Shown here piece by piece: positions 1-64,000 of a stretch of DNA of 64,000 nucleotides. Source of the stretch: Impatiens glandulifera (Eukaryota; Streptophyta; Magnoliopsida; Ericales; Balsaminaceae). Location of the stretch: assembly GCF_907164915.1 (NCBI RefSeq), contig NC_061864.1, forward strand, positions 15,197,889 to 15,261,888. The letters are read 5' to 3'. The notes below the pieces were generated by a model. The model saw nothing but the letters and a program-made list of their open reading frames with translations, ran no database searches and had not been told where the DNA came from. Position 1 is the stretch's first letter; every line of letters starts with the position of its first letter. The position numbers and the translations under genes were made by a program.

Positions 1-780
1 CTTGTCCTATCCTTCTTCCAATCCCGTTTGTATCCTTCTTCAAAAATCACATCGTTACCGATGATTTTACCCTCTTAGAAACAGGGTCATACAATATGCA
101 AGCTTTGAATTCTTGACCTACTCCAAAAAAGACACTTCATATTCTTATCATCAAGATTCAACCTTTTCTGCTCAGGTACATGAACACAAGCCATACAACC
201 AAATATTTAAAATAACTAACCGAGGAGATTTTCTTGCTCCAGGCTCCTTTTGGTGTGTTATCTTTTACTAATGAGGTAAGACTTCTATTCAGAACATGAC
301 CAGCCCACTGAATAGCCTAGGCCAGAATTCCCTTGGCACCCTGTATTAGATAGCATATACCATAATTAATTACAATCCTATTTCTCTTCTCAGTTACTCC
401 ATTTTGTTGAGTATATAGTGGTTAACTGTCTTGCAATTCCTTTAGAATTACAAAACTCAATAAACTCAGGAGAATTAAACTCTCATCCTCTATTTAAAAT
501 GCAGACAAGTTAGAAGTTCTCCACATTCCTTCTCAACAAGTACTTTAAAGTTCTTAAACTTCTCAACTAAATAATAAGCCCATATCTATGTAATCTTTAA
601 TAAAGGTAAATAACATACCATTTTCCACTGTTGGAGATTGGTGTTATTGGTCCACAGATAATAGAATGAACCAGTTGCAGCCTTCTTTCTGCTCTCCAGG
701 TGGCTTTCTTTGACAATTTGATATGTATTGCTTACCCACCAAAGAATGAGTACACTTCTTCTCAGGTCGGCCGATGAGTG
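1..780 (-). pseudogene. Ty1/copia integrase remnant
   Basis: The minus strand translates, with stops and frameshifts, to a copia integrase core. The clearest part lies near 385-420, where YTQQNGVTEKRNR matches the family signature around the third catalytic acid (usually YTPQQNGVAERKNR). Further upstream on that strand (about 700-740) is a GKQ-type segment like the end of the GAG-pre-integrase domain. It is the same element as the gag remnant at 1500-2257. The frame is broken many times, so it is not functional. The left end runs off the window. Confidence 0.75.
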
Positions 781-1499
781 ACAGACTCACTTACCATGTT
801 TTGAGTTTGCATCTGATACAAGGACATTCTAAGGTTAGGTTTTCTAATCCTGAATAAGCCGACAAGTAGTAAAGAAAAATTGTAATTAGTAGTTAATATG
901 GTTAGCGGGAATAAAGGCGGGAGGGAATAGTCGTTCCGACAGTTCAAGGTGTGGGAAAAACAGTTATGGCCAATCGGATACTTAAATATCAGCTAAGCGG
1001 GAGTTAAAAGGGCACATCATCATTTTATAATCTCTCAAGGTTAATTAATATTCTCTGTACTCTCAACTCTATCCTCACCTATTCAAACCCCATTCTCGTC
1101 TCGTCTATCTGAATTGCAGGTTTTGTAATCAAGCTTCTCTTCACTTTTCATCCAACCTTCAATTTTACTAAACTCTTGAACTAAGCATTGAATTCTAATT
1201 CAAAACTTATCAATATGTGTGATTCTTTCTTCTTCAGCTTTGGAATAGTTGAGGGGCTTGTAATGAAAAAAATTTGATCATATTGACATTTAAAATTCTT
1301 ACATTGTTTTTTTTTTATTTCTTGTTTTGCTTTTTCCCTTCCCCTTTGTAACGTTTGAACGGATTTTGCATCACTTTTTGATTGAGTACCACTGTGGCAT
1401 TGAAAATGCACATTCAATTTTTAGAATACAAATAGCATCCCCCTTTGACGATGGTACACTCCATTCACAATCCTGGATTAGAATACTTAATCCTCAGTC
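781..1499. other. Unassigned block inside the old copia element
   Basis: This block separates the protease/gag part (1500-2257) from the integrase part (1-780) of the minus-strand copia remnant. I could not translate it convincingly as copia protein. Its composition and a promoter-like stretch near 1010-1120 would suit a solo LTR or another insertion, but I found no clear TG...CA boundaries. Short open frames here do not resemble proteins. Confidence 0.35.
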
Positions 1500-2257
1500 T
1501 TGGTTCTCACACATGTGATTTGAGTAACTCAAGTCCACATACCACGCACTACTGTCTTGTGCTTCTTCAGGTAACTTTAGGTGGCCATGAATAACATCTA
1601 TTCTTCTTCTTCTTCTTCTCTGCCCAGTTGACTTTTCCTTCCCAAGCTGGACATTCAGCTTGAAAATGTCTCAAGTTGTGACAATTTAAGCATTCTATCA
1701 CAGACTTATCAAGAAATCTTCCCCTTCCTCTACTTGCATTTCTTCCACGGTCTCTTCCTCCATCAGCAATGAAGACTCTTAGGGCCCTATCATCTTCTTT
1801 CTCTACGCCATTAAACTTTTGCTCATGTACAATTAACTAGCCTTGTAGTTCATCGATATACATATTCATTTATGGATCGCTACCTAGGTAAACCACCTCT
1901 AAGTCAAGGTTCTTAGAATCTTCTTTTTACAATAGTGTTGTCTGACATTACTTCTCCATTAGCCCTCATCTGGTTATCCACAATGACTCTAGCGAAGTAA
2001 TCTTTGAACAATTTCCCTTTCTTCCTCTCCAGAATCTCAAATTCCCTTTCCAAGAAATTCAACATAGAATTCTTGACTCTCTCATCTCCTCCAAATTTGC
2101 CTTTTAGAGAGTCCCAAACGTCCAAAATCTGTTCAAACCTAGGTAGAGGAAATGCTTTACATTATAGTCTTTGGTTCTCAATTCCTCCAATTTAGTTTTC
2201 TGACCATAGAACAACATTAGAATCATCCAGACAGTTCTTGTTTTGATCGTCTTCCAT
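1500..2257 (-). pseudogene. Ty1/copia gag and protease remnant
   Basis: The start codon is at 2257 on the minus strand, just after a decayed primer-binding site. The region at 1913-2125 encodes a typical UBN2-type gag segment (VWDSLKGKFGGDERV..., ending in a Lys-rich tail). At about 1650-1692 there is a CCHC zinc knuckle, C-x2-C-x4-H-x4-C (CLNCHNLRHFQAEC), which binds genomic RNA in intact elements. At about 1508-1546 a decayed aspartic protease start reads WYVDLSYSNHMC, where the family has WYLDSGCSNHMC, so the catalytic DSG is lost. Stops and frameshifts interrupt the reading frame. Confidence 0.8.
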
Positions 2258-2351
2258 TTTAGAACACACCCTCTTTCCAGCTAGCAGCTAGACCACACTC
2301 TTTTCAATCTCTTAGATGGTTCTAAACACCAATGTTTGATCTTGTTGTGCT

Positions 2352-2364
2352 CTGACTCCAATTG
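2352..2364 (-). other. Decayed copia primer-binding site
   Basis: The minus strand reads TTGGAGTCAGAGC, two bases away from the usual plant copia primer-binding site TTGGTATCAGAGC, which is complementary to initiator tRNA-Met. It lies just upstream of the gag start and so fixes the boundary between the 5' LTR and the internal region. Confidence 0.6.
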
Positions 2365-2730
2365 TTAGCCACAGAAGAATTCAACAAGACACTTTATTAT
2401 ACTGATTGCTCCAGTTTAAATTGCAATTTCTAAGGAACTACAAGCCCTAAATTCTAAGGGTAAAGCACTAAGCCACTACTGAAACAAACTAATCACTAAG
2501 TGAGTCCACTAAGCAGGATCTCATTTGACTAATTAAATAAAATAGATTTGATTCTTTCAATACGCATAATCAAAATGATAAAAGAGAGAAGAAGAAAAAG
2601 CTCACTTGAAGTTGAATCAGCTGCTTTTGCTCTCAATCTACGGTGTCCACCACATTGATCATGGTAAGAGAGAGAAAAACAAGAAGAGCGGTTGAGTATG
2701 ATGATGGATGTTTGTCATATAAATGAGATT
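2365..2730 (-). repeat. Probable 5' LTR remnant of the minus-strand copia
   Basis: By position this is the LTR of the copia remnant, because it abuts the primer-binding site and has a CA end beside it (at 2373-2374 on the plus strand this reads TG). Its outer end is not sharp. The composition changes to very AT-rich spacer near 2740. The partner LTR would lie outside the window. Confidence 0.4.
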
Positions 2731-2740
2731 TTACGCCTGA

Positions 2741-3675
2741 ATTTATTAAATATTAAATTAGTGTGTTTTTTTTTTTAATTAGGATGGATATTCATAATAC
2801 TCTTATTAAAACACATATAAGGATTTGAATAAATAAAAATTATAAATTATTTTAAAATAATTTATTTTATAGAAATTATTTCTAATTATATATAAAAGTT
2901 TAAGCTATAAATAATATAAAATAACATTTATAAAATTAAAACAACTAAATAAGAATTTAAATGTTTAATAATAAAATAAATTTAAAAAAATTAAAATTGA
3001 GTGAAAAAGTAAAACAATCTTATAAATTTTTTAAGATTTTTTTCAAAATCAAGAATAGTGAAGGTGATATAAAAGAATCTCTCTTAAATATTTTGAAAAG
3101 CAAAGTGTTTTATGTTAAAAATAATTAAGAGAAATTTATAAAATTAATATAAAGAAAAAGGTAATAAAACTAATTAAGCATGTAAAAATTGGTGAGTTTT
3201 AGTTTGTTAGATAATTATAAATTCATAAGATTTAGAATTTAATTAACCAAACAAACAATTTTGTCACCTTTAGTGCTACAAAATTTTGAGATATCACTAA
3301 ATTTGACAAAAACATTAACTAAAATATAAGGGACAGTAAGGATTGAGATTATTGTTATAATTTGAATTATTTGAAAATAATAATTTATAGTAATTTTAAT
3401 AGACATAAAATATTTTTGATAAAAAGTTTTAAAGATATTAATATATAATAAAATAAAAAATATTTTAATATTGTATCTAATAAATTGAATAATATAACGA
3501 AGAAAGAAAATATATTATTTGAATTTAAGTTATTTAAATAATTTAAACCAGGATTAACGGATAAAAAATGGTTAAAAATTTATAAAAAAAGTAAATAAAA
3601 AACACTTTTGTGCCATTTTTTTAATATTGATTTTTTTGGTATTAAATATTCATTTATATGATAGAATATTTTTAA

Positions 3676-3712
<37 letters not shown>

Positions 3713-3880
3713 TAACAAATTTAATAAAAGAAAATTTTAAATGCAGCTCCAATCATTAATTTTTTTACATGTACATAATAAATTAAATTAGTTATATATT
3801 TAAATAATTAGATGATAATTAAGTGATACATGACAGATTAATTGAAGAAGAATTCAATAATAGCCTTTAATATATTTTTT
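2741..3880. other. AT-rich spacer upstream of VPS4
   Basis: This stretch is mostly A/T runs, with a (TA)n microsatellite at about 3680-3706. I see no gene. The last 100 bases become less AT-rich and probably hold the VPS4 promoter, but I cannot point to a convincing TATA box. Confidence 0.6.
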
Positions 3881-4117
3881 CCTGGAACCCATCATCGTAC
3901 AATTTTCATCAACGACTTCCTATTTCATCAACTCTTGAATTACCTTTTCGTTCATCCAAATCCGCGTTCATGATTCCGATTGTTTACCTTCCCTTTCTAT
4001 CTGAATCTGATCCGACGCCGATTATTTTATAGTGTTTTCCAGATTATCAATCCCGGAAAGTATTTAGCTTCCAGGGTTCGATCTGTCAAGTGTTTACTTC
4101 GCGTATGTGCTGCGAAG

Positions 4118-9246
<5,129 letters not shown>

Positions 9247-9406
9247 AGACAAATAAAACCTGGTGATTGGTGAAAAGAGTATGCAGTTATTTCATATTTG
9301 TATGTATTTACTACTACTCCCTATGTATATGATGATTTAATTGATCTCGGTGTATTTGTAAGTGTATGAAGAAATGTGAATTCGTACTTTTTAAACCAGT
9401 GTGGGC

Positions 9407-9412
9407 AATAAA
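9407..9412 (+). terminator. Polyadenylation signal of VPS4
   Basis: AATAAA lies 160 bases after the stop codon of the VPS4 gene. It sits at a normal distance for a plant 3' UTR, and the sequence turns into AT-rich spacer shortly afterwards. Confidence 0.55.
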
Positions 9413-11339
9413 ACAAAGTTCATATTTCTGCAATAATAGAATATTGGGTTATAGATACCCCAATTTTCTCTTCTCTTGACATTGAATCTTGTAAGCAATA
9501 TTTTGTTAATCATCCCAATTCCTCAGTTATATATTAGAGCTTAACAAATAAATTTTGGTTTATTTAAAAATGTTGATAGTGGTGATTTTATGATAAAATA
9601 TATATATATTTTTTAAATAAAAAATATTTTAATATTTTAATTAATAATTAAGTAATATAATTTATAAAATAATAAATGGAATGATATGTTATTATGGTTG
9701 ATCTTGGAGGTTAAATATTATTATATATTAACTTAATTTTCAAAATAATTTTAAAATAAATTATTATTATTTAATTTATTTTCTCATTAATCAAGTTACT
9801 CAATTTAATAATATTTATTAAAATACCCTTTATTAAAATATATATATTTATATATATATATAATAATACTTTAAAATATATAATTTTTTCAAATTCACTT
9901 TTCAAAAAACTTTTAACAAAATATTATTTAAATACATTATTTATATTTTATTATATTATATATAATAATATTTGAAATAAATAAAATATATGTTAATTTA
10001 TTATATAATAATATTACTAAATACTATATTTGAAATATAATAACATTAAACTAAATAACTTATATTAGATTTTGTTTAGGTTATTTAAATTAAAAAACAT
10101 ATTAAGTGGTGGTGAGGTCAGGCCCAGTCCGGTCCAGTCGGCTCGAAAGGTGAAGCAAATTATGCATAGCCCATTTCCCATAGGCCCCAAATTTAATATA
10201 TAAAATATATAATAATCAATAAATACTTCTTCTAAGCTTTCTATGTCTGCTTTCTAACTTTTCCTAATCTAATTTTCTTTATCATATTATCCAGTCTGAT
10301 TGGATAGATCTTTGAATTTACAAAGATTGTAACAATCATTTTGAGGTTAATTCAAAGATTTTTGACAACCTCAATTTTTATTTATTTTACTAATCTTTTA
10401 TTATTTTAAAATATATATCATTATATTTTCCTCATATTACAGGTAAGTCAAACAATATATCACAAATATTATAAAATCAGGCTTCAATATCACCCAAATA
10501 TATCGTTTATAAAATTTATTATATTAATATTTTTCATATATATTAGGAAATTATAATTAATTAGTATATTTATTTTAAGAATGTGAGTCTTAAAATTTAT
10601 ACTTGCATTGTGCCTTTTAATTATCGGGATTGGAAGGTGAAGTAAAAGTGGTTTCTAGAAAAAATTAAAGATCTCAATTTTGATTTGGATTTCATTTAAT
10701 AAATGAATAAGAAAGTAACAAATGAGTGATGTCATGTTAATTGAATGGCGGTGATGAAATAAAATAATGTATTATTATGATTTTTTTAAAAAAATAATTA
10801 TATATAAACCACTTTGCTATCCCAATGGGAATCTCAGAGTCATGTCACATGGTGTATGTCACATGGTGTTGCCCATTGTATTTGATTTGATGGTATTTCT
10901 TGAAAGCACTGTCTGGTGTGGAGTACCTCTTGATATTGATATATGGTGCTTGATTGAATCTAAACCATACACTCTATTGGAATGAGATGTTTACATTAAG
11001 AATACCCTAAAAAATATCTTCATTTCTTATGTCTATCAATTCTCTCATTCTATTTCCCATTAAAATAGATACATCTTACAATGCTTCATATATATGTGTG
11101 TTACTTTTGACAAAATATTTTATAAATCTTTTTATACATTCCCACCTTGTTAGCATTCATATTTTGAAAATCTAGTTTTACCATTCCCACTTTGTTTGAA
11201 AATCTCTTTATACATCCCCACCTAATTGATTGTATTTTTTTAATGGTCATAAAAGTTTAAACCAACTATCTTGTAGTCATAACAAATAGCAACCCAACTA
11301 AATTAGCCTTCACCTGACCGACTTCTTAAATGAATTATA

Positions 11340-11650
11340 ATTTAAAGCTAGTTTTTATTTTTCAAATTACCATCCTGGGGTTTTTAGCTCGCTTTGATTT
11401 TTTGAATTTTTTCAAGATTTTATTCCAAAATTTAATAATTTCAATTATCTAATAATTCATTTTATATATTAAATATCAAAATCACCCTTATTAACTCTAA
11501 AAAAGAAGAGAAAGAAAATTAAATTAAAAATATATTTTGATAATTTAATCCAAAAAACTATATTATTTTTAAATATTTATCAAACAAAGTTTTTTTTAAG
11601 GAGAAAACCCTGAAAATAACCAAAATAAAATAAAATATTTCTCAAACAAA
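11340..11650 (+). repeat. Dispersed repeat, copy 1
   Basis: This ~310-base AT-rich sequence is also found at 19210-19520. Shared landmarks in order are a TTTTTTCAAGATTTTATT-like stretch, ATATCAAAATCACCC, TTATTAACTCTAAAA, a TTTATCAAACAA block, and a closing CTCAAACAAACCC. It is probably a small non-autonomous element; no clean terminal inverted repeat was found. Confidence 0.5.
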
Positions 11651-14032
11651 CCCTAAGTTAGCATCTTTTGTAAGCCAACCACATTTATATTTATATGTTC
11701 ATGCTTACCATAATTAATGTTTCAGCCCACATATAGTACTTTTCATTTGATAGCCTCCAACCCTATTTAGATCTTAAGAATGATATGTTTATTTTTATGT
11801 TTTAAAAAGTATAATGATAAAAACATTGAGAAAAATCACCCAAGTCACTATCTATTTTAACCAGACCAAGTTCATATTTAGAGACTATTTTTCTCAAATA
11901 AAAATATAAGAGAATAGAGATTTATTGAAAGCCAATATTAGATCCCTATAATTACTATAAACTTAATATTTCAAATTATTATATAAAAAAAGGAAGAATG
12001 TATAGATCTTCACATGATTCATGATATGAATAATTTATGGTTTAAAATTTTAAAATAAAATATAAATAAACAAACAAAAGTTTGGTATTTTAGTACTTTG
12101 CCTACTTTTTATAAGGCGTGACAGAGGTTATTTAATTAATTTAGAGAAAAAAATGATGATAGGTGATAATTTCAAAGATATGATTTTTTTTTTAAATTTA
12201 TTTTTTAATAAAAAAACTTAAAATGTTTAATATATATAAATAAAATAAAAAATAATAATTTAAAATAAATGATATTTTAGTATTTTGATTAATGAATGGA
12301 TTGATTTGATGAATGAAAATAGGAGTAAATTGATGTTTGATTTTTTTAAGTTATTTGAATATCTCAAAACCGAATAGAACTATATTATCGGTACAAGTGG
12401 ATGTAGTTATATTTTAGGTTTATAAAAATTATATTTTTATCATTGTATTATCGTCTTAAATCACTAAATTCACTAAATTCATAGATTAAAATATTCTTAG
12501 TTTATTTTTATTAAATTTTAAATATAAAAAATATTTTAATAATTTATTTTATAAAAATCTCAAATAATCTTTATACACAAGATTTTTTATTTATTTAAAA
12601 AATCATTAAAAAATTAAATAAAAAATCAAAATCAAATATCAAAGAAGCATGTGGTGTGTCATTTTCAAATAATGTAGTCTAGAGTGAAGTGTGAAATCTC
12701 AATCAATAGAACATGTTCATCACTGTAACCACATAAATGAATAATAATAATAATATTAATTTCTCGACCGAGCTTCAAGTCAGACCAACAAACAACAAGA
12801 TGACATACATTGAGTTGTACAAAATTAAAATCACTTTATTTTAATTACTCCTAGTATATATCTTCTTACCTCAAAGACCCACTAAACTACAAAACTTCAC
12901 TATAGAAAAAAACAACAACCCAACTATAAAATTGAAAGAAATCTGATTTTTTATTTATTTATTTAGAAACCTATCACGATTTACATTAAAAACTTTTGCT
13001 TCAACTTAATTACTAAGTGTTCTAAAAGAGAATAAATTCGTGACTTTTAATTTTTTAGACATCAACTCACACTTAAATTATCTTAGTGAGTTATAGTTAA
13101 TATTCATTTTTACTTTTTAAGGGCCTTCTTGATATTATATTTTTTATAATTTTTTTTTTGAGTTTTTCAAAAATATTTTATTAGATAAAATATGAAATGA
13201 GTAATTATTTGAGATTGGTTTAAATTAAATTATAAAATAAAATAAAGATATTAGTATTTTAATTGATAAATTAAATAATTTGAAGATTATAATGATTTAA
13301 TAGATAAATAAAATGTCAACCTCTGATCACCATTAAATATATGTGTAGCCTTTGCTGTATGGTTGTAGACATGGGCAAACACAAAAAGATATGGCTTACA
13401 ATTTTTGGTCAAGTCTACTTTTTCCACGGGCCATTGATTTATTTAAATATGTTTAATTAAAATATGTAATTTATTTTTGTTGTATTGTTTTCAAACTATC
13501 TTTTGTAATTACTTTTATAAACATGCATGTAACACATAAAATTATGATCTTACAATAATTCAATTAACATCCATAATTAATTAATTTATTTTTAATTATT
13601 TATTGGTTTTATCCTAGTAATAATACTGTCAAAGAAAATTCATTATTCACACATTTTCCATCATAAATAAATCTTGACGTGTGACAATAAAGAGAAATTT
13701 ATCAATATATAAAATCAAATATAATTTGATGATTTTTTAATTATAAGATTAACCATTAACTACAAATTTACTAGCTATATATCATCACCAATCTTAAGAC
13801 AATTAGGCTAAATATAAATAACAATATTTTCCTAATTCTAAACAATAACCTTTTTAGACTTTCATCTTGATTTTTTCCCAACATTAAAGGAAGTATGCAC
13901 TCATTGAATTTTAGTGGGGAACTAATCAATCTTTTGAAAAAAGATTCAAGCTAAATATAGTTTTTCACTCTTATTTGTCTTTAGTTACTAATTTTGTTTT
14001 AGATTATTTCAGTGTAAATACTCTTGATTTCT

Positions 14033-14035
<3 letters not shown>

Positions 14036-14082
<47 letters not shown>
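14036..14082. repeat. (TA)n microsatellite
   Basis: This is an uninterrupted TA dinucleotide run of about 46 bases in a gene-free spacer. Confidence 0.9.
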
Positions 14083-14084
<2 letters not shown>

Positions 14085-14679
14085 CATTTGCTGATTTAAT
14101 CTGTGGTTGATAATGATCTTCAATTTTTTGGATTTATTATATCTTCTAGAATCATCATGTATGCCATTCACACTTCCACATCATTAATTACATGCTAAAT
14201 ATAACAAATTTTTAATCAGATATTATATAAGTAAAGAAATAATATATATGTAAATGGACAAAAATATGAATACACACGATCTTACCAAAACCGGGTCAAA
14301 TCAACACAGTTTTTTTTTAATATCAAATTAATAGTATGCGTAAATAAACTCTTGATGATAATGTTTAAATAATTAAGATATTAATCTTTGAAACCATACT
14401 ATTTCCTTATTCTTGATGTTTCTTTATTCTAGTTTTCAGCTTTGAAACCAAAATATTTTCTTGGAGCTGCGATAATCTAGTTTATTCTCATACCTATTGG
14501 AACAATCCTCCCGTCATTCCATCAAATGGAATTAATAAAGTGAGGAAGTTATAAGCACTAAGGTGATTTGAGTATACGAGATTTGACTTCGTTAAACAAA
14601 GTCTCTTAATAAAATGGTGTAGCATATTGATAATTTTCGGAGCCTACTTCTTTATGGACTACTATGATCAGATGTAAGT

Positions 14680-15560
14680 ATGAGAATGATTGGTCTTCTG
14701 ACTGGTTCACCAGACCTATATATTAATCGGGCAGTGGAATGCGGTATTTGGAGTGACATCTCGGTAGTATGGAAAAAAATTCATGGACAATACAGACTTT
14801 CGGTTGGCGATGACTATTTAATCAGGTTTTGGAGTGACGTATGGTGTAGTGTCAGAAGTTTTTCCTCATCGCTACTAGCTCTTGTCTCGTTCGCTATATA
14901 CAGAGATACTACCGTTAAAAGACATGCTTGACTTGAGTTCTAATGGTTTTGTTGTAAGAATTAAGTATATGAGAAAATTAAATGATGAAGAGTTAGCTTC
15001 ACATGACAAAGTGTTAAACCTGATGAGACGCAAAAAGATGAATCATTTTTTGTGTGATATTTTGCGTTGACAAGATATTGGTAATTTTAAGGTTAGTCAT
15101 TGCTATTATTTAATTGCGGATAATGCTCATTACGATCTCATATGAGAGAAGTTGTGAGACTCTAAGTTTTCATCAAAGATCTTATTCTTTGGATGGAGTG
15201 TAATACATGGAAGATTTTGATGGATTATAGATACATGAAAAACGAGTGAATTATGACGAGCCGTTATAAAATGTATCATAAAGAGGTGGAGTCATCGCCT
15301 CACTTGCTCTCGCTCTATAATGAAGAGGTTACGAGCTGAAATTTATTATGGAACATGACTTGTATTCATTGAGTTATGCCAAATATATTGTTAGCTGTTG
15401 GAAAATGTGGATAGAGATATTGAGTTTGGTTGGTCTGAATCGTTGAACTCATATCTCACTTATCTTATGTTGGACCATTTGGCTTGAAATGAACCGTAGA
15501 ACGTTTAGTGATCGTTGTCGACCGGTTCATTTATATATAAGTCTATTATCATGACAATTA
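14680..15560 (+). pseudogene. Non-LTR (LINE) reverse transcriptase C-terminal remnant
   Basis: Reading through several frames gives landmarks of the C-terminal end of plant LINE proteins. IRFWSDVWCS near 14820-14850 matches the GxxIRFWxDxWxG motif. A segment near 15175-15330 resembles the zf-RVT domain (FFGWxxIHGR...). TIWLEMNRRTFSD near 15468-15505 matches the terminal IWxERNxRxF motif. Stops and frameshifts are frequent. The catalytic YADD region is absent, so this is an old 5'-truncated copy. Confidence 0.7.
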
Positions 15561-17389
15561 GTGAGATTTCATTCGATAAATCGGTTAAGGCGGTCGGGGA
15601 AGGACCTCTGTGCTCGTTAATTTTATTTTTGTTATTTCTTCTTTGACTATTGGTGAACCTTTTTATTTTGTGTTTTTTTTTTAAATATTTTTCCTTCAAT
15701 TTTTTTGTAATGTTTTTGTCGTTGAGCTTAAACGATTCATATCATTTTGTATGAATATTTTTAAAATTTTAAGTTTTATTGTGTTTTATATTTTTTTAAT
15801 GTAGTTAAGTTTGTTAATTTACAATTAAGTTCCTTTGATTCTAGATATTTATTTTTTACAATTCATCCCACTTTAATTGGTATTAATCTACGCAATTCAC
15901 ACCATTCACCCCATGACATATTTATGCGAAAAAGAATAATTTTGTGGTTCCGGTTTGACATGTCGTCTTATTCACACAACGTTGACAAGTTCATTAGATT
16001 TATTGGTTGATGTATGCTAACTGTCTTGATTACATTAGAGCCGGTGGTTTTGAACCCTTATCCACAAAAGTTTTGACACTTTGTAATCAAGTGTCATGTT
16101 TATTTTTCTTATATGCAACACAATTTGACTTTGTAACACACTTTGCATTTGTAATGAAGCATGTTATGTTTTTTTATATTATGTAATGTTCTGAAATGTT
16201 CGTTATCTGAAAAAACAGATTAAAATATCACTATAACGTCCCGAATGCAAGTACTATTACACGTAAAAAAAATATAAATACCTGGAACAACCCATTAAAT
16301 GACCAATTGATTTTTTTTTGTTGTAAGTTAAATCTCAAACATGGATTTTATTATTAATATGTTATTTCTTAGTAAAACAAATATTAAAAATAGGGTTCTT
16401 TTATTTTTTTATTTTGGTGGGGGTCTATTGTCCAAAATGATATTGTTTTTACTTGCTTTTTTTTATTATTTCCAGTTTCTCATGTGTATAGCTTTTGTAA
16501 ATTGTACATTTGAATCATTTGTCATATTACTAAATAGTTTATGATATTATAAATGATAATAATTAATGGAGTTACGTGAACGATCATCAGATCATAATAA
16601 TCCAATTAATTTCCAAAGTGGGTGGGAGGGGACCAGTGTTTGTATTATACTAATCTACTCAACTGATCAGATCGATCAAATGGGCTGGCCATTATTTTAT
16701 TTTTGGACTTTTTAGGGACAAGAAAATATATTCTCCTAATTTTGTCGTCTCTCCCTATAATATATATCTTTCCATTTCTTTAATTCTAAATTTAAATATT
16801 ATACATATCTTAGCCAATTTCAACTTGTCTTAATTAATTAATGGTCCCATGCATTCATGTCATTAATTAATTAATTATTTAATTAAACTTAGAGCCCGCC
16901 CGTTCATACAAACTTTATCCAAAATCCTATCATATAGTACACATGTTATCTTTGTTATTTCTCAATTCAATTTGATATTTTCAATAATAATTCGACTTGA
17001 ATCATCGGTATTATAATAACAAAGATGAGATGCTTACAAAAAATATGTTTACTGGAAGTGCAATTTTGTTTGGTAGAACATTTTATAAGGTTATGAGTGG
17101 CAAGAATTGTATGGTAAATTGGTTTCATATAATAATTTTATATTTAAATTAACAAAAGTAATCTAGTCTTTAATTCGTTAAATGTTTTAGTTTTTTTTTT
17201 GTAGGGCCCTAGGAAGTTTAGCTCGCCTCATCTTAAGGTTGACTTCGACCTCAACGGTTACCAAACTTCTTATGATTCAGATTAGACCACGACCTAGCTT
17301 CTGATAAATTAGTCCTAGTGTAATACCTGCCGAGCTAATCTCACGTACATTAATTATAATCGAAGACTAAATCTTGTAACATAAGAAGG

Positions 17390-17720
17390 GTAAGTAAATG
17401 ATGAACTAGAAGATATGGGGTGAGTATTGAGATGTAAATGATGGTTGAACTTGTCAAATTTAATAATGAATCCAGATTAATTAAAAAATAATTAACATGC
17501 ATTAATTGAAGTCTAAATACTATAACATCCTGTGTAAGAACAGTCATTATATGATGAACTAAAAGACAAAGAGATGTGAATGACTCATTTTGGATTCCCC
17601 GATTATTTTGATGGGATGACATTAAACCGTTTCAAAAAGAAAAAAAAGAAAAAGAAAGATGTGAATGATTGCTGGACTAATTGCCAAATTTAATAATGAA
17701 TCCAGATTAATTAAGAAAAA
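17390..17720 (+). repeat. Local tandem duplication
   Basis: Two copies, about 220 bases apart, share AAATTTAATAATGAATCCAG followed by ATTAATTAA (about 17456 and 17687). They also share flanking text with GATGAACTA and GATGTAAATGAT/GATGTGAATGAT. It is noncoding. Confidence 0.55.
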
Positions 17721-17775
17721 AAACTCTATTTCTATAACTAATTATAACCTACTATTCACACACTATTAATATTAT

Positions 17776-17950
17776 ATAAGAAGGGATAAGAGAGGAAATT
17801 TCGAAGAGTGAATGGAAGGAGGAATGACGTGTCATTATATTAAGAGGATGAAAATTTTGTTATTTTTTTACCAATCAAATTACGTCAAATCATTCACTTC
17901 TCTATTCTCTTTCCCAAATTTCCTTCACCAATCATTTCTCGTATTATATA
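17776..17950. mobile_element. Foldback MITE-like element, copy A
   Basis: The left half (AGAGGAAATTTCGAAGAG... then GAATGACGTGTCAT) is roughly the reverse complement of the right half (...ACGTCAAATCATTC, then CCCAAATTTCCTTCACC). This gives an imperfect hairpin of about 170 bases. It resembles the cleaner element at 36640-36800 in layout and in its arms, so both may belong to one family of non-autonomous DNA elements. Confidence 0.5.
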
Positions 17951-19209
17951 TATATATATAAAATTAATGCGAATAAAAAATAAAATTAATTTCATTTAAT
18001 CGCAAAATTGCAACTAATTGATAAAAAAATTCATCAAAATCGGTATAGTTTAAGTTAGACATGATTTGTTATAAGTTATCAATAAAAAATCACGAACACA
18101 TGTAATAATAAAAAAATAGTAAAAATTCAAAAATAAATCATCTTATTAAAATTTTAATAAATGATCATTTATTACAAAATAATTGTTAGAAAAAATAAAT
18201 AATACAAATAAAATAAATAAAAAGTTTATCCTAAATGTGACAACAACAATGAAACAAAATATACAAATTAATTATTCAATTTCTTAGTTAGTAAGTGGTC
18301 CAACAAGACCTTTTATTTTGATGAATGAGAATAAAGATTAAAGAGATTATACATGTTAAGCATATATTTATAAATATGATAATATACCAAAAATTAGCAT
18401 GAACTGATTGAAAATAATTTACTATTAATCAACACCACCCAATAAAATCAAGATCCCCAAAATCCTTGATTCAACTGTCATAATATATTCAATATTTTTG
18501 ATAATTTCAGTGAATCTTGATCTAACAATATACAAAATATATTACAAAATTCTTAGGTAAAATCTTCTTGCATAATGAACTTAGAATATGTAACTAAATT
18601 TCCAATTACATTTGTGTCACCCAACATATGTTTATTTATATATGTTCCAAAAGCAACCCTGTGCTAATTAATTATTAGTTAGCAATGTTAGTGCTACATT
18701 TCTCTTATTTTAGGGTCATCTTATAAAATCTTTGTAAATAAAAAAGAAAAAAAAGACATCAATATCTACTTAATCATGTAATTAAGCTTGTGACGTCACA
18801 AAATAAAAAGTGAAAATTTTCGAGTAAGTTTAAGTTTAATAGTATCATTTTCCACCTATTCTTAGGTCATTAATTACAAAATTAAATTTGTAACAGTTTT
18901 TTTTATTTCCTTTTTGTTCTTGTAATTTACTTATAGAATACTTTGTAGCATTTATTTCAATGGATTATTTTTCATCAACATTTTCATTTTTGCTTTGAAA
19001 TAAAATTTGCACCTAATTTTTTTTATCAAGAGATTTAGTTAACATTTTGACAATTAATCTAAATTAATTAAATTTATTATTAATAATTTTTAATTTAAGA
19101 ATAAAGTATATATAACTCCTTTGGTCGTAATGAATTCTATATCCATTTCAACTTGAGTAATTTTTTTCCACTTAAACTACCTTAATAATTTTATTAATGA
19201 AATTTATCT

Positions 19210-19520
19210 ATAAAAAACGTTATTTCAAACAGATATGGGATCTTTATGTGTTTTTTTAGTTTTTTTAAGATTTTATTTCAAAATTCAACCATCTTTTTAT
19301 CCATTATTTCAACGATATAATCACTCAATTTATCTATTTAAATATCAAAATTACTTTTTATTAACTCTAAAACAGAACGAGAGAAAATTAAAATATAAGG
19401 ATATTTTGGTAATTTAACTAAAAAAACTATTTTTTTAAAAGTATTTATCAAACAAGATTTCTTTAGAAAAAAACTCTGAAAAAAAAACAAAAAACAAAAA
19501 TCATTTCCTCAAACTAGCCC
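19210..19520 (+). repeat. Dispersed repeat, copy 2
   Basis: This is a diverged second copy of the sequence at 11340-11650, in the same orientation. The shared blocks AAGATTTTATT, AAATATCAAAATTAC, TTATTAACTCTAAAA and TATTTATCAAACAA occur in the same order. Confidence 0.5.
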
Positions 19521-22500
19521 TTAAAGAAAAGAGTGCCCGTAATGTAGATTTTTGGATTATATACATGTGTGAACAAACTAAAAAAAAGGAGGAAAAAGGG
19601 AAAACATAAAAAGAAAGAAAGAACAAGTACAGATTAAAAAGAAGGAAAAAATGAAAAAGAAGAAAAAAGAGTTACCAAAAAATGGGATATCTATTCTAGA
19701 ACGGAATTGTAATATATATTAATCAAGATAAAATGTTAATTTGTTTTCATTTAGATCAATTCAAATACCAAAAAATAAATCAAATTTGTTTTTTATGGAA
19801 TTCAAACAAATTAGGATATAAGTAACATCAAAATAAACATAGAAATTTATAATTTTATTTTGATATTTATATAAGATTTTCTATCTTATCTTTACAAAAA
19901 TGTGAATCAATCATCATGAAATGAAATGATTTTATCCTTTCAAAAAAACTAATTTTACACATTTTTTTCACCAAATTTTGCTTATTCTTCATATACAATA
20001 GCTTCATTTAAAAACACTTTTATTTTATTACTTAGGTTAATTTCAAATTTTGAAACTAAATTTGTTAGAAAAAATGAAAAAAAATAAATAAACAGGGACA
20101 ATTTATATATTAAAAAAGAACAAATAATAATAAAGCGAAAAATAAAAAATGAAAATGCAAAATGCAAAAAAGCAAAAATAAAAATTAAATTTAAAAAAAT
20201 TCAACTCATCAATAAAATCACTCCATTTATTTAACAGAATGTTAAAATAAATTTTAATTTAAAAAATATATATTTTTTATTATATATTAATTCCCTTTTA
20301 AGTTTGGTATCTAAAATATTCATCTAATAAACCACTTTATTGAATAAGTTTTGAGTGGGTGGACAAAAAATGATAAAAATTAACCAGCCCTATACTACTC
20401 AAGTAAATAAGAGTAACATAATATTTTATATATACGAAAATCGGACTCTAACCTCAACTAACCAAGTCGGGGATGATGCAGAATTTACGCGCCAACTAAA
20501 AATATTATGTGTCTCGAGTTAAATGGCCCATTGAAAATCGGAAAAGAATTATTTCTTGTCTAGATACAATGACTTGCTAAAGTTTGGAACAAATGGGCAA
20601 TAATTTGGGCATATGATAATGTATTGATTTGTGGATCTTCATTCAGATAACATAAATTAACACATGCATTTTAGTGTACTAAACAAGTCTTGAAATAAAT
20701 AATCTCATTGTAACAGCCTAACATGGGATAATTAAGCATTTTAAATAGGATAAGTAACCGACCAATCATAATAATATATACGAGTTCACCGAAAGTAGAA
20801 GACAATTTACTTATAATATTAAGTTGAGCAACAAATGAAGCAAACTCATTGAAGTTGGAGCTTAATTAATTGTTTGGAGAACTAATTAACTGATTCCCAT
20901 AGATACATTAAACAAATTAAGATTAAAAAATTGGCATATTACATGATAATTGTTGATCTAAATTTAATAATGATTATTTTTACCCTCAAATCAATCTTCC
21001 CTATTGGGTAAGTAGTTAAAATGAATCGGTTAATTTGTTCATTCTAACATACCGTTTATAATTAAAATTTTCATTGGCAAACAGTATAATTAATCGGTTT
21101 AGTTAGTTTATTATTTTATATAAATATTTATTATGATAATCTTTGAAGTTTATAAAAATAGCTTTGAATTTTTAATTAGTAGATTATTTGAAAAAGAATG
21201 GGAAGTTGATATGAATATATGGATAAAAGGAGAAAAATTAAAAGATATGCAATGAACTTGTACTTTCGAATTTTGTTTTTATGTAATGATAAGATTGAAA
21301 CAAATTGAAAAATATATTAACATATATGCTATGTTGATTGGACTTAATTTGTCTCTGCCGACGTGCATGATTCATGAATGGCACTAAGTTTTATATTCAT
21401 ACGCTGCATGACTATATTCACATGTTATTCACACTCACACTTGCATATATTCTCGATTTTTTTTTCTTTCTAATTTGGTTTGATTCCTTGTTTTTTATAC
21501 TAAAAATAGATGAAACTAATTTGTTTGAGTTTATGATATATGATTAGTACGTTAAACTGATCAATTATTTTGTATAATTAGAGATGACAATTATAGTCTG
21601 TCTATTTTTTTATTCGAATTGCCCTTGGCGGGTTTTTCACGGTTTGACCATAGATGGTATTTGTGTCACTCGACTATGATCTGAACTAACATCGATAAAC
21701 ACAAATAAATATATACCATCATATTATTTATATTTTATAAAAATATTAAGTATTTTATTTTTATAAAAATATGAATTTTTAACCTATTACAATATATATC
21801 GATTTATATAATTTTGTTTAGTTCCGCGAGAATTTTTTAAAATCAAACCAAACGAAGATGGTACCAAAAAAAATCCAAGTAGTAAAACAAGAAAGAGATT
21901 ATTATTTTTAATGTGTTTTCTTGAATATATAAATATATATATAAATAGAAAAATGGATAAATTTTTAAGATCAGAGTATAAAAATTAGTGCTACATTGTC
22001 TTGTTAATCTTTCTTGGTGAGCATCAAGAGATTCTTATAGAGTAATTAAGTATAAATTTGTAACTAAAAATACTTTAATTTTTGATAGGATGTAAGCATT
22101 TTGATGTATCAATGAAGAAAGATTGGAGCAATCTATGATTATTCTTTCCCTTAACAACAACTATTTTATCAAATTGGAATTAATTTTATAAGAAATAAAC
22201 TTTAATCTAAATAGTATAATGAATTAACTGTGATTTATATGTTTAATTTAAAACAATTAATTGACCAAGAAAATTAAAACCATAATAGACTATGTTTAGG
22301 ACACGTGAAGTAAACTGTTGGCTTAGTATTGATGGTATTTCAAAGTTCCAAGCTGTTATGCTCAAACTCATTTATTAACGCACATGTTTCTCGTGATTTA
22401 TGTTCTTCATAGGAGAACGGCTATGTCATCACTCGCCACATGTAGGGTCATCCCACATGTTATCCTCCATACATACACACTCAAAGAGCTTGATATTCGG

Positions 22501-23274
22501 TTATTTTAAATTAAATTACTAAAATATATTTTTATATTTAACATTTTATGTAAATAAAGAAAAACTATTCTAACTATTTGATTTTTTTTAGTATAAACAA
22601 ATAAAAATACAGATTACTTAACGCCGAATTCGGTTTGAGTTTTTAAAATAACTTAAATAATTTTTTTTTCAATTCATCACTTCTTAACAATCCCATTACT
22701 CATTTAATTAACCAGAATACTAAAATATAATATATTTTAAATTATTATTTTTTATTTTATTTATATATATCAATACTCTTTAAATCTTATTATAAAAAAT
22801 AATAATTATTTTCTCAAAATCATCACCAAACATTATTTTTTTCTACTTCTAAATTTAAAAAAAAAAACTAAATCCAAACAAGGCTAAGATTCCATGGATT
22901 CATTTATGTTCTACTCACATTTTTTATTTATTTTCCCACCACTTTTTCATTTTATTCTCAAAGTATTTAACCTTTTGCTCTCTAAATTCAATAACCTTTT
23001 GCCCTCTAAATTCAAAAACTATATATTTAACTTGATTTCTCTCTTTATTTTGTTTTAATTAATTGTAAAGAGAAAAGTGGGTAGAAAAAGATGTGGGTTG
23101 TTTGAGAAAAAAAAAAAATTGAAATAAAGATAATGGATTGTTTGAAAAGGAGAAGGAAAATATGTATTTTTTTACAAAAAGATAACTAGAAAATGTGGTA
23201 AAACATTAATGTATAAAAAAAACTTTCGGTGGGGCTAACAAATTATAATAATAAATAAATAATTGAACATCCAT

Positions 23275-23281
23275 TATAAAA
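23275..23281 (+). promoter_or_regulatory. TATA box of the CYP94 gene
   Basis: TATAAAA lies 60 bases before the start codon at 23341. A transcription start about 30 bases downstream would give a leader of about 35 bases. This supports the ATG at 23341 as the true start. Confidence 0.55.
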
Positions 23282-23340
23282 TCTCATCCTTTCTACTCTC
23301 AAGTCACCTTCCAAGCAGTTTCTCCTCTTCTTGAGAAGTC

Positions 23341-24882
23341 ATGGATTTTTACACCTTTATCCATTTCTTTCTATCATGTTCTCTCTCCTTCTCACTCTTC
23401 TACCTACTTCTCTCTTCCCTCATAACCCGATTAACCAGCTTAGTCGCCCCGACCCGACAATGCGAATGTCAAATCTGTCAAGATTTTCTCTCAAGAAACT
23501 GGACTAAGAAATTCCACAATATATCCGATTGGTACTCCGACTTACTCCAAAAATCTCCGACCGGAACCATACACATCCACGTGGCCAACAACATCATCAC
23601 GGCGAATCCAGAAAATGTTGAACACATGTTAAAAACAAGGTTCCATAATTACCCAAAAGGGAAACAATTCTCTGCCATTCTTGGTGATTTACTTGGTCAA
23701 GGAATCTTCAACGTGGATGGTCATTCATGGAAGTTTCAGCGAAAACTAGCTAGCCTCGAGCTCGGGAGTGTCTCAGTTAGATCCTATGCTTTCCGGGTTA
23801 TCTCATCTGAGATCCAGACCCGATTCATTCCGTTGATAGAATCTTTTTCCGATCATGAACGAGTTGTTGACTTGCAAGACGTGTTTAGGAGATTCGCTTT
23901 TGATACCATTTGTCGATTTTCTTTCGGGCTTGACCCGGGATGTCTCCGCAGTTCATTACCCGAGTCGGAGTTCGCATCGGCTTTTGATAAGGCGTCGAGA
24001 CTCTCCGCTGAACGGGCGATGACTGCTTCTCCGTTGGTGTGGAAGATGAAGCGGTTTTTCAATTTGGGTTCGGAGAAGGAATTGAGATCAGCGATTCGTT
24101 CCATTGATGTTCTTGCAGGGGAAGTGATTAAGCAAAAGAAGGAAATGGGTACGGGTCAAATCCAGAACGATCTTCTATCTAGATTCATGTCAACGATCAG
24201 CGACGATGATTACTTGCGTGACATAGTTGTTAGCTTCTTATTGGCGGGTCGTGACACAATTGCATCGGGTCTTACAAGTTTGTTCTGGTTATTGGCTCAA
24301 AACAGAGAAATTGTGTCAATGATCCGAGAAGAAGCCGAACGGGTCATGGGTCAATCGGATACGGGTCTCCCGACATTCGAGCAGTTACAGAAGATGAACT
24401 ATCTTCAGGCTGCGGTGTACGAGAGTTTAAGGATTTTCCCACCTGTACAATTTGATTCAAAGTTTGCTTCACAACCCGATGTTCTTCCGGACGGGTCTTT
24501 TGTAAAGAGTGGGACTCGGGTCACTTACCACCCGTACGCGATGGGTCGGATGGAGAAAATATGGGGTTCGGATTGCCTTGAATTCAAGCCCGAACGGTGG
24601 TTATCTGATGGTATCTTCACGCCGGTAAATCCTTTCAAGTTCTCGGTTTTTCAGGCCGGGAATAGGGTTTGTTTGGGGAAGGAAATGGCGGTGGTGGAGA
24701 TGAAGTTGGTGGCGGTTTCTTTCATAAGGCGGTTTGATATCGAGTTGGCGGCGCCGTCAGATCAGAGTATGCTAAGGTTCTCTCCTGGTTTGACAGCCAC
24801 CGTAAGCGGCGGCCTCCCGGTGGTTATTCAACGGCGGCGTGATAGTGAGATTATTGAAAATGCCTTTGTATTAAGAAAGTAA
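23341..24882 (+). CDS. CYP94C1-like: Cytochrome P450, CYP94C-like fatty-acid/jasmonate oxidase
   Basis: One uninterrupted exon encodes 513 residues, normal for the intronless CYP94 family. Residues 1-35 form a hydrophobic ER anchor. A Cys-rich segment (CECQICQDFL, about 40-49), which I recall from CYP94C proteins, follows instead of the usual Pro-rich hinge. The I helix carries AGRDT (302-306), the K helix ESLR (361-364), a PERW follows, and the heme loop is FQAGNRVCLG with the axial Cys at 444. All catalytic landmarks are intact. CYP94C enzymes oxidise 12-hydroxy-jasmonoyl-Ile to the 12-carboxy form and so help switch off jasmonate signalling; other CYP94 members omega-hydroxylate fatty acids. 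The subfamily call rests on remembered similarity, so CYP94 is firm and CYP94C probable. Confidence 0.9.
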   Translation: MDFYTFIHFFLSCSLSFSLFYLLLSSLITRLTSLVAPTRQCECQICQDFLSRNWTKKFHNISDWYSDLLQKSPTGTIHIHVANNIITANPENVEHMLKTRFHNYPKGKQFSAILGDLLGQGIFNVDGHSWKFQRKLASLELGSVSVRSYAFRVISSEIQTRFIPLIESFSDHERVVDLQDVFRRFAFDTICRFSFGLDPGCLRSSLPESEFASAFDKASRLSAERAMTASPLVWKMKRFFNLGSEKELRSAIRSIDVLAGEVIKQKKEMGTGQIQNDLLSRFMSTISDDDYLRDIVVSFLLAGRDTIASGLTSLFWLLAQNREIVSMIREEAERVMGQSDTGLPTFEQLQKMNYLQAAVYESLRIFPPVQFDSKFASQPDVLPDGSFVKSGTRVTYHPYAMGRMEKIWGSDCLEFKPERWLSDGIFTPVNPFKFSVFQAGNRVCLGKEMAVVEMKLVAVSFIRRFDIELAAPSDQSMLRFSPGLTATVSGGLPVVIQRRRDSEIIENAFVLRK

Positions 24883-24956
24883 TAAGGGAGAAACTATATA
24901 TGGTTAATTGAAGCAATAGTAGATTAGTAATTAACTGTGACAGTACATACACATCA

Positions 24957-24962
24957 AATAAA
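24957..24962 (+). terminator. Polyadenylation signal of the CYP94 gene
   Basis: AATAAA occurs 75 bases after the stop codon at 24882. It is a plausible poly(A) signal but a weak call on sequence alone. Confidence 0.4.
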
Positions 24963-25317
24963 ATTAGAGAAATTTGGTATTTCATAACTAATTTTATGTC
25001 AATTTTCAATTCCTAACTAGATAACACAATTCAACTTGTTTGATGCTTTGTTATTTGAAAAAAAAACAAAATAGAATATGAAATTACATCACTTTCAAAG
25101 AGAAAGTGATTTTTTTATAGGTTAAATTATTTAAAATTTTATAAGAAAATAAATTAACTAATATTTTAATTAAATAATAAGAATAATATTTAATATGATG
25201 ATAAAAGTTTTGAAATGATTCAAATAAATCATATATGAAAATAACTAATATATAGTTTTGTCCAATTTTTTTTCCCTACAGTTCTAAATTGAAGTTAATT
25301 AGGTCTCAAATAAAATT

Positions 25318-25819
25318 TTAATAATATATATATAATGATGCTTAATTTTTAAAGTGTCCGGATTGCCGAGTCGAGAACTGTGGTTAATTTGGATATATGT
25401 GAGAGTAAATGGATACTTGGGTCGGATTGTAGGTTGACCCGTCCATAAACTTAAAACGGTTAAATATAAAATAAAAAATGCTATAGGTATGGTTCGAACT
25501 TGCAACCTAACAAAATAAATACAACCTTTTAACCAACTAGGCTAATAACACTTTATATTTTTAATTTAATTCAAATTTTGATAAACGCGTGAATTCAACT
25601 TTTTAACTAACTAATATATATATATATATAATGATGTTTAATTTTTAAAGTGTCCAGATTGCCGGGTCGAAATAGATACTTGAGTCGGATATATGTGAGA
25701 GTAAATAGATACTTGGGTCGGATAATGAGTTGACCCGTCTATAAAAATTTTACCGTAATATTTTTTTTACAATTTTTTATATTATCATTACTCGTGCAAA
25801 TAGACGAGATACATGCTAG
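25318..25819 (+). mobile_element. Short non-autonomous Helitron
   Basis: The 3' end has an 18-base hairpin (CTCGT...ACGAG, 25791-25808) followed seven bases later by CTAG (25816-25819) and then T, the classic Helitron terminus. The body is two head-to-tail copies of the unit found nine times in reverse orientation at 31222-33801. Each copy starts (TA)n-ATGATG and contains AGTGTCC...GATTGCC. The first copy also keeps the reversed tRNA-like module (GGTTCGAACTTGCAACC). The 5' TC is not preserved, so the left boundary is approximate. Confidence 0.7.
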
Positions 25820-26554
25820 TTTTTATAAAACGTGAAAGATCACGGTTTCCCACTTATAAATAAGAGAGATACATTTAAATAACAAAATTGATTATATAAT
25901 TTACTAATTATATTCATCAATATATATCTAGCTACTTCCACTAAAAAGGTGAAGTGATGGGGATAAATTATTATTATTATTATATGTTTGGCTGATCACC
26001 GAATATTGCCAAATGCCGATTAGATGTCTTAAGTTTATCTAAATGAGTCATTAGGAATATGTTTTGACATCTATGATTTGATCTTGGGTTATTTTATCAA
26101 AAGACAGCTGATCATGATTCATGTTTATCATGTATTAAATTTGTTGGACTTCCAAAAAAAGACTAAATAAAAAATGAAGATTAAAAAATTAAAAAATAAA
26201 ATAAAATAAATAATAGTAAAATAAGTCCAATCTTTAACTAGTATAAATTTATTGAGGAATAATAAGAGTAACAACAGTGAATGGTTAAAAAAATATGAAT
26301 CAAACCAAACTGTTAAAATCACAAAGTTAATTGTTGATTGAGATTGATTTGTTTGTTTTTCTTGAGATAAAAGATGTATGAAAGTGTAATTATGACACGT
26401 GCTTTCATAAATAATTTATATAACTAATTTATTTTTACTAATTATTTTTATTTTCTATCTCATATATATATATATAATTATATAATTATGCAAAATCTCA
26501 TTTATAAAATATATATATTTATATATAAAATTATAAAATTATTTCAATATTTTT

Positions 26555-26665
26555 AGGTTGTTTAACGGTTAAAGTGTTTAAATTCATACTTAAGACTATG
26601 ATTCAAATTTCTTTTTTCAAAGTGAGTATTATATGTGGGTGCATATTTAGCTTAAAAGATAATAT
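26555..26665 (+). mobile_element. tRNA-like SINE 5' fragment
   Basis: The sequence AGGTTGTTTAACGGTTAAAG resembles a tRNA A-box, and GACTATGATTCAAATTTC, about 25 bases on, resembles a B-box. Spacing and order fit the internal polymerase III promoter of a tRNA-derived SINE. No clear poly(A) end or target duplication was found, so this is a fragment at best. Confidence 0.4.
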
Positions 26666-26699
26666 ATAATAATATAAGTAGGAAACACTCACGCTAATA

Positions 26700-27720
26700 G
26701 TCACGCTAATAGTGATAGATGAAGCGTAAATGAGAGTGTCGATTTAAGTAACACAAACATTAGTGTGAAACCTAAAGGTTCATTCATGGAGAGTGAGTCA
26801 TTGCCTAAATTTATGCCAAGATGTGTAATTGAATGTTCAAATATTTAAGAATGTATCATTTAAGACCAATGGGTCCATCAACAGAGAGTGAGTTAGATAA
26901 TTCTAGGATGTTTATGTATGTATCCTTCAAAACCGCAAGGTCTGCAAGGTTTTTCAACAGAGGGTGAGTCAATGCATAAAATCATGCTAAAAAGCGTAAT
27001 CGAACAGAAGCGAGAATGACGGATTAAGTAACACAAACATTAGTTTGAAAATCTAAGGGTTCATTTCATTCATGGAGGGTGAGTTAGGGCCTATATTATG
27101 CCGAAATGTGTAATCTAATGTTTAAAAATGTATCCTTGAAGACCGTAATGTTCGTTCACAAAGGGTGGAGAGTGAGTTAAGGTCTAAGATCATGCTGAAA
27201 GTCATAGTCAAATGTATGTCAAAAGACATAATCGAATGTTTAAGAATGTCATCCTTGAAGATAATGTATGGTGAGAATTAAGAATGGTGAGGGATTCATC
27301 CACGGAGGGTGAGTCAGAGTCTAAGGTCATGTCGAAAGACGTAGTCGAATGTTTAAGGTTATCCTTTAAGACCGCATGATTCGTCCACGGAGGGTGAGTT
27401 AGGCCTAAAATAATGCCAAAATGTGTAATCGAATGTTTAAAAATATCATCTTTAAAGATAATGTATGGCGAGAATTGAGAATAGTGAGTGGTTCACAGAG
27501 GGTGAGTTAGAGATCTAAGATAATGTTGAAAGACGTAATCGAATGTATCTTATAAGGCCTAAAATCATGTCAAAAGGCATAATCAAATGTTTAAAAATGT
27601 CATCCTTGAAAAGATAATGTATGGTGAGAAAATCAAATGCTTAATAATGTTATTTTTGAAGATATTGTATATATTGTGGGAATTGAATCATTGAAGGATA
27701 ATGTATGATGTTATATGTGG
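26700..27720 (+). repeat. Degenerate ~100-base satellite
   Basis: A phrase of the type GGAGGGTGAGTTAGG recurs at about 26789, 26883, 26960, 27075, 27167, 27304, 27389 and 27498. It is usually followed by CTAAAATCATG, then AAATGTGTAATCGAATG, then TTTAAGAATGT and ATCCTTGAAGA, in that order. Spacing varies from about 75 to 140 bases. There is no open frame and no match to a gene I know. It is a decayed tandem array of unknown origin. Confidence 0.7.
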
Positions 27721-27739
27721 GTGTGAATTTTGGAGACTA

Positions 27740-28900
27740 ATAATGTTTTATATTTTTATTTTAAGTTTTAAAATTATTATTATTATATATATATATAATT
27801 TTAAAATATAATAAATAGGTAATATATATATATATATAAATAATAAACCAAATAAAAAAACCATTATATTTTGATATGTTATAAATAATTTATAAATAAT
27901 TGTTTTTTTAATTTATAATTTCTAAAAAAAGTAAAAAAAAAATGTAAATATATTTAATTTAAATTTTAAAGTGATTGAAAAATTATTTTAAATATATATA
28001 TAAATTATATATTAGTAAAATTTGAAAAGATAAATTATTTTTATTAATAAATTTATATAATAGGTTGAGAGAGAAAATAGGATATGAGATATAATTATTT
28101 TTATTATATATGAAATTTTATATATATATATATATATTAATAAATTGATAATTTTGTGAGATTTAATAAGATGTTTCAAGTGAAGTGAGGTAGAAAATTT
28201 ATAATATGAGAGGTAAAAAATGATATTAGTGGTTAATGCAAGCTAAGCTGGTTTGGCAAGAGAGTAATGTTGAATACAAAATGTTTGAACAATGATTAAT
28301 ATTTAAGGGAATTAATATTAATTTTTTTTAAATAAAAATGTTTTGATATTTCTTAAACAATTTATAAAATTTGTTATTTTAATTCTAATATTTTTAGATG
28401 CATATTTAAAAAAATATTTTATCTAGAAAAAAATTAAAAATATATTAAATAAATATGTTAAGTTTGAATGTAATTGAAAACTTATTTTATATTAATTTAT
28501 TATAATAAAAAAATAGAATGATACATTATATATTTTAAATAATATTATTTTAGAATTGATATTAGAATTTATCTATTTTTTTATTTAATTATTTATATAT
28601 ACTATAATTAATAAAATAGAATGAATTTTGTAATACAATTAACGTCATTCCTAAACTAAAACTTAGTTTATATTTTTTTGATTTTTTCTCCTACTAGTAA
28701 AATTGTAATGTCCTCCAATCTCACCCGTTTTTATTTTGGAAACTATAAATTTAGCTAAAAACAAACAAAATTATTATTCCAAAATAAACTGACAAAATCT
28801 TATTAATTGAAATCAAGATACAACCACATTAATGTAACCACATTTACATGTCTCTACACCCAACCCCATAATAATAATAATAGAGTGTTTCTCATTTGAA
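27740..28900. other. AT-rich spacer
   Basis: This is A/T-dominated sequence with several short (TA)n runs, downstream of the IDD-PP2C gene. I see no gene in it. Confidence 0.6.
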
Positions 28901-28923
28901 TCCAGATGAGAAACATAATTGTC

Positions 28924-30305
28924 TTAGCGGTATCCAAATGTTGATGATCTTGGAGCATTCTCCTGCAATTCAAAAGAAACAGCAAGCCAGATAATTAAGG
29001 CTAATGTTTGTTTGATGACTAAATCAATGGAATTTAAAGCTATATATATGTTTGTTTAAGTTTCAATTTCATCTACCTTAACAAACGAAACCACGACAGT
29101 GATGTCATCAAGCTTTCCCCCAGAATAACGAAAACCAGCATTTTGGGAAGCTGTTGAGAATGGTGTTGATCTCGTCTTATCATCCCCACTCTGTCTTGCA
29201 AAAGCTGCAATCTTTTGAGCTGTGTCTTGAGGATCTGACCCAGCTCGAATGACATTCACAGCAATAGAGGCTATCTCATTGCTGTACAAATTATCAAACA
29301 GTCCATCGCTTCCAGCAATTATAACATCTTCGGGGATAACAGGAACAGAAAACACCTGAAAAAGTTAACCCAAGTTATAAAAAGAAAAGTTTCATAGGAG
29401 AAATTAATACAACAAACAAAAACTAATTAACCTGGGCAGAGCTAAGAAGATCAGCACCATTCCCAATGGCTGCTAATTGATATGTACGATTGAAGGCATG
29501 TTGCTGAGCTGGAGATTTGAAAACAGTGCAATCATCTCTAATCACCATGAAACCACTGTCTCCCAAGTTAATGGCATGAAGACCCTACAAATGATCAAAC
29601 ACATAATCAAAATCAAATCTTTCTAAAGAAATTGTGGTCTGGATTACTACTTACACGCTCTGTCAGTGCTATTATGCAAACTGTTGATGATCCTTCAGCT
29701 TGCAGCAAAGCATGAGCCTTTTGAAGAACTCTGGCTGTATCTATACAACCCTTAGGCTCTTCTCGAATTGCAGTAATAGAGCGTAACATTACTTCTCGGG
29801 CAAATTCCTCAGAATCGACCCCAACTTTATCCCAGTACTTGACTCCATCAGCTACACCAATTGCATGTTCATCAGGACAAATGAAATGGGCATCGTCTCC
29901 ACCTGTTTCCTCTTTATTAGGATTAGGCAGGTAACACGATCCCGATATGATTTTCAGTTTCATAAAGCGGGATGATGCAGAAGAAGGAATGGAAAACTTG
30001 TTTGGATTAGTTTTAGGCTCGGAGGGGAAAAATGTGGTGTCTGATAAACGGTTAAATGATGGAATAGAAACTGTGGTAGGAATTGCTCCACCAATGGTCA
30101 TGTTCATCCAAAGAACATTTGATGGAGTAGGATAGAGGGTTTCAGGTTGTGGCGGCGGTGGTTGTTCAAAGATAGTTGGAATTTCCGGCGGCTGCGGTTG
30201 CATTTGCGTTTGCCTATGCGGCGGGGGCGACGGAGGGCGGGGAGAAGAAGGAGAAGATGATCCATCGCAGATCTTGACGTGGGCCTTTAAATCGGACTCC
30301 ACTGC
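28924..30305 (-). CDS. PP2C phosphatase part of an IDD-PP2C fusion gene
   Basis: This follows in frame after the UAA that ends the zinc-finger part (30306-30308). Exons are 29655-30305 (rest of exon 2), 29432-29584, 29077-29355 and 28924-28962, all with GT/AG introns in phase 0. A Ser/Pro/Gln-rich linker of about 110 residues leads into a PP2C domain of the plant PP2C55/80-like group. Numbered from the ATG at 30783, GGDDAHF is at 268-274, GVADGV with metal Asp286, NLGDSG at 356-361, GSDGLFDN with Asp418, and DDITVVV at 484-490. The usual GG after DGV is Lys289-Tyr290. Such enzymes remove phosphate from Ser/Thr using two metal ions. If the UAA ends translation, this part could only be made by reinitiation, for example at the ATG at 29963 (259 residues), or by readthrough. 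The last exon is chosen because its splice sites keep frame; without it the protein ends at 29056 (VDEIET). Confidence 0.75.
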
Positions 30306-30783
30306 TTATTTCTTGAGGCATTTTGGACACTTCCAATTCTTATCTTTGCCGTGTTTTCTGCCATAATGATTCTTAATACCTGTGGTATCGCCCAAAGCAT
30401 GTTTCGGGTCGTGGTGTTTGCAACTGGACTCAGGACAAATGTACACTTTTCTCCGACGTCCTTCCCTGTACGACGTCTCCTGGAGCTCTGGCGACGCCAA
30501 GTTATGTCTGCGCAGGTGATATTTCAAATTTTGTAGACGTCTGAATCCTTTATTACACACACGACAAACATAATTCTGAGTTTCTAACAGAGTTTCAGGT
30601 GACAAAGCAATCACCACAGAATCGGGATCTGAAAAAAAAAACACAAATCAAGAAACAAATTACTATAACGTTTGAATCAATAAATAGACTTGATTCGGAG
30701 TTCTCACCAGGCATTCCAGGACGGTTTCTTCTCCTCCTTACTGGAGCATTCCCCTGATCTTCCCCACCCATAGAGTTCGACAT
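30306..30783 (-). CDS. IDD-type C2H2 zinc-finger part, truncated by UAA
   Basis: Exon 1 is 30708-30783, with a phase-1 intron at 30629-30707. Exon 2 begins at 30628 and reaches UAA at 30306-30308, giving 132 residues. The basic RRRRNRPG followed by MPDPDSVVIALSP is the conserved start of INDETERMINATE-DOMAIN transcription factors, including their nuclear signal and intron position. Zinc finger 1 is C-x2-C-x12-H-x3-H (CRVC...HLRRH). Finger 2 is C-x4-C...H-x4-H (CPESSC...HYGRKH). Finger 3 starts WKCPKCLKK, and the next codon is UAA where the family has Tyr; the remaining finger residues (AVESDLKAHVKIC) follow in frame. Finger 4 is missing. I prefer the ATG at 30783 over 30834, because a TATA box at 30860 would place transcription start near 30830. 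IDD proteins bind DNA and partner with GRAS regulators. It may be a recent pseudogene or a two-product gene. Confidence 0.8.
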
Positions 30784-30859
30784 CAATGGAAGAAATTTGA
30801 GAATCCCCTGTTTCAGACTGATGAACAGAGACACGAAAGATATGGATTTTAAGAACGTC

Positions 30860-30867
30860 TATTTATA
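30860..30867 (-). promoter_or_regulatory. TATA box of the IDD-PP2C gene
   Basis: The minus strand reads TATAAATA, 77 bases upstream of the ATG at 30783. The short IDD relative at 42846 has a related TATATTTAAGG stretch at a similar distance, with shared flanking sequence (GGAARAAATATGC on the plus strand). Confidence 0.6.
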
Positions 30868-31234
30868 GGAAGAAATATGCTTAGACCAGCAATAGTTTAT
30901 TTGACATTTTACCATCTTTAAGTTCTTGTTTGATGTATACTATATTATTTGAGATTCATTTTTAGTAATAATTAATAAATAAATCTAAAATGAGAAAAGA
31001 TTTTATGTTATTACTGATTAGTTATTACAAATACATTTAATTATTATAAAATATATAAAAAATGGTAATCTTATTTTAGATTCTCAATCTTTAAAAATTA
31101 ATGCATATCAGTATTATATTCAACTATATTTATTTAGTTGGCATGTATTCGTTGTATAATAATGTAAATTTTTGTACATATCAATCTTTAAGGTTAAAAA
31201 AAAAAATGTTATAATGTGTAACTAGCCTTTAGCC

Positions 31235-31248
31235 CGTGCATTTGCACG
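31235..31248 (-). other. Helitron 3' subterminal hairpin
   Basis: CGTGCA-TT-TGCACG forms a perfect six-base-pair stem. It lies nine bases upstream (in element orientation) of the CTAG end. In Helitrons this hairpin acts as the terminator of rolling-circle transposition. Confidence 0.8.
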
Positions 31249-31479
31249 ATTAATAATATAAAAAACCGTGAAAATTATGGATAACATTTTTAATTTTATT
31301 TTTAAATATTTTAAGTTTATGGGTGGGTCAACCCACAATCCGAACCAAATATCTATTTACTCAACATCAATAAATATATATATATATATATATATATATT
31401 AGTTAAAAAGTTGAACTTATATTAATATTAAAATGTTCCGCGTTTATCAAATTTGGTGTTAAATTTAAAATATAAAGTC

Positions 31480-33650
31480 TTTGTAGCCTAGTTCGTTAAA
31501 AAGTTGTACTTGTTTTTGTTAGGTTGCAAATTCGAAACATACCTCTAGCATTTTTAATTTTATTTTTAACCGTTTTAAATTTAAAGATGGGTCAACCCAC
31601 AATCCGACCCAAGTATCCAAATTAACCACAGCTTTCGACCCGGCAATCCGGACACTTTAAAAATTAAGCATCATTATATATATATAGACTTTGTAGCATA
31701 GTTTGTTAAAGAGTTGTACTTGTTTTGTTAGGTTGCAAGTTCGAAACATACCTCTAGCATTTTTAATTTTATTTTTAACCGTTCTAAATTTAAAGGCGGG
31801 TCAACCCACAATCCGACCCAAGTATCCAAATTAACCACAACTCTCGACCCGGCAATCCAGACACTTTAAAAATTAAGCATCATTATATATATATATATAT
31901 TAGTTAGTTAAAAATTTGAACTTATATTAATATTAAAACGTTTCGCGTTTATCAAATTTGGTGTTAAATTTAAAATATAAAATCTTTGTAGCCTAGTTGG
32001 TTAAAAAGTTGTACTTGTTTTTATTAGGTTGCAAGTTCGAAACATACCTCTAGCATTTTTAATTTTATTTTTAACCGTTTTAAATTTAAAGGCGGGTCAA
32101 CCCACAATCCGACCCAAGTATCCAAATTAACCACAGCTTTCGACCCGGCAATCCGGACACTTTAAAAATTAAGTATCATTATATATATATAGACTTTGTA
32201 GCCTAGTTTTTTAAGAGTTGTACTTGTTTTGTTAGGTTGCAAGTTCGAAACATACCTCTAGCATTTTTAATTTTATTTTTAACCGTTCTAAATTTAAAGG
32301 CGGGTCAACCCACAATCCGACCCAAATATCCAAATTAACCACAACTCTCGACCCGGCAATCCGGACACTTTAAAAATTAAGCATCATTATATATATATAG
32401 ATTAGTTAGTTAAAAAGTTGAACTTATATTAATATTAAAACATCCCGCGTTTATCAAATTTGGTGTTGAATTTAAAATATAAAGTCTTTGTAGCATAGTT
32501 GGTTAAAGAGTTGTACTTGTTTTGTTAGGTTGCAAGTTCAAACATACCTCTAGCATTTTCAATTTTATTTTTAACCGTTTTAAATTTAAAGGCGGGTCAA
32601 CCTACAATCCGACCCAAGTATCCAAATTAACCACAGCTCTCGACCCGGCAATCCGAACACTTTAAAAATTAAACATCATTATATATATATATATATATAT
32701 AGACTTTGTAGCCTAGTTGGTTAAAGAGTTGTACTTGTTTTGTTAGGTTGCAAGTTCGAAACATACCTCTAGCATTTTTAATTTTATTTTTAACCGTTTT
32801 AAATTTAAAGGCGGGTCAACCCACAATCCGACCCAAGTATCCAAATTAACCACAGCTCTCGACCCGGAAATCCGGACACTTTAAAAATTAAGCATCATTA
32901 TATATATATATATTAGTTAGTTAAAAAGTTGAACTTATATTAATATTAAAACATCACGCGTTTATCAAATTTGGTGTTGAATTTAAAATATAAAGTCTTT
33001 GTAGCCTAGTTGGTTAAAGAGTTGTACTTGTTTTGTTAGGTTGCAAGTTCGAAACATACTTCTAGCATTTTTAATTTTATTTTTAACCGTTTTAAATTTA
33101 AAAGCGGGTCAACCCACAATCCGACCCAAGTATCCAAATTAACCACAGCTCTCGACTCGGCAATCCGACACTTTAAAAATTAAGCATCATTATATATATA
33201 TAGATTAGTTAGTTAAAAAGTTGAACTTATATTAATATTAAAACGTCTCGCGTTTATCAAATTTGGTGTTGAACTTAAAATATAAAGTTTTTGTAGCCTA
33301 GTTGGTTAAAGAATTGTACTTGTTTTGTTAGGTTGTAAGTTCGAAACATACCTCTAGCATTTTTAATTTTATTTTTAACCGTTTTAAATTTAAAGGCGGG
33401 TCAACCTACAATCCGACCCAAGTATCCAAATTAACCACAGCTCTCGACTCGGCAATCCGGACACTTTAAAAATTAAGCATCATTATATATATATATAGAT
33501 TATAGTTAAAAAGTTGAACTTATATTAATATTAAAACGTCCCGCGTTTATCAAATTTGGTGTTGACTTAAAATATAAAGTCTTTGTAGCCTAGTTGGTTA
33601 AAGAGTTGTACTTGTTTTGTTAGGTTGTAAGTTTGAAACATACCTCTAGC
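31480..33650 (+). repeat. Nine tandem tRNA-like A-box/B-box modules
   Basis: The sequence TTTGTAGCCTAGTTGGTTAA (A-box-like) followed about 25 bases later by GGTTGCAAGTTCGAAACA (B-box-like) occurs at 31480, 31690, 31985, 32195, 32487, 32705, 32998, 33290 and 33582. A-box TAGCNNAGTTGG and B-box GTTCGAAAC are at the spacing of a tRNA gene or tRNA-derived SINE promoter. No cloverleaf acceptor stem forms, so these are not functional tRNAs. Spacings are 210, 295, 210, 292, 218, 293, 292 and 292 bases. The long form carries an extra ~80-base block with GCGTTTATCAAATTTGGTGT. Confidence 0.85.
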
Positions 33651-33801
33651 ATTTTTAATTTTATTTTTAACCGTTTTAAATTTAAAGGCGGGTCAACCCA
33701 CAATCCGACTCAAGTATCCAAATTAACCACAACTCTCGACCCGACAATCCGGACATTTTAAAAATTAAGCATCATTATATATATATATATATATATATAG
33801 A

Positions 33802-35381
33802 TTTGTATTAGTTTACACTGATATATTTACATCTTTTAATTAGTTTACAATGAAAGTAAAAGAACAAAAAAATAAAATATAAAAGTTGAAAATAAAAATA
33901 GATACTAGTGACAAAAGACAAAGATAAGACAAATGTGATATTGATTCAGGAATTGCAAGATTTCTGATTTCCTCCATAAATCGGGAAACTTAAAAATTTA
34001 TGGAGACTTTTCTTTTATGTGCGGGGATGATCTGATATTATTTGTCTCTTATGGAGACGATATTATTTAACCTTTCTAACAAAAATGTTAGCATCATTAT
34101 TGAACTTAATCACATGGTTCTTACAAAATAGATTTGAGCTAAAAAAAAATGTTAGTTAAACTTTTATCCCCACACAACAATGGATCTCTCCAAAAAGTTA
34201 ATTTCCAAAAAATATAAATTTTTTCCATTACTTCTTTTACCTAACAAAGAGCTCAAACAAATAATTTTATCAAATAGGTTTAGGTCTCGTACTTTAAGTA
34301 AGTTGAACCATTTGAGGTTGGAACTATTAAATATTAAATATTTGTCTATTTGAAACTTTTTAGTCTAACAGAGTTTAGTCATTAATTTTAATTGACTTGT
34401 CTTTATTTTTATTTTATTTTTCTTAATTGCTCTAACTATAATTTATTTTTATATCAAATACACTTTCTCTCTTTCTCCAAAAACATATTTCTCCTTTTAT
34501 CTCTTTTTATTAGACCAATTTCTTCTTATATATTATTCTTCAACTTATGAATGATCATTCTTCTCCAAAAGTTACCTATATAGGGTATGTCATAGTTGCC
34601 GAGATCCAAACCTATTCTCGGGGGAAAATATTCTAAAATGGTTAAATTATATGTCTATTATTTTCGTTTTTGACAAATTATTTAGGCGACCCTCTAATTA
34701 CTCCGATCCTTATTTTAGCTCTTAAATTATTTTTTAAAACAAATTGTCCCTTCAACTTTTTAAAAAGTTATTAAGGGCCATTTTATCAACTTTTTAGTTA
34801 AACATAACCGTCTAAGTTTAAAATATTATTATTTTTATATATTATCTTCAATTATTAAAACGATTATGTATATATATATATTATTATTAATTTTTATATT
34901 TATATAATTATTAAATCTTTTATATAATATATAGATAATAGATAATATATATATATATAATTTATTTTTATTTATAAATATGCATATTTATATTTATATA
35001 TATACCTATATAAAATAATGTTTAAAATAATTTTTATAATATATATATAATTTATATATATTATCTTAATCATTAGTTTATATATAATATTTATATAATA
35101 GATATTTTAAAAAATAATTTGAGAGTTAAAAATAATTGAATAGTTGAGAGGTCATCCTTACTTTTACTTTTACTTTTTAGTTTTCAAATTAATTTTTAAT
35201 ATATATATTATATATATATATATATAAATTAATGATTAAAGATAATATATATAAATTATTTCAAACTTTTTTTTTATAAATATAAATATAAATATAAATA
35301 TAAATACAAATAAATAATATATATATTTTATCTATATATGAAAAAAGAGATTTAACAATTATTATTATATAAAAATTAATG

Positions 35382-35443
<62 letters not shown>

Positions 35444-35870
35444 TAAAAAATATTGATTAAAGATAATAGGTATAAAAAAACATTTTAAGTTTAAGCGGTT
35501 ACATTTAACCAAAATGTTGACGGAAGGGTCATTGGTGACATTTCTAAATGTTGAAGGGGCGATTTGTTTTAAAAATTAATTTGAGGGCTAAAAGTGAACG
35601 ATCAGAGTAATTAGAAGACCGCATAAGTAATTTTCCCTTTCATTTTGGAGGTGTTTTGGAAGGAAGAAAAGCGATAAAGAAAGAATATCAATGGTGGAGA
35701 TGGAAAAGTGAAACATAAGAAAGAATACTCATGAAAAGAGAAGCTAAATCCGACAACCAAAGTTTATGAAGAACAAAATATCTCTTAAAAAATATTTAAA
35801 GGGAGTCATATTCTTACCTCCATCGTTTCATAATCTGAATACGAATACACTATCTTTAAGTCACTTAAAG
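33802..35870. other. AT-rich duplicated spacer
   Basis: The part at 33802-34250 is similar to 38120-38470, as part of a segmental duplication. From about 34250 to 36420 the sequence has no counterpart in the other copy. It holds AT-repeat tracts, including a (TA)n run at about 35388-35438. I see no gene before the WDR5-like fragment. Confidence 0.55.
35388..35438. repeat. (TA)n microsatellite
   Basis: This is a pure TA run of about 50 bases; it generates a spurious Tyr/Ile open frame on the minus strand. Confidence 0.9.
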
Positions 35871-35877
35871 TAGCTTA

Positions 35878-36150
<273 letters not shown>

Positions 36151-36639
36151 TAAAGGGGTTCTTGGAAGAAGAAGATGGAAGAAGAAATTGGGTCTAATGG
36201 AGGAGAAACTAGAGGAATAGAAATCGGGTGTATTTTATATAAAAATAAATTATGTCCAAGTGGCAATTAAATAAAATAAAATAATGATCTGTCAATTAAA
36301 ATAAACGTATTAAACTCCGTTATTTGATAGTTTAAGCACCAAATGGCTCAACTCAAAGTTCAACCTCATTTAGTAAATCGGTTTAAATTTCAAATCCCAA
36401 ATGATAATTGGGCCAACAAAAATATTATTTCAAACGCTATAACTAACCGTACAGTTAGATTTCTTATAAAATTAGTTAGACTATTAATTATCTTCCTCGA
36501 AATCATTAATTTTCACTGGACTCTCTTTTTCAAAAATATATACAGTACATCACTTAGGAAATTGAAACATTATTAAAGAATCACAATTACAAAATCTCAA
36601 ATCACCTTTTTTATATATTTCTCATAAAAAAATAGAGAA

Positions 36640-36800
36640 ATGATTAGGTGAGGGAATTTGGTGAGGGAATGACTTGGCATAATTTTATTCAATGAAAAAA
36701 TCAAATAATTTTTCTCTTTCCTCCCACTTTTACATTTTCCAACCAATTAAGGTGATGCCAAGTCATTCCCTCACCAAATTCTCTCTCTCTTCACTCCTCT
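36640..36800. mobile_element. Foldback MITE, copy B
   Basis: The arm GAATTTGGTGAGGGAATGAC-TTGGCAT at 36654-36680 is repeated as its exact reverse complement at 36755-36781. The loop is about 75 bases of AT-rich sequence. This is a clean inverted-repeat MITE of about 160 bases without coding capacity. The element at 17776-17950 is a diverged relative. The target duplication could not be resolved. Confidence 0.75.
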
Positions 36801-38049
36801 TTATATCTACAAATATATATATATATATGATATATATGATGTCATTATTTATTATTTCTATTTAATTGCCTACTTTTATTCTAATTTAATAATTTTAAAT
36901 TAAAATATATTTAAACAAATAATAAGATTATAATAAAACAATATAGTAATAATATATTATTTAAACCAAATATAAAGTAACAACCTTTACAATTCAATTC
37001 AAATTAAAAAGTGAACTAATAAAGTCTATAAATAAAACAATTAAATAATTAAATATACAAATATATAGTAGAAAAATAAAATGTGTGCATACTATTTGAG
37101 ATTTATACCTAAAGATCATAGCACCCTCTTCAATTTTCTTAGGACAATTTTACATCATTTCTCACTCATCTAATTTATTTTTAATTTCTTTAAAATTAAA
37201 ATTTTATGATATTTTAATATTTGGTAAAATTATATATAAATAAAAATTATAACTATTAAATCACTCCAAATACAAATGTTTGAATTATATTTATAATTGT
37301 GTATATAAATACATTACAAATATATGCAAGGGTTAAAGTTTTAAAAATATATTACTATTCATCTTTTAACTTATATTGTTTTTAACTTATTTATTTATAT
37401 ATTTTGTCGTTAACTTATATATTTATTTATTTATATATTTTCGTAAACTTATATATTTATTTATATTTTATTTTGTTAACTTATTTATTTATATATTTTA
37501 TTCTTTAACTTATTTATTTATTTAAATATTTTGTTGTTCACTTATTTATTTATTTTAAATATCTTGTGTTAACTTATTATTTAATACGATATTTTAGTGT
37601 AATAAGAGGGAAAATGAATATATTAAATAATAAAATATATAAAATTTATATATTTTAAAATATATATCATATTTTTGTTAGTTATAACTTATTTATTTAT
37701 TTAAATATTTTGTCTTTAACTTATTTATTTAAATATTTTATCTTTAACTTATTTATTTATTTATACATATTTTAAAGTAAGAAGAGTGAGAATAAATAAA
37801 TTAATCTAACACTGAAACAATTTGTTGAATAATTTGATTAATCTTTGAAAAGAAAGATTAGAAATAATAAAAAAATTGAATTTCATGTGTACACTAATAC
37901 TATGATAATGTTTTGAAAATAAAGTTAAGAAACAATATAATTATTCTTTGAAAAGAAAGAATGAAAATGGAAAAAAAGGATTTTATTAATTTTTATTTAA
38001 ATAATTTTACATAATTTCTCTCCCATAAATAATTTTTGTGATATTTTAA

Positions 38050-38640
38050 TATTTTTACATAATGTGAATATTTGTACATATGAATCTTTAAAGTTAAAAG
38101 GGAAATGTTATAATGTGTAATATATATTAGATTAAAATGATATATCTAAATCTTTAATTAATTTTAATATATATCTAAAAGCAAAAGAAAGAAAAAGATA
38201 AATATTAATGCCAAAGACAAATATAAGAAAAATGTGATATGATCAATCTAAAATTTTATGGAGACCTTTTTTTCATGTGTGATATGTTAGCACAATAAGT
38301 TGAACTTTATAATTTTAACATTATTACAAATAACAATAGATTTGAGCTAAAAAATGATATTAGTGAAACTTGTATCCCCACACAATGCATCTTTCTAAAA
38401 GTTGATCTAGGATTTATATCATTTCAAAACTATAAACATTGAGTTTTTTTTATTACTTCTTCCCCAAGATAAAAATGTCATTCCAAACGCTATAACGCAT
38501 AAAGCAGTTAAATTTTATATGAAACAAATTAAACTAGTAATTGACATACTCATCATTAAGTTAGACTCTCTTAAGAGATTAAAATTTTATCAAAATATCA
38601 CAATTATGATGTATATTTCTCATAAAAAAAAACATCTATT

Positions 38641-38694
<54 letters not shown>

Positions 38695-38700
38695 CATTGT
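38050..38700 (+). repeat. Paralogous copy of the Helitron insertion region
   Basis: This region aligns with 31140-31221, then 33802-34250, then 36420-36650, in the same order and orientation. At about 38118 the text AATGTTATAATGTGTAA runs straight on, whereas at 31221 the same text is followed by the Helitron. It also shares GATTTGAGCTAAAAAA, ATCCCCACACAA and TTCCAAACGCTATAAC. It therefore preserves the Helitron's empty site and lacks the 34.25-36.42 kb insert that carries the WDR5 fragment. Confidence 0.65.
38647..38691. repeat. (TA)n microsatellite
   Basis: This is a pure TA run of about 44 bases within the duplicated region. Confidence 0.9.
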
Positions 38701-41700
38701 TTATTATTTTTAATTAAGTGCGTTATTCTTATAAGTTCATGTGCTATGAGTTTCTTCTAATTTTTTCTTCACATAATTGCAATATAAATGAAACAATAAT
38801 GTTTCATATTTTTATCTTAGTCAACATATTTTATTTTTAATCATATATAATTAACTTTTATTATAATTTAATAAATTTAAATTAATATGTATTTAAACAA
38901 ATAATAAGATAATAACAAATAAAAACTAATAATATATTATTCAACCTAAATATAAATTAACAACCTTCAAATATTATAACCTACAATTCAGTTCAAAATA
39001 AAAAGTCAACTAATAAAGTCTATAAATAAGATAATAAAAATTAAATATACAAATAAGTAGTAGAATAAATAAAATTTGTCGTATGCCTAAAGATCATAGA
39101 ACTCTCTTAACTTTTTTTTTTTTTCATAATTTTACATAAATCTCTATCATATAAAATTTTATAATTACTTTTAAAATTTAATTTTTTGATATTTTATAAA
39201 AGTATATATATATATATATATATTTATGAAAATTATAACAATTAAATAATTACAAATAGTTGAATTATATTTATAATTGTGTATATATATAAATTAAATA
39301 TATATATAATATATAATATATATTATATATATATATAATATATATATATATATAATATATATATATATAATATATATATATATATGAGAGTGTTAAGGTT
39401 TTAAAGAGAGATTTTTATTCATTTTTTGTAACATAATAGTAATTTGTAAATATATATTTATATTTTGTCATTAACTTGTTTATTAATTATTTATATATTT
39501 TGTCGTTAACTTATTTATTTATTTAAATATTTTGTCGTTTATTTATTTATAACTATTTTAGAGTTATAAGTGGGAAAATGAATAAATCAAATAATAAAAT
39601 ATATAAATATATATATTAAAATATATAACATATTATATTTTTTAAAATAATAGTAGAGAGAACGAATAAATCAAATAAAACATTATTGAAACTTAATTGC
39701 ATTTATTTAGTTTCATCGTGCAAATAATAATGTTTAGAGACAATTTCATTCTATATACTATTGGAATTGTTCATTAACTTAATTTTCATTCTTACAACTT
39801 TACATCATTTATCTCTTATATAAAATTTTGTAATTTCCTTAAAATTTAATTTTGTAATTTCTTTAAAATTTAATTTTGTAATATTTTAAATATTTTGAAA
39901 ATATATACAAAATTGTAACCATTAAATAACTTCAAATGATTGAATTTTATTTATAATTGTGTATATAAATACATTAAAAGACATTAAAGTGTTATAAGGT
40001 TTTAAATATAAATTATTTTCATTTTTTAACCTAAAAGTAATTTATAAATATATATTTATACTTTGTCGTTAACTTATTTATTTATATATTTTGTGTTAAC
40101 TTATTTATTTATACATATTTTAGAGTAATACAAGAGAAAATTAATAATAAAATAACAAATTATATAAATATAAATGTTTTAAAATTTAATATACATTTTT
40201 TAGAGTAATAATAAATAAAATGAATAAATGAAGTAAAAATTATTGAAAAAATTTGTATTTGTTGAACGATTATTCTTTGAAAAAAAATAATTTTTTCAGT
40301 TGCTATAATAATTGGTTATTGTTGATAGACAATTTCAAATTTTTTACACTAATAATAAAATTTTTTATTAACTTTTTTTCCAAGGATTTTACATAATTTA
40401 TCTCTCATATAAAATTTGTAATTACTTTAAAATTTAATTTTATGATTTTTTAATATTTTTCAAAAGTATATATAAAAATTGTAACCATTAAATGTCTGCA
40501 AGTGGTTGAATTATATTTATAATTGTGTATATAAATACATTAAAGATATGAAAATGCTAAGATTTTAAAAATAATTTATTATTCATTTTTTAACCTAACA
40601 ACCTACCAGTAATTTGTAAATATATATTTATATTTTGTCGTTAACTTATTTATTTATATATTTTGTCGTTAACTTATCTATATTTAGTTAGGTGAAATAA
40701 TAATGTTTCATCTTTTTTTTTTCCAACTTATTTATATATTTTGTCGTTAACTTATTTATTTATATAATTTAATAATTTAAAATTAAAATGTATTTAAACA
40801 AATAATAAAATTATAATAACAAAAAAATAATAACAATATATTATTCAAACCAAATATAAATTAACAATATTCTTATATTATAAGTTCAAATTAAAAATTA
40901 AACTAATAAAGTATACAAATATGATAATAAAAATAATTAATTGTATGTGTTGTATTATTAGGATTTATCCTAAAGATCTTTCTTTAGAAAATTTTATATA
41001 ATTTTTCTCTCATATAATTTTTTGTAATTTTTAAAAATATTTTGTAAGAATATATATGAAAATTATAACCATTCACTACAAAGTGTTGAATTATATATAT
41101 ATATATATATGAAAGTGTTAAAGTTTTAAAAATATACTCATATTCATGTTTTAACTTAATAGTAATTTGTAAATATATATTTATATTTTGTCCTTAACTT
41201 ATTTCATTAAACATTTTGTTCATATATTTATTTATACCTATTTTAGAATAATAAAAGGAAAATGAATAAATCAAATAATAAAATATATATTTATATTTTT
41301 TTAAGTAATATAATAGGAAGAATGAATAAATGAAATAAAACATAATTCAAACCATTTATTGAACAATATAATTATATTTCGTAGAAAAAGATTGAAAATA
41401 AAAAATATATATATTTATTTGAATTTTATCGTGCTCTTAATAACTGGTCATGATCATTCTTGTGATGTTTTGCATCGTCTCACCATATTTTATTTATTAG
41501 TCGATTTTATATAGTATTAAACTATATATATACTTTTATAAATTATATTTATATTTATAATTTGTCTTGTAGATACAAAATTTTGGATGTCAATATATTC
41601 TATAAAAGACTAAATATGAGTTTGATTTTGTAAGAGTAATATTTTAGATGATACATTTTTTTTAATAATATTTGAATCTATAATTTTTTAGTAAATGTAT

Positions 41701-41976
41701 TTATTGTACTTTTTAATTAGATTTTGTAATTTATTGAACTAAGATGCTAAATAAATGATTTAATATTTTTAATTAAATATAATACAATCAACTATTATTT
41801 ATTTTAATTTGAATCATTTTTGTTATTAAAAATAAAATTTTTAATATATAAGACAATAAATTATTGAGCACAACAAGAAATAAATAATTAAAAAATTATA
41901 TTTTTTCCCACTTTTTTTATATGTATATTAAATTAAAAAAATTATATATATATATTCATTTAAAATTATAAAAAAG

Positions 41977-42080
<104 letters not shown>

Positions 42081-42127
42081 CAAACTTAATATATATATAT
42101 ATATAATAATAATAATTTTATATATGT

Positions 42128-42129
<2 letters not shown>

Positions 42130-42197
<68 letters not shown>
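42130..42197. repeat. Long (TA)n tract 2
   Basis: This is about 67 bases of TA dinucleotide, 50 bases after the first tract. Confidence 0.95.
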
Positions 42198-42206
<9 letters not shown>

Positions 42207-42536
42207 AGTTATTTATAATAATTTATAATCTAAAATTGAAGTGAGAAAAAAATAAAACAAGTTAGTGCTATTAGTAAGGTGTCATTATAATGTATAATGT
42301 AATATAGTCCTATTATTAACATAAATATACAAAAAAAAATTGTGTCATTTCCCATTTTTTAGTCTTTGCTTAATTTGTATTTTATATTTTTAATTTTAAA
42401 TGTTTTTTATAATAATTATATAAAAAAAAAACATCTATTTTTATGGAAAACCATGAAGAAATATTCATTATAGTTGGATATTGTATATTATTTAAGAAAA
42501 ACATTTCCATGAGAACACCAGAGATAACCCTCCCCA

Positions 42537-42846
42537 CTAAGGTCTAGGATCGCCATTGTTCGGTCTCTCTTTTCCGACCACCGGCGCCAAATTGTGGGTT
42601 CTCATGTGATATCGAAGGTTCTGTTCACGACTGAAACACTTGTTGCACTCATAGCAAATGAAATATTGAGTCGCTAAGAGCGATTCCGACGACAAATCAA
42701 TCACTTCAGCTTAGAAAAACAAATAAATTAAAAGTTAGGACGTACGATGAAATTGAATCAATAAATTATGAATTCTCACCAGGCCTTTCAGGAAGGTTTT
42801 TGGTTTCTTTTCCTCCTTGATCTTTCCCACCTCTAGAATTCGCCAT
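42537..42846 (-). CDS. Short single-finger IDD relative
   Basis: Two exons (42780-42846 and 42537-42709) separated by a 70-base GT/AG intron give 79 residues ending in TAG. Intron position and phase 1 are the same as in the IDD-PP2C gene, and the N-termini align (MANSRGGKDQGG against MSNSMGGEDQG). After the intron comes AEVIDLSSESLLATQYFIC, the IDD lead-in, and one intact C2H2 finger (CYEC...HMRTH). The sequence then stops after NLAPVVGKERPNNGDPRP, without fingers 2-4. The RRRRNRP nuclear signal is replaced by KETKNLPERPG. The promoter sequence up to about 43070 resembles 30859-31110. It may encode a small protein that interferes with IDD partners, or it may be a truncated pseudogene; splice sites and frame are intact. 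Confidence 0.65.
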
Positions 42847-42925
42847 TAAATAAATAAAATGAGAAGTACTGACGATGAAGAAAAAACCTATATTTAAGGG
42901 AAAAATATGCCTTGTTTGATTTTCA

Positions 42926-42929
42926 GTAA

Positions 42930-42960
<31 letters not shown>

Positions 42961-42963
42961 ATC
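42926..42963. repeat. (AAAT)n microsatellite in the mini-IDD promoter
   Basis: About nine TAAA/AAAT repeats lie 80 bases upstream of the mini-IDD start. The homologous promoter at about 30967-30985 has only two or three. Confidence 0.85.
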
Positions 42964-43079
42964 TCAAATGATGACAGCTTTTTGTCTAAAAATGATAAAG
43001 TTTATTAATATAAAATATAAAATGTAATCTATAACTAGATTCTCAATATTTATAATTTAATGAGATTTTATTCATTTAT

Positions 43080-44390
43080 CCTTACCATAACATAAAGGCA
43101 TTAAATTAAAAACAAAATATTTTTAAGTAATCTAGATTATATTACAGGAACACTTCTAATAGTAATGTAAATGGATATTTTTAATTTATTCAATGTAATC
43201 TTACATAATAATTAGAGTGCTAAATTAAAATTGAGAAAATTATTAATTAGATATAAGCCTATAACACATTAATGGGTTGTTTGATGAAAAATGATTTGAA
43301 ATATAATTTGTTTGATAAGAATAATTTCTCATTATTTTAATTATAGGTAGATGATGAGTTATCATTTGACTGTATTTTTTTTAAGTTACTTATTAAGTCT
43401 CGATTAAATAACTTTTTAAACCGTTCATAATATTAGGTAGAAATTATTTTGACATCATTCTACTAATGTGTTCGACTTGTTCAATCTACTTCAATTCTCA
43501 TCGTTCAGAAATTTAAATAAATTCATCTTTTGAATAAAACTCAACAAACTTGCATACTCGTTGAATCTTATACATTAAGATTTTATTTATGTAAAATATT
43601 TACACAATTTAACATCTAGATAGTCAATTATTTTAATTTTATAAATAATTTATTATTATTATTATTATTATATAATAACTATTTTTTATATATGTAAATA
43701 TCTGTTTAATTTTAATGATAATTATTTTTATGAAATTTATTTTTATTGAGATGTGAAAATACGAGGCATTCTATTATTTGGATAAAATGATAAAAAAAAA
43801 ATCATTTTAAATGTAATAAAAGTAGATGAGAGGTATTTTAATTTTTATTAAATAAACTGTTGAATGATTAAATTGATAAATGATAAGATAAGATGATTAA
43901 ATATAAATAACCTCATATCAATCAAACAAGCTCTTGGGCCTTATTGGTTCAACTATGGGCTATTTGGATATCCTTGCTATTATTTTTAAATAATCGTTTT
44001 TGGTTTTAAGTTATTAAAAAAATGGGTTGGGTTAGATTAAAATTATACTAGAGGTATAAATATGATATATTTTATTTTAAAAAATATATTTTTTGATTTA
44101 AGAATAATCCCAAAAGTAACAACTAAGTATACAATTTTACAAACAGGCTAGGCTAGTATGTTTATAAAAGAACTATAAAAACACAAAAAATTGAATTAGG
44201 ATGTGTTGGATTGAGATTTTGTAAAAAAATAAATAAATTATATTCAAAACATAATTTGTTGATTCCCTTATAATCACATATTTATATAATTCAATAATTA
44301 AAATACTAAAATATTTATATTTTAAAAAAATATATTGTTATATTATACAAATTATTTTTATGAAAATGTCTCATTTTTTTAGGAAAATTA
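43080..44390. other. Gene-free AT-rich spacer
   Basis: No gene is supported. The section 43270-43930 is bounded by GGTTGTTTGATGAAAAATGA and by TATCAATCAAACAAGC, which are loosely inverted, so it may be a small DNA-element relic. Confidence 0.45.
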
Positions 44391-44394
44391 AGAG

Positions 44395-44555
44395 AAAAAA
44401 AAGAATAATGTACATCTTTATTTATTTATAGTTTACATTAGAAATATAAAAAAATATAATATAATATATTATAGAATATGCAATATAAGGAAAATATAAT
44501 ATAATATATTATAGAAGGTAATATAATAATTATTATTATATTATATACACCAACA
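44395..44555 (-). repeat. 3' LTR of a rearranged copia element
   Basis: Read on the minus strand it starts TGTTGGTGTATATAATATAA, just after a purine tract (TTAAGGGAAGA, the polypurine tract). It is related over at least 120 bases to the LTR that starts at 47222. The outer end is not clear-cut. Confidence 0.65.
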
Positions 44556-44559
44556 TCTT

Positions 44560-45028
44560 CCCTTAAGCTCATGGTGGAAGAACATTGAACATTTTGAGAT
44601 TGGAGACTAAATCTTGAAAACGTTGAGGAGGATGAGATTTGATAAAAATGTCAGCAATCTGAGCTTGCGAAGAAATGAAAATCAATTTTATGGTACCATT
44701 AACGACATGATGTCGTGTCAGATGACAACTATTTCTATTTGTTTGGCACGTTCGTAAAATAAATCATTATGAGCAATCTGCATTGCACTATTATTATAAC
44801 AGAAAACTGGAATATCAGCGAATAAAGGAACACCCATAACTTGAAGTAACCATTGTAGCCAGAGAAGCTCAGAGGTAGTATCTACAAGAGCACGATATTC
44901 AGATTCTGTACTAGAATGAGAAACAAAAGTTTGTTTCTTACTTCTCCATGAAATGAGAGATGTGCCAAGAAAGAAACAATAGCCAGTAGTGGATCGACAA
45001 TCAGTTGGATCACCTGCCCAATCAGAGC
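44560..45028 (-). pseudogene. Copia RNase H fragment (inverted part)
   Basis: The minus strand encodes the C-terminal RNase H part of copia pol. In order it reads SDWAGDPTDCRSTTGYC, FFLGTSLISWRSKKQ, SHSSTESEYRALVDTTSELL, NNSAMQIAHNDLFYERAKQIEI and, after a frameshift, IADIFIKSHP. It ends at the polypurine tract and the 3' LTR. It is broken by a frameshift and a stop. Confidence 0.8.
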
Positions 45029-45035
45029 TTAGGCT

Positions 45036-46760
45036 CTAGGTTTTATAGCCATTTAAGGTTTGATGTTCACATTAATTCAATTTTAATGGATAAGTATTTC
45101 AAGCTTGCATTCTCTACCGTTGCTGCTGTCATAGGTAATTCATTAGAGAACACTTTTTCCAAATTTTCTCTTATAGACATTCAATCACTCTTACAAAAAC
45201 TTCAATCAAATAATGTACTACATCTTCTCCATTCCTATCTTGTTTAGTGTTATCTACCACACCAGGTATTTCTACCTCATAGTTTTTTTATTCAGGATGT
45301 TGTAATCATATGACTTCTGAATCATCTTTTCTCACATCCACTAGAAGCCTATTATTATGTATGCTGTTCATACTGCTGATAATACTACTTTGAATGTTCA
45401 AACTATTGGTACCGCTCAAACTTTTATATTGTCCTTACCTGAAACATTTTTGTTCCAAAATTTTCGTTAAATCTTATTTCTGTTGGACAATTATGTGATC
45501 TCGGTTTTAACATAATTTTTTTGAGTAATGGTTGTGTTGTGCAAGATCCTCAAACAAATAAAATCATTGGAACGGGTCGTAAGGTTGGGCGATTGTTTGA
45601 ACTCACTTCTCTATCTCTTCCATCACAATATTTTGTTGGAGTTATCACTTCTCAAATTTGGCATTCTCGATTAGGTCACCATTCTAAAGATCGTTTGAGT
45701 TCTTTAATTACTAGTGGTTCCTTAGGCCCTATTAAGACTGAAACTTTTGATTGTGTTTCTTGTGAGCTTTCTAAAGGACACGATTTACCTTTTTTTCCTA
45801 ATGATTCTAATTCATTAGCACATTTTGATATGATTCACTCTGATATTTGGGGTCTTACACCACATAATACTATGGCTATTTTAAAATATTATGTGATATT
45901 TATTGACGTTTTTTCTCGTTATACATGGATCTATTTGATGCGTAAATAGGTCTGAATTATCCTCAATTTACATTCGGTTTGCTAATATGATTCAAACTCA
46001 ATTTTCCTCCAAAATTAAAATTTTGCGCACTGATAATGCCATGGAATACAAAGACACAAAATTCATAGAGTTTCTAGAACAAGAGAGCACAATTATTCAA
46101 AGATCTTGTCCTAGAACTTCTCAACAAAATGGTCGGGCAGAACCAAAACATAGACACATTCTTAATGTTGTTTGAGCCCTTCTCATCTCGTCCAGATAAC
46201 TTTTGGGGAGAAACAAATTTCACAACTGTTTATACTATTAATTGCATTCCTTCTCCTTTCATAGGTAACATCTCTCCTTTTGAACGTCTTTTTAATCGAG
46301 CTCCGAATTATGAAACTCTCAAAGTTTTTGGATGCGTTTGTTTTGTTTTATTACAACCTCATGAATACAATAAATTAGAACTCGAACTCGATTATGTTGT
46401 TTCTTAGGTTATGGAATCGAACACAACGGATACAGGTGTTGGGATCTATTGTCTCAATGTCTTCGTATCTCTCGTCATGTATCATTTTGGGAACCCAAGA
46501 TGTTTTTAACTATATCTAAATTTAGGGTCAATGAACCTCCTACTCAATTTTTGTGTGATCTTACCATACCTTTGTTTCTTGACATTTCTTGTGTAGGACC
46601 ATTTAACAACTAATGCGACTCAACTCCATCTGCATTTCCTACATCGACATCTTCTCAATCTTAAAATCCGGTACATACCTCATCTGATCATATCATTCAA
46701 GAATCTTCTTATTTTCCACCACCACCACCACCACCACCACCATCACCAACATCACCATGC
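45036..46760 (+). pseudogene. Copia protease-integrase fragment (opposite strand)
   Basis: The plus strand encodes the front half of pol. A decayed protease region is followed by NLISVGQLCDLGF. The GAG-pre-integrase segment is IWHSRLGHHSKDRL...CVSCELSKGH (zinc-binding HHCC). The integrase has IHSDIWG, FIDVFSRYTW and SQQNGRAEPKHRH, then FGCVCFVLL. It ends with a CCACCA-repeat Pro tract at 46717-46750. Several frameshifts and stops occur. The orientation is opposite to the RNase H part and both LTRs of the same element. Confidence 0.8.
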
Positions 46761-47059
46761 TGGGTGAAAAAATACCTGTAAAACTCATTCTAACAAGAGA
46801 ATGACAGTGTGTTGACTAAATAACCAGTAAAAGAGCACATATGATTGAATTAACACCAATAAAAATATGGCATTAACTATTGGGATAAAGCAACAACTGA
46901 AAATAAACTCAGAGAATACGATTGTCGAAAAAAGTAAGAACATCAACATAATTATTTGAAAAAACAAAAAAATATCAAAAGAATTATTTGAAAGAAAAAA
47001 AATATTATTATAAAACATAATAATAATAATAATAATGATAATGATTAGAGCCCTCCATC

Positions 47060-47222
47060 AATGATTAAAATAATAGTGTATATATTTATTGAATATAGTG
47101 AAAATATTTATTCTTGAGTTACATTAACAATATAAAAAAAAATATAATATAATATATTATAAAACATGCCATATAAAGAAAATATAATATATTATTATAT
47201 TATTATATTATATACACTAACA
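47060..47222 (-). repeat. 5' LTR of the rearranged copia element
   Basis: On the minus strand it starts TGTTAGTGTATATAATATAA and aligns with the LTR at 44395-44555 for over 100 bases. The inner end near 47040-47060 (TGGAGGGCTCTAATC) is a weak match to a primer-binding site. The two LTRs differ at many places, so the insertion is old. Confidence 0.55.
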
Positions 47223-47625
47223 TTTTCAAAATTACCGTCAAACAATATTTTTTTTAATTATTTAAAATAAAAAACTGATATTAAACATGATCATGGTCGT
47301 TTTCTATTATTTATGTATCGCTGTTATGTCTCATTAGTCATTGGAAACTGACCTATTTTTTATTACAACACTTTCATCATTTGCAAGTTAATAATGATTT
47401 TTTAATGTATTACAACTTACAAGTCTGGATTGTAAGACCTTATTAGGGATAGAATTTAAAATAATATATTGATTATTTCAATAATCTTGAGTGCTACAAA
47501 ATTTTTGAAAAAATAGATTTTTTTTTAATAAAAAACTATCATTTAAAGTTGCCAAATAATAAACAAAATTTCATTTTTCACTAGGCACATAATAGAGAAA
47601 AGACCATTATCCATATAATTCAAAA

Positions 47626-49282
47626 TTAATAATAGTCTTTAGCCATAAGAATTAGGTCATTTTTCTTATGCATTACCACACCCGGTTTAACATCTGAATC
47701 AATATCTTCTTTTTTCATTCCATGAGGAAGTTCCCATTTAAATTTGTAAAGTAGATTAGCTAGTGCAAGCTCCACATTTACAACTCCTAGGTTCAATCCC
47801 GGACAGCCTCTCCTACCCGCCCCGAAAGGGATAAATCCAAAGTCATGACCTCTAAAATCAATATTCTTTGCATTCTCTATAAATCTCTCGGGACAAAACT
47901 CTTGGGGTGTTGTCCAGTAGTTGGGATCTCTTCCAATCGCCCACAAGTTGACAAAGACAATAGATCCTTTACGAATTTCGTATCCTTTTATTTTACACGT
48001 TTGAGTTGCAAGATGAGGAATTGCGAGTGGTGCTGGAGGATGCAATCGTAACGTCTCTTTCACCACAGCCTTTAGATAAACTAGTTTATCAAGATCATCT
48101 TCAAGGACATGGCAACACATGACTTCACGATGATTATCAATGATATTCTCGTGGTTGATTGATCTTACTTCTTGTTGGACTTTATTCATGACTTTAGGAT
48201 TCTTCATCAATTCAGTCATTGCCCATACCAAAGTAGCAGAACTTGTGCTTGTCCCACCAACAAAAATATCCTTACCATAAAATAAACAAATAAAATTTCA
48301 ATAGTTTTCATGACTTCATAACATAAAGTTTTAATTAGAGGGTAATAGTTATGTTAATTACCATTAACTGGCATTTAATATGATCCATGGTGAGGTGCAC
48401 CGGAAGTGAACTATCTTCCTGAAGTTGGAGCAAGACATCTATGATGTCCTCTTGATGTTCATAATTCTTTCTTTCCACAAGATGATCATCAATGATTTCT
48501 TGGAGAAACAAATCTAGATCTTTACAAATTTTATCCGCCCACTTCGTTCTTCCCACAAGCTTATCAACCCATCCCATGTATGGAAAATAATCGCGCATAT
48601 AGAATGATCCCGCGACTACCTGAATTTCATGCAAAAGATCTTGGAACTTACTCTTCGTCTTAAACTTATCGATTGTGTACTCATCATCGTACCTCTTTCC
48701 GAAAGCAATCCTGCATATTATAGAATTGAATAGATAGATGGTTATCTCACTCAGATTAACGGGCTTGGACTGAGATGCGAGCTGTGAGATGATGTTGATG
48801 GTGCGAGAGACTTCGTCATATCGAACCGGGCGAAAGTAGAGAACTTGCTTTGCGCTTAGCAAATGGTGAACAGTGATCTTCCTGATTTCCCTCCAATATT
48901 CTCCATATGGAGCGAAAGTCACGGTTAATCCATTGTAGGATATTTTCATTTGGCCATAAAATGTAGGACGGCCTGCGAGTTGACGATCGTGGGTGCTAAG
49001 AGCTTCTTTAGCGATTTCTGCTGAAGAAACAACTATGGCTGTTAAGGAGCCTAGGCGAAGAGACATGAGGGGGCCATATTTGTGGGAAAGTTGGTAGAGA
49101 TGGCCATGGAGATTTGCAAAGTTAAGTTGGTGCAAGTTACCAATTATTGGAAACCTAGGAGGTCCTGGTGGATCATTTGTTTTATTTTGGGTATGCTTTT
49201 CCTGTAGAAATAACCACAACAATAATGGTATGATTAGCAAAACAATGGTAAGAAAAAATATAAGAAACAAATTTAGTTCCAT
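47626..49282 (-). CDS. CYP71-clan cytochrome P450, copy 1
   Basis: Exon 1 is 48362-49282 (307 codons) and exon 2 47626-48270 (214 residues), with a 91-base phase-0 intron at the position typical of CYP71-clan genes. The protein has 521 residues. An N-terminal membrane anchor (about 5-27) is followed by the hinge PPGPPRFPIIGN. The C helix is WREIRK, the K helix ETLR (379-382), then PERF, and the heme loop FGAGRRGCPG with Cys at about 463. The family looks CYP71/CYP83-like; the substrate cannot be told, though relatives act in specialised metabolism. The I-helix motif reads G-G-T-S-T (312-316), where P450s usually have A/G-G-x-D/E-T, so the acidic residue is Ser315. Codons and frame are otherwise intact. 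It is tandem with the gene at 52730. Confidence 0.88.
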
Positions 49283-49325
49283 ATTTGATTATTTTGGATC
49301 CCCTTATTATCGACTCTCTTATGCC

Positions 49326-49335
49326 TATATATAAT
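49326..49335 (-). promoter_or_regulatory. TATA box of P450 copy 1
   Basis: TATATATAGG lies about 45 bases upstream of the ATG at 49282. Copy 2 has a TATATA at the same distance, with recognisably homologous flanks (both have CAT-TTTGATTA beside the start). Confidence 0.5.
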
Positions 49336-49339
49336 AATA

Positions 49340-50451
49340 ATAATATCACTAACCAGACCAAAACCGGCATCATCTAATGGGTGAAAGATTAAGGCGGCAA
49401 TTAAGGAACATTGTTTGTCTTTTTATGTTTATTTTATATGTCTAATTCTTTGTTGTTTTATCTATTTTGTTTTCAGGGTTGAAATTTGTTTTATCCTGAT
49501 TAGTTTAGTGCTGTATTTTTATTCTAATATATTTTTCTTTCATAAAAGTTGATAGTTTAAATTCTTAATTAAAAAGGTAAGCTGCTAACCCACTAGCTAA
49601 CAATATAATATAAGAGGGTTTTAGATTGATTTTGGATAAATTAAAATTAGCCAATTAATGATTTTTTATTTTTGAATATCCAACCTTATACTCTCTACTT
49701 TTCTTATTTAAAATAATAAAACATTAATACTTTACGAGTTAAATAAGTGAATATTAATTAATTATTTTGTTGACAAACTTTAATAGTACAAGTCTACAAC
49801 TCTTTTTTTGCAAATCACATTAAATACCATATTTTAAGATTGTTTTATTTATTTAAATAAACTTTATATTTAACCTTAATAGATTTAGTTATTTAAATAA
49901 ATTTTATATTCAACCTTTATAATTTAGTATATTGGTTAGGGTTGAATTATAATCCTTAATAATTGTAATAATAATAATAATATGAATCTACTAACTCACT
50001 AACATTAATTAATTACTTGCATCTACCACCACTAGCATGAATTAAAAACAACAATTGAATTCACACTAACATAAAGAAAACACTAATATTTGAGCCCACT
50101 AACAATAATGTTCTCATTAGATGTTTAAGTAATTAGATCTCCCCTTATCTTCGGTATCACTATTAGGAGTAAAGAATCTAAAGATATTTGAAAACACTAA
50201 ATATTATTAACCTTATAGATAATAGATGATACCTTTTCATATATTCTCTTCATTTGGAGGGAGACATATTTCCATTACTATTAAGTCACATAAATTATGG
50301 TAAAATAAAAAAAAATCAAACAAAATATAATACATTGATGATAAGAGATGTTATAATTACTTAATCAAATAAATTAATAAAAGTACTAAGAAAACACTAA
50401 ATAAAGAAGTCTTAAAAAATGTGATTAAGTTACTTATTTAGTGAGACTTTG
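49340..50451. other. Spacer between the P450 genes, left part
   Basis: This is AT-rich sequence with no supportable gene and no clear element boundaries. Confidence 0.6.
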
Positions 50452-51351
50452 TTAGAGCATCAGCAGCGCAGAAGACCTTCTGTCCTCTTATTTTGTGAAA
50501 TCAATATTCCACATCAGCAGAAAGCGGGCACACATTCTAGTTGGCCAAAACACTCAAATGTTTTCCCCCGCCCTCTTATCTAAATAATAAATTTTATTTA
50601 TAATATTTTAAATAAATAACTAATTTATAATATAGGAATATTATAACTAATATTCCTATATTATAGCTATATTATAGGAAAATTTGAGATTTTAAACTCA
50701 CGTGTTAATATAATTAATAAAAAATATATTAATTTATTTAAAAAATATATTTATTAATTAAATATATAATTAAATATATAAGTAATATTCCTGTATTATA
50801 TATATTATAGGATAATTTAAAATTTCACCCTTAAAACATATTAATATAATTAATAGAAAATATAAAATATTTTTATAATTTAAAATATATTATAATATTA
50901 AAAACGAATAAATTTGAGAATATATAACATATATTCCTATATTATAGTATATTATAGGAAAATTTGAGAATATATAATTAATATTTCTATATTATAATAA
51001 AATATTATAATATTTTTATAATTAAATATATAATTAATATTATTATAATTTAATATATAATTAATATTCCTATCTTATAGTAAAATTTTAGAATATATAT
51101 TTATTTAATGTTATTATAATGTTACTTAAAAATAGTAGAAAAAAATATTATAATTAAATGTATAACTAATATTCCTATATTATATATTATATTATATAAT
51201 GATGAAAAAGTCAGAAGAGGGTATGACCGGCATAGAGGGCACTGCCCTCTTTTTGCTTTTATCTACAATGCAAAAAATGAAAAAAACCAATGACCTGCCC
51301 TTTTCCACGCTGTCCCATGCAGGCACAGGTCATGCGCTCGATATGCTCTAA
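50452..51351. mobile_element. Non-autonomous DNA transposon with inverted ends
   Basis: The left end TTAGAGCATCAGCAGCGCAG and the reverse complement of the right end (TTAGAGCATATCGAGCGCAT) match over about 20 bases. The outer 250 and 180 bases are richer in G/C, while the centre is AT-rich with repeats of AATATTCCTATATTATA. It is 900 bases long with no open frame. The TTA/TAA at the edges suggests a PIF/Harbinger-type three-base target, but this is not certain. Confidence 0.65.
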
Positions 51352-52729
51352 GACATTAAATGTTTTATTTTTGATTGAGTAAATTGATTTATGGAACAAA
51401 TCCATCTGTAAAGTATTCTCTTTCATTGTTGATAAAAAAATTTCATAATCTTTTTTTTTTAATTATTAAATATTTTAATTTTATAATAGCTAATTTTTCT
51501 CTATATAAAAAACAACTAGAATACAATAAAAATTAAAAATTAAAATTTTAAAAAACATTTTTTAGTTGAAACTAAAATTACATCTTCATTATAAAATAAA
51601 ATGAAAACCACAACAATAATGGTGCATGGTATGATGAGTAAAACAATAGTAAGATACGAGTTAATTAGTACTTAATATTTAATTTAAAAGTAAAAATAAA
51701 ATAGATGATTTTGTATATAAATTACACATAGAGATGACCACGGGACAGTGAATTACGGTCATTTCGTATTTCGGAATCCGATGAATATCCCTACTTCTAT
51801 CTCATTCCCGATTCGTCGGGTACCCCATTACCCGATTATAAAAATTGAAAAATAAAAAACACAACTTTAATAAATAATTTTAACATTAGTAATATAATAA
51901 TGCTAGAAATACAAACAATAAATTAACTAGAGTAGAAGAGAAAAAGTAGAATAAAATAAAATAGAAATTGAATATAAAGAATAATATTTTGTTATTAAAA
52001 TTAAAGTTTAAATAGAAGTTTTTTTTTGGTATGGAAATATTTTATTGGAATACTAAAGTTGAATGAATTTATGACTAAATTTATATTGAAGTATGAATAA
52101 GACTACATTTAATGATTATTTATGATATATTTGGAACTATAACATTTGACTCAACTATCGGGCCAACTAGTAAGACAAGTGGGCTATTCTAATGGAGATA
52201 TGTGTAATTTATGAGAAATGACAAATGTCATATTTTTAATGAGGATAGGTGGCATATAGATAAGTAAATTGTAATTATATTATTAAACTTTCATTCGTAT
52301 TAATAACAAAACAGCATCATTATTCTCTTCTTGATTAAAGAAGAAGATAAATGTTGAAAGATTGAGATAAATGATGAATATTTATTTATTATGGAAATGT
52401 TTAAAAAGATAATTTTAATTTGTTAGACTAAAATGATAAATATTCTCTATTGGAAATAAAAATGAGACAATATAATACATAAACCACAAATAAGATCAGA
52501 AATACAAATGAGACGTGACACAAGCAATAAACTATTTCAATGATAAATATTCTCCATCAAAAATAGAAATGAGACAATAATCCTTAGATGCAAAATAAAC
52601 CACAAATACAAATTGAAACAAGCATAATAAATATTCTTTTAACTTGAATAAAAATATTTAGATGCAAAATAACCACAAACTCCACTGTAAACCAAATGTT
52701 CAGTTTACAAAAAATCATTAGTTTCAACA
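51352..52729. other. Spacer between the P450 genes, right part
   Basis: No gene is visible. The patch at 51730-51840 (CCCGATTCGTCGGGTACC and similar) is richer in G/C and resembles dispersed plant repeats, but I could not classify it. Confidence 0.55.
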
Positions 52730-54360
52730 TTAATAAGGCTTAGCCATAAGAATTAGGTCATTTTTCTTATGCATAGTAATACCTGGTCTAAGTTCTGAAT
52801 CAATATCTTCATTTTTCATCCCATGAGGAAGCTCCCATTTAAATTGGTAAAGTAGATTAGCCAGTGCAAGCTCCACAATTATAACTCCTAGGTTCAATCC
52901 AGGGCATCCTCTCCTTCCCGCACCAAAAGGGATAAATCCGAAGTCTTGACCTCTAAAATCAATGTTCTTTGCACTCTCAAGAAATCTCTCTGGCCAAAAC
53001 TCTTCAGGGTTTTCCCAGTATTCAGGATCTCTTCCAATCGCCAACAAGTTCATGTAGACAATATTTCCTTTCAGAATCTTGTATCCCTTTATATTGCACG
53101 TTTGAGTTGCCAGATGAGGGACTCCAAGCGGTGCTGGGGGATGCAATCTTAATGTCTCTTTCACTACAGCTTTTAGATAAATTAGTTTATCAAGATCATC
53201 TTCAAGGATGTAACAATATCCTTGATTCTCATGCTTGATTGATCTTACTTCTTCTTGAACTTTATTCATGGATTTAGGGTTCTTTATCAATTCAATCATT
53301 GCCCATACCAAAGTAACTGAACTTGGGTCTGTTCCAGCCACAAAAATATCCTAAACAATGAAATAAATAAAGAATCTTAATTTTATTATAATGTGGTAAT
53401 TAGAAAATAAATTAAATTAGAGGGTGATAGTTACATTACCAGTAGCTGACATTTAATATGATCCATTGTGAGGTGCACTTGAAGTGAGCGGTCCTCCTGA
53501 AGTTGGAACAAGACATCTATGATGCACTCTTGATGTTCATAATCATGAACTCCTTTCTTTTTTCCCACAAGATGATCATCAATGATTTCTTGCAGAAACA
53601 AATCTAGATCTGTACAAACCCTGTCCACCCATTTCGTTCTTCCCACAAGCTTATCAACCCAACCCAAGTATGGAAAATAATCGCACATATATAATGATCC
53701 TTGCACTTCCTGAATTTCATGCAAGAGATCTTGGAACTTACTCTTGGTCTTATCCCCTCTATAGTCATCGTCGAACCTCTTTCCAAAAGCAATCCTGCAA
53801 ATGATGGAGTTGACAAGATATATGGTTACCTCACTCAGATTGATCGGCTTGGATTGAGACGCGAGCTGGGAGATGATGTTGATGGTGCGAGAGACTTCGT
53901 CGTATCGAACCGGACGAAAGAAATGAACTCGCTTGAGGCTCAACATATGGAGGACGTTGATCTTCCTGATTTCCCTCCAGTATTCTCCATATTGAGCGAA
54001 CGTCGTGTCTAATCCATCATAGGATACTTTCATTTGGCCGTAAAATCTAGGCCGGCCTGCCAGTTCACGGTCGTGGGTGCTGAGAGCTTCTTTTGCTATG
54101 TCGGCGGAAGAAATGACTATGGCTGTTAAGGAGCCTAGTCGAAGAGACATGATGGGACCATATTTGTGGGAAAGTTGGTAGAGATGGCCATGGAGATTTG
54201 AAAAGTTAAGTTGGTGCAGGTTACCAATTATTGGAAACCTTGGTGGTCCTGGCGGGGATTGATTTTGGCTAGTATGGTACTTGTCATGTATAAAAAACCA
54301 CAACAACAATAATGGTGATATGATGAGTAAAACAATTGCAAGAAACGAATTTAGTTCCAT
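52730..54360 (-). CDS. CYP71-clan cytochrome P450, copy 2
   Basis: Exon 1 is 53440-54360 (307 codons) and exon 2 52730-53350 (206 residues), with an 89-base phase-0 intron. The 513-residue protein is closely similar to the gene at 47626-49282 along its whole length. Both share the exon 1 length, the PPGPPRFPIIGN hinge, WREIRK, ETLR, PERF and the heme loop FGAGRRGCPG (Cys about 456). It lacks about eight residues of the loop before the K helix. The I helix reads A-G-T-D-P (312-316), where the conserved Thr that helps split oxygen is Pro316. Either it uses an altered mechanism, as some P450s without this Thr do, or it is drifting. The function and substrate are unknown. The ATG at 54360 is set by the membrane anchor and the homologous start of copy 1. 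Confidence 0.88.
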
Positions 54361-54389
54361 GTTTGATTAGTACGGATTCCACTTATCAT

Positions 54390-54695
54390 CGCCCACTCCA
54401 CTGTATATATTGTTGGGAATTCAAGCTGTAATATCTAAATTTAAAAATAAAAATAAATGACTTCATGCATGAATTACATGTGGCATAACATAAATTACAC
54501 GTGGTTTCATGTAGGTGACACTTGCCACACATGCCACGGTATATATTGTTGGGATTGTGGCATGACATAAATGACATGTGTGACACATGTCACACATGCG
54601 TAATGAAGATATGTGGTATATCGCCCACTGTATTGGGAACTCAAACTGTAATATCTAAATTTAAAAATAAAAATAAAAGTCTTCATATATAAATT
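54390..54695 (-). repeat. Direct repeat in the promoter of P450 copy 2
   Basis: A segment containing ATCGCCCACT, then TTGGGAAYTCAARCTGTAAT, then ATCTAAATTTAAAAATAAAA and RCTTCAT appears at about 54388-54465 and again at about 54618-54690. Between them are several near-palindromes of ACATGTG/CACATGT type. The inner copy includes the likely TATA box (54403-54410), so the promoter core has been partly duplicated. Confidence 0.65.
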
Positions 54696-54896
54696 AGATG
54701 TGTTTTAGGTAGGTGACGCATTCATATTATAATAAAGATAAAGTGGTATATGAATTATATGACAAATGACCTATTCTAATGTAGATAAGTGGACTTTATG
54801 ATATATAAATAAAAAGTCACATATTTCTAATGAGAATTAATTAATTAGTGACATATGTGAGTGAAATTATCATTACCTTTCCGTGTAGTACGAATT

Positions 54897-54901
54897 ATAA
54901 T
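54897..54901 (+). other. Left target-site duplication of the young copia
   Basis: ATAAT lies directly before the 5' LTR, and ATAAT follows the 3' LTR at 59686-59690. Five bases is the usual copia target duplication. Confidence 0.75.
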
Positions 54902-55064
54902 TATTAGTATATTGTATATATCTTGTTACCTTGTTTAGATTCCTCGATTAGTGGGTTACCTTGTTTAGATTCCTAGATTAGTGGTTTACCTTATTAAGAG
55001 TCTTTTGACTAGTATATATTGTAACATTGTTTATCAATAAGAACCATGGGATTAATCTCTATCA
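54902..55064 (+). repeat. 5' LTR of the young copia element
   Basis: The 163-base LTR is identical to the 3' LTR at 59523-59685 by eye. It ends in CA directly before the primer-binding site. Inside there is a tandem repeat of a ~33-base phrase (TTACCTTGTTTAGATTCCT...ATTAGTGG). Its left edge begins TATTAG, while the 3' LTR begins TGTATTAG, so the terminal TG is missing here. Confidence 0.92.
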
Positions 55065-55075
55065 TGGTATCAGAG
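55065..55075 (+). other. Primer-binding site
   Basis: TGGTATCAGAG follows the 5' LTR directly and is complementary to the 3' end of plant initiator tRNA-Met, the standard copia primer. Confidence 0.85.
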
Positions 55076-55158
55076 TAAAGATCCTCTCAAGATCATCAAT
55101 CGAATTTTTTTTTTTTTTTCTCTTCCTCCCACCTTGCTGCCTCACGCACAAACTTCTA

Positions 55159-56415
55159 ATGTCTGTCCCACCTACTAATTCAGACTCCTCCTCCAATCAA
55201 AGTCAGACGCCCACCACCATGTCTGTTTCTCAATACCACTCTGCTTTCTCTGTTAACAATCTCCGCTCCATAATTCCTATCACCCTAGAGATGGGTAGCG
55301 AGGAATATCTCTCTTGGGCAGACCTTCTCGAAAACCACTGCTTGATTCACAATGTTTACGAACATCTCAAACCAAAAACTCCCAACGCCTCCGAAACACC
55401 TTCAACATCTTCCGAGACCGACTCTCTTCTGTGGAAACGCCTTGACGCCCTTGTCAAGCAATGGATATTTGGAACAATATCCAAGGATCTACTAAACACG
55501 ATCCAAAAACCTGGTATGACGACTACTCAGGCTTGGGAACGTTTAGCGAATATATTTCAAGATAACACAGGTTCTCGCGCTATGTATCTTGAAAATAGGT
55601 TTTCTCAAATTCGTCTCAATGATTTCCCAAACATGAGTGCTTATTGCACTGAATTGAAGATGATTGCGGATCAACTTGCTAATGTTGATTGCCCCGTTTC
55701 TGAAAATCGACTGGTGTTGCGTCTACTTGGGGGTTTGAATGAAAACTACGAAACAATCGCCACCATAATAGGTCAAAAGAAGCCTCTCCCATCTTTCTAC
55801 GATGCTAGATCTGATTTGCTCCTTGTTGAAACAAGGAAGGATGAATTCGTCCACACAAACACCTCTTTTATTGCCTCGGACGATCGTAGCCAAGGCCGCG
55901 GAAACAACTCTAGCCAATCAGCCCGTGCTACTGGCCAGCAGCAGCAGCAGGGCACCTCTAGCGCGCAGGAACAGGCCGGCCAGGGCCGAGGACGCAGCCA
56001 GCGCGGCAGAGGACGCGGTCGCAACACCAGCCGCACATACCACCAGCAGCAGCAATTCTGGGCACCTCCTGGCCAACAGCAATGGGCACAGTGGGCGCCT
56101 GCGGGCTGGACAGCACCCCCTTGTCCCTACCCGACACAACAGATCTGGCCGCAGCAGCAAAGCGCCCCCTGGCACGCATCTGGTCAACAGCAACAAGGCG
56201 CCTCCTGGCGCGGTTCTGGCTATCAGCAGCAACACACTCGGACAGCAGGAGTAGGCGTACTCGGTTCTCGGCCACAGCAGGCCTACATGGCTGAGACGAG
56301 CCAGCAGCAGCCCCAAAGTTACGTTGCAACCGATATCAATCAGGCGATGCACACTTATCCCTTACTCCGCCTGACGATACTTGGTACATGGATTCGGGAG
56401 CAACTTCACACATGA
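55159..56415 (+). CDS. Copia gag protein
   Basis: The ATG at 55159 (MSVPPTNSDSSS) is chosen because the longer upstream frame begins inside the LTR. The protein has 418 residues. A capsid-like UBN2/retrotran_gag segment (about 50-230) includes WADLLENHCLIHNV and LRLLGGLNENYETIA. The C-terminal third is Gln/Gly/Arg-rich (GRGRGR, many QQQ) and no CCHC zinc knuckle is visible, so RNA binding may rest on the RGG-like tract. The frame diverts near 56352 into an unrelated tail ending at 56415, and pol continues in the -1 frame. In relatives gag and pol are one frame, so a one-base loss near 56352-56360 is likely. Confidence 0.88.
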   Translation: MSVPPTNSDSSSNQSQTPTTMSVSQYHSAFSVNNLRSIIPITLEMGSEEYLSWADLLENHCLIHNVYEHLKPKTPNASETPSTSSETDSLLWKRLDALVKQWIFGTISKDLLNTIQKPGMTTTQAWERLANIFQDNTGSRAMYLENRFSQIRLNDFPNMSAYCTELKMIADQLANVDCPVSENRLVLRLLGGLNENYETIATIIGQKKPLPSFYDARSDLLLVETRKDEFVHTNTSFIASDDRSQGRGNNSSQSARATGQQQQQGTSSAQEQAGQGRGRSQRGRGRGRNTSRTYHQQQQFWAPPGQQQWAQWAPAGWTAPPCPYPTQQIWPQQQSAPWHASGQQQQGASWRGSGYQQQHTRTAGVGVLGSRPQQAYMAETSQQQPQSYVATDINQAMHTYPLLRLTILGTWIREQLHT

Positions 56416-59400
56416 CACCCAACTCAGGTAGTCTCTCGCCTTATTCTAATTTAAATTGTGTTAAAAATATCATTGTTGGGAGTGGACAGGAAATCCCGAT
56501 TCGCGGTATTGGTAAAACTAACTTAAAACCACCCTTACCACCCTTACTTCTGAACAATGTTCTACATGCTCCCAAACTCATTAAAAATCTTATATCTATT
56601 CGTCGGTTTACTCGTGATAACAACGTCTCTGTAGAATTTGACTCACTTGGTTTTTCTGTAAAGGATTTCCAAACGGGGAAGGTTATCATGAGGAACAATA
56701 GCTCGGGGGATCTCTACCCACTCTCTCTGTCGAGCCAAAGCCAAAAACCCCCAACTAATTCTTCGTTTACTGCAATTTCGTCAAATTTATGGCATAATAG
56801 ATTAGGACACCCCGGTGTCGATATTTTGCATTCTCTCAATAAATCAAATTCTATTTCTTGTAAGCCCGTTTTAGGGTCTAAACTCTGTGAGTCTTGCATC
56901 TTTGGTAAACAAGTTAAGTTACCATTTACCAATTCTGTCTCTTATACTACTTCCCCATTCGATATTATTCATAGTGATTTGTGGACGTCGCCTGTGCTAA
57001 GTACAAATGGACATAAATACTATATTCTGTTTCTTGATGATTACACAAATTTCCTTTGGACTTTTCCAATTGGAAACAAATCCCAAGTATTCTCCGTCTT
57101 CTCTACACTTCAAAATCAAATTCAAACACAATTTCAAAAGCCCATTAAAACAATCCAATGTGACAACGGAACTGAATATAACAACAGTCAATTTCGTACA
57201 TTTTGTGACAAAAATGGTCTACAATTTCGCCTCTCTTGCCCCTATACTTCTCCTCAAAATGGTAAAGCAGAAAGAAAAATACGCACCATAAATAACATGA
57301 TTCGAACATTGCTTACTCATGCTTCTCTCCCGTTAAATTTTTGGCATCACGCCCTCGAAATGACCACTTATTTCCTAAATATTCTTCCAAATAAACAAAT
57401 TCGAAATTTCTCACCCACTCAACTTCTATATAACCGAACTCCTTCTTACTCTCACCTAAAAATTTTCGGTTGTCTTTGCTATCCTCTTCTTCCTCCAACC
57501 ACTATTCACAAACTTCATAAACGCTCTACCCCTTGTGTCTTTTTAGGATACCCCTCTAATCATCGCGGCTACAAATGCTACGACCCAGCCTCAAAAAGAT
57601 TTATCATCTCTCGTCACGTCATTTTTGACGAAACAAAATTTCCCTTTTCTCTTGTCCAAAACCCAAACTCAACTCACCCATCTCAATCCGAACCAATAAC
57701 CATCCCAATACACATCCAAACCCCGCCCATCACCGAGTCCATTTCCCCACCAAACAACACTCCATTACCGAGCCCATTATCAACTCAACACACTCCACCA
57801 AACCCACCATCACCCATCACCACTTCACCAGGCCCAAACCCAAACACGACCAGCCCGTCCACAAGACCAAACCGTCCAAATCATTCACCAACACGGACAA
57901 TACGAACCCGCGCAATGGATGGGATTGTCTGTCCAAAACGCATTTTCAATCTAAACACACTCACATCTCCATCGCCTATTCCCAAAAACCCAAAGTTAGC
58001 TTTATCAGACCCGAATTGGAAAGCCGCCATGGACGATGAGTTTAACGCTTTAATTAGTAATAAGACTTGGGACTTGGTTCCGCGTCCTCAGGGTGTTGAT
58101 ATTATACGATGCATGTGGATTTTTAAGCATAAAACTAACTCTGACGGCTCTTTTGAGAGGCATAAAGCCCGTCTTGTTGGTGATGGCAGGTCTCAGCAGA
58201 TTGGAATCAATTGTGAAGAAACCTTTAGTCCTGTTGTCAAACCAGCCACCATACGAACTGTTCTGAGCATTGCTTTATCGAAGTCTTGGTCCATTCACCA
58301 AATGGACGTCAAGAATGCATTTTTACATGGTAATCTCAACGAAACAGTTTACATGCATCAGCCTTTCGGTTTTAGAGACAAAATCTTTCCCGACCATGTT
58401 TGTTTATTGCGCAAATCTTTATACGGCTTAAAACAAGCTCCTCGTGCTTGGTATCAAAGGTTTGCAGATTTTGTCTCTACAATCGGTTTTACACACAGCA
58501 CGACTGATCATTCGCTTTTTATCTATCAACATGGGTCCGAAATTGCCTATCTACTCTTGTATGTTGATGACATTATCATTACGGCTTCGTCTGATCAGTT
58601 ACGTCAGACTCTCATGAAAAGCTTAGGCGCAGAATTTGCTATGAAGGATTTAGGTAAATTAAGCTATTTCTTGGGAGTTGCTGTATCGTATACTAAGGAT
58701 GGACTTTGTCTTAGTCAGAAGAAATATGCTGAAGAAATTATTGATCGTGCTGGAATGTCTACTTGCAAATCAACACAAACGCCGGTCGATACAAATGGCA
58801 AACTTGGAAAATCAACTAGTCCACCAGTCTCTGACCCCACTCATTACAGAAGTTTAGCCGGAGCACTACAGTATCTTACTTTCACACGTCCTGATATTTC
58901 ATATGCAGTCCAGCAAATTTGCCTCCACATGCATGATCCGAAAGAGGCTCACTTGGCTGCCTTACACAGAATCATTCGATACTTACAGGGTACAAAGCAC
59001 TATGGCCTTCATCTTTACAAATCCTCACTGTCTACACTCGTTTCATATACTGATGCAGACTGGGGAGGATGTCCAGATACCCGTCGCTCTACATCTGGCT
59101 ATTGCGTCTTCCTAGGCGATAATCTTCTGTCTTGGTCGTCAAAACGGCAATCCACACTTTCTCGTTCTAGTGCTGAAGCTGAATATAGAGGAGTTGCCAA
59201 TGTTGTCTCCGAATCCTGTTGGCTTCGCAATTTATTGTTAGAACTTCGTATCTCATTGGACAAAGCCACACTGGTCTACTGCGACAACATAAGTGCGATT
59301 TATCTCTCCCAAAATCCGGTCCAACATCAACGTACCAAACACATCGAAATGGACATACACTTTGTAAGGGAAAAAGTAGATAGAGGTAAAGTTCGCATTC

Positions 59401-59528
59401 TTCATATGCCTTCTCGTTTTCAAATCGCTGACATATTCACCAAAGGACTTCCGCGCATACTATTTGAAGATTTCAGAGACAGTCTCAGCGTCCGAGAATC
59501 TCCCGTTTCGACTGCGGGGGTGTATTAG
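56388..59528 (+). CDS. Copia pol polyprotein
   Basis: This open frame of 1046 codons lies in the -1 frame relative to gag. In order it has the aspartic protease (MDSGATSHM, residues 1-9), GAG-pre-integrase zinc finger (WHNRLGHPG...CESCIFGK, about 135-175), and integrase core with DDYTNF, CDNGTEYN and QNGKAERK. These are followed by a Pro/Ser/Thr-rich spacer (about 425-510), reverse transcriptase (MDVKNAFLHG, LLYVDDIIIT) and RNase H (YTDADWGG, SSAEAEYRG, CDNISAI, KHIEMDIHFVREK). All catalytic acids seem present. It stops inside the first bases of the 3' LTR. The first ATG at 56388 sits inside the protease motif, so the real protein would begin in gag. Confidence 0.93.
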   Translation: MDSGATSHMTPNSGSLSPYSNLNCVKNIIVGSGQEIPIRGIGKTNLKPPLPPLLLNNVLHAPKLIKNLISIRRFTRDNNVSVEFDSLGFSVKDFQTGKVIMRNNSSGDLYPLSLSSQSQKPPTNSSFTAISSNLWHNRLGHPGVDILHSLNKSNSISCKPVLGSKLCESCIFGKQVKLPFTNSVSYTTSPFDIIHSDLWTSPVLSTNGHKYYILFLDDYTNFLWTFPIGNKSQVFSVFSTLQNQIQTQFQKPIKTIQCDNGTEYNNSQFRTFCDKNGLQFRLSCPYTSPQNGKAERKIRTINNMIRTLLTHASLPLNFWHHALEMTTYFLNILPNKQIRNFSPTQLLYNRTPSYSHLKIFGCLCYPLLPPTTIHKLHKRSTPCVFLGYPSNHRGYKCYDPASKRFIISRHVIFDETKFPFSLVQNPNSTHPSQSEPITIPIHIQTPPITESISPPNNTPLPSPLSTQHTPPNPPSPITTSPGPNPNTTSPSTRPNRPNHSPTRTIRTRAMDGIVCPKRIFNLNTLTSPSPIPKNPKLALSDPNWKAAMDDEFNALISNKTWDLVPRPQGVDIIRCMWIFKHKTNSDGSFERHKARLVGDGRSQQIGINCEETFSPVVKPATIRTVLSIALSKSWSIHQMDVKNAFLHGNLNETVYMHQPFGFRDKIFPDHVCLLRKSLYGLKQAPRAWYQRFADFVSTIGFTHSTTDHSLFIYQHGSEIAYLLLYVDDIIITASSDQLRQTLMKSLGAEFAMKDLGKLSYFLGVAVSYTKDGLCLSQKKYAEEIIDRAGMSTCKSTQTPVDTNGKLGKSTSPPVSDPTHYRSLAGALQYLTFTRPDISYAVQQICLHMHDPKEAHLAALHRIIRYLQGTKHYGLHLYKSSLSTLVSYTDADWGGCPDTRRSTSGYCVFLGDNLLSWSSKRQSTLSRSSAEAEYRGVANVVSESCWLRNLLLELRISLDKATLVYCDNISAIYLSQNPVQHQRTKHIEMDIHFVREKVDRGKVRILHMPSRFQIADIFTKGLPRILFEDFRDSLSVRESPVSTAGVY
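59511..59522 (+). other. Polypurine tract and TG before the 3' LTR
   Basis: CTGCGGGGGTG lies directly before the LTR body at 59523. G-rich runs of this kind prime plus-strand synthesis in copia elements. Confidence 0.6.
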
Positions 59529-59685
59529 TATATTGTATATATCTTGTTACCTTGTTTAGATTCCTCGATTAGTGGGTTACCTTGTTTAGATTCCTAGATT
59601 AGTGGTTTACCTTATTAAGAGTCTTTTGACTAGTATATATTGTAACATTGTTTATCAATAAGAACCATGGGATTAATCTCTATCA
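59523..59685 (+). repeat. 3' LTR of the young copia element
   Basis: It matches the 5' LTR base for base over 163 bases. With the preceding TG it starts TGTATTAG and ends CTCTATCA, then the target duplication ATAAT follows. Confidence 0.92.
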
Positions 59686-60019
59686 ATAATAATAATAAAA
59701 AAAATAAAAAACATATTATTATTCTTTTTTATCTAGAGAAGGTAAAGATTGATGGAGGGAGATAAATGATGCATGTTTTCTTAATTATGGAATTGTTTAT
59801 GAAGACCATTTTTACACATCTTTTTACTTGAAAACTTTCTTAAATCAAAATCTAGGAGTAAAACTACAAGCTACACAATATAACCAAATATTCATCTTGA
59901 AAAGAAGTTTAGTAACCTTCAACAACACAAAGAAGAATAACAAGTTAAAAAATAATATACTTTTTTGTCTCAAAATCAAAGATAATAATATTAAAACGCA
60001 CAACAACTTCAACCAATCA

Positions 60020-60838
60020 AAAAAATGAAATTGACTTCAAAACGTTCAACCTTAATATAACCTTAATTTTATCTCCATATTAAATCTTTGCAACACTTTC
60101 TCAATATATCTTTTTTTCTTGAGACAGTCACAACATTTTCATATTTCTATCACGACTGATTTTTATTCTAAAAATTTGTTTCGTTGATCTAAAATCTTTC
60201 ATCGCAAAATAGCTTTTTTTTCAACCTGTCAATTCTCTCAGCACTTTGACCAACGATAAGAATATCAACATAAAATAATAAAACAACAAAGTCATTATGA
60301 GAGAATTTTTGTACAAACAATTATCGGAATTAATCTTCTTATAGCAGTGTTGCTTCATAAATAACTCAAACTTAACTCAAACTTATTATACCATGGTTAT
60401 GGACTTTATTTAAAGCCATACAAACTCTTCTTCAACTTACAAATAAAATCTATTTACATTTGACTTCAAAAGTACCACCAGGTTCCATATAAATCTTTTA
60501 CTCTAAATTATTGTGAAGAAAGTTGTCTTGACATTTATCTGTTCAACATACGAATCAAGTTTAGTTTTTAAACTCAAAAACTTTTAATTGAAGTCAAGAG
60601 GATACACAATTTTCATCAAAGCCAACTCTCTTTATTTAGTTAAACCTTTGACAACTAAACAAGCTTACACTGTGGAGTCGAAGATTCTCATTTTGCTTCA
60701 ATCTATATATAACCACTTGTTTTCAAAATATTTTTTCCTTTTGGTAACTGTACCAACTCAAATGTATGATTATGATGTAGAGATTGAATCTCATATTTCA
60801 TATCATCATTCATCAAACTATAATTATTTTGAATCACT
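60020..60838 (-). pseudogene. Old copia reverse transcriptase remnant
   Basis: Minus-strand frames give a decayed RT. It has FELVQLPKGKKYFENKW, then EQINVKTTFF (family: EQMDVKTAFLHG), then FYVDILIVGQS where intact RT has YVDDMLIVGQ, so one catalytic Asp is lost. ISRDR-like and LSQEKKIY follow. Many stops interrupt it. It belongs with the integrase remnant at 62300-64000; a truncated LTR element separates the two. Confidence 0.7.
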
Positions 60839-60840
60839 AT

Positions 60841-62083
60841 TGTTAGGATCTAGGTCGCGGCTGGAGGACCGGGGTTGGGCCGGTTAGCGCGTCTCACTCA
60901 AAGGGTGGTGATTAATCCGGTTAGAGATTAACACCGGGGTTTCAATACTACACAAACTGTCACAAACCCTTGAACCAGGTTCAAGCGCGGAAGAGGTTTA
61001 TTTCAGGTTGAAGCAGCACACTTACAGGATAGGCAGAACCGGTTTTGAATAGGACAGGTTTGGAAATTGATGGGTCGGTTTTTGTAACTTGGTGATTTGG
61101 TTTAGATAGTGTAGTGTCGGTCAAAAAGGTGTAGGTCGGTTAGTACAGCTCGGTTATAAAGTAAATCAGACGGAAATTAAATAACAAGACAAGTTTTTAT
61201 GGATGTTCGGAGATGAAACTCCTACGTCACCCCTTCCTCTCAAAACCGCGAGAAGGATATTCACTAAGGAATACAAATACAATCCGATCGAGACTTATTT
61301 CCTGCTCGATAACACCCGTACAATTTACACCGAAATTATAGATACACACTTCAACTTAGCACTTAAGCTTTTCTAGAGAGAGAACACACTCTTATCACTT
61401 GTAGATTAAATGTTCACTGTGTCCCCCGTAAAATCTCTTGTGTCTCCCGTTTACTCTTCTTCAGCTGCTCCTTTTATAGGTGAAATATGCTAACGGTCAT
61501 ATTTCACTTCCTTGAATTTGATTGGCTGAGCAGAGGTTCAGTGTTTCAGACCTGGCGGTCAACCTTTCAGACCTGATGGTCTGAACTTCCAGTGTGTAAG
61601 ACAAACCTGCTAGGTTTGTCTTTTACTCAATATGGTGACTGTTGGTTAGACAGTTGCCTGTACTTAGAAGATTGCCTTTCTGATTTATCCTGAAGTAGAA
61701 AGATTTTGTAGGACGGTCTTCTGTAGCCTGCAGACTGTCCTCAGACTTGTATGAATATGGCAATGTTCAGTCTGTTCCTTTGGTATCGTTTTCAACAGAT
61801 ACCCGAATTATCTTCTTATGATGGTCGGTCATTTGACTTAACCGGATGACTTCCGGTTATGACTTCTGAATGACCGGTCGTCTGGTGTTTCCAACCTTCT
61901 TTGAGCGGTCATGTTTCTGGTCGGTTTGATAGTTTGACCGGTTGAGCTTCTTAACCGGTTTATTGGTTTGATCGGTTAGTTTTTCTCAAACCGGTTGGGT
62001 ACTTTGACTGGTCCGGTTCTTTGTTCCTGCATGGAAGATTTATTTGTGTTAAGTCTTATTAACCGATCTAATTTTATCTAACA
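60841..62083 (-). repeat. Long LTR (1.24 kb), minus orientation
   Basis: It starts TGTTAGGATC (60841) and ends TATCTAACA (62083) on the plus strand, so either strand reads TGTTAG...CTAACA. Minus orientation is supported by a TATA box (CTATAAAAG at 61479-61471) and by a polypurine tract directly upstream on that strand (62084-62103). It is much less AT-rich than its surroundings and carries many CCGGTT/AACCGG and GGTCGGTT motifs. It is inserted between the RT and integrase remnants of an older copia. No target duplication was found, because only the 3' side of the element is present. Confidence 0.65.
61471..61479 (-). promoter_or_regulatory. TATA box within the long LTR
   Basis: CTATAAAAG on the minus strand, about 600 bases into the LTR, fits a U3 promoter driving minus-strand transcription. 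Confidence 0.5.
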
Positions 62084-62103
62084 ATTTCTCCCTTTTGATT
62101 ATT
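62084..62103 (-). other. Polypurine tract next to the long LTR
   Basis: On the minus strand AATCAAAAGGGAGAAAT runs directly into TGTTAG. This is the usual junction between internal region and 3' LTR of a copia element, and it fixes the orientation. Confidence 0.6.
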
Positions 62104-62299
62104 TTATTTAAAATTATCAAAACCACGTAAGATTGCAAACGTAGGCCGGTTCTTTATTTGACTGGATTTTTGAAACTGACTTGGGAGAATTTTCGAAAAA
62201 TTTGAAAAAATTTTGAGAAAATTTTTGGAAAATTATTATCTTTTATCTTATCAACTATCCATAGTTTCTTCATATATCTCTAGTTCTCCCCATCCGCGA

Positions 62300-64000
62300 C
62301 CAACACATATTTATTTTAAGAATATCTCGTAGAAGGGTTGTCATTTCTTGTGGATATTCGAATTGGAATTGTAGGCAATTCCTATTGTTCACTACTAACA
62401 TTCTCTACCATGTTCACCTTAATTGTTAAATTGAGAATTATCATGTTGCATTTGATTTTTTTGATTAACTAGATGAGGGCGATAATTGAATTGGATTTAA
62501 ATCATTCCACTCATCTTTTCCTTTCAAATTATTGTCTTTCGCTTTATCAATCTTTTCAACTAAAAAAATGCACTCATGACTCTTCACATCTAATTTTGAT
62601 CTTTCATCCTTATAAATATGAACCAAACATCTGCATCCATATACTCGTAAATGATCACAAGAAACATTTTTACCTGTCCTAACTTTATTTGGAACTTCAT
62701 CATCCAAAACTACTATTAGATTCAAATTAATGTACCACCGAATATATAATGCTTCACCCCAAAACGTCAGAGACAATTTTTCTTAAAATAACAAACATCT
62801 AATCCTTTCAACAATTGTTTTATTCATTCTTTTTACAAAACCATACAACCGAGGAGTCTTTAGAAGTGTCTTCTGATGTATGAATCCATACTACCTTCAA
62901 TATGCATCAAATGAATCAATATACTAACCATCATTATCACTACGGATGCACTTGATCTTCTTTCTAGTCTCTCTTTCAACAAGAGCTTGAAACTCTTTCA
63001 ACTTACCTAAGACTTCATCTTTAGTCTTCAAATCATATACCCAAAATATTCTGCAATGATCATCAATAAACGTTACAAAATAAAGAGCACAACTAAAATT
63101 ATTTTGTACCTCTAAAGGATCACAAACATCTGAATGCACTAACTCTAAGAGATTTGACTTTTCTAAAGAAAAAATATGTTTGAACGATACTCTAGTTTAC
63201 TTTCTTACCAGATAATGTGAACATTTATCCAAATATGTCTCACTTAAACCAAAAATAACATTCTTTTTGGTCAATGAATTCATTCATTTTTCACTAATGT
63301 GACCAAGTATTCAGTGCCACAATTTGGAAGCATCTTGATTGTGTACACCATTCATACTATTTTTGTTTATTGTCGTGTGTATCACATACAAATTTGAATT
63401 TTATCTTCCATACATACAATTAATTTGCCTTTCGAAAGTTTCCATTTTGCAGAACCAAAATAGTTATTGAAACCATCATCGTTGAACATTGCAATTGAAA
63501 TCAAATTCAACCTAATATCTACAACATTCCAAATATTTTTTAGCAACAACTTGATCACATTCTTTTTATCTAAGCAATCATAGACAATACCAACAATCTT
63601 ACTTGAGTCATCATTACTCATCTTCAATACTCCAAAATCACCAGAAGTATAAGATTTAAAATTATACTTCCTTGGCGTCACATACAAGGAAGCATCGATG
63701 TCAATCCCCTAACTTGACTCGCCAGATAAGGTTGACCACATTCTCATTGTGAACAGTGACAAGATTATTTGAGGTCGTTATGGATGTATGAACATCATCA
63801 CCATCATCTTTGTTTGCTTCATTTCACTGATTTTATTTTTGAGTTTTAACAATATTTCTTGATATGACTATTTTTAAATTCAACGTAATATCTACAACAT
63901 TCCAAATATTGTTTAGCAACAACTTGATCACATTCTTTGTAGTTAAACAAACATAGACAATACCAACAATCTTACTTGAGTCATCATTATTCATCTTTAA
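62300..64000 (-). pseudogene. Old TNT1-type copia integrase remnant
   Basis: Minus-strand frames read in copia order. At 63687-63382 is the stretch before GAG-pre-integrase (SGDFGVLKMSNDDSSKIVG..., then NVVDIRLNLISI). At 63139-62924 is the integrase core (MHSDVCDP, FVTFIDDHCRIFWVY, IRSDNDG). At 62776-62465 are the integrase end (SLTFWGEAL) and the LRVYGCRCLVHI zone. Frames are broken between blocks. The 125-base text at 63505-63630 is repeated at about 63877-64000. The element continues beyond the window. Confidence 0.8.

Follow-up and report, generated by a model that had tools for sequence, protein, structure and literature searches.

Introduction

In a window of 64,000 nucleotides of Impatiens glandulifera DNA (C3:15197889-15261888; assembly of 653.9 Mb in 1110 contigs), one locus begins like the gene of an IDD zinc-finger factor and ends like that of a PP2C protein phosphatase, with an in-frame stop codon on the way. 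The question raised by this locus is whether the two parts belong to a genuine gene fusion and, if so, what the fused protein would do. Here we report that the locus is probably one damaged copy of a chimeric family that is lineage-specific and whose intact paralogues would make a nuclear, DNA-tethered protein with a PP2C fold. The family comprises five copies whose finger-bearing heads form a single clade; four of the copies have open frames, and both parts are under constraint.

Results

The window gene (30783-28924, minus strand, as are all of its features given below) consists of five exons that are joined across GT-AG introns into 1521 nt, i.e., 506 codons and a final stop. A TATA-like box read from the sequence (TATAAATA, 30860..30867) lies about 77 nt 5' of the ATG. 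Exon 1 (30708..30783) contains the ATG and a basic stretch resembling a nuclear signal (RRRRNRPG, by motif reading). Exon 2 (29655..30628) encodes fingers 1-3, the linker and the start of the PP2C part, which continues through exon 3 (29432..29584) and exon 4 (29077..29355) and ends, together with the stop codon, in exon 5 (28924..28962). The encoded protein was submitted to Pfam as three pieces, with X replacing the internal stop, and scored above the cut-offs for C2H2 finger 1 (30504..30572, within exon 2; zf-C2H2, residues 45-67, 28.3 bits; cut-off 25.2), BIRD-IDD finger 2 (30351..30455; PF22996, residues 84-118, 63.5 bits; cut-off 27), the C2HC-type BIRD-IDD finger 3 (30267..30338; PF22995, residues 123-146, 44.1 bits; cut-off 27) and PP2C (29.9 bits; cut-off 20.3). 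Finger 3 is broken by a UAA at codon 133 (30308-30306), which is the lone internal stop of the frame and is replaced by a sense codon in the alignment of all four relatives described below. Splicing and Pfam uphold the exon plan with its coordinates, the combination of IDD fingers 1-3 with PP2C and the single UAA, all of which had been proposed in an earlier reading of this DNA without database searches (the sequence-only reading).

The gene has varied neighbours in the window. A tandem repeat array with a unit of 208-292 bp (31470-33787) lies directly upstream of it, and similar pieces are found in inverted orientation within 25528-25821. By eye, two cytochrome P450-like genes lying next to each other on the minus strand (47626-49288 and 52730-54366), a further, separate P450-like frame with a single exon (23335-24882, plus strand) and gag-pol-like frames of 468 and 1077 codons resembling a Ty1-copia retrotransposon (55009-59528, plus strand) were also recognized. 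A relic of a fusion head (42537..43062, minus strand) is located 12 kb upstream of the window gene on the same strand and consists of a related upstream stretch, with 70% identity to 30955-31103, followed by exon 1, finger 1 and then a stop; the head relic proper occupies 42846-42537.

The genome was searched with P0002, an Impatiens glandulifera protein of 541 aa in which Pfam places IDD fingers 2 and 3 above and the PP2C models just below cut-off. Among the 86 matches, head and PP2C part occur together at five places, namely C3:3.57 Mb, C3:3.83 Mb, C3:5.01 Mb, C1:151.31 Mb and the window. The four relatives can be spliced at GT-AG introns into frames with zero internal stops that encode 569 (C3:3.57), 622 (C3:3.83), 611 (C3:5.01) and 583 (C1:151.3) residues. 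The fusion is thus beyond chance, because four more loci of the same genome share its architecture, promoter region, start and introns with the window copy. A TATA box and leader are present at all five starts, with CCTATAAATA and a similar 5' leader preceding the ATG in each of the four relatives. In the C1:151.31 Mb copy (L035, L043), the usual acceptor of intron 1 is lost, and an AG six bases downstream preserves the frame. No further copies were detected within 100 kb of the window (tblastn, E up to 1e-4, 20 stretches). The single exon 2 running through the linker into the PP2C part, as described by the sequence-only reading, is correct for the window copy and peculiar to it, but in the other four copies an intron interrupts the linker.

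The database models bear on whether the head and the phosphatase are two adjoining genes with separate transcripts. Two of the three models, P0001 and P0003, begin at a Met inside the linker, as this explanation would have it; P0003 (311 aa) is, by eye, a shortened model of the C3:5.01 Mb copy that starts downstream of the head. P0002, which by eye corresponds to the C3:3.57 Mb copy, with identical introns but a start further downstream, speaks against separate genes by joining both parts through the same splices as those inferred, and in four of the five copies the linker is open, its intron is GT-AG and no stop separates the finger and PP2C parts. We regard two separate genes as highly improbable. 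The C3:3.83 Mb and C1 copies had no protein among the matches listed in two protein searches, which contained only three Impatiens proteins; this counts against those copies or their annotation.

Pieces of the family are found elsewhere in the genome. Between 22.56 and 25.75 Mb of C4 there are 11 head matches without an adjoining listed PP2C match (59-80% protein identity), eight of which contain an internal stop. One of them (L039, C4:25402843-25406181) is 93% identical in DNA to the C1 copy and reaches from a point inside exon 1 to a point inside finger 3. Dispersal of these head-only pieces by a mobile element is conceivable. PP2C-only pieces are located at C6:2.07, 2.10 and 2.17 Mb, C1:134.758 Mb and C3:65.376 Mb, and are 84-93% identical to P0002 compared to 58-66% to PP2C 55 of Rhododendron (P0060).

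The window copy is a broken member of the family, with both a stop and a deletion that fused two exons that are separate in its relatives. Compared with the four relatives, it lacks the linker intron and part of the linker, with the reading frame unchanged; its Ser/Pro-rich linker (29964..30266) is longer and split by the intron in the relatives. Because the UAA cuts finger 3, only a fragment with fingers 1 and 2 could be made, possibly together with a separate phosphatase initiated at an AUG further downstream. When the part downstream of the UAA was used as protein query, the best match was P0001 (100% identity over 91% of the query), a 'probable protein phosphatase 2C 55' of Impatiens glandulifera with 339 aa that starts at a Met downstream of the UAA. 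Since the stop precedes the phosphatase and P0001 starts behind it, the claim that the window locus itself makes the fusion protein is not supported.

An assembly or sequencing error at the UAA would leave the window copy intact. In favour of such an error, the UAA is the sole break in 506 codons, and in the codon model described below the omega of the PP2C part on the window branch is 0.27, which is lower than 1 (p = 2e-4), as expected under constraint, and not different from the background branches (p = 0.7). The same copy, however, carries the deletion of linker and intron, and the omega of its head branch (0.66) is distinguishable neither from 1 (p = 0.32) nor from the other branches (p = 0.11). 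An error is therefore rather improbable in our judgement, and we continue with a damaged copy, in which the finger part is indistinguishable from neutral. From its omega below 1, the phosphatase part of this copy either remains under constraint or has lost it only recently.

Purifying selection acts on both the finger and the phosphatase parts of the family. A codon model for the five copies together (run with a program of our own that was not compared with established software; for each part the best among 15 topologies was taken) yielded omega values significantly below 1 for both the head (0.385, p = 5e-6) and the PP2C part (0.239, p = 7e-18). Over the ten pairs of copies, pairwise omega (NG86) was 0.02-0.70 for the head, 0.17-0.33 for the PP2C part and 0.32-0.52 for the linker. 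With YN00, omega of the head reached up to 0.83, and that of the linker was 0.62-1.93 in seven of the ten pairs and failed in the other three; constraint on the linker is not established because the two methods conflict. Intron lengths vary among the copies in steps that are not multiples of three. In neutral simulations with an assumed drift of 0.10 changes per site, the frames remained open in 9, 2, 3 and 4 of 2000 runs. Head and PP2C parts prefer different trees, which suggests sequence exchange between copies and may bias the rates.

These results can be set against the explanation that all copies are decaying or silent duplicates and that the signal of selection is the memory of an earlier function. 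The broken window copy, the head-only and PP2C-only pieces scattered over C4, C6, C1 and C3, and the two of four open copies without a protein among the matches listed are what general decay would leave behind. It is less easily reconciled with four frames of about 600 codons that are open although the copies have diverged to pairwise dS values of 0.08-0.33 in the head as well as the PP2C part (NG86), or with the heads of the C3:3.83 and C3:5.01 Mb copies, which differ almost solely at silent sites (dN 0.006, dS 0.235; NG86). We consider decay of the whole family unlikely, and retention of a constrained family with one damaged copy remains our reading.

PF22996 and PF22995 scored above cut-off in the window copy and all four relatives, and the basic nuclear-type signal is present in all five copies. 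Each copy retains all 14 conserved Cys/His columns and 10 of the 12 predicted DNA-contact positions, which we take to be helix positions -1, 2, 3 and 6; the excess over the other conserved head columns (36-39 of 62 retained) is not significant (Fisher p 0.09-0.15). The basic stretch, the Cys/His columns and the contact residues together suggest a nuclear location and DNA binding. Finger 4 (PF22992) had no match in the window piece (E up to 1) or in any of the four relatives, while a control IDD protein (P0221) scored 88.4 bits, and its RDSF/THRAFC core was sought and found absent in all five copies. Fingers 1-3 of IDD proteins bind DNA, and fingers 3 and 4 contact SHORT-ROOT (SHR), with the helix of finger 4 docking in a groove of the latter (PMC5873383). 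Recruitment of the phosphatase to GRAS targets, as envisaged by the sequence-only reading, is doubtful because the finger that docks SHORT-ROOT is missing (PMC5873383); finger 3, also an SHR contact in IDD proteins, is kept in the relatives.

The PP2C part contains the motifs GG[DE]DAHF, VADGV, SDGLFDN and GGKLDDIT, presumably those of the metal site, in all five copies. A predicted structure of P0001, which represents the PP2C part of the window copy (339 aa), had a mean pLDDT of 77.4 and a pTM of 0.72 and matched rice PBCP (6ae9) best (TM 0.87 by target length). A predicted structure of P0002 from a 50-row alignment was discarded (mean pLDDT 48.8). Pfam scores of the PP2C part are near the cut-offs in the fusion copies and in some cases below; that of the C3:3.57 Mb copy is just below, which may be why domain listings missed the fusion. 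The canonical PP2C N-terminus, to which two ordinary Impatiens genes devote an exon of its own, is absent, as three linkers scored no better than their own shuffles against a profile of 107 N-terminal sequences; the same comparison ruled out a look-alike of this region that had been spotted by eye in the linker. The sequence-only reading was therefore right that both IDD finger 4 and the PP2C N-terminus are missing.

Phosphatase activity is in question because the motif DGVGGW is altered in all five copies. Counting the first match in each protein, 138 of 141 members of the family have it, the exceptions being the three Impatiens proteins; it reads DGVEEW in three fusion copies, DGVEDW in one and DGVKYW in the window copy, where Lys-Tyr (29835..29840) stands in place of the Gly-Gly of the family. 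Of 129 PP2C columns that hardly vary in the family, 18, 16 and 19 are changed in P0001, P0002 and P0003, respectively, so that catalysis may be weak or gone. The copies could then be DNA-bound pseudophosphatases, in which the PP2C part is a partner-binding fold and the protein occupies IDD sites without GRAS co-factors. This would agree with the ordinary Impatiens PP2C at C3:62.6 Mb (L048), which retains DGVGGW. It fits less well with the metal-site motifs kept in all five copies, the low omega of the PP2C part (0.24) and rice PBCP, which has an S at the first G of the motif. We take this first Gly as Gly180 of ABI1, on the basis of our own motif alignment and not a computed one. The abi1-1 change (ABI1 G180D) blocks receptor binding, while SnRK2s stay inactivated (PMC4986877, PMC11612456); a change at this site thus alters regulation, as would suit a pseudophosphatase, but need not abolish activity. 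On balance, a pseudophosphatase is possible but somewhat doubtful.

The fusion architecture was not found outside Impatiens glandulifera among the matches listed in three protein searches (best 120 each), in agreement with the sequence-only reading, which knew of no plant family joining the two domains. In the search with P0002, 7982 candidates sharing most words were scored and 1020 matched; among the best 120 of these, only three Impatiens proteins exceeded 430 bits, and the next match was P0121 of Striga (430 bits), a sequence with PP2C repeats and PP2C models only. With residues 1-130 of P0002 as query, 173 of 255 candidates matched; among the best 120 of these 173, P0002 alone lacks PF22992, which is carried by the other 119 proteins, none of which has a PP2C in its domain listing. 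No report of an IDD-PP2C fusion was found among the papers listed in literature searches. A study of the PP2C7 family describes members with a nucleic-acid-binding accessory domain, SAP, in green algae and Bigelowiella; no zinc finger is named among the accessory domains in the section examined, and a count of 'zinc finger' over the main text gives 0 (PMC4524716). Four unbroken paralogues, selection on both parts and the lack of a listed member elsewhere bear out the claim of a genuine in-frame fusion instead of neighbouring genes: the chimeric IDD-PP2C family is real and constrained, and no species other than Impatiens glandulifera has shown it to date.

The five fusion heads form one clade (100/99) with a long stem in a tree of 28 rows. 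This tree, which covers 3 of the roughly 25 IDD-like places in the genome, does not place the donor. In two ordinary IDD loci (L046, L047), exon 2 spans fingers 1-3 and runs on into finger 4 before the intron; the break of the fusion therefore seems to lie inside IDD exon 2, just after finger 3. The genome search also located an ordinary PP2C 55-like gene (C2:3574929-3577293) and an ordinary IDD gene (L047, C2:3598167-3598523) on the same strand of C2, about 21 kb apart and with the IDD gene upstream, which is the order of the fusion. By eye, this IDD gene does not resemble the IDD1 type, and it is no more identical to the fusion heads than other IDDs are. An origin through fusion of neighbouring IDD and PP2C genes is an attractive idea, but unproved. 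In Arabidopsis, IDD1 is At5g66730 (PMC6539433) and a PP2C7 member is At5g66720 (PMC4524716); the two have neighbouring locus numbers.

Discussion

Judged from sequence features, the intact paralogues most likely encode a nuclear, DNA-tethered phosphatase or pseudophosphatase. The start and first exons would derive from an IDD gene and contribute a basic nuclear-type signal and fingers 1-3, and the later exons would derive from a PP2C7 / PP2C 55-type gene minus its own N-terminal exon. The resulting nuclear protein would bind IDD-type DNA sites via fingers 1-3 and, without finger 4, would not dock on SHORT-ROOT in the usual way. With a PP2C fold that retains the metal-site motifs but has a changed DGVGGW loop, the protein would then be present at IDD target genes, where it would either act as a tethered phosphatase or, with little or no activity, occupy the sites in competition with ordinary IDD proteins. 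The former is possible, though less likely than not: in Impatiens, a finger-guided PP2C may dephosphorylate factors at IDD target genes without the need for SHORT-ROOT; if this is true, a GRAS-linked transcription module becomes phosphatase-controlled.

A sequence-specific plant DNA-binding module that is retained together with a PP2C core would represent either targeted dephosphorylation as it arises in nature or a natural IDD competitor. Both the finger that docks GRAS proteins and the region that targets PP2C have been removed in the fusion family, which provides a multi-copy example of the birth, retention and duplication of a chimeric gene and, in the window copy, of its loss.

Among known systems, the SAP-bearing PP2C7 proteins described in PMC4524716 differ from the fusion in their accessory domain and in their organisms, green algae and Bigelowiella. 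Like the IDD / BIRD factors (JACKDAW, MAGPIE, GAF1, IDD1), the fusion proteins have a basic stretch, fingers 1-3 and all 14 conserved Cys/His columns, and their genes share with ordinary Impatiens IDD genes the intron ahead of DPD/NPD. Unlike these factors, they lack finger 4 and hence the SHR-binding helix, and PP2C follows in its place; the fusion heads, on their long stem, do not exceed about 64% identity to any of the 23 canonical IDD rows compared. With the PP2C7 phosphatases of the PP2C 55-PP2C 80 type (At4g16580, At5g66720; rice PBCP, 6ae9, as a relative of solved structure), the fusion proteins have in common a core of about 259 residues, the metal-site motifs and matching exon cuts in the core, but they differ from them in that the N-terminal exon of these phosphatases is absent, the GG of DGVGGW is replaced and zinc fingers are attached.
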